Positions 1 to 38,146 of a stretch of 38,146 nt of DNA are shown one piece after another (the first letter of the stretch is position 1; each line of letters opens with the position of its first letter). The translations under genes and the position numbers were made by a program. Source of the stretch: Rickettsia typhi (GTDB lineage Bacteria; Pseudomonadota; Alphaproteobacteria; Rickettsiales; Deianiraeaceae); contig CAMDBF010000007.1 in NCBI GenBank assembly GCA_945889175.1, forward strand, positions 1 through 38,146, given 5' to 3'. A model generated the notes under the pieces. It ran no database searches and was not told where the DNA came from. It was given only the letters and a program-made list of their open reading frames with translations.

Positions 1-1062
1 ATAGCAACTGGTAAGTTGTCTGCTATAGGAGATTCCATTTTTATTGCTAGCAAAATAAATCTAGTAATAGATTATTATAAAGCTAAGGGTATGGATGTTC
101 ATTTTGATATTTTAATTAATGACTCTAGACTTTTTGCAAAATTGTTATATAAAGATTACATTGATACTGGAAAAGTAACAGTATATAAATTAAAATATTC
201 TATGTCTAGGAAGCCTAAGAATGCTTTAAATAGATTAATAAAAATATCGACAAATTTTTTATATAATTGCTTTTATTCCTCTATATTGAGAGTTAAAAAT
301 TATAATTATTACATATCTCTGCATGCTGAGATGCCCAGACAATTTGTCCGTATGTTTAATTTTATTTTTAAGAGTAAGCCATATTTTTTCAAATTCGATA
401 CATTCTTAGATTATTTAAAAATAAATTCTTATTATGGCAATTTACCATCCTTGAATTTTGTAAGCTCTCATAACTTTGATAAAAAAACTATAGGACTTTA
501 TGTTGCGGCATCTAGTTTTCAAAAAATCTGGCACCCTCGATATTGGGCCGACCTTATAAGGTACATTAAGCATAAATACAAAGATGAATATACCATAAAC
601 ATTTACGGCAATGGTAAAATTGCAATAGATATTTATTCTTCCATAATGTTTTATTTGGATGAGTTAAAACTTTATCCTAATATTGATTTTTTTAATTGTA
701 TTAACAAAAACTCTATTGAGCTTGACTTACAGCATTGCAAAGGTTTAGAGCTTGCTATATCTAATGATAGTGGTTTTTTATGGGTAGCTAATTGCTTTAA
801 AATAAAAAATATTGCAATTCTAGGTTTTGAGGATGGTAAAAGATATTCCGATCTTTTCAAAAATTCAAACTTTATTTACATTAATTCACAATTACCATGT
901 GCACCCTGCAATAAATATGCTAAAATTATTGATATTGAAATCAAGTGTCCATACAGAGTTGAAGATGGAAAAATTTCTTTTTATAAATGCTCTACCGAAT
1001 CTAGAGCTCCCCAAGTCTATCAGGCAATTGATGATTTACTTGCAAGACCTTCAATAATTTGA
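1..1062 (+). CDS. Glycosyltransferase family 9 / heptosyltransferase-like protein, 5' partial (frame is open to the window edge)
   Basis: Frame 1 is open from base 1 (IATGKLSAIGDSIFIASKINLVI...); GT9-like motifs 'GLYVAASSFQKIWHPRYWADLI' and 'LAISNDSGFLWVANCFKIKNIAILG'. Followed directly by hddC. Confidence 0.7.
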   Translation: MATGKLSAIGDSIFIASKINLVIDYYKAKGMDVHFDILINDSRLFAKLLYKDYIDTGKVTVYKLKYSMSRKPKNALNRLIKISTNFLYNCFYSSILRVKNYNYYISLHAEMPRQFVRMFNFIFKSKPYFFKFDTFLDYLKINSYYGNLPSLNFVSSHNFDKKTIGLYVAASSFQKIWHPRYWADLIRYIKHKYKDEYTINIYGNGKIAIDIYSSIMFYLDELKLYPNIDFFNCINKNSIELDLQHCKGLELAISNDSGFLWVANCFKIKNIAILGFEDGKRYSDLFKNSNFIYINSQLPCAPCNKYAKIIDIEIKCPYRVEDGKISFYKCSTESRAPQVYQAIDDLLARPSII

Positions 1063-1072
1063 TTTATATAAA

Positions 1073-1783
1073 ATGAAGGCCTTAATCTTAGCAGGAGGGT
1101 TTGGCACTAGGTTGCAATCCGTTTTGCCTAATGTACCAAAGCCAATGGCTCTTGTTAATGACAAGCCTTTTTTAGAGATTTTGCTTTTAAGGCTGAAAAA
1201 TCAAGGCTTTACAGAGTTTTACTTACTTTTGCACTACAAGCCTGAGGTAATTATTGATTACTTTTTTAATAAAAAAGAATTTAAAATACACTTTATTATC
1301 GAAGATAGCCCCCTTGGTACAGGTGGTAGCATTATTAATGCCATTAAGCATTTTAATATTGATGATGATATTTTTATCTTTAATGGCGATAGCCTTGTTG
1401 ATGTTGATTGCAATGACATTGCTTTAAAGCATAAGCAAAAAACTATGACAATTTGCATTGTTAATGTTAAGGATGGCTATAGATATGGCAGGGTAGAAAG
1501 TAATGATGGAATTGTTACAAGATTTGTTGAAAAAGATGGACTACATAGCCCCGCAAGCATCAACGCAGGGGTTTATTTGGTTAATGCAAAAGACTTAATT
1601 GACGAGGCAGTGAGAATTGGTAAAGAGTGTTTTTCAATGGAAAAGGAAATATTTGAAAGTTCTAAAAGAAACATACCACTTCTTGCCTATCACTGCTGCG
1701 ATAGTTATTTTATTGACATTGGCACGCCAGACGATTACAATAAAATTAAAAGTGGATTTTTTAATAAAAGAAAAAAATCTTGA
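1073..1783 (+). CDS. hddC: Nucleotidyltransferase, D-glycero-D-manno-heptose 1-phosphate guanylyltransferase-like
   Basis: N-terminal 'MKALILAGGFGTRLQSVLPNVPKPMALVNDKPFLE' sugar-nucleotidyltransferase signature; 'FIFNGDSLVDVD'; 'SINAGVYLVN'; 'FIDIGTPDDY'. A heptose kinase (hddA) lies in the same window. Confidence 0.8.
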   Translation: MKALILAGGFGTRLQSVLPNVPKPMALVNDKPFLEILLLRLKNQGFTEFYLLLHYKPEVIIDYFFNKKEFKIHFIIEDSPLGTGGSIINAIKHFNIDDDIFIFNGDSLVDVDCNDIALKHKQKTMTICIVNVKDGYRYGRVESNDGIVTRFVEKDGLHSPASINAGVYLVNAKDLIDEAVRIGKECFSMEKEIFESSKRNIPLLAYHCCDSYFIDIGTPDDYNKIKSGFFNKRKKS

Positions 1784-1848
1784 TATAAATAATTTATGAA
1801 TTAAGTTTGTATTGTATTGAAAGTTGTTTTATTTAGTTGGTTAAAGAT

Positions 1849-2637
1849 ATGCTTAAAGTGCTAAAAGGTTTTCTTATTAAATTTTCAGTGACTATCTCAA
1901 TTTGTGCTGCAATTGCTGCTGTGTTATTTTTTGCATTTAAACCAATCTTAGCAAAAACAAACTTAACACCAAAGCCTAGCACAAAAGATTTAGCCTCAAG
2001 TCAGGATTATCAAAACGAAATTGCAATTAAGGAAGACGATGTTATAATAGGTAACCAAAATGCTCCAGTTACAGTAATAAGCTACGATTCATTCTCTTGC
2101 TCGCATTGTGCTTATTTTTACAAAACAACGGTTAAGGAGATTGACGAAAAGTATATAAGGTCTGGTATTGTAAGGTTTGTTCACAGAGACTTTCCTACCG
2201 ATAAAATAGGTATAGACATATCCCGTCTTATGGAGTGTTATAAAAAAGATTTTGTAAACAAGGATAGTATTAAAGTTTTTGCCTTAACAAATGCAATATA
2301 TGGTACTCAGCAAAAATGGCTTGGGGCAGATTATGTCAACCTTGTTAGTTCTCAATTTAAAATGGCAGGAATGAGTGATGATGCTATAAAAGCATGTCTT
2401 GCGGATAGCGGTCAAAAAGATGGCTATGTTAAGAAGTATGTTGATAATTTAAGAAGAATATCTAATATTCTAGGTATAGTTGGTACTCCTACAGTTTTTG
2501 TCAATGGTGTTAAAAACGAAGGCAAGGGAAGCCCTGAGGTTGTATCATCAATGATAGACGATGCTTACGAAAAACATAATATTGACGAGAATAACACGGA
2601 GCCAGAGACTCAAACCGCAACATTGGATGTTGAGTAG
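1849..2637 (+). CDS. DsbA-family thiol:disulfide interchange protein
   Basis: N-terminal hydrophobic segment; thioredoxin-fold active site 'SYDSFSCSHCAYFY' (CSHC); cis-Pro region 'GIVGTPTVFVNG'. ATG at 1849 preferred over the TTG at 1837 in the ORF track. Confidence 0.85.
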   Translation: MLKVLKGFLIKFSVTISICAAIAAVLFFAFKPILAKTNLTPKPSTKDLASSQDYQNEIAIKEDDVIIGNQNAPVTVISYDSFSCSHCAYFYKTTVKEIDEKYIRSGIVRFVHRDFPTDKIGIDISRLMECYKKDFVNKDSIKVFALTNAIYGTQQKWLGADYVNLVSSQFKMAGMSDDAIKACLADSGQKDGYVKKYVDNLRRISNILGIVGTPTVFVNGVKNEGKGSPEVVSSMIDDAYEKHNIDENNTEPETQTATLDVE

Positions 2638-2644
2638 AAAATAT

Positions 2645-3424
2645 ATGATTGGTAAAATTATAGCAATAGCTAATCAAAAAGGGGGCGTTGCAAAAACTAC
2701 AACCGCAATAAACATTGCAACCTCTATGGCTGCAATAGGTAAAAAAACTTTGATTATAGATTTTGACCCCCAAGGTAATGCAACGACTGGACTTGGTGTT
2801 GAAAAAACAAATGATGGTTTTAACACTATATCCGAGGCTTTACTTGGCGATGCCGACATCAACGATTGTATTTTTGCGAGCGAAATAAAAGGTTTGTCGA
2901 TAATACCTGCAGACATGACATTATCCGCTGTAGAAATTGAAATTGAAAGAACAGAGACCTATCACTTTATTTTAAAAACCGCAATATCTTCAATTAAGGA
3001 GCACTTTGATATTTGCTTTATTGACTGCCCGCCATCACTTGGTTTTTTAACGGTAAATGCTTTAAGTGCCGCCCATTCAATCCTTATACCTTTACAGTGT
3101 GAGTTTTACGCCCTTGAGGGTCTTGCTCACCTTTTGCAAACCCATCATATGATTACCCAAAACATAAATCATGACCTTAAAATTGAAGGTATTGTACTTA
3201 CAATGTATGATAAAAGAAACAAACTAACAGAGCAGGTTGAAGATGATGTGCGAAGCTTTTTGTCAACAGCAGTCTATAATACTGTTATACCACGCAATGT
3301 TAAACTTTCGGAAGCTCCATCTCATGGTAAGCCAGTTTTAATATATGATGTCAATTGCTCAGGATCTCTTGCTTACATAGAGCTTGCAAAGGAGATGTTA
3401 GCAAAAAATGTTCTAGCTGCCTAA
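2645..3424 (+). CDS. parA: ParA/Soj-family chromosome partitioning ATPase
   Basis: Deviant Walker A 'NQKGGVAKTTTAINIA', 'IIDFDPQGNATTGLG', 'CFIDCPPSLGFLTVNAL', 'VIPRNVKLSEAPSHGKPV'. ATG at 2645 chosen because it places the Walker A near the N-terminus. Confidence 0.9.
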   Translation: MIGKIIAIANQKGGVAKTTTAINIATSMAAIGKKTLIIDFDPQGNATTGLGVEKTNDGFNTISEALLGDADINDCIFASEIKGLSIIPADMTLSAVEIEIERTETYHFILKTAISSIKEHFDICFIDCPPSLGFLTVNALSAAHSILIPLQCEFYALEGLAHLLQTHHMITQNINHDLKIEGIVLTMYDKRNKLTEQVEDDVRSFLSTAVYNTVIPRNVKLSEAPSHGKPVLIYDVNCSGSLAYIELAKEMLAKNVLAA

Positions 3425-3432
3425 ATAAAAGT

Positions 3433-4443
3433 ATGCAAGATAATAAGGATAAAATTATTAAGTTTGCAAATCTTAGCCTTGCAAATCTACAGAACTCTCT
3501 TAAATGTTTAAATTCTGTTATTGACGAAAACTTCTACGAAATAGTAAAGGAGTTATCCGAGACGAAAGGTAGAATAATTTTTTGTTCAGTTGGTAAAAGC
3601 TACTGGATAAGTAAAAAGATTTCAACCACGATTTCATCTTTAGGTAAGCAAAGTTTTTGCCTGCACGCAGGCGAGGCTTCCCATGGTGACTTAGGGGTTG
3701 TTTCTAACGATGACAAAATTATTTTTATATCAAACTCCGGCAATACAAGAGAGATTTTACCAGTAGTTGAGTATTGTAAAAACAAGCAAATAAAAACATT
3801 TTGCATAACTGCAAACAAAGCCTCTTTTTTAGCAGGCAATTGCGATAAGGCAATTGTATTACCTAAATTTACAGAATGCTTTGAACCAATCAATCCGCCA
3901 ACAACATCAGCCTTGCTAACTCTTGCAATTGGGGATTTGCTTGCAATTTCAATAGCTAAAATCACGAATTTTACACTACAAAATTATGGAACCCTTCACC
4001 CAGGCGGAAATATAGGGCTTTTAAGCACAACATTACTTGATTTTATAAGTAAAAGAAAGTCAAAGCAAGGCATTACATATTCGTCTGTAAAAATTGAAAA
4101 TCATGTAAGTTTTCAAGATGGTATATCTAATCTAAATCAACATAATCTTGGTATTATCGTTGTTACCGACAAAGATGGTAAATTGCTATCCTGCTTTAGC
4201 GATGGGGATTTAAAAAGACTTTTTGTAAATCTATTAAGTAATGGTCAAGATATTTCGCAAATTGCTTCAAGACCCTTTATTGACTATTGCATAAAAAATC
4301 CTAGGTCAATGATGGTTGATGCAAGCCTTTACGAAGCTTTGCAAATAATAAAGGCAAACAATATTTCTCATGTACTTTTGGTTGATGATAAAAATGTTTT
4401 TATTGATATTCTTGATAAAAAAGATGTTATTGCTTGGTTATAA
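3433..4443 (+). CDS. kdsD: Arabinose-5-phosphate isomerase (KpsF/GutQ/KdsD family), SIS plus CBS domains
   Basis: SIS motifs 'HAGEASHGDLGVVSNDDKIIFISNSGNTREILPVVEY', 'LHPGGNIGLL'; CBS-like C-terminus. ATG at 3433. Confidence 0.88.
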   Translation: MQDNKDKIIKFANLSLANLQNSLKCLNSVIDENFYEIVKELSETKGRIIFCSVGKSYWISKKISTTISSLGKQSFCLHAGEASHGDLGVVSNDDKIIFISNSGNTREILPVVEYCKNKQIKTFCITANKASFLAGNCDKAIVLPKFTECFEPINPPTTSALLTLAIGDLLAISIAKITNFTLQNYGTLHPGGNIGLLSTTLLDFISKRKSKQGITYSSVKIENHVSFQDGISNLNQHNLGIIVVTDKDGKLLSCFSDGDLKRLFVNLLSNGQDISQIASRPFIDYCIKNPRSMMVDASLYEALQIIKANNISHVLLVDDKNVFIDILDKKDVIAWL

Positions 4444-5218
4444 AAAAAAATTAGTTCTTTGCATTTTAGCTCTTAGCTTGACTTCTTGCATGCAAAGCAA
4501 AGTTCAGCAGAAGGAGTTTGCCCAGATGCAGCATAGAATTACAAAGCTAGAGCAAAGTAATAATGCAATGGTAAAAGCACTTGAAGGGCAGAACACCAAG
4601 ATAAAAAGCTATGAATCCATGATTCTTGAAGACCAGCTTAGCAAAACCTACATCCTTGATAAATATGACACTGAAATTGCCATAGATGGTAAGATAAGCA
4701 TAATGCCAAACACATTTAGCGATTATGATATGGCAGTTAATGCAATATCATTTAGCCAAAGAGATAGGGCTATGGACATTTTGTACAATCTAAAACAAAA
4801 TCTTGATAGTAAAATTACAAATAGCAAAACCCAAACCCCAACAAAAAGCGAGCCAGCTACGCAAGCAAATAGCCAAGAAGACAACCAACTTAAAAATATT
4901 GAGTATTTTATTAACCTTAAATACGAAGCTAACTATCTAATTGGCTACCTGCATTATGTTGCAAAGGATTACAAATCTGCAATAAAGATTTTTATGGAAA
5001 ACTACAATTACGAGGAGCAGTACTCAATCTATAAGCAAAAAAAAGAAAAATTTATTGCAAACTCCCTTGCCTTAGCCTTTAGTTTTTACAAAATTGGTAG
5101 ATTTGATAAATATTGCCAGACAATCAAAGCTTCAGGCATTAGCGACAAAACATTTGTTACGAATCAAAAGCTATTTAACGGAGTGCAAGCAATACTTGCA
5201 ACCAACAAAGCATGTTAG
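4424..5218 (+). CDS. Putative lipoprotein with coiled-coil and TPR-like region (CpoB/YbgF-like architecture)
   Basis: Signal and lipobox 'LVLCILALSLTSC', then a Q/K-rich coiled coil and a helical TPR-like C-terminus ('YLIGYLHYVAKDYKSAIKIFMENY'). Overlaps the kdsD end by 20 nt. Confidence 0.5.
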   Translation: MLLLGYKKKLVLCILALSLTSCMQSKVQQKEFAQMQHRITKLEQSNNAMVKALEGQNTKIKSYESMILEDQLSKTYILDKYDTEIAIDGKISIMPNTFSDYDMAVNAISFSQRDRAMDILYNLKQNLDSKITNSKTQTPTKSEPATQANSQEDNQLKNIEYFINLKYEANYLIGYLHYVAKDYKSAIKIFMENYNYEEQYSIYKQKKEKFIANSLALAFSFYKIGRFDKYCQTIKASGISDKTFVTNQKLFNGVQAILATNKAC

Positions 5219-5378
5219 TTGCCTTCAATTTGCTTGAGTATAATTTTCAATAATAGCGATTTACAAATATCTTGCTTTTAGATAAATGTAGATTTAGATA
5301 TAAATAAGACATGCGGATTTCGTAAGATTATTCTCTTTTGTTAAATTTAAAGCTCCAATCTTCTAAGGTCTAAAGAAT

Positions 5379-7841
5379 ATGTTAAAAATCTGCCTAGCTA
5401 TTTTGTTGCATTTTGTCATTTGTAAGAGCGTAACTGCCAAAGAAGGTAAAAAAATATCAACAAGAACAGTAGTAGATAATAAAAAGATAGCACCACATCC
5501 AACTTTGCACCAGCAAAATAATTCTTTTGTAAATAATGTTAGCATAACCGCTGATAATATTGAAGCTTATGGTGGTGCATTGAGGCAATCAATGAATCAG
5601 CAAAATGTACAAAATCCAAAATCGCATAAAAATCTTGAAATAAAAGCTACGAGCAATGTTTTTATTAAAACTGAGGATGGTGACACCATATTTAGCGATA
5701 AGCTTAAGATGTCAACTCAAAGTCAAACTGCTGAAATAACAGGAAATGTTAAATTAAATCTAAAAAGTGCCGAAATGTTAAAAAATACAGGCGGATACAA
5801 CATAGATCTTGAAAGTGATAATTTGATGGTGAGAGATTCGCTTAATACTTTTTCAGCAAATTTACCCCACCTTGTTTTTACAAAAGAGAATGCAAGTTTA
5901 TATATCAACTCAACAAATCTTGAAAGAAGTAATGAAATATTTACCTTGTCCCATCCAATTATATCTGGTTGTGATTTTGAAAAATGCGGTAGAAATAAAA
6001 TCCTGCCATGGAGCTTTAAAGCATCTCAGGCAACGCTAAATACAAAAACTCAAGTGCTTGAAATGAAACATTTTAGATTTAGACTTTATAACATACCCAT
6101 TTTCTACTTACCAATTACAAGGGCTAATTTAAAAAAAGAGGAAAGCTATTTAAAAAATCAGCAAATTATTTTAATTGGTAATCAAACTGGATTTTCATTT
6201 TCAATAAAGGAACCAAGCAGAGAGAAAACATTTGGCTACAGCCTTACCCCAACGATAGAGCTTTACGCCACAACGCCAATTAACACAGTACTTAACACTC
6301 TTTATAGCAAAAAGCCAAACCAAACTATTATGCAAAAACGAATGAACAACATAGGGTTTTTAATAAGAAAGGATAAAGATAATGAGTCACTTACTATTGC
6401 AACGAAGTATGCACAGGATTACATACCTAATTTAAAAACTAATAGTGTTGCAAATGACACCGTAAAGCAAGATAGATACTATTTTAAAGTTAATGGTTTT
6501 TATAAAGCTGATGACAATAAAAGATTCGATTACTCTCTTAATGCAATTTCTGATATTTTTTTCACAGCAAAATACGATAATGTAGCCATGCCGCCTTACT
6601 ACAATAATAATTTTTCCTATCAAAATAAAAATAATAGCGGTTCTAGTTTTTATCAAATTTCGGCAAATACATTTACAAATGTACTTCTCTTAAAATCAAT
6701 GAGTTCGAGCATGACACCAAGAATACTTCCTGCACTTCGTTACACTAAAACATTTTTTGATAACGAACTTGATGGTTTTAAATTTATTAAATTTAAAAAA
6801 GGAGACAAATTAACTTTTAATACTCAAACAATGAGTATATACAGGGATGTTGGTCTTAATATTCAAAGATTGCATAATGACATCGTGTTTTCTCGTAATA
6901 TAAACAATGGTAAATATAGATTATTCTCAATTGATGGCTTTATAAGTAATACATTTTATTACTATCAAAAGTCCTTAAATCAAATACAAGCAAATATTGA
7001 TGCAGTCAATTTAGATAACAAAACCCCATCAATTAATTACGGGGAGCTTAGATTAAGATCTTCAGTACCATTTATTAAAATAGCAAAATATGCAAGCATA
7101 ACTCTTGAACCAAAGATTGCAATTTTTTACAACCCATTTACAACAAATAAAAATGGCGTCTACAACGAGGATTCTGCAAGTGGTTTTTTACAAAGTTTTA
7201 ATATTTTTAATTCAACTCAATTTTCAGGACTTGATGTAGTCGAGGATGGACTTAGAGGTGCTGCTGGACTTGAAGCTAATGTTCATTTACTTAATACAGA
7301 ACTAACTGATACATCCTTTGTATTTAGCCTTGCAAAAAGATATTCAAAATACAATTCAACACCTTTTAATAAAAATGCCTATTTTCTGCAAACAGGACTT
7401 AGTGGTTACGTTGTAGATTTTGGCTTTAATATCAAAAATTTTTTTATCAAACACAAGGAAGTTAAATCTGAGGGCTGGGGGTTAAATAAACCAAACCTTC
7501 TTACATCAAATGAGCTTGGACTAAGGTTTAAGTATTTTGATTTTACATTTTTAAATAGCGGCATAAGTCAGCAAATCTTTAACTATACAATTACGAATAA
7601 TATTAACAACAAAATGTATTCGATTGCTTTTAAGCCAATTAAAAATTACTCTCTATCGCTTTCCCGCAGTCAGTCAAGCATTTTAAATGTAAATAAAGAC
7701 ACAAGTGTTATGGATATCGTTAGCTTGTCGTATATTGGTAAGTGCCTTAACTACTCTGTAGGTATTGAAAAAATTAAAAATACTAATAACCCATCCCAGC
7801 CATCGACCCAATTTATTTTTTCATTTAATCTTTTAATATAA
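5379..7841 (+). CDS. lptD: LPS-assembly protein LptD (OstA-like N-terminus plus beta-barrel)
   Basis: Signal-like start; OstA-like repeats ('IFSDKLKMSTQSQTAEITGNVKLNLKSAEML'); 'HPIISGCDFEKCGRNKILPWSFKASQATLNTKTQVLEMKHFRFRLYNIPIFYLPI'; long barrel C-terminus. Confidence 0.82.
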   Translation: MLKICLAILLHFVICKSVTAKEGKKISTRTVVDNKKIAPHPTLHQQNNSFVNNVSITADNIEAYGGALRQSMNQQNVQNPKSHKNLEIKATSNVFIKTEDGDTIFSDKLKMSTQSQTAEITGNVKLNLKSAEMLKNTGGYNIDLESDNLMVRDSLNTFSANLPHLVFTKENASLYINSTNLERSNEIFTLSHPIISGCDFEKCGRNKILPWSFKASQATLNTKTQVLEMKHFRFRLYNIPIFYLPITRANLKKEESYLKNQQIILIGNQTGFSFSIKEPSREKTFGYSLTPTIELYATTPINTVLNTLYSKKPNQTIMQKRMNNIGFLIRKDKDNESLTIATKYAQDYIPNLKTNSVANDTVKQDRYYFKVNGFYKADDNKRFDYSLNAISDIFFTAKYDNVAMPPYYNNNFSYQNKNNSGSSFYQISANTFTNVLLLKSMSSSMTPRILPALRYTKTFFDNELDGFKFIKFKKGDKLTFNTQTMSIYRDVGLNIQRLHNDIVFSRNINNGKYRLFSIDGFISNTFYYYQKSLNQIQANIDAVNLDNKTPSINYGELRLRSSVPFIKIAKYASITLEPKIAIFYNPFTTNKNGVYNEDSASGFLQSFNIFNSTQFSGLDVVEDGLRGAAGLEANVHLLNTELTDTSFVFSLAKRYSKYNSTPFNKNAYFLQTGLSGYVVDFGFNIKNFFIKHKEVKSEGWGLNKPNLLTSNELGLRFKYFDFTFLNSGISQQIFNYTITNNINNKMYSIAFKPIKNYSLSLSRSQSSILNVNKDTSVMDIVSLSYIGKCLNYSVGIEKIKNTNNPSQPSTQFIFSFNLLI

Positions 7842-7946
7842 TGGTTTGAATGAATTTTGCATAATATAAATTAAGTTGCATTTTAATTTTTGTTATGCAA
7901 AATTTAGATAGTACTCATGCCACTTTAGAATTTATAATAAATCAAG

Positions 7947-9482
7947 ATGCTTCAACAAAACAGTTACATTACAACCCCAATTTATTATGTAAATGGTAGT
8001 CCTCACATAGGTCATGCTTACACTTCGGTTGCGGCGGATGTTTTAGCAAGGTGGCTTAGGTCTTGTGGTAGAGATGTGTTTTTTTCGACAGGGACCGACG
8101 AGCACGGACAAAAAATTGAAAAAGCAGCTAAGGATTTGGGTAAGGATGTTAAGCAATTTTGCGATGATGTATCGGAGGAATTTAGACATCTTGCTAAAGA
8201 GCTAAGGATTTCACAAGATTATTTTATTAGAACAACTGAGGATGGACATAAAAAAATAGCACAAAAGGTGTGGTCAAGATTGTTTGAAAATGGCTTTATT
8301 TACAAGGGTAAATACGAGGGCTGGTATGCAATTAGAGACGAGGCATTTTACTCTGAAAAGGAGATTATAAACGGCAAGGCTCCAACCGGTGCTGATGTTG
8401 AATGGCGTAGCGAGGAGGCATATTTTTTTAAACTTTCAGCCTTTGAAAAGATCTTGCAAGAAATATATTCTAGTAATCAATCTTTTATAAAGCCATCCTC
8501 AAGAATGAACGAGGTTGTTAGTTTTGTCTCCTCTGGTCTTAATGATTTATGTCTTTCTCGTAGCAATTTTTCGTGGGGTGTGGTTGTGCCAAACGATAAC
8601 GAGCATGTAATGTATGTTTGGCTTGATGCGCTTGTTAATTATATTAGTCTTTTAGGCTACAGGGGTGCTGACAATTACAATAAATTTTGGCTAAACAAGG
8701 ATAGCTTTAAACTACATTTAGTTGGCAAGGACATATTGAGATTTCATGCTGTGTACTGGCCTGCCTTTTTAATTGCCGAAACATTAAGTTTAACTGAGCT
8801 TGAAAATGGCAATTACAATTTGCAGGATATTATGAAAAACTTGCCAAGTCAAATCTTTGCACACGGATGGTGGACAAAGGATGGGGAGAAAATGTCAAAG
8901 TCACTAGGCAATGTTGTAAATCCTTTTGATTTGATTAATACATACGGAGTTGACAAATTTAGATATTTTCTTTTAGCCTCAGCACCCTTTGGTAAGGATG
9001 CTAATTTTACCGATGAGGATTTTGTGTCCAAAACTAATGCTGATCTTGTCAATAACTTTGGAAATCTCGTGCAAAGAACCCTTAGTATTATTCATAAAAA
9101 CTTTAACGGAAGAATACATCTTGATAATCTGCCCGAATACATCAAGCAAGATGATTTATTTACAGTTAATTTAAAAAAGTTAATTGAAGAAGACATGCAA
9201 AACTTAGCTTTTGACAGGGCAATTGCAAGCATTATAAGCTACTCTTCAAAAGCTAATGAATTTATCGACAGGCTTGCCCCTTGGAAGCTTGTTAAAGAAG
9301 ACAGGGTTAAAGCACAGGAGGTGTTGTACTTGTTATGCTATGCAATGACTCAGGTTGCTGATTGCCTTTGTTGCTTTGCTCCAGAGTTCTATTTAAAATT
9401 TCAACAAATGTTTAAAACTGCCGACTTTGCAAATTACAATATAGCAATCAACCCCCCAGAGATATTGTTTAGCAGAGTGTAG
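7947..9482 (+). CDS. metG: Methionyl-tRNA synthetase
   Basis: 'ITTPIYYVNGSPHIGHAYTSVAADVLARWLR' (HIGH) and 'KMSKSLGNVVNP' (KMSKS). Confidence 0.97.
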   Translation: MLQQNSYITTPIYYVNGSPHIGHAYTSVAADVLARWLRSCGRDVFFSTGTDEHGQKIEKAAKDLGKDVKQFCDDVSEEFRHLAKELRISQDYFIRTTEDGHKKIAQKVWSRLFENGFIYKGKYEGWYAIRDEAFYSEKEIINGKAPTGADVEWRSEEAYFFKLSAFEKILQEIYSSNQSFIKPSSRMNEVVSFVSSGLNDLCLSRSNFSWGVVVPNDNEHVMYVWLDALVNYISLLGYRGADNYNKFWLNKDSFKLHLVGKDILRFHAVYWPAFLIAETLSLTELENGNYNLQDIMKNLPSQIFAHGWWTKDGEKMSKSLGNVVNPFDLINTYGVDKFRYFLLASAPFGKDANFTDEDFVSKTNADLVNNFGNLVQRTLSIIHKNFNGRIHLDNLPEYIKQDDLFTVNLKKLIEEDMQNLAFDRAIASIISYSSKANEFIDRLAPWKLVKEDRVKAQEVLYLLCYAMTQVADCLCCFAPEFYLKFQQMFKTADFANYNIAINPPEILFSRV

Positions 9483-9511
9483 TTAAAGCAAGCAATGTCA
9501 CTCCCTAAAAA

Positions 9512-9808
9512 ATGATTGACAATATTGAAATTGACCCTAGAATAAATACAGACGAGGCTAATGTTTGTAAAACTTTTGCTAAGTATTATTGTAGACATAA
9601 TGCGGTTAATCACTTAATGGGTGATGGTGTGAAAAATTAGAGTGTTTAAATTTTATAGGCAATCAATATAGAATATTAGGATAGACTAAAAAGAGTATTT
9701 GTAGACATTTGCCACCATGTAAGTAAAAGATATTTACAAACCTATGTTCACGAATGTTGCTTCTTTTATAGTAATACAGAGGTGCAATTATGCTTGATGT
9801 TTAGTTAA
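9512..9808 (+). pseudogene. Decayed C-terminal remnant of an IS1595/ISXO2-like transposase
   Basis: Two short frames: 9512-9640 'MIDNIEIDPRINTDEANVCKTFAKYYCRHNAVNHLMGDGVKN*' and 9686-9808 'LKRVFVDICHHVSKRYLQTYVHECCFFYSN...'. These resemble the family's '..VNHS.GEYVRGDVHTNTIEGFWS.LKRG..G.YHHVS.KHLQRY.DEF.FRYN' C-terminus, with frame breaks in between. Confidence 0.6.
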
Positions 9809-9838
9809 AAATTATGTTTGTTAGTTGTTAAGCAAAAT

Positions 9839-11230
9839 ATGAAATACATAAGCTTCTTCTTTGAGAACTATCAGGGAATTCAGCAAAAAATTGATTTTAT
9901 CTTAAGTAAAGATAATATAAATACTATTATCGGTAATAATGAAAGTGGTAAAACCACAATTTTAAAAGGTATTCGTTTAGTATATGATTTAATACAAGGC
10001 TTAGAATTGCAAAACGGAAAACTGGCTGGAATACGACCAAAATCATCCGCCTTTACAGGTAAAATTACACTTGGTGCTAAATTGCAATTTAACCCTACAG
10101 AGATTGAGCGAATTACGTCTAGTAAGGGCAAGAGGTCAAATAATGAACTACAAGAAAAAATTCAAGATAACGACAATATAGTATCAATAGAGTATTCTTT
10201 TGATTTCATAAACAATCAAAATAGAGATAAAAGTATTACAATGAAAATTGGCGAATCTATTTACAATGATAAAATTCATTATGGGAATATTTTGAATGTA
10301 ATAAAAGAATCGTGTCCTCGTGTTGAGATTTACGATGATTTTGAATTTGAGGTGCCAGCATGGATTGATTATAATAACAACAACCAAAATAGTATCGATA
10401 CTATAAATAAGTCACCAAATAAAAAAGAAATAGATTGGCGAAAAATATTTGATAATTTGTTAATAGAGTCAGCAAATTTCAAAGGAGGTAATATTACTTT
10501 CGATTCTCACATCGTTAAATGGCTAGATGAAAATCCAGGAGACCAAGACAGTATAGACCAAAGACTTGCAGGGATTAATAAATATTTAAATACAGTTATT
10601 ACAAAAGATTGGGAAGATATAACTGAAAGCGATATTACTATAAAAGAATTTAGAATCAATCCTGTATCAACACATGCAAATCGTTATGAATTAAAAGTAA
10701 TATCAAAAAATGGTAATTCTTTTAGCATAACAGAGCGTAGTAAGGGATGTAGGTGGTTTTTCTGTTTTAAAGTAGTAACTGAAATCTCAAAACACCAAAA
10801 TAAGCAAGGCACATTATTTTTACTTGATGAACCAGCGTCAAATTTACATATTCATCCACAAATAAAAATTTTAAATAGTCTTGAAAAGATTGTTGGAAAC
10901 AATACAAGTGTTATATATTCTACGCACTCACCATCATTAATACAATGTGAAAATATTGATAATATTTATGTGGTAAAAAACACATTGCTTGAAAACGATA
11001 GCAATAATATAAAATTAACAAAGTTAAGCGAATACAAGCATGATGGTAAATGTAGCTCAATTGAGCCATTTATAATGTCTATGATTGCAAAGAGTATCAA
11101 GAAAGATAATAAGTTTGACATGGTCAAATTAAAACAAATTTTTCAAACTGTAAGTAATGGTTTTCTTGGTGGATTTGGCAAGAAAGGTGCTGATGCTGCT
11201 TGGGATTCTATAAGTAACATTCTCTCGTAA
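9839..11230 (+). CDS. AAA/RecF/OLD-like ATPase, stand-alone
   Basis: Walker A 'TIIGNNESGKTTILKGIRLVYD'; signature-like 'ITERSKGCRWFFCFKVV'; Walker B and switch 'GTLFLLDEPASNLHIHPQIKILNSLEKIVGNNTSVIYSTHSPSLI'. No TOPRIM domain recognised in the C-terminus. Confidence 0.75.
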   Translation: MKYISFFFENYQGIQQKIDFILSKDNINTIIGNNESGKTTILKGIRLVYDLIQGLELQNGKLAGIRPKSSAFTGKITLGAKLQFNPTEIERITSSKGKRSNNELQEKIQDNDNIVSIEYSFDFINNQNRDKSITMKIGESIYNDKIHYGNILNVIKESCPRVEIYDDFEFEVPAWIDYNNNNQNSIDTINKSPNKKEIDWRKIFDNLLIESANFKGGNITFDSHIVKWLDENPGDQDSIDQRLAGINKYLNTVITKDWEDITESDITIKEFRINPVSTHANRYELKVISKNGNSFSITERSKGCRWFFCFKVVTEISKHQNKQGTLFLLDEPASNLHIHPQIKILNSLEKIVGNNTSVIYSTHSPSLIQCENIDNIYVVKNTLLENDSNNIKLTKLSEYKHDGKCSSIEPFIMSMIAKSIKKDNKFDMVKLKQIFQTVSNGFLGGFGKKGADAAWDSISNILS

Positions 11231-11481
11231 GCTTAAGCAATCAAGCACCAAGTTCATAGTAATTACACTATATTAATTAGATTGTGCATTTGTATTGTTA
11301 CGATGTCAGGCGACAATTACGAATAATTTCAAAATTTATCTTGCATTTAAAAGAGATTAGTTTAAATTTTGATATTATTGTAATAATAAAGGTAAAAATC
11401 TTGCCAATTATTATTAAAGCTGTTAAGATACAACTCCCTTATATTTGCTAGCAATTTAATCTTTCACATTTCATTACCAAT

Positions 11482-12468
11482 ATGATAATTACCGCAAGGG
11501 CACCATTTCGTATATCGTTTTTTGGTGGCGGAACCGATTATGATGCATGGTATAATGAGCACGGCGGCGAGGTTATTTCGACAACGATTGATAAATATTG
11601 CTACATAAGTATTAGAAAAATAGATGCATTTTTTGATTACAAATATCGCCTTTCGTGGCGAAAGATTGAAGAATGCTCTGGTATAAAAGACATAGATCAT
11701 AAAACGATAAAAGAGATATTTAGGATGTATGAAATATCTAATATATCACTGCATCACGATGCCGACATACCCGGTAGAAGCGGCATAGGTTCTAGCTCTG
11801 CATTTACTGTTTGCCTTTTAAAGGCGATATCTGAGATGCAAAAACTAAATTATTCAAAGCACGAAATAGCTCAAAAAGCCATATCAATTGAAAAATTTGT
11901 TTTAAAGGAAAATATAGGCCTGCAGGATCAAATTGCAACTAGCTACGGCGGATTTAATAAGATTACAATCAACAAGGATGCTAGCTTTAATGTTGACAAA
12001 ATTAAATTAAGTAAAAGTGCATCTAATGAACTAAATAATCATATGATGCTAATATTTACAGGTAAGCAGCGTATATCTCATGATATAGCAGGCATTCAGA
12101 TTAGTGAAATAAAAAATAAACAAAAAGAACTACATGAAATCTCAAGCATTACAAAAGATGCTTATAAGATGCTGACAACAAACATTATATCGGTTGAAGA
12201 TTTTGCTCGCTTACTTGATGCCTCTTGGAAAATTAAAAAATGCCTAACCGATAAGATTTCCAACGATACAATTGACGAGATATACAAGACTGCAATTGCA
12301 AATGGTGCCATGGGTGGCAAGCTTTTAGGTGCTGGGTCGGCAGGATTTATGTTATTTTTTGCAAAGCCAGAGTATCAAGAACAAATTGCAAAGGCTCTTG
12401 GACTACTTCATGTGCATTTTAAGTTTGAAGATTCTGGAGTCCAAGTTTGTCATACGGTTTTTAATTAA
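11482..12468 (+). CDS. hddA: GHMP-family D-glycero-D-manno-heptose 7-phosphate kinase
   Basis: 'MIITARAPFRISFFGGGTDYDAWYNEHGGEVISTTIDKYCYI', GHMP loop 'DIPGRSGIGSSSAFTVCLLKAI', 'GAMGGKLLGAGSAGFMLFF'. Confidence 0.88.
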   Translation: MIITARAPFRISFFGGGTDYDAWYNEHGGEVISTTIDKYCYISIRKIDAFFDYKYRLSWRKIEECSGIKDIDHKTIKEIFRMYEISNISLHHDADIPGRSGIGSSSAFTVCLLKAISEMQKLNYSKHEIAQKAISIEKFVLKENIGLQDQIATSYGGFNKITINKDASFNVDKIKLSKSASNELNNHMMLIFTGKQRISHDIAGIQISEIKNKQKELHEISSITKDAYKMLTTNIISVEDFARLLDASWKIKKCLTDKISNDTIDEIYKTAIANGAMGGKLLGAGSAGFMLFFAKPEYQEQIAKALGLLHVHFKFEDSGVQVCHTVFN

Positions 12469-12476
12469 ACAAACCC

Positions 12477-13757
12477 TTAATTTAAATCCTTAAGTTCATC
12501 TTGTGTATTTTGAACTAAAATATAGCCTTGATTATCTATAAAATCGCTAATCTCTACATTACCGCTTAAAAGCATTATATCAAGATAGAAATCTATGTAG
12601 TTATACTGAGCATCAAGGACGGCGAAAAATAAATCGTAACTTTGCATGTCAAATTCGATGTAATTTAAAAACTCAATTGTATCACGCAAAAAGTTAGCAT
12701 CTGCCTCCTTTAAATTTTTTAACCCTTGACTAATCTTGCTAATTGGTATGATGTTTAATACATCTTTTTGTTGGCTGTATAAAATAAAAAGGCTTTTAAG
12801 ATTATTTTGTAGTACCTTAATATCAAAATTATACTTGGTTTGGCTTGAAATTTGTAAAGTTTTAAGCCCTGCAATCTTTGATTTGTTTTGGTTAAATAAA
12901 GGCACCGAAGCTCCAAGGGTAAAGCTTTGTGTTGCTGTATTTTGATTTGTAGTTTGATTTACTCTTGAAAGTCCAAAAATGAGATCTGGCATTGTTTCAA
13001 TTTTTGCGAGATTTAGCTGAGATTTAATTTGCTCCATTTCGTTTTTAGCAATATTTAGTTCTGGATTAAGAGTTATCGCTTGCTCTTTTATTTTGTCGAT
13101 GTTTATAATGTGTGGGTTTGTAAAAAATGGCAATTGAATAATTGCATTAGCTATATCAATATCTAAAAACAAATTAAGCTCATTCCAAGCCATTCTCTCC
13201 TGAGCCTCAAGCTCTATAAGCTGCCTTGCTACAAGGGACAATCTGGTTTCGACAATATGTTTTTGTACTTTTTTTTGCGGAGAAGCAAAGATTCTGCTAT
13301 TTATATATGTTTGTAAGTTCTTGAATCTTTGAATTCTAAGCTCGGCAAGAGCGTGTTTTTTAAATAAAATAATATAGCGATACATTCTTCTAATAACCTC
13401 CGCTTTAACTTCAAGACTTGTTCTAACGGCTTGTTGCCCAGCAATCTTAGCATCGTAATTTGCAATATTATATGCTTTTTGTCTTTTGGAATAAAAGGCA
13501 ATTTCTTGTTCAATTTCTTCTTTTTTTTCATCGCCAAAAGTTGTTTTTATTTTAGGGTTAAAAAAAGCCTTTTGCTGCAATGCAATCTGCTCTTTACCCT
13601 TTGTTTTTTGGCTAGCGGAGGCTATGTAGCCGTTGTTTTTTGTTGCAATTTCAAGAGCTGTTGCTATATCAATAACTTGTTGACCAAAAGAGATATGAAG
13701 GCAACAAACAATTGCAATACAAAATGATGTAAGGGTTTTAAGTAAAATCGCACTCAT
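12477..13757 (-). CDS. TolC/CzcC-like outer membrane efflux protein
   Basis: Signal-like N-terminus, 'VIDIATALEIATKNNGYIASASQKTKG', long helical repeat, 'TLGASVPLFNQNKSKIAGLKT'. Confidence 0.75.
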   Translation of the reverse strand: MSAILLKTLTSFCIAIVCCLHISFGQQVIDIATALEIATKNNGYIASASQKTKGKEQIALQQKAFFNPKIKTTFGDEKKEEIEQEIAFYSKRQKAYNIANYDAKIAGQQAVRTSLEVKAEVIRRMYRYIILFKKHALAELRIQRFKNLQTYINSRIFASPQKKVQKHIVETRLSLVARQLIELEAQERMAWNELNLFLDIDIANAIIQLPFFTNPHIINIDKIKEQAITLNPELNIAKNEMEQIKSQLNLAKIETMPDLIFGLSRVNQTTNQNTATQSFTLGASVPLFNQNKSKIAGLKTLQISSQTKYNFDIKVLQNNLKSLFILYSQQKDVLNIIPISKISQGLKNLKEADANFLRDTIEFLNYIEFDMQSYDLFFAVLDAQYNYIDFYLDIMLLSGNVEISDFIDNQGYILVQNTQDELKDLN

Positions 13758-13771
13758 AACCCATTTTTATA

Positions 13772-14659
13772 TTAGTTGTTGACAGTCTCGTGAAAAGCCT
13801 TAACTAAATTTTGTGTAATTTGATGTGGCTTGTAGTCGTAGCTTACATTGTGCATGTTTATGTGTTTTACCCTTGTAATTTCGGCAGCAGTGCCTGTTAA
13901 AAAAACATCGCTTGCTTTAGATAATTCTTCTGGCAGGATATGTCTTTCAACCACGGTGTAGCCAAGTTGTTTTGCAAGCTCTATAACGGTTAGTCTTGTA
14001 ATACCGTTTAAGAAGGAATCAGCAACTGGAGTGTGAATTTGACCATCTATAATCAAAAATATATTAGCACCAGTGAACTCAGCTATGTAGCCTCTGTAGT
14101 CAAGCATAAGAGCATCATCGTAGCCTTTGTTGTGTGCGTTTCGCTTGCTTATTGTGCAAATCATGTAGAGCCCTGCGGCTTTTGACGCCGATGGTGCTGT
14201 TTCGGGTGATGGTCTTTTGTAATCAGCAAGAATTGTTCTAATCCCCTCAAGTTTAGCTTCGGCTGTAAAATAGTTACCCATCTCCCAAGCGGCAACCGCA
14301 ACATTAACCGAAAGTTCCGGAATGTATATTTTTAAAGTTTCGCCGCCAAGCCAAGCAACGGGTCTTAAATAAGCATTTGTAAGATTGTTTTTTTTGCAAG
14401 CCTCAATACAAACTTCATCAAGTTCTTCAGCTTCATATGGTATTGTAAAGCCTAAAAGTTCCGCTGATTTTTTAAATCTAATATTATGCTCTCTATTTTT
14501 AAAAACCTTACCATTGTACATCCTAACCCCTTCAAAAACTGAGGATCCATAGTGCAAACCGTGAGTTAGTAAGTGAACCTGAGCTGACTTCCACTCTATC
14601 CACTTGCCGTTCATCCAAATAAATCCATCTCTTTGTGTTAATGGTAAAAGTGCAGACAT
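13772..14659 (-). CDS. ilvE: Branched-chain amino acid aminotransferase
   Basis: 'WMNGKWIEWKSAQVHLLTHGLHYGSSVFEGVRMYNG', 'ASKAAGLYMICTISKRNAHNKGYDDALMLDYRGYIAEFTGANIFLI', 'FLTGTAAEITRV'. Confidence 0.93.
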   Translation of the reverse strand: MSALLPLTQRDGFIWMNGKWIEWKSAQVHLLTHGLHYGSSVFEGVRMYNGKVFKNREHNIRFKKSAELLGFTIPYEAEELDEVCIEACKKNNLTNAYLRPVAWLGGETLKIYIPELSVNVAVAAWEMGNYFTAEAKLEGIRTILADYKRPSPETAPSASKAAGLYMICTISKRNAHNKGYDDALMLDYRGYIAEFTGANIFLIIDGQIHTPVADSFLNGITRLTVIELAKQLGYTVVERHILPEELSKASDVFLTGTAAEITRVKHINMHNVSYDYKPHQITQNLVKAFHETVNN

Positions 14660-14689
14660 AATTTAATTACATTAAAAACAATAATTATT

Positions 14690-15211
14690 TTAAATATTTT
14701 TAGGAGCAAGTAGACAAGAAACACTCGACTGAGTAGCATTAATAGCGGAGCTCATTTTTACATTAATATATTCTTCGCAATCCTTTTGTATCTTAGCAAC
14801 GAGTTGTTTTGAAATTTCAACATGCTGGCGTTCACGCCCCTTCATTTTAATTAAAACATTAACTTTTGCACCCTCGGTTAAAAAAGTTTTGATTCTTTTA
14901 AGTTTAACCTCGTAGTCCTCAGTACCTATTGCTGGAGTAAAGTGGATCTCTTTTGTTTCGTTGGTTTTTTTTGTTGCGGACTTCTTTTTTTGCTTTTCGG
15001 TATTGTACAAGAATTTTCCGTAATTCATTATTTTGCAAACTGGCACATCTCTGTGGGCAACCTCAACAAGATCCATGTCTTGGGATTCGGCTAGCTCTAT
15101 TGCGTCATGCAAAGACATCTGGGTAAGTTCGCCTGTTGCAACATCTATAACATTAACATTTGCAGCCTTTATTTGATAATTAATGCTTGGCTGTTTTTTT
15201 AAATCGCTCAT
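14690..15211 (-). CDS. infC: Translation initiation factor IF-3
   Basis: 'INYQIKAANVNVID', 'LAESQDMDLVEVAHRDVPVCKIMNYGKFLY', 'IHFTPAIGTEDYEVKLKRIKTFL'. Starts with ATG here. Confidence 0.93.
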   Translation of the reverse strand: MSDLKKQPSINYQIKAANVNVIDVATGELTQMSLHDAIELAESQDMDLVEVAHRDVPVCKIMNYGKFLYNTEKQKKKSATKKTNETKEIHFTPAIGTEDYEVKLKRIKTFLTEGAKVNVLIKMKGRERQHVEISKQLVAKIQKDCEEYINVKMSSAINATQSSVSCLLAPKNI

Positions 15212-15347
15212 CTAAAATAATAACTACTAAAGTTAAACAAAAAATCTATATAAATAATCATATTTCAAAAAATATATAATTGCAAGTATTTTAAGCTTTA
15301 TAATATGCAATTAGATATGAAAAAATATTAAGTCAAATATTTTTAAA

Positions 15348-16520
15348 TTAAAGCTTAATTAGAGCTTGTACTATGTTATCAATTTGCTCTTTAAATGCCG
15401 TAAAAGACTCCACCCAATTGACCTGAGCAAAGGCATGACCTTTATTTTTTTCGTTTGGATATTCTGCTGATATGAGGTTGGTGAGCATTGAAGTTGGAAC
15501 ACTAGATTTTTGGGACAGGCTTAACAGCTCGCCAGCAAAGGCATAGCATGTTTGTATGATAAAAGGTGTAACTGAGGTTCCGTATCTTGGACTGTTTGGA
15601 TTCAAAAAGAGCTCTTTAAATTTATCCTCATTAATTGCACCTTGCAATCCATAAGAATAATCTCTATTAAAATCTTTAACAGCATTGTTTAAAGTGTCTG
15701 ACCAGATTTGTACATGATCAGCTCCATCGTTTTTTTCTGCTCTATTTTCCATTCTACGAGCTTGCACTATTGCAACACCTAAAAATACAGGTTTTTTAAA
15801 GCCATCCTGATTAAAATTAGCCATATAGCTTTTTAAAAGATTTTGCCAATTTACAAAGATATTTTGTAAATTTTGCACAGCTTGCAATGAGAAAAAACTT
15901 GGATTAGCAGGAACGATAAAATAATCTGAGGACATTAGTAATAATGCATTAATAATACTTGTTGCACTTGGCGATGTATCAATTAATACAAAATCATAGT
16001 TTTGGGCAAGTTTTTTTAATCTTTTTTGTATAAGAGTTGGATCTATCAAGCTATTATTCGTTGTAATACCGTTATATAAATCTATTTCAACTTCGGCAAT
16101 TTTATTTCCAATGTTGCTAGGCATAAGCTTCAGCATGCCACCTGCGTCAAAATTAAGAGTGTCTCCTTTTTTTATAGATATTGGGTTGCAGTTACTTTTG
16201 CGATGAGAATGTTTGTATTTATATATATATTCTTTTTTGTATAATTTTATATCTTTTGTGTTTTGTGTAATTGCGTTTCTTAAAAACTCGCTTAGAGTTG
16301 TATTGTTATGCAAAAAATCTCTCCATTCTTGGCTATTGTCATAACTATATTCAATTTTATCCGAGAGACCAAAAACACTTGAGGTTAAATTCATCTGATA
16401 ATCACCGTCAATAAGCAAAACTTTTTTACCCTTTGATGCCAGCGTAAAACCTAAGTTATACACTAGAGTTGTTTTACCAACACCACCTTTATGATTAAAG
16501 AAGCTAATAATTTTACCCAT
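15348..16520 (-). CDS. ParA/MinD-like ATPase, divergent, function unknown
   Basis: 'GKIISFFNHKGGVGKTTLVYNLGFTLASKGKKVLLIDGDYQMNLT' deviant Walker A; 'YDFVLIDTSPSATSIINALLLMSSDYFIVPANPSFFSLQAV'. Larger than canonical ParA with a ~60-residue hydrophilic insertion. Confidence 0.8.
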   Translation of the reverse strand: MGKIISFFNHKGGVGKTTLVYNLGFTLASKGKKVLLIDGDYQMNLTSSVFGLSDKIEYSYDNSQEWRDFLHNNTTLSEFLRNAITQNTKDIKLYKKEYIYKYKHSHRKSNCNPISIKKGDTLNFDAGGMLKLMPSNIGNKIAEVEIDLYNGITTNNSLIDPTLIQKRLKKLAQNYDFVLIDTSPSATSIINALLLMSSDYFIVPANPSFFSLQAVQNLQNIFVNWQNLLKSYMANFNQDGFKKPVFLGVAIVQARRMENRAEKNDGADHVQIWSDTLNNAVKDFNRDYSYGLQGAINEDKFKELFLNPNSPRYGTSVTPFIIQTCYAFAGELLSLSQKSSVPTSMLTNLISAEYPNEKNKGHAFAQVNWVESFTAFKEQIDNIVQALIKL

Positions 16521-16753
16521 ATGGCATTTAATAAATTTTTTGTCAAAATGTAAAATAATCTAAACAAATTGTCAAACAAAATAATTCTAAATAACCCCCT
16601 TTAAAATACCTACTCTGGAGTTTATAAAAATCTTTTTTATTCAATAAGTTTCAAGAGATGTGTTTTAATTTTAAGAGATTTATTTGCATTTTAATAAAAG
16701 TAAAATAGAACTTGTTATAAATAATTTTTGGTATATTTTTTTGAGTATTATAT

Positions 16754-17284
16754 ATGTCAAGTAAGGTTACAAAACTAGGTTGTGGTAAAAACTTTCCAGA
16801 GGCTTTTAATGTAGTTATTGAGGTTGAGGCAAACGCCTTGCCTGTAAAATACGAATACGATAAAGACAGTGATTTTATGATAGTTGACAGATTTATTGCA
16901 ACCCCAATGCATTATCCTTGCAATTATGGATTTGTGCCTTGCACTTTATCTGATGACGGCGACCCAGCTGATGTTCTTGTTATATCGCCATATCCAATTA
17001 GATCTGGCTCTGCAATTGAGTGCCGTGCAGTTGGCGTTCTTATTATGGAAGATGAAAAGGGTATGGATGAAAAAATCATAGCAGTACCATCCTCGTCAAT
17101 TACAAAAATGTACGATCATATCAAGGATGTTAATGATGTAAATCCTGCTTTGTTAAATCAAATTAAGCATTTCTTTGAGCATTACAAGGATCTTGAAAAA
17201 GGTAAGTGGGTAAAAGTTAAAACTCTTGAAAATACAGAAACAGCGGTTGACCTACTAATAAAAGCTAAGGCAAATTATAAATAA
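16754..17284 (+). CDS. ppa: Inorganic pyrophosphatase
   Basis: 'FPEAFNVVIEVEANALPVKYEYDKDSDFMIVDRFIATPMHYPCNYGFVPCTLSDDGDPADVLVI'. Confidence 0.95.
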   Translation: MSSKVTKLGCGKNFPEAFNVVIEVEANALPVKYEYDKDSDFMIVDRFIATPMHYPCNYGFVPCTLSDDGDPADVLVISPYPIRSGSAIECRAVGVLIMEDEKGMDEKIIAVPSSSITKMYDHIKDVNDVNPALLNQIKHFFEHYKDLEKGKWVKVKTLENTETAVDLLIKAKANYK

Positions 17285-17300
17285 TATTTAACATTATTGC

Positions 17301-18326
17301 ATGATAGTTCTTGCAATTGAAAGCTCCTGCGATGAAACATCAATCGCAATTTGTAGCGACAACCCTGATGTTTTAAAACGCATTATATCATTAAAAACCT
17401 ATTCCCAAATTGCTGAGCATTCTGCATATGGTGGGGTAGTGCCTGAAATTGCAGCTCGTAACCATCTTGCAAAAATTACATCTCTTACACAGGCAGCACT
17501 TGATGAATCTGGACTTAGTCTTAATGATATAACTAAAATAGCAGTTACAACCTCTCCTGGGCTTATAGGGGCTTTAATTGTTGGCATATCATTTGCCAAA
17601 GGGCTTGCAATATCTCTAAACAAGCCATTAGTAAATGTTAATCACTTAGATGGGCATATTTTTACAACCTATCTTACTAACAATCTTTATAAAGATTATT
17701 ACTGTCTACTTATATCTGGGGGGCATTGCCAAACAATTGCTGTCAATAATTTTTATGATAAAAAAATTTATGGTACAACGATTGACGATTCAGTTGGTGA
17801 AGCATTTGACAAGCTTGCAAAGCTTTTGGGTCTTGGCTACCCAGGTGGTGCAAAGATTGAAAAGCTTGCTCTTAACGGCAACCAAAAAGCCTTTAGCTTT
17901 AAAATACCAATGCTAAAAACTGATGATTTTAACTTTTCATTCTCGGGGCTGAAAACTCATTTTTTAAATATAGTTGCAAAAAAAGCTAAAGAACACCTCA
18001 ATATAGCCCCAGATGAACTCAAGTACTATAAAGACCTGCATTCTAAACTTCCATCCTGTTTTATCGCTGATTTATGTGCATCGTTTCAAAGTATTGTGAG
18101 TGATATCTTGATTAACAGATGCGAGCATATGATTCTTAGTCATGGCAAAAAATTCGGCACACTAGTTATCTCTGGCGGAGTTGCTGCAAACAAATATATT
18201 AAGCAAAGATTTATTAGCGAGATTGGTGAAAAACATGATATTGAAATCATTACCCCACCACTGTATCTTTGCACGGATAACGCCGCAATGATAGCCGCCT
18301 CCTCAATTGTTGCTGACATTAGCTAG
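17301..18326 (+). CDS. tsaD: tRNA N6-adenosine threonylcarbamoyltransferase
   Basis: 'VLAIESSCDETSIAI', 'VVPEIAARNHL', 'VNHLDGHI', 'LLISGGHCQ', 'LGYPGGAKIEKLA'. Confidence 0.96.
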   Translation: MIVLAIESSCDETSIAICSDNPDVLKRIISLKTYSQIAEHSAYGGVVPEIAARNHLAKITSLTQAALDESGLSLNDITKIAVTTSPGLIGALIVGISFAKGLAISLNKPLVNVNHLDGHIFTTYLTNNLYKDYYCLLISGGHCQTIAVNNFYDKKIYGTTIDDSVGEAFDKLAKLLGLGYPGGAKIEKLALNGNQKAFSFKIPMLKTDDFNFSFSGLKTHFLNIVAKKAKEHLNIAPDELKYYKDLHSKLPSCFIADLCASFQSIVSDILINRCEHMILSHGKKFGTLVISGGVAANKYIKQRFISEIGEKHDIEIITPPLYLCTDNAAMIAASSIVADIS

Positions 18327-18392
18327 GCCTTACATAAATAGTAAAAGAACTCAAGCTTTAAAGTGAGAGTTTATAAGAGGCTTGACAAATTA

Positions 18393-19145
18393 CTAACCCC
18401 TTACATCCTTTGCATAAGATGAAGCAACTTGTTTGATTTGCTCTAAAATATTAGCATATTTTTTTGCAAAAGGGGGTTGTTTGGGCGTTAGACCGCAGAT
18501 ATCTTCAAAGACTGCAATTTGACCGCTACAATCATCACCAGCACCAATGCCTATTGTTGGTACTGATATGTTTTGAGTTACATATTTTGCGTCATCTGGG
18601 TTGCAGTTTTCAATAACAATACTAAAAACACCTGATTCTTCCAGTAGTTTTGCCTGTTCTAGCAGTAACTCCTTTGATGTTACTACTTTTTTGTAAGAGC
18701 CTATGGTTCTAATTCTTTGAGGCATTAAACCAATATGCCCCATAACGGCAATGCCCCTTTTGGTTAAAAAAGATATTGTATCGGCAACCTCTTCACATCC
18801 CTCAATTTTTACAGCATCTACCCCTGTTTGTTTAATAATTTTTGCGATATTGGCAAATGCCTGCTCCTTTGACTCTTCGTAGTAAGAAAAAGGTACATCG
18901 CAAACAACCAAAGCATTTTTACTTGCTTGTTTTACTGATTTTGCATGTTTAATTATTGTTTCAATCTCTAAAGAGTTTGTATCCTGCGAGCCGTATAGCA
19001 CCATCTCTAGAGAATCTCCAACCAAGATAATATCGCAAATACTATCAGCTGCAATTGCAAAAGGAACCGTGTAGGATGTAAGAGCTACAATCTTATTGCC
19101 ACTCTTGTAAAGTTCCTGTATTTTATTAACGGATTTAAATGACAT
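18393..19145 (-). CDS. panB: 3-methyl-2-oxobutanoate hydroxymethyltransferase
   Basis: 'KIVALTSYTVPFAIAADSICDIILVGDSLEMVLYG', 'GIAVMGHIGLMPQ', 'TIGIGAGDDCSGQIAVFEDICGL'. Start taken as 'MSFKSVNKIQELY' (ATG complement ending 19145) rather than the upstream in-frame start overlapping acnA. Confidence 0.93.
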   Translation of the reverse strand: MSFKSVNKIQELYKSGNKIVALTSYTVPFAIAADSICDIILVGDSLEMVLYGSQDTNSLEIETIIKHAKSVKQASKNALVVCDVPFSYYEESKEQAFANIAKIIKQTGVDAVKIEGCEEVADTISFLTKRGIAVMGHIGLMPQRIRTIGSYKKVVTSKELLLEQAKLLEESGVFSIVIENCNPDDAKYVTQNISVPTIGIGAGDDCSGQIAVFEDICGLTPKQPPFAKKYANILEQIKQVASSYAKDVRG

Positions 19146-19155
19146 TTTGCTATAT

Positions 19156-21723
19156 TTAATTTGATGTAAGATTTTTAATAACATACTGCATTATTCCGCC
19201 AAGATTTAGATATTCTATCTCTCTTTGAGTATTAACCGCAGCAATAATTTTACAAATCACTTTGCCATTGGATTTTAAGTTAAAAGTTGATTTTGGCTGT
19301 AAAGATTCAATTTCCAAAATTTCAAAAACCTCATCACCTTTAATATTAAGTTTTGTTGCATTAAAACCATCTTCAAACACAAAAGGAACAACCCCCATGC
19401 CTATGAGGTTTGATCTGTGAATTCTTTCAAAACTTTCGCATATTACAGCTTTTACGCCAAGTAGCATCGTGCCCTTTGCCGCCCAGTCTCGTGATGATCC
19501 TGTGCCGTATTCTTTGCCGCCAAAAACAATTAGTGGAGTGTTTTTGGCTTGCCACTTTATTGCAACATCGTAGACGGATTTAACTTCACCAGTTTCAATA
19601 TCCTTTGAGTATCCACCCTCCTTGCCATCTGCCATTTTGTTTTTAATTCTTATGTTTGCAAAGGTACCGCGCATCATAACACTGTGGCTACCTCTTCTTG
19701 CTCCGTAGGAGTTAAAATCTTTCTTTTCAATACCAAGGGATTTTAAATATTCACCAGCAGGTGAGTTTAAAGCTATGTCCCCAGCAGGCGAAATGTGGTC
19801 AGTTGTAACACTATCGCCAAGTATTAGAAGCGCCCTAGCATTTTGTATCGACTTTAAGCCAGATGAATTAGAATTAAAATAAGGCGGATTTTCGATGTAT
19901 CCCATTGATTTTTTCCACTCATAGACATCACTTTTTGGAGTTTTTATAGCTTGCCATTCAGGGGTGCCATCATAAACACTCTTGTATCTGTCAATAAACA
20001 TTTGCCTTGAAAGAGCCTGATTCATAACACTCTCAACCTCTTCGTTACTAGGCCAGATGTCTTTAAGATAAACGCCGTTTGCTATAGGCTCGTTGTTTAA
20101 ATCAATATTTATAGTACCAGCAAGTGCGTAAGCTACAACCAAAGGGGGCGATGCTAAATAGTTTGCTTTAACAAGGGGGTGGACTCTGCCTTCAAAGTTT
20201 CGGTTACCAGATAAAACTGAGGCAAGGCTTAAATTTTTATCTTTAATGGTTTTTTCTATTTCGGGCTTTAATGGTCCTGAGTTGCCAATGCAGGTTGTAC
20301 AGCCAAAACCAACAATGTTAAAGCCAAGCTTATCTAAATATTGTTGCAGGTTTGCTTTTAATAAGTAGTCTTCAACAACTCTAGAACCGGGTGCCAAGGA
20401 TGTTTTAACAAAAGGCTTGACTGTCAAACCCTTTTCAACAGCTTTTTTTGCAACCAAGCCAGCAGCAATTAAAACCGATGGATTTGATGTGTTAGTGCAG
20501 GATGTAATAGCTGCAATAGCAACTGAGCCGTGATTTAATTCATCCTTGTTAAAACTAGAAGATTGGTAATATTCTTTAACTTCAGGAAAGCCTTCAAACA
20601 TTGAGTCCCTAACCTTTGACAGAACAACCTTGTCCTGAGGTCTTTTTGGTCCCGCAAGACTAGGCTCAACGCTTGACAGGTCAAGCTCAAGAGTATCGGT
20701 AAAGACTGTGTCCTCCCTTACTCCCCAAACACCTTGCTCTTTAGCGTAGTAGGATATAAGCTCTATTTGCTCTTCGCTTCTTCCTGTTAGTTTTAAATAA
20801 TCGATGGTTTTTTCATCAATGCAAAAAATGCCACATGTTGCACCGTATTCTGGAGCCATGTTTGCAATGGTAGCTCTGTTTGCAAGAGAGAGATTGATAA
20901 CTCCTTGACCGTAAAATTCAACAAACTTATCAACAACGCCTTTTTTTCTTAACATTTGAGTTATAGTTAAAACAAGGTCAGTTGCGGTAATGCCCTCCTT
21001 TAGACTACCAGTCAACTTAACGCCTACAACCTCTGGTACAAGCATGGATATTGATTCACCAAGCATTACACTTTCAGCCTCTATGCCACCAACGCCCCAG
21101 CCTAAAACACCAAGACCGTTGACCATTGTTGTATGGGAGTCGGTACCTACACAGGTGTCAAAATAGACTTCGTTTTTATCGTTTGTCCACACTACTTTTG
21201 CAATGTTTTCAATGTTCACTTGATGACAAATACCAACCCCCGGTGGTACAACGCTAAAATCTTTAAAGCTGTTTTGTCCCCATTTTAAAAACTCGTATCT
21301 TTCAAGATTTCTTTGCATTTCAAGTTTAATGTTTTCTTCAAGACTTGTTTTGCTAGCATAACTATCCACCTGTACTGAGTGGTCAATTACAAGGTGGGTT
21401 GGAACAAGTGGGTTAATTTTTTTAACATCGCCCCCCCTTTTTTTAACTGCATCACGCATTGCAGCTAGGTCAACAACGGCAGGCACGCCGGTAAAATCCT
21501 GCATTAAAACCCTTGCTGGCTTGTAGTTTATTTCAAGATTTACCTTACCTTTGGACTCAAGCCAAGTAAGGATTGGGCTTGTATCCTCGCCGTTTCGCAA
21601 GAGGTTTTCAAGTAATATTTTAATTGAAAATGGCAAGGTGTTAAATCTTGCATCCTTGTTAATCTTTGCATAGCTGTATTTGTTGCCTTTAAGGCTAAAA
21701 GTTTGTAAGGTCATATCCATCAC
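19156..21723 (-). CDS. acnA: Aconitate hydratase
   Basis: '[14 protein letters not shown]', '[27 protein letters not shown]', '[29 protein letters not shown]', '[28 protein letters not shown]'. Confidence 0.97.
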
Positions 21724-21793
21724 TCAACAATAAAATAAATTTATATTAATTTAATATATTCTAAGGTATTTTAATTTTTATGTCTAGTGTTAA

Positions 21794-23278
21794 TTATTTT
21801 TTTACAACCTCTCTAACACTTGATGTAAATTTACCATCTTTTAAACTAATTACAACATTGTCACCTGTTTTAATCTGATTAATGCTTGTAATTAAATATC
21901 CTTTTGAATCGCTTATAACCATGTGTAATTGAAGCCTTTTATTTGTAAGTTCAATTTTTTCGCAAAGCTTGTCAAGATTGGACTGCAAGGATTTAAGAAG
22001 CGATTGGGTTTTTGCAAATTGATGATGTTTTTGGATTGAAAAATTTTTAATCATAAAGTTTAGCTTTGCCGTCAAAACTCTGTAAGTAACTTGATAATAA
22101 AGCTCTAGCTTTAATTCTAAATCATTAATTTTTGCATTTGTAATTTTTAATACTAAAAGCTTTAAACGATAAGCATTAATTTGCTCTTTAATACTTTTTG
22201 CAATGAAGGTAAATCTTTGATTTATTTGATTTTGAAGTTCTTTATTTTTATAATAAAAAGTTTTTTCGATGGAATTGTAAATTGTTTTTAGCCTCTCTGT
22301 TTTTTGCTTAATCGCATTTGTTGCACAAAACAAGGACTTTGAGTTAAAACGCTCAATGCTTTGACGGATATTTGCGGAGTCTGGAGTTGCAGCCTCGGCA
22401 GCAGCTGTTGGTGTAACGGCATGTAGGCTTGCTGCTAAATCAAGAAGGGTAAAGTCTGTGCCGTGCCCTATTGCCGAAATTACTCCGCAGTTAAGCGATG
22501 CAAATTTTGCGGTAGTAACAACAAGCTCTTCATCATTGAATGTAAATAAATCTTCAAAACTACCACCGCCTCTTGCAATTATAATTGTTTGACGAGCATT
22601 TTGAGAGTCGTCTGTTATTTGTTTGGCAAAAAAATTTAAAGCTTTAATGACCGACGCAGGACTAGTAGGTCCCTGCATGATAGCGGGATGAACGATAACT
22701 TTAACCGCTGCAAACCTTTGGTTAATTCTGTTTAAAATGTCTTCTATAACTGCACCAGTTGGTGATGTAATGATGCCTATAACTTTTGGATATTTTACAA
22801 TTGGTATTTTAATGGATTTATCAAATATGCCAAGAGCTTCAAGCTTTTTGCGTCTAGCTTCAAGAAGTTTTATCATTTCGCCAATTCCGCTTGCCTCTAT
22901 GTGGTGTGCTATAATATTGTATTTTGATGATTTTGGATATGAGCTAACTTTTCCGCTTGCAATTACTTCAAGCCCGTTTTCAATGCTTGCCTTTATTCTT
23001 GCAAGGCTTGTCTTCCAAACTATTACATTGATAAAGCCATCGTTATCCTTAAGCGAGAAGTAGTAATGTCCTGATGAATGCTTGGTAAGGCTACAAATTT
23101 CGCCCTTAACCTTTATGTTAGCAAAGTTTGATTCAAGACTATCCTGTATTACGCCGCTAAGCTGGCCTACAGTGTAAATGTTTTGATTTGTTGTCACTTG
23201 TGGAATACTATCTTCTTTTTGCTTTATTGTTGAATCGAAAAATAAAGAGTCTTCTTGAGTTTGAGTTTTTTTAGACAT
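21794..23278 (-). CDS. xseA: Exodeoxyribonuclease VII large subunit
   Basis: 'YTVGQLSGVIQDSLESNFANIKVKGEI', 'GVITSPTGAVIEDILNRINQR', 'IARGGGSFEDLFTFNDEELV', 'VISAIGHGTDFTLLDLAASLHAVTPTAAAE'. Confidence 0.95.
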   Translation of the reverse strand: MSKKTQTQEDSLFFDSTIKQKEDSIPQVTTNQNIYTVGQLSGVIQDSLESNFANIKVKGEICSLTKHSSGHYYFSLKDNDGFINVIVWKTSLARIKASIENGLEVIASGKVSSYPKSSKYNIIAHHIEASGIGEMIKLLEARRKKLEALGIFDKSIKIPIVKYPKVIGIITSPTGAVIEDILNRINQRFAAVKVIVHPAIMQGPTSPASVIKALNFFAKQITDDSQNARQTIIIARGGGSFEDLFTFNDEELVVTTAKFASLNCGVISAIGHGTDFTLLDLAASLHAVTPTAAAEAATPDSANIRQSIERFNSKSLFCATNAIKQKTERLKTIYNSIEKTFYYKNKELQNQINQRFTFIAKSIKEQINAYRLKLLVLKITNAKINDLELKLELYYQVTYRVLTAKLNFMIKNFSIQKHHQFAKTQSLLKSLQSNLDKLCEKIELTNKRLQLHMVISDSKGYLITSINQIKTGDNVVISLKDGKFTSSVREVVKK

Positions 23279-23281
23279 TGT

Positions 23282-23515
23282 CTAAATTAAAGTTAATTCA
23301 CAGGATTGTAAAATATGCTTGGAAACGACAAATACTCCTATATCCTGTTCTTTAGAATCGGTCATCAGTATTTTGTAACTGCCGCCAAGAAGTGTCCTTG
23401 ATATGATTTTTATTGTAAAATTTTGATCGGCGGTGTATTTGAAAAAAAAAGACGCAACCAAAGAATTGCTAGTATTTGTTACTTTATATTGATGATTGAT
23501 TTTTAATGACTTCAT
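23282..23515 (-). CDS. Small hypothetical protein (77 aa)
   Basis: ORF fits neatly between xseA and the outer membrane protein gene on the same strand; no family recognised. Confidence 0.45.
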   Translation of the reverse strand: MKSLKINHQYKVTNTSNSLVASFFFKYTADQNFTIKIISRTLLGGSYKILMTDSKEQDIGVFVVSKHILQSCELTLI

Positions 23516-23524
23516 TGAAAAAAT

Positions 23525-24178
23525 CTACCAAAATAAATATGTAAAGCCAAGACTTGAAATTACCGGAGTTGATTTTGCTAAGGGATGTTTTTTTGTCATG
23601 ACTTCAACAGTTGCGGTTGCAGCAAATGTATTTAAAAACAAAAATCTTAAACCGGCAGTAATTTTTGGACTTGTTTGGTTAAGCTTTACCCCAGTGTTTG
23701 TATCTTTGTATGATAGGGTTGTCATTCCACCTCCAATTACTGTTTCAAGCCCGTTACCTAAAAGTCTTATTATTGGTAGGTTTAAATGCAGGGAAACTCC
23801 GTAATTTTGAACATCGTAATTTGATTTAAGAGCACCATCAACTTTAAACTGAGATAATGCATCTGATATATTTGATTGATATTTTGAAACTCTAAAGTTT
23901 GAATAATCAGCCTCAAGGCTTACAAGGTTAATAACTCTTATTCCAGCTGCTAATTTTGTGTTGGTTGGGTACTTTGTAATTTCCCTTGTATTGCCATCCG
24001 AATAATCGGATAGCGAAACAGTAGCATAAGGCTTTACAAATAAGCCAACAACATTTGTAACCAAGGCAAAAGAGTTTTGCCAGCAAGCAAAAAATGTAAT
24101 AAAGCTAATTATAAAAAGCTTGTTAAGACCAATTTTTTTGCTACTTCTGCGATGGTATCTTGATTTTTTAAACAGCAT
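23525..24178 (-). CDS. Small outer-membrane beta-barrel protein
   Basis: Hydrophobic signal 'LFIISFITFFACWQNSFA', alternating beta-strand pattern, C-terminal aromatic '...LGFTYLFW'. Confidence 0.6.
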   Translation of the reverse strand: MLFKKSRYHRRSSKKIGLNKLFIISFITFFACWQNSFALVTNVVGLFVKPYATVSLSDYSDGNTREITKYPTNTKLAAGIRVINLVSLEADYSNFRVSKYQSNISDALSQFKVDGALKSNYDVQNYGVSLHLNLPIIRLLGNGLETVIGGGMTTLSYKDTNTGVKLNQTSPKITAGLRFLFLNTFAATATVEVMTKKHPLAKSTPVISSLGFTYLFW

Positions 24179-24199
24179 ATAATTAATTATATAAATTTT

Positions 24200-24475
24200 T
24201 TACGAAACAACAAGCTTTGTCACAAAAAATCCATTTTGAGAATCTGGATTATTGCTTAATAAGGCAATTTTATCACTAGCTATTATATCAAAATCATTAG
24301 ACCTATACTCAAGTTTTGTAGGCTTTGTAACATGAAACATTGGCTTTGCAGATGATACATCAAGCGATTTAACTAAAGAGACCCAGTCAACAACTTTTTT
24401 AACTGATTCCTCAAAGTTTGCAAGCTCGGATTTTGCAATGGTAATTTTTGCTATTTTTGCAACATTTTGAATCAT
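24200..24475 (-). CDS. gatC: Asp-tRNA(Asn)/Glu-tRNA(Gln) amidotransferase subunit C
   Basis: 'VAKIAKITIAKSELANFEESVKKVVDWVSLVKSLDVSSAKPMFHV' matches the GatC pattern; size 91 aa. Confidence 0.8.
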   Translation of the reverse strand: MIQNVAKIAKITIAKSELANFEESVKKVVDWVSLVKSLDVSSAKPMFHVTKPTKLEYRSNDFDIIASDKIALLSNNPDSQNGFFVTKLVVS

Positions 24476-24512
24476 GTTTTAACACCCGATAATTTTGTTT
24501 GCTATATTTTAA

Positions 24513-24588
24513 GTGGGCAACCTGCTTACAATACTTTGGTTGCTGCGTTTCCGCTCTGGCCGTTTAAGCATATAAAGCACCTGCCCAC
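24513..24588 (-). ncRNA. ffs: Small bacterial signal recognition particle RNA (4.5S-like)
   Basis: Minus strand reads GUGGGCAGGUGCUUUAUAUGCUUAAACGGCCAGAGCGGAAACGCAGCAACCAAAGUAUUGUAAGCAGGUUGCCCAC. Termini pair (GUGGGCA/UGCCCAC). The apex 'CCAGA-GCG-GAAA-CGC-AGCAACC' matches SRP domain IV (E. coli 'UCAGG-UCC-GGAA-GGA-AGCAGCC') with a GNRA loop and the conserved CAG/AGCA internal loop. Confidence 0.88.
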
Positions 24589-24626
24589 GAAATATCTATA
24601 ACACAAAAAACTTATTGCAAGCAATT
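24589..24626 (-). promoter_or_regulatory. Candidate promoter for the SRP RNA
   Basis: Minus strand: TTGCTT - 18 nt - TATAGA, then ~6 nt to the GUGGGCA 5' end. Motif reading only. Confidence 0.35.
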
Positions 24627-24839
24627 TTTTGCAATTTGTTGAAAGTTTGTTGCAGTAAAAAGTTATTTAAGTTGAGAGTTTGTAATGAGCTAATTGAAGA
24701 TAAAAGTAATAGTTCTATTTTTTTATCGATTTTGATTTATAACCACCATTTGTTAAATTTATCTTGCAAGTAACAAAGAGTGAATTTAGATATTTTTAAC
24801 TATCTTAATTAAATCAAAAGATTTTATCTTAAAATTATT

Positions 24840-25679
24840 ATGCAAAATGCAAACATTGACGATTCATCAGTGCATTTACAAAGCTACCCAGACTTAAAAT
24901 ACGAGCCTAATCTTGAAATCATTGCAAAAATGGATTCCGCAAGAGAGCTTTGCAGCCTTGTGTTGTCTTTAAGAAAACAGCATAACTTAAGAACAAGGCT
25001 CCCCCTTGAATATATTAAAGTTTTTGGCTATGAGCTTGGATACTTTGATAACTTTAAGGACATCATTGAAAGCGAGCTTAATGTAAAGCAATTAATTTAT
25101 GTCAACTCAAAGGATGTTAAGCTTAAAACTAGTATAAAGTTAAATTTTAAAAGCATTGGAGTAAAGTTTGGTAGTAAAGTTTCGCAAATTACGGCGGCTG
25201 CAAAGCAGAACATCTTTACCCATCTTGAGGATGGTATTGTTGAAGTTGCAGGTGAAAAGTTAAACCAAGAAGACTTTACTATAATTAACGGACTTGAGGA
25301 TGGTTATGTTGACAAAACAAATGAGGACTGGACTGGCTTTACCGACCCAGTTGACAAGGGTTTTAAAGTTGTTATTTTAAAAATTACATCAAACCCAGAG
25401 CTTGAAAAAGAGGCTATAGCAAGGGACTTTGTAAGAGCCGTGCAGAATGCCCGTAAGTCTTTAAACTTAGATATTACCGCTAAAATTAGCATAGAATACT
25501 CTGTTATAGCAAGTGATACAACCTTTTTGCAAGATGCAATTCAAACTTACTGCAATTATATTAAAGACCAAACTATAGCTCAAAGCCTTGATATTAAGCT
25601 GGAAGATGTTGCAAAAGATAATATTTTTACCCTTGATATTGAAGATGCAAAGATATCTTTTTGCATTAAACAAATTTAA
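24840..25679 (+). CDS. Free-standing C-terminal domain of a type-2 isoleucyl-tRNA synthetase (end of anticodon-binding domain plus DUF5915-like region)
   Basis: 'SVHLQSYPDLKYEPNLEIIAKMDSARELCSLVLSLRKQHNLRTRLPLEYI', 'ELNVKQLIYVNS', 'EKEAIARDFVRAVQNARKSLNLDITAKISIEY' match IleRS C-terminus. No HIGH/KMSKS part; in-frame stop (taa at 24810-24812) just upstream. Confidence 0.78.
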   Translation: MQNANIDDSSVHLQSYPDLKYEPNLEIIAKMDSARELCSLVLSLRKQHNLRTRLPLEYIKVFGYELGYFDNFKDIIESELNVKQLIYVNSKDVKLKTSIKLNFKSIGVKFGSKVSQITAAAKQNIFTHLEDGIVEVAGEKLNQEDFTIINGLEDGYVDKTNEDWTGFTDPVDKGFKVVILKITSNPELEKEAIARDFVRAVQNARKSLNLDITAKISIEYSVIASDTTFLQDAIQTYCNYIKDQTIAQSLDIKLEDVAKDNIFTLDIEDAKISFCIKQI

Positions 25680-25685
25680 TTTTTT

Positions 25686-28600
25686 ATGATATATAGATTT
25701 TTTGCAAAACATAAGTTTAATGTTGTTGCCGTATTTATTTTACTCTTTTTATTTGGCTTGCATTTAGCTTTAAATATTAAAATTGATGCCATACCCGACA
25801 TTACAAATACTCAGGTTATTATCAACACTAAAACCGGCGGGCTTGACCCAGAGCAGGTTGAAAGAAGCATAACCTATCAAATTGAAACAGCAATGTTTGG
25901 TATTAAGGGGGTTAAGGATATTAGGTCGATTTCAAAATACGGGCTTTCGCAGGTTATAGTTGTTTTTAACGAAAGCACAAACCTTTACTGGGCAAGGGCT
26001 CAGGTGAGCGAAAAGTTAAGTTCAATACAGGCTAATTTATCTGGTTACACACCCCAGCTTGGTGCAATTACTACTGGGCTTGGCGAAGTTTTACTTTACA
26101 GAGTTTATTTTGAAAAAAATGACAAAAATCAAACCCCAAACACCGAGCAAGATTTAATAAAGCTAAGAACCATTCAGGACTATACAATTGTGCCTTACCT
26201 TAAACAAATACAGGGCGTTGCAGATGTTGATTCTAACGGTGGTTATAAAAAAGAAATACATATAAATATAAACCCCAGTAATCTTACAAAGTACGGGCTA
26301 ACAATTCAGCTTTTGTTAAACAAGCTTCAAACCATTGGTCAAAATTATGGCGGCGGCTATATACAAACAAAAAATATGCAGATGATAGTTCGAACAACAA
26401 GCAACATACTTAGTATTAACGACCTTAAGAATGTAGTTGTTAAGTTAAGTGCCAATGGACACAGAATTAAACTTGGCGACATTGCTAGAGTTAAAGAGGA
26501 GTTTCCACAAAGGATTGGCTCTTTTTTGTTTGAAGGAGAGGAGTCTGTAATGGGAATAGTTATGATGCAAATTGGGGCAAATAGCAAGGATGTTTTGGAG
26601 GCTCTTAACGAGGCAATCAATAGCTTAAAACTTGAGGAAGGGGTAAGGATAGAGCCAATTTATACAAGGCATTTTTTACTTAACAGTACAATCAAAACCG
26701 TATTGAAAAATGTCATTGAGGGTATAGCCTTTGTAATTATCATTTTATTTTTAATTTTAAAAAACATAAGGGCAAGCTTAATTGCTGCTATTGTAATACC
26801 GATTACCGCAGTGATAACAGCAATTTGGATGAGCTATCTTAATATTTCGGCAAATTTAATGAGCCTTGGTGCAGTTGATTTTGGGTTGTTAGTTGATGCA
26901 TCGATTGTAATCATTGAAAATTCAATTCGTAAAATAACCAAGGGGCAAGATTTTAAACAAAGACTGCAAATTGTCTCACAGGCACTACAAGATGTAATAA
27001 AGCCAACCTGCATAGGCATATTTATTATCATTATTGTATATTTGCCAATTTTGGTTTTTGACGGGGCGGAGGGTAAAACCTTTAAACCAATGGCATTAAC
27101 TGTAATATTTGCCCTTGCCTCAAGCCTTTTAACAGCAGTATTTTTAGTACCAATACTCACCGCAGCCTTCGTAAAGCAGGGGCATTCCGAAAGTGTGAAA
27201 ACCTCGGATACCTTTGTTGCAAAATATTACACAATCCTTCTTAATAAGTTTATCACAAGACCTATATTGATTATAGTGCCATCCCTTGTTTTTATGGTAT
27301 TTTGTTTTGTTTTGTTTTTAAGGCTACCTTCGGAGTTCATTCCAAGCTTAAACGAAGGCGATTTTACAATTACATCTGTTAAACCTTTTGACATATCAAT
27401 TAACAAGTCAATTGAGGAACAAAAGCAAATAGAGCAAATTGCTATGGGCTTTAAGGGGGTTGGGCATGTGTTTTCAAGAATCGGATCCTCGGAGTCTGGA
27501 CTTGATCCTATGGGAGTTAATGTTGGGGACATGTATGTTGTTACCGACAAGACTAATGTAAAAAATATAAAACAAAGAAACGAAGCTCTGGCAAGCGATA
27601 TAGTTAAAGCATTACAAGAGCGTTTTATTAGGCATCAATTTACCATCAGTCAACCTGTAAAGATGAAATTTAACGAGATACTTGAGGGAAGTAGGGGGGA
27701 TTTAAACTTAAAAATCTTTGGTAGCGACCTTGATACCCTGTCAGCCCTTACCGATAAAATAAGAGATATTATTTTGCAGACCGAGGGCTCGCTATCAGCC
27801 GAGGCATCGGAGCTTACCGCTTTAACAAAAAACAAGGTTCTTGAGGCCGAAATTTTATACGACAAGCTCTCGCTTTACGACATACCCATATCAGATGTTA
27901 ATCTTAACCTGCAAATGGCAATGAGCGGAATTGAAATTGGTAGATTTTACGAAAATCAAATTCAGTTTCCAATTATCATTCACATGGGCGAGGATATTAA
28001 AAATGACATTAATTATATAAAGCAGATACCTGTTAGTCTTGAGCTTGGGGGGTCTATACCTATATCTGCAGTTGCAAATTTTACCCAAAAGGATAAAGTT
28101 GTTACCATAGCTCGTAACTTTGCAGTTAGATACTCTGCTCTTGGCATTGTTTTAAAAGATGATGTTGATACTGAAGGTTTTGTAAAAATTGTCAATCAAA
28201 AAATTCAAGAACAAATCGACTTACCTCAAGGTTATAACATTGAGTGGAGTGGTAGGTTTAAAAATGCTCAGCATGCAAAGCAAAAATTGCAACTTTTTAT
28301 ACCGCTTTTACTTGTTGTAATCTTTTTTATTTTATATAAAACATTTAACTCTTTTACCTCGGCATTTATTATTTATTTAAGTATACCTCTTGCTTTGTGC
28401 GGTGGGGTTATTGGGCTTGCGGTTACTCACACCCCGCTTAGCATATCTGCCATGATAGGCTTTATTGCCCTTTTTGGCATAGCAGTGCTAAATGGAATAG
28501 TTTTAATAAGCTATGTCATTTACGATTTGTCGAGTTTTTCAACTGCTAACAATCTACCTTTAAAATCTTTAAAGTTTGAAACTGTAAAACATATTACAAT

Positions 28601-28829
28601 GACAACTGCAAAACAAAGATTAAAGCCTATACTTGCAACTGCAAGTGTTGCAATTTTTGGATTTGTGCCTGCAGTATTTAATAATGGGATAGGAGCGGAG
28701 GTTCAATTTCCGCTAGCTGTAGTTGTAATTGGTGGTATAATAAGCTGTACTATTTTAACCCTGTTTTTGTTACCAAGTTTATATTGCTTAGTGAATAATT
28801 TTTTTTGTAAAAAAAATGATAAGCGTTAG
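25686..28829 (+). CDS. CzcA/CusA-type heavy-metal efflux RND permease
   Basis: 'MIYRFFAKHKFNVVAVFILLFLFGLHLALNIKIDAIPDITNTQVIINTKTGGLDPEQVERSITYQIETAMFGI'; TM4 'DFGLLVDASIVIIENSIRK'; 'GDFTITSVKPFDISI'; 12-TM architecture; 1047 aa. Confidence 0.92.
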   Translation: MIYRFFAKHKFNVVAVFILLFLFGLHLALNIKIDAIPDITNTQVIINTKTGGLDPEQVERSITYQIETAMFGIKGVKDIRSISKYGLSQVIVVFNESTNLYWARAQVSEKLSSIQANLSGYTPQLGAITTGLGEVLLYRVYFEKNDKNQTPNTEQDLIKLRTIQDYTIVPYLKQIQGVADVDSNGGYKKEIHININPSNLTKYGLTIQLLLNKLQTIGQNYGGGYIQTKNMQMIVRTTSNILSINDLKNVVVKLSANGHRIKLGDIARVKEEFPQRIGSFLFEGEESVMGIVMMQIGANSKDVLEALNEAINSLKLEEGVRIEPIYTRHFLLNSTIKTVLKNVIEGIAFVIIILFLILKNIRASLIAAIVIPITAVITAIWMSYLNISANLMSLGAVDFGLLVDASIVIIENSIRKITKGQDFKQRLQIVSQALQDVIKPTCIGIFIIIIVYLPILVFDGAEGKTFKPMALTVIFALASSLLTAVFLVPILTAAFVKQGHSESVKTSDTFVAKYYTILLNKFITRPILIIVPSLVFMVFCFVLFLRLPSEFIPSLNEGDFTITSVKPFDISINKSIEEQKQIEQIAMGFKGVGHVFSRIGSSESGLDPMGVNVGDMYVVTDKTNVKNIKQRNEALASDIVKALQERFIRHQFTISQPVKMKFNEILEGSRGDLNLKIFGSDLDTLSALTDKIRDIILQTEGSLSAEASELTALTKNKVLEAEILYDKLSLYDIPISDVNLNLQMAMSGIEIGRFYENQIQFPIIIHMGEDIKNDINYIKQIPVSLELGGSIPISAVANFTQKDKVVTIARNFAVRYSALGIVLKDDVDTEGFVKIVNQKIQEQIDLPQGYNIEWSGRFKNAQHAKQKLQLFIPLLLVVIFFILYKTFNSFTSAFIIYLSIPLALCGGVIGLAVTHTPLSISAMIGFIALFGIAVLNGIVLISYVIYDLSSFSTANNLPLKSLKFETVKHITMTTAKQRLKPILATASVAIFGFVPAVFNNGIGAEVQFPLAVVVIGGIISCTILTLFLLPSLYCLVNNFFCKKNDKR

Positions 28830-29976
28830 TCAGGCATTGAAGTTTTTTAAAAATCATAATATTTTTAATGCTTCAAAATTTTTTAAAACGGATGGCAAGA
28901 TATTAATAAATTGCGTTTTGATTTGTATAATTGGACTTGCCGAAATTTATTCCGCTGCCGACAGAACAACTGGCAACATCTTTGGTAAGCAATTATTTGT
29001 ATTTTGTTTTTTTGCTCCAATTTTATTTAGCATTATACCAGCCATAAATCCAAAGTTTATTATTAAGTATTGCTATCTAGGCTATTTTATTGCCCTTGTT
29101 TTACTTGGTCTTGTTCTTGTTGTTGGCGATTATTCTATGGGGGCAAGAAGATGGATTGAATTTGCAGGCTTTAGGCTGCAACCATCGGAGTTTGTAAAGG
29201 TTTTTTTAGTTTTGGCGGTTTCAAGATTTTTGCATTTTAAAAAAGCCGAAAAGATTGGTAGTATCTTTAACTATCCAGTAGTGTTGCTATTTATTTGCAT
29301 ACCTTGTGCAATGATATTTTTACAGCCAGACCTAGGCACTGCCTTAATTATTTTTGCCATAGGTGGATTTTTAATTTTTACATCTGGTTTAAGATATGTT
29401 TATGTTTTAGCTTGCCTTGTTGTAGCCTTGGTTTCGATACCGGTTTTGTGGTCTCACATGCACGAATATCAAAAAGAGAGGGTTAGAATCTTTTTAAACC
29501 CCGACAAAGATCCCCTTGGCTCGGGCTATAATATTATTCAGTCAAAAATAGCAATAGGTTCGGGTGGATTGATTGGGGCTGGTTATACTAATGGTAGTCA
29601 GGTTCAATTAAACTTTTTACCCGAAAGTCATACCGATTTTATATTTACTCACTTTGCTGAAGAGTTTGGTTTTGTGGGCGTTGTTGTACTACTCTGTCTT
29701 TACATTGCTTTGCTTTTTCAAATTTTTAGTGTTTCGGTTAATGCTGATAGCCATTTTATAAGGCTTGCCAGTGCTGGTATAGGTTTTAGCCTTTTTTTAC
29801 ATATGTTTGTCAATATAGGTATGACTACAGGTATATTGCCAGTTGTTGGTAGTCCTTTGCCTTTTATGTCATATGGGGGTAGTTTTTTGCTAAGCAACTT
29901 ACTTAATATTTCTTTAATCATGAACTTTTCACTTAATAGAAGGGTTCAGCTTTCAACATCTTCAAAAATGATTTAA
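28816..29976 (+). CDS. rodA: SEDS-family rod-shape/peptidoglycan glycosyltransferase RodA
   Basis: 'GARRWIEFAGFRLQPSEFVKVFLVLAVSRFL', 'FLQPDLGTALIIFAIGGFLIF', 'FLPESHTDFIFTHFAEEFGFVGVV', 'LPFMSYGGSFLLSNLL'. Overlaps the czcA-like 3' end. Confidence 0.92.
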   Translation: MISVSQALKFFKNHNIFNASKFFKTDGKILINCVLICIIGLAEIYSAADRTTGNIFGKQLFVFCFFAPILFSIIPAINPKFIIKYCYLGYFIALVLLGLVLVVGDYSMGARRWIEFAGFRLQPSEFVKVFLVLAVSRFLHFKKAEKIGSIFNYPVVLLFICIPCAMIFLQPDLGTALIIFAIGGFLIFTSGLRYVYVLACLVVALVSIPVLWSHMHEYQKERVRIFLNPDKDPLGSGYNIIQSKIAIGSGGLIGAGYTNGSQVQLNFLPESHTDFIFTHFAEEFGFVGVVVLLCLYIALLFQIFSVSVNADSHFIRLASAGIGFSLFLHMFVNIGMTTGILPVVGSPLPFMSYGGSFLLSNLLNISLIMNFSLNRRVQLSTSSKMI

Positions 29977-29983
29977 CTTTTTA

Positions 29984-31369
29984 ATGATTTACGACCTAAC
30001 TGCCTACCAATGCCCTATGAACCTTGTAATGGCAAAGCAAACTATTCATAACAATAACGATAAGAGTCCAAGCTTTTTATTATCAAGCGAGCAGGGTGCG
30101 GAAAATATCAAGAACTTTCTTGTTTTTAAAGGTTTTAAGGCTAGCTATAAAATGATTGAAAAACACTTTATCGTGGATGGTAAAATTGCTAAAGTGGATA
30201 GACTGTCAATTTACATTCACTACCCATTTTGTGAGCAAAAATGCCCATATTGCGATTTTAACAGTCATGTAAATAAAAGCGAGGTTGAAAAATCTGTTTT
30301 GTGGCTTGAAGCCTACAAAAAAGAGATGGATTTTTATTTTAACAATATTTTACTGGGTAAAAAATACAAGATTGAAAGTATTTTTTTTGGGGGAGGTACC
30401 CCAAGTTTAATGTCGACAGAGCTTGTAAGTGGAATTATCGATTATATTTCAAAGTATCACGATGTAGATTCTTTGGATTGTGAAATAACACTAGAAACTA
30501 ATCCATCATCATTTGAGGCTTTAAAGTTTAAAGACTTTAAAGCTGCGGGAGTAAGTAGAGTTTCAATTGGTTTGCAGGCGTTAAACGACAAAGACCTTAA
30601 AACTCTTGGCAGAGTACACGACTTAAAGCAGGCTTTAAATGCCGTTAAAACTGCTGGTGAAATTTTTGATAATTATTCAATAGACTTAATCTACGCAAGA
30701 CACGAGCAAGACTTAGCAAGCTGGCAGGCAGAGCTTGAATATGCTTTAAAGCACTTGGTAAAAGACCACATATCTCTTTACGCTTTAACTATTGAAAAGG
30801 GCACGGAGTACTACTCTCTTGCAAAGCGTGGTTTAATTGTTACCCCATCGGAGGACAAAGCTTTTGAATTTTACAAGCTAACAGACGAGATCATAAAGGC
30901 AAATGGTTTTGACAAATATGAAGTGTCAAATTATTGCAAAAATGATAAGTTTTCAAGACACAATATGACCTACTGGCAGTGCGGCGATTGGATTGGTATT
31001 GGGGCTGGGGCGTTTTCTCGTTATACAATTGATGCAAAAAGACATTCCGCCAATAACTATCACGAGCCGCTAAAGTGGTTTAACTCCGTTATGCAAAATG
31101 GTAACGCCCTGCAGATAAAAGAGTCAGTTGATGCTAAGGACATAGCCTACGAGATGTTAATGATGGGACTTAGACTTAAAGATGGTATTGACATAAAAGC
31201 CTTTAATGAAAAATTTGATTTAAACCTTGAAGAATACCTAAACAAATCAAAGCTAAATGCAATGATAAATGAGGGCTTGGTAATTTACAATCAAGGCTTG
31301 CAAATTAAAACAACAGAGCAGGGCTTGTATGTGTTAAACTCCATTATCAATTCTATTTGTTATTGCTAA
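29984..31369 (+). CDS. hemW: HemW-like radical SAM protein with N-terminal TusA-like domain
   Basis: Radical SAM 'YIHYPFCEQKCPYCDFNSH', 'FFGGGTPSLM', 'RVSIGLQALNDKDLKTLGRVH', 'HNMTYWQCGDWIGIGAGAFSR'. First ~70 aa 'MIYDLTAYQCPMNLVMAKQTI...GAENIKNFLVFKGFKASYKMIEKHFIVDGKI' match a TusA pattern. Confidence 0.88.
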   Translation: MIYDLTAYQCPMNLVMAKQTIHNNNDKSPSFLLSSEQGAENIKNFLVFKGFKASYKMIEKHFIVDGKIAKVDRLSIYIHYPFCEQKCPYCDFNSHVNKSEVEKSVLWLEAYKKEMDFYFNNILLGKKYKIESIFFGGGTPSLMSTELVSGIIDYISKYHDVDSLDCEITLETNPSSFEALKFKDFKAAGVSRVSIGLQALNDKDLKTLGRVHDLKQALNAVKTAGEIFDNYSIDLIYARHEQDLASWQAELEYALKHLVKDHISLYALTIEKGTEYYSLAKRGLIVTPSEDKAFEFYKLTDEIIKANGFDKYEVSNYCKNDKFSRHNMTYWQCGDWIGIGAGAFSRYTIDAKRHSANNYHEPLKWFNSVMQNGNALQIKESVDAKDIAYEMLMMGLRLKDGIDIKAFNEKFDLNLEEYLNKSKLNAMINEGLVIYNQGLQIKTTEQGLYVLNSIINSICYC

Positions 31370-31408
31370 GGACAGTATGTTAAATTTTTTAAGCAAATTT
31401 GAACAAAT

Positions 31409-32536
31409 TTAAGCAAAGAGGCTTTTTAACAGTCTTGCGATTTCAATTTTAGCAAGCATTTCATCGGAGTTGTAGGTGATTGCATTTTGCAAAATTTTAT
31501 TAATCGATTGCATAATTTGATAGCCGGATGATGCTTTGTAAAAATCGGTATTCTTAGCGTCCAAAAGGTATTGTTTTAATACTTTGTTTGCTAAAAAACC
31601 AATATCAAAAAGATCGTGGTTTGTAAATAAGCTATGTTCACGCCCTGTCAAAATTAAGTCCCTACCCTGAGAGATTATATCTTTATAGCCAGACTTAACA
31701 AGGATTTTAGCAATTGCCGGCGAAGAGTCGCAAATGTCGTAAAGTTCACTTACCTCGTTGGAGCTAAGCTTGCAGTCTTGTTTTTCAAGGATTCTTGTAA
31801 AGTTCTCGATACTTGGTGTTTGTAAATTAAAAACTATAGATCTTGAAAGGATGGTTTTTAACACCCTGTTTGTATTGTGTGAAACGAGTATAATATACAA
31901 TGAAAAATTCGCCTCCTCGAGAGTCTTTAAGATTGAGTTTGTGAACTCTTTTGAGGCATAATCGATATTATCAATTATTAAAAATTTAAAGTCGGATATC
32001 TGTGGTGACTTCATTAAAAATGGCATTATTGTCTGTCCAAAATCCTTTACAACAGATAAGTTATTTTTGTAAACAGACTTAATATCGTTGCCTTGCTTTA
32101 GCTCTGATTCTTCGGCAGATTTTTTTTTATCTTTTTGATTATTTTTTACATATAAAATGTCAGGGTTATTGTCTTTTGCTTCGGGGTTAGTTTGGTCGTT
32201 AACAAAGCCGTAGTTTGCAAAAATTTGCGAAAGAATGATGTCTATCAGATAACTCTTACCCGCACCAAAGATACCATTTAGCAAGATACATCTTGGCAAT
32301 TTTTTATTGTAAAATAAGGAGCAGATTTTATTAGCAAGCTCCATACCATTACCAAAAAATTCGTAGTTAGGTAGGGTGGCTTTGGTATTAGTTTGTGTAG
32401 CTAAATCTTGAACATCGTCAAAGTTCTCACTAAGGTCAAGTCCTGCAAATTCATCATTTTTTGCCTTAGATTTAGTAATTGGTTTTTTCTTTTGAGGCTC
32501 GATTACAGCTTCAACATTGTCCTCAAAGAGCATCAT
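31409..32536 (-). CDS. holB: DNA polymerase III subunit delta'-like clamp-loader ATPase
   Basis: 'LPRCILLNGIFGAGKSYLIDIILSQIF', 'SDFKFLIIDNIDYASKEFTNSILKTLEEANFSLYIILVSHNTNRVLKTILSRSIVFNL'. Confidence 0.82.
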   Translation of the reverse strand: MMLFEDNVEAVIEPQKKKPITKSKAKNDEFAGLDLSENFDDVQDLATQTNTKATLPNYEFFGNGMELANKICSLFYNKKLPRCILLNGIFGAGKSYLIDIILSQIFANYGFVNDQTNPEAKDNNPDILYVKNNQKDKKKSAEESELKQGNDIKSVYKNNLSVVKDFGQTIMPFLMKSPQISDFKFLIIDNIDYASKEFTNSILKTLEEANFSLYIILVSHNTNRVLKTILSRSIVFNLQTPSIENFTRILEKQDCKLSSNEVSELYDICDSSPAIAKILVKSGYKDIISQGRDLILTGREHSLFTNHDLFDIGFLANKVLKQYLLDAKNTDFYKASSGYQIMQSINKILQNAITYNSDEMLAKIEIARLLKSLFA

Positions 32537-32548
32537 GATTTTTCCTTA

Positions 32549-33496
32549 TTAATCAAATAATTTAGATACCGATCCACCAGAGGAAAACTCGTTGATAACA
32601 TCGGCAAAAATCTCCGATGCACTGATAAGTTTAATTTTAGTTGAGGTGGCAATTTTTGCTTCATTATCGACTGTATCGGATATTGCAACAAAATCAAGAC
32701 TGGATTTTTCTATTTTGTCAATAGCACTACCCGAAAATAATCCATGAGTAATGTAGGCGCAAACCGATTTAGCACCATTGTTTTTTAATGCTAGCGCTGC
32801 ATTGCAAAGGGTTCCGCCACTGTCAAGTATGTCGTCAGTAATAATGCAGTCCTTGCCTTTAACATCGCCAATGATGTTCATTACTTCGGATTGTCCAGCC
32901 TTTTCCCTTCTTTTATCAATAATAACCATTTGAGCGGAGATTCTTTTTGCAAGGCTTCTAGCTCTTACAACTCCCCCAACATCGGGGGAGGTAATGACAA
33001 GTCCCTCTCCTACAAAGAAGTTTTCCTTAATGTGATTAATCACCGATGGCCAGTAGTATATATTGTCAACAGGTATGTTAAAAAAGCCTTGTATTTGACT
33101 AACATGTAAGTCCATTGTTATAACGCTGTCAGCACCTGCGGTTTGAATTAAATCAGCACATAGCTTTGCAGTAATTGGGGATCTTGGGTGAGATTTTCTA
33201 TCCTGTCTTGCGTAATAAAAGTAGGGTATTACTGCAATGATTTTGCGTGCCGAGGCTCTTTTTAAAGCATCAATAGTAATAAGAAGCTCCATTAAATCGT
33301 CATTAGGCTTGTGAGTTGAACTTTGCACCACGAACACTGACTGCTCTCTAACATTTGAAAGAACTTCAACAGCAACCTCGCCGTCGTTAAATCTATTAAT
33401 ATTTGCATTGATAATATTAAGCTCGTACTTACTTAAACTCGATGTTATGTTTTTAGATAGTGTTGAACTATTGGAGCAAAATAAAATATTAATCAT
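32549..33496 (-). CDS. prs: Ribose-phosphate pyrophosphokinase
   Basis: 'FNDGEVAVEVLSNVREQSVFVVQSSTHKPNDDLMELLITIDALKRASARKIIAVIPYFYYARQDRKSHPRSPITAKL', 'DCIITDDILDSGGTLCNAA'. Confidence 0.96.
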   Translation of the reverse strand: MINILFCSNSSTLSKNITSSLSKYELNIINANINRFNDGEVAVEVLSNVREQSVFVVQSSTHKPNDDLMELLITIDALKRASARKIIAVIPYFYYARQDRKSHPRSPITAKLCADLIQTAGADSVITMDLHVSQIQGFFNIPVDNIYYWPSVINHIKENFFVGEGLVITSPDVGGVVRARSLAKRISAQMVIIDKRREKAGQSEVMNIIGDVKGKDCIITDDILDSGGTLCNAALALKNNGAKSVCAYITHGLFSGSAIDKIEKSSLDFVAISDTVDNEAKIATSTKIKLISASEIFADVINEFSSGGSVSKLFD

Positions 33497-33498
33497 TT

Positions 33499-33846
33499 TT
33501 ATTTTTTAAATAATTTTAAATATAAGTTTTTAACACTATTACAAAAAGGCTTTATTGGTGATAGTAAACTTTGATGAGATATTATCTTTTGCTTAATGTA
33601 CCTTCTTGTAATTACGAATAATATTGTACTTTGAATACTAAGAACCATGGAGCCTGATATAATCTGACTTAGATTTGGTGAAAATACACCCCACAAAAAC
33701 CAACAAAGACTACTTAATATAAATAATATATAGATAAAGAATTGTATGGGTGGTACATTCTTTGATCTTAACATGTAATAACCCTCAAGACAGACGGCAA
33801 TGTTTAAAAAAACATCACCAACATGCATAAGAAAATCGGCGTTCAT
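33499..33846 (-). CDS. Small three-TM protein, SemiSWEET/MtN3-like
   Basis: 'GDVFLNIAVCLEGYYMLRSKNVPPIQFFIYILFILSSLCWFLWGVFSPNLSQIISGSMVLSIQSTILFVITRRY' follows the 3-TM SemiSWEET pattern but lacks the canonical PQ motif. Confidence 0.5.
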   Translation of the reverse strand: MNADFLMHVGDVFLNIAVCLEGYYMLRSKNVPPIQFFIYILFILSSLCWFLWGVFSPNLSQIISGSMVLSIQSTILFVITRRYIKQKIISHQSLLSPIKPFCNSVKNLYLKLFKK

Positions 33847-33865
33847 AATAGATTTACTTAAAAAG

Positions 33866-35269
33866 TTATGAATGTATTTGAGCCTTGTCGACGGCCATGC
33901 AGGCCTCTTTAATTGCCTCGTTTAGTGTTGGGTGAGCGTGGCAGGTTCTTGCTACATCCTCAGCTGAACCACTAAACTCCATTGCAACACAAATTTCGTG
34001 AATAATATCACCAGCCGATCTTCCTATTATATGGGTGCCAAGAATCTTGTCCGTTTTTTTGCAAGCAAGAACTTTTACAAATCCAGCAGAATCGTTAATT
34101 GCCTTAGCTCTTGAGTTTGCCATAAAGCTAAACTTGCCAACCTTATACTCAATACCAAGGGCTTTGAGTTCTTCTTCCGTTTTGCCAACACATGCAACCT
34201 CGGGATGTGTGTATATTACCCCAGGAATCACATCGTAATTAACATGGCCGTACTTGCCAGCAAGAGTTTCGGCAACTGCAACGCCTTCCTCCTCTGCTTT
34301 ATGAGCAAGCATTTGCCCTACAACAACATCACCAATAGCATAAATGTTGTCTACACTTGTTTTTAAGTGTTTGTCGGTTAAGATGAAGCCTCTTTCATTT
34401 TTTTTAACCCCTATTGATTCAAGATTTAAACCATTAGTATTTGGTTTTCTACCTATTGCAATAAGCACTACATCGGCTTTTAGCTCTTCTTTTTTAGCAT
34501 CGCTAACGCCTTCAACTTCAACGGTTGCAGATGTTTTACCTTTTTTTACTGAGAGTACCTTTGTCGACATTCTAAAAATAATTCCCTGTTCCTCAAGAAT
34601 CTTTTTAAAAGCCTTGCCAAGTTCAGCATCGAGAGACGGGGTGATTTTGTCTAAAAATTCAACAACTTCAACTTCTGAGCCAAGTCTTTTGTAAACTGAG
34701 CCTAGCTCCAATCCTATAACCCCAGCACCAATTACAATTAATTTTTTAGGAACCGTTTTTAAATTAAGTGCTCCCGTTGAAGATATTACAATTTCTTCGT
34801 CAATTTCTGCCGATGGCAAATGTGTAACCTCTGAGCCTGTGGCAATAACAAAGTTTTTTGCAGTAATGGTGTTTATAGAACCATCTTCTAGCGTAATATT
34901 AATAGTGTTTTTATTTGTAAAGCTTGCAAGACCTGTCAATTTTTCAACCTTGTTTTTTTTAAGCAGCCCATCAATACCCTTTGCAAGGGTTTCGATAGTT
35001 GTAGACTTTTGCTTCATCATGGCAGTAAAGTCAGGCTTTACTTCGCCGTGCAAAATGCCGTCGCTAATTAAATGCTTTGCAGCATCGTATTTATGAGTTA
35101 ATTCTAACAATGTTTTAGATGGAATACATCCAACATTAAGGCAGGTTCCGCCAAGAGTTTTTCTTTTATCAACACAAGCTGTTTTTAAGCCAAGCTGTCC
35201 AGCCTTGATTGCCCCAACATAACCACCCGGTCCACCGCCGATAAACACAACATCAAAATCAAAGGACAT
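33866..35269 (-). CDS. lpdA: Dihydrolipoamide dehydrogenase
   Basis: 'FDVVFIGGGPGGYVGAIKAGQLGLKTACVDKRKTLGGTCLNVGCIPSKTLLE', 'YAIGDVVVGQMLAHKAEEEGVAVAE', 'CHAHPTLNEAIKEA'. Confidence 0.96.
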   Translation of the reverse strand: MSFDFDVVFIGGGPGGYVGAIKAGQLGLKTACVDKRKTLGGTCLNVGCIPSKTLLELTHKYDAAKHLISDGILHGEVKPDFTAMMKQKSTTIETLAKGIDGLLKKNKVEKLTGLASFTNKNTINITLEDGSINTITAKNFVIATGSEVTHLPSAEIDEEIVISSTGALNLKTVPKKLIVIGAGVIGLELGSVYKRLGSEVEVVEFLDKITPSLDAELGKAFKKILEEQGIIFRMSTKVLSVKKGKTSATVEVEGVSDAKKEELKADVVLIAIGRKPNTNGLNLESIGVKKNERGFILTDKHLKTSVDNIYAIGDVVVGQMLAHKAEEEGVAVAETLAGKYGHVNYDVIPGVIYTHPEVACVGKTEEELKALGIEYKVGKFSFMANSRAKAINDSAGFVKVLACKKTDKILGTHIIGRSAGDIIHEICVAMEFSGSAEDVARTCHAHPTLNEAIKEACMAVDKAQIHS

Positions 35270-35397
35270 TTTACGGAATATAACAAATTAAAATAAAAAC
35301 ATATCGCTTATCAAAAAAGCTATTTCATTTTATTTTACTTTTTGTAAAACACAAAACAATTTTAATATTTTTTCAAAATACTAAAATTACAGTGTAA

Positions 35398-36099
35398 TTA
35401 AGGGTATATTTTAAAATGTTTCCATTCGTTATTTTTTAACTCGTAGATTGTTCTATCGTGGAGTCTATGTCTTCCATTAATCCAAAATTCAAACCTAGTA
35501 GGTTTAATTAAAAAACCACCCCATTCTATGGGTCTTGCAATTGGTTTTTGCTCTATAATTTTATCGTTAAATTCATTTTGTAAAATATCAATTTCCTCTA
35601 CAGATTCAGGACTGATATCTAATTTAGACTTGTCAATCTCTAGTCCGTAGTTTAATGCCATTTTTGAGTATTCATCTAAGAGTCTATCACGGGACTCTAA
35701 GTAGCTAGATTGTTTTGACACGCAGGCACCGATTCTACTAGCAAAACTACGGGAAGCAAAATAAGCATCATTTTCTATTTGGTTAGTTTTAAATGCCTTG
35801 CCCTTAATTCTTATCTGTAGGTTTAATCTGTCCCAGTAAAAGCAGGCTGCAACGCTTTGATTAAGGCTTAAATCAATGCCTTTTGAGCTATTTTGATTTG
35901 TAAAAAATACAAAGCCATCTTCCTTAAATTCTTTTAGTAAAACAATTCTTAAATCTGGTTCGCCATTAGTATTACAGGTGCTTAATGTAAAGGCTGTATG
36001 GTCTTTTACAAGCTTAGAATTTTTGGCAAAATTAAACCAAGTGGCAAATTTGTCAAAAGGGTTTTGAGATTCTTTAATCAATTCATGATTCATTGCCAC
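35398..36099 (-). CDS. pdxH: Pyridoxamine 5'-phosphate oxidase
   Basis: 'AFTLSTCNTNGEPDLRIVLLKEFKEDGFVFFTNQNSSKGIDL', 'YFASRSFASRIGACVSKQSSYL', 'IARPIEWGGFLIKPTRFEFWINGRHRLHDR'. Confidence 0.94.
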   Translation of the reverse strand: MAMNHELIKESQNPFDKFATWFNFAKNSKLVKDHTAFTLSTCNTNGEPDLRIVLLKEFKEDGFVFFTNQNSSKGIDLSLNQSVAACFYWDRLNLQIRIKGKAFKTNQIENDAYFASRSFASRIGACVSKQSSYLESRDRLLDEYSKMALNYGLEIDKSKLDISPESVEEIDILQNEFNDKIIEQKPIARPIEWGGFLIKPTRFEFWINGRHRLHDRTIYELKNNEWKHFKIYP

Positions 36100-36107
36100 T
36101 TTTTATA

Positions 36108-36629
36108 TTAACCACCTAAATGAAGCCCAAAATAAGCCAAGGCTTTTAAAACCAACGCCTTGCCAAGTAAAACTAAAAATATGCAAAACATAATTGCAAA
36201 CAAGCCCCAAACTAACCCAAAGAATACAAATAGTCCATCTTCAAGTAACAAACCAAGGGATACTAGCACAATTGACATTCCTACTGCAAGATTAGTAAAT
36301 GGTATTGGTAACAGCAGTATTATTGACATAATTATTATATGTAAGCCAATAAACTTAAGTGCAGTTGGAGTAAAAAAGAATGACATACGCTTTTTAAATA
36401 TTTTGCTAAATTTAAAAAGAGAGAGGTGAAATGTATCAGTAATTTTTAATAACAGATTTTTTTTAATCGATACAGACAAAAGCCTTTTTGGTAACATAAG
36501 GTTTTTTTTGCCAAAAAGCAAATGCCCAGCAACAAGTATGCAAGGTATTGTACCAAGCACTGAAACACCGGGGGGTAATGGTATGGGAAAAATTGTTGGT
36601 AAGTTAAAAATCAAAATAAGTAAGTACAT
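36108..36629 (-). CDS. ExoD-family membrane protein; the homologous frame appears to extend upstream to ~36884 without a canonical start
   Basis: 'FNLPTIFPIPLPPGVSVLGTIPCILVAGHLLFGKKNLMLPKRLL', 'PFTNLAVGMSIVLVSLGLLLEDGLFVFFG' ExoD-like. The upstream in-frame peptide '...VLSVEEIIHIAGHKS' fits the normal ExoD N-terminal region. Confidence 0.7.
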   Translation of the reverse strand: MYLLILIFNLPTIFPIPLPPGVSVLGTIPCILVAGHLLFGKKNLMLPKRLLSVSIKKNLLLKITDTFHLSLFKFSKIFKKRMSFFFTPTALKFIGLHIIIMSIILLLPIPFTNLAVGMSIVLVSLGLLLEDGLFVFFGLVWGLFAIMFCIFLVLLGKALVLKALAYFGLHLGG

Positions 36630-37009
36630 CGACTTGTGGCCTGCTATATGAATTATCTCTTCAACGCTTAAAACATGAGATTTCTTGCGTCTTTTTGCAT
36701 GTCTTTTTAAAAGGTAAAAAAAGCCAAGGCTATCTCTAAAACTTTGAACAAAATGCTTGTGAACTTTTGATGATTTGGATGTAAAATTTGCTTTTACTTT
36801 GCTTACTGTAGCCCTAGCTACATCTGCCTTAACCTTAACTTTTGAAGGCTTAAAAAAAGAAAAAATTTTACTAAAAATAAAGTTCTAAATAACTAATAAA
36901 ATTTAAAATCAACATAGCTTGCATAATTGTAGTCAACAATATTTTACATCAGTGCAGAATATTATCAAGTATTATTTAGCGTCACATTATAAATTTATTT
37001 ATTTTTTTA

Positions 37010-37038
37010 TTGACATATTCATTATCTTCTAAAATAAT
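37010..37038 (+). promoter_or_regulatory. Candidate sigma70-type promoter upstream of the LysR gene
   Basis: TTGACA (37010-37015) - 17 nt - AATAAT (37033-37038). Motif only; very AT-rich background. Confidence 0.3.
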
Positions 37039-37180
37039 ATATTCACAATCCAACTATATAAAATGTAAATAATTTTAAAACATTATAGAATATAAAGATT
37101 TTTATAATTTAGTGTATTTGATTGGTTTTTGCAATGAATAAAAAAAAATTCAATACGAAATTTACTACAAACAAAACAGA

Positions 37181-37816
37181 ATGCAACAGCTAAAAGCATT
37201 TATAATGGTTGTTAAATACGATACAATCCATAAAGCAGCTGAGGTAATGGGGGTTGGTGTTAGCTCTGTTCTTAAGCAGGTAAGGTCTCTTGAAAAGCAT
37301 CTTGGAGTTGATTTATTTTGTAAAAACGGTAGATATGTAATGCTAACCGCAGAGGGAAAAACTTTTTACGAAGTTGCGGTTCCCGTGTATAATGCCACTG
37401 ACGACATCTTTAACATTTTTCACAAAAGCAATACCAAGACAACAAATAAGTTGAGTATTGCATCAAATCATGTAGGTATATCCTATATACTTCCAGACTA
37501 TATTAAGCGTTATAAGCTTTTATATCCAGAGGTTCATTTTTCAATCCACAACCTTTCAAAAAAGGAAACGGATGAGAGATTATCTAACAACAAAGTTGAT
37601 ATTGCAATTTATCCTGTAATACAGCAATCAGATGATTTTGATTTTATACCTGTAAGAACCCATCAACCAATTTTGCTTTTAAAAAACAACGATCCATTGT
37701 TAAAAGTTAAAAACAAAGACGAGATTAAAATGGAGGATGTAAAAGGAAGACATCTTGTAAGAATAGATCCTAAGTTAATTACCCTTAATAACTTTGAGCA
37801 GGTTATAAAACATTAA
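37181..37816 (+). CDS. LysR-family transcriptional regulator, apparently C-terminally shortened (211 aa)
   Basis: 'MQQLKAFIMVVKYDTIHKAAEVMGVGVSSVLKQVRSLEKHLGVDLFCKNGRYVMLTAEGKTFYE' LysR HTH. The ORF ends at a TAA lying inside the repeat element beginning 37812. Confidence 0.8.
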   Translation: MQQLKAFIMVVKYDTIHKAAEVMGVGVSSVLKQVRSLEKHLGVDLFCKNGRYVMLTAEGKTFYEVAVPVYNATDDIFNIFHKSNTKTTNKLSIASNHVGISYILPDYIKRYKLLYPEVHFSIHNLSKKETDERLSNNKVDIAIYPVIQQSDDFDFIPVRTHQPILLLKNNDPLLKVKNKDEIKMEDVKGRHLVRIDPKLITLNNFEQVIKH

Positions 37817-37847
37817 ACCTCTTCCTTAACCCCTACCATCTTAAACC

Positions 37848-37876
37848 CCTCCCCTCTTAGGGGAGGCTGGGTGGGG
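37848..37876. repeat. Palindromic repeat unit, copy 1
   Basis: CCTCCCCT-CTT-AGGGGAGG (37848-37866) followed by CTGGGTGGGG. Confidence 0.8.
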
Positions 37877-37960
37877 TTTTGACAGAGCTTAAAAATAATA
37901 TTTCTACTTAATTACTTTTACTTTAATTTTTGGTTAAAAAAATATACCCTATCCTTATTA

Positions 37961-38024
37961 AACACACACGCCCGCTGCCCCCATTTGGTTAAAATAGCAG
38001 CTGGGGGGCGGGGGCGTGTGTGTT
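37961..38024. repeat. GC-rich long hairpin
   Basis: Arm 1 AACACACACGCCCGCTGCCCCC, arm 2 GGGGGGCGGGGGCGTGTGTGTTAA; reverse complement of arm 2 begins TTAACACACACGCCCCCGCCCCCC. Loop ~20 nt. Confidence 0.75.
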
Positions 38025-38099
38025 AATTTTAGTAAGATAACTTTATGTTTTGCTATGGTTTTTAAGATTAATAGAATAAAAGAGGTTTAATAGATATTA

Positions 38100-38128
38100 C
38101 CCCACCCAACCTCCCCTAAGAGGGGAGG
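38100..38128. repeat. Palindromic repeat unit, copy 2 (inverted orientation)
   Basis: CCCCACCCAA then CCTCCCCT-AAG-AGGGGAGG (38110-38128). Reverse complement CCTCCCCTCTTAGGGGAGGTTGGGTGGGG matches copy 1 with one difference. Confidence 0.8.
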
Positions 38129-38146
38129 TATTATGCAGGATGTCTA

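Follow-up and report, generated by a model that had tools for sequence, protein, structure and literature searches.

The window, a stretch of 38,146 nucleotides from the draft genome of an uncultured Rickettsiales-type bacterium (G000; 54 contigs, 86% complete), carries on its forward strand an open reading frame in which a TusA-like domain is followed by HemW (29984..31369, +). The frame runs from ATG to TAA, encodes 461 amino acids and, by reading of the ORFs and frames, contains no internal stop codons and is preceded by an in-frame stop at 29969, in agreement with the coordinates given in a preliminary description of this DNA. The rodA gene (28816..29976, +) ends 7 nt before the ATG of the fusion. 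The cusA-rodA pair that precedes the fusion here is also present in the sister species G001, the one further member of the genus available for comparison, where neither tusA nor hemW is found behind it.

The same window contains, at 24840-25679 (+), a detached C-terminal part of isoleucyl-tRNA synthetase (IleS), comprising the rest of the anticodon-binding domain and DUF5915. The body of this enzyme is encoded elsewhere in G000 (C3; L080 1818-5321, minus strand) and stops inside the anticodon-binding domain: on the Pfam Anticodon_1 profile, the body ends after position 87 and the window piece covers positions 95-145. Among the family's 17 other genomes, 14 have a match to the C-terminal piece, each time in a frame no longer than 345 amino acids (that of G001 being also cut by contig ends), and in other families of the order the matching frames span about 780-1300 amino acids, with one exception of 289 amino acids (G031). 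In both G000 and G001 (L081 306-3887), Pfam identified two inserted GNAT acetyltransferase domains in the IleS body, and in that of G006 (L099 266-4147) GNAT-like insertions, one apparently in the same place, were recognized by eye together with a further insertion. In this family, isoleucyl-tRNA synthetase is divided between two genes, and its body contains the inserted GNAT domains.

The two halves of the fusion protein

The C-terminal half (residues 70-461; 30191..31366, +) is a complete HemW with radical SAM (PF04055) and HemN_C (PF06969) domains, which matches the TIGR00539 profile from residue 75 onwards with 282.3 bits, above the curated cut-off of 205.4, and as proposed in the preliminary description, about 70 additional residues stand in front of it. 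The radical-SAM cluster motif CX3CX2C (Cys83, Cys87 and Cys90, followed by D91 and F92; 30230..30253, +) is invariant in 17 aligned HemW proteins and is followed by phenylalanine, unlike the CX3CX2CXC motif of HemN. Likewise, H326, N327, Y330 and W331 of the HNxxYW motif (HNMTYW, residues 326-331; 30959..30976, +), described in the HemW literature as the heme-binding motif of this protein, are invariant in 17 aligned rows. The protein therefore resembles HemW in length, motifs, domain composition and profile score, and differs from it in the additional N-terminal residues, which form a separate domain; none of the other HemW proteins that were compared has a counterpart of residues 1-68.

This N-terminal domain (residues 1-68; 29984..30187, +) was assigned to the TusA/SirA family on the basis of profile, structural and homology comparisons. 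When the N-terminal piece of 75 amino acids was compared with the Pfam TusA profile (PF01206), the search suggested in the preliminary description, a match was obtained (E=1.6e-5, 25.1 bits) that falls below the curated cut-off of 28.6, as does the match within the whole fusion protein (E=1.9e-4), whereas standalone relatives in G006 and G009 pass the cut-off with 34.9 and 31.0 bits. An AlphaFold2 model of the domain, built with 16 aligned sequences, has a mean pLDDT of 91.9 and the beta-alpha-beta-alpha-beta-beta order of the TusA fold. The best PDB matches of this model in a Foldseek search were the SirA-like protein 3hz7 (E=3e-4), TsuB/YeeD (8k1r, 8j4c), 3lvj (TM 0.73) and 1dcj, the latter two being E. 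coli TusA from the complex with IscS and E. coli YhhP/TusA, respectively. A profile built from the TusA alignment matched 1dcj and 3lvj with E=1e-15; because ordinary TusA rows are also part of the profile, this value speaks more for the alignment than for the family membership of the window protein on its own. Residues 1-68 are 49%, 28% and 32% identical to standalone homologues in the genus and family, and over residues 3-52 the identity to the standalone gene of the sister species reaches 64%, which is beyond chance. Together, the profile, the predicted fold and the homologues bear out the earlier proposal of a TusA-like domain fused to the N-terminus of HemW. There is almost no linker between the two parts; a structure prediction of the whole fusion left the N-terminal domain unfolded and is uninformative as to the orientation of the domains, since the alignment used contained no TusA rows.

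Active-site and docking residues of the TusA-like domain

In the alignment with E. coli TusA, the CPMN motif of the fused domain (residues 10-13; 30011..30022, +) occupies the CPxP position, with C10 and P11 equivalent to Cys19 and Pro20, a cysteine-proline pair that is invariant in the 16 aligned TusA rows. The second proline of CPxP (Pro22) is replaced by N13, and Asp45 and Asp51 by S35 and N41, respectively; the asparagine at position 41 is found in all four proteins of the divergent CPMN group, to which the fused domain belongs. Both aspartates have been reported to be conserved in all TusA homologues above approximately 24% identity, and the D51A substitution in E. coli TusA has a modest effect (PMC2854127). 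The phenylalanines that contact IscS in E. coli, Phe55 and Phe58 (PMC2854127), are matched in the alignment by F45 and F48. With the TusA/SirA family (PF01206) and E. coli TusA (1dcj, 3lvj), the fused domain has in common the fold, the order of strands and helices, the Cys-Pro pair at the start of helix 1 and the two IscS-contacting phenylalanines; it departs from them in the three replacements described above, the lack of a glycine before the motif, the fusion to HemW and the sub-threshold Pfam score.

In the aligned residues, the sulfur-carrying cysteine and parts of a docking face are retained and the helper residues are not. In the preliminary description, the replacement of CPxP by CPMN was recognized correctly and the domain was offered as a possible non-catalytic adaptor; the latter part is not established, given that the cysteine and the proline after it are both present, yet the positions of Asp45 and Asp51 are changed. 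Both "non-catalytic" and "active carrier" would be labels that exceed the evidence, and the chemistry of the domain is uncertain.

Another group of TusA-like proteins that lack the second proline of CPxP is found in small-genome Alphaproteobacteria (L068, L069 and L071). These proteins retain the Cys-Pro pair and lie on the side of the tree that also holds the CPMN proteins, but they are standalone, have CPMT or CPIT motifs and are just 17-29% identical.

Origin and distribution of the fusion

In the sister species G001, the CPMN TusA-like protein is encoded by a standalone ORF behind trpC (L037 17959-18204), and hemW (L037 5962-7131) is located 11 kb away on the opposite strand. In the phylogenetic trees, the HemW half of the fusion is the sister of G001 HemW (support 100/96) and the TusA half is the sister of the G001 TusA-like protein (support 99/99). 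Given that the genes are separate in G001 and that each half groups with its G001 counterpart, two native genes appear to have been joined in the lineage of the window. The CPMN protein was detected by profile search in 4 of the 344 genomes of the order and is fused in G000 alone; in genus g6, which belongs to the same family, two genomes encode the standalone protein next to folE, which, like trpC, is an unrelated neighbor. An amidohydrolase-like ORF that immediately precedes trpC and the TusA-like gene in G001 is headed by a second copy of approximately the first 25 residues of trpC (L037 15985-17133).

A survey of HemW proteins, which had been called for in the preliminary description, revealed HemW in 77 of 90 relatives and an N-terminal TusA domain in the HemW frame in none but G000. 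TusA itself is rare: any match to it was found in 6 of the 90 genomes, ordinary TusA being also infrequent in the order, and a TusA match is lacking in 71 of the 77 genomes with HemW. A search for a separate tusA in the 86% complete genome G000 identified no second copy, so that the fusion is the sole TusA match. The dN/dS values relative to G001, estimated by three methods with dS near saturation, are about 0.31-0.55 for the TusA half and about 0.2-0.3 for the HemW half; with constraint of this kind, the TusA half does not give the impression of a degenerating remnant.

Several candidate links were considered and rejected. An apparent remnant of HemW behind tusA in G001, suggested by a tblastn match of the fusion extending to residue 90, is an extension by chance that runs across two stop codons. 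Long-frame TusA matches in other Alphaproteobacteria revealed no comparable fusion in the 8 loci inspected: in 6 of them the motif lies at the end of a long frame with no HemW behind it, and in the remaining loci, L091 and L094, the TusA motif pattern was not found. The mnmA gene adjoins hemW in G001; in G000, it is located on another contig among unrelated genes.

The junction itself bears on how the fusion arose and on how many proteins it yields. The native CPMN-type tusA-like gene and the native hemW would have become adjacent behind rodA, after which loss of the stop codon between them would have joined the frames, a single step that would suffice if the genes abutted. Codon 71 is a GTG (30194..30196, +), located where some orthologous HemW proteins start, and might be either an internal start or a former start codon. 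The codon before it is AAA, one base away from TAA. This last feature and the draft state of the assembly are compatible with a sequencing or assembly error, that is, with tusA and hemW abutting as separate genes and the stop between them being misread. The join is seen in one draft genome only, where it could have arisen through faulty assembly or base calling; nevertheless, with the frame open throughout, both halves derived from the same lineage and similar in base composition, and the flanking genes intact, we regard an error as very unlikely.

Alternatively, two proteins might be made from the one frame, the full-length TusA-HemW and a normal HemW initiated at GTG71, which would begin with VDRLS-IYIHYPF, spaced as the start MDNIA-LYIHWPF of the relative L023. 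The only purine-rich stretch upstream of GTG71 is too distant for a usual ribosome-binding site, and the codon may be a mere remnant of the former start. A Shine-Dalgarno signal is seen in few genes of the window, so its absence at GTG71 is no counter-argument and the sequence cannot settle whether one or two proteins are made. On balance, the production of two proteins seems to us quite unlikely.

Possible function of the joined domains

The fusion is probably best explained as a lineage-specific read-through of two working domains, each of which keeps its own job. The product would be a small domain of the persulfide-carrier type, with Cys10, tethered to a complete HemW and made as one protein; the HemW part would work as a heme chaperone of the radical-SAM type, and the TusA-like part as a cysteine-based sulfur carrier able to dock on IscS, the two contact phenylalanines of E. 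coli TusA being matched by F45 and F48. Cys10 would carry the sulfur, and the tether would have no special purpose. The genes for IscS and MnmA are both present in G000.

The preliminary description went further and suggested a role of the fused domain in sulfur or Fe-S delivery; the fusion to HemW stands, and the delivery link is neither supported nor refuted by a single genome in a genus where G001 keeps the genes apart and in a family where the standalone relatives have unrelated neighbors. Under such a scheme, the TusA-like domain would dock on IscS and supply the [4Fe-4S] cluster of HemW, or a partner of HemW, with sulfur, either directly or by way of Fe-S assembly nearby. The retained Cys10 and Pro11, the two phenylalanines matching the IscS contacts of E. 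coli TusA (PMC2854127), the presence of IscS in G000 and the absence of any other TusA there are compatible with this role, as is the decrease of Fe-S cluster levels upon loss of TusA in E. coli (PMC11302051). The effect in E. coli, however, is attributed in that study largely to the translation of Fur and iron levels rather than to direct delivery (PMC11302051), most HemW-bearing relatives show no TusA match, and the fused domain has lost the equivalents of Asp45 and Asp51, so we consider a delivery adaptor rather unlikely. It also seems unlikely that the fusion is a built-in module that docks on IscS and passes sulfur to mature or regulate HemW, in which case the relay of sulfur and the trafficking of heme would be in direct physical contact, a connection kept as a fusion in the lineage.

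There is precedent for a TusA-family domain joined to another protein. In Corynebacterium, the single-chain YeeE-YeeD (TsuA-TsuB) proteins combine such a domain with a working partner (PMC11073785); there, however, the partner is a thiosulfate transporter, the linker is at least 40 residues long, and the TusA domain is C-terminal and has the standard CPxP motif. Our literature search identified no paper in which TusA and HemW are named together, nor any that mentions HemW in combination with "N-terminal extension" and "fusion protein".

What is new in the fusion described here is the arrangement of the domains, seen in one draft genome; both families are already known, and the fusion may be merely two adjoining genes run together. 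A single case in a small, rearranged genome is weak evidence, and more genomes of the genus with the same fusion would make it strong. Gene fusions often mark proteins that work together, and if this fusion is functional, it would suggest an action of TusA-type sulfur carriers on or near HemW; how that protein handles heme and its own Fe-S cluster is poorly understood.
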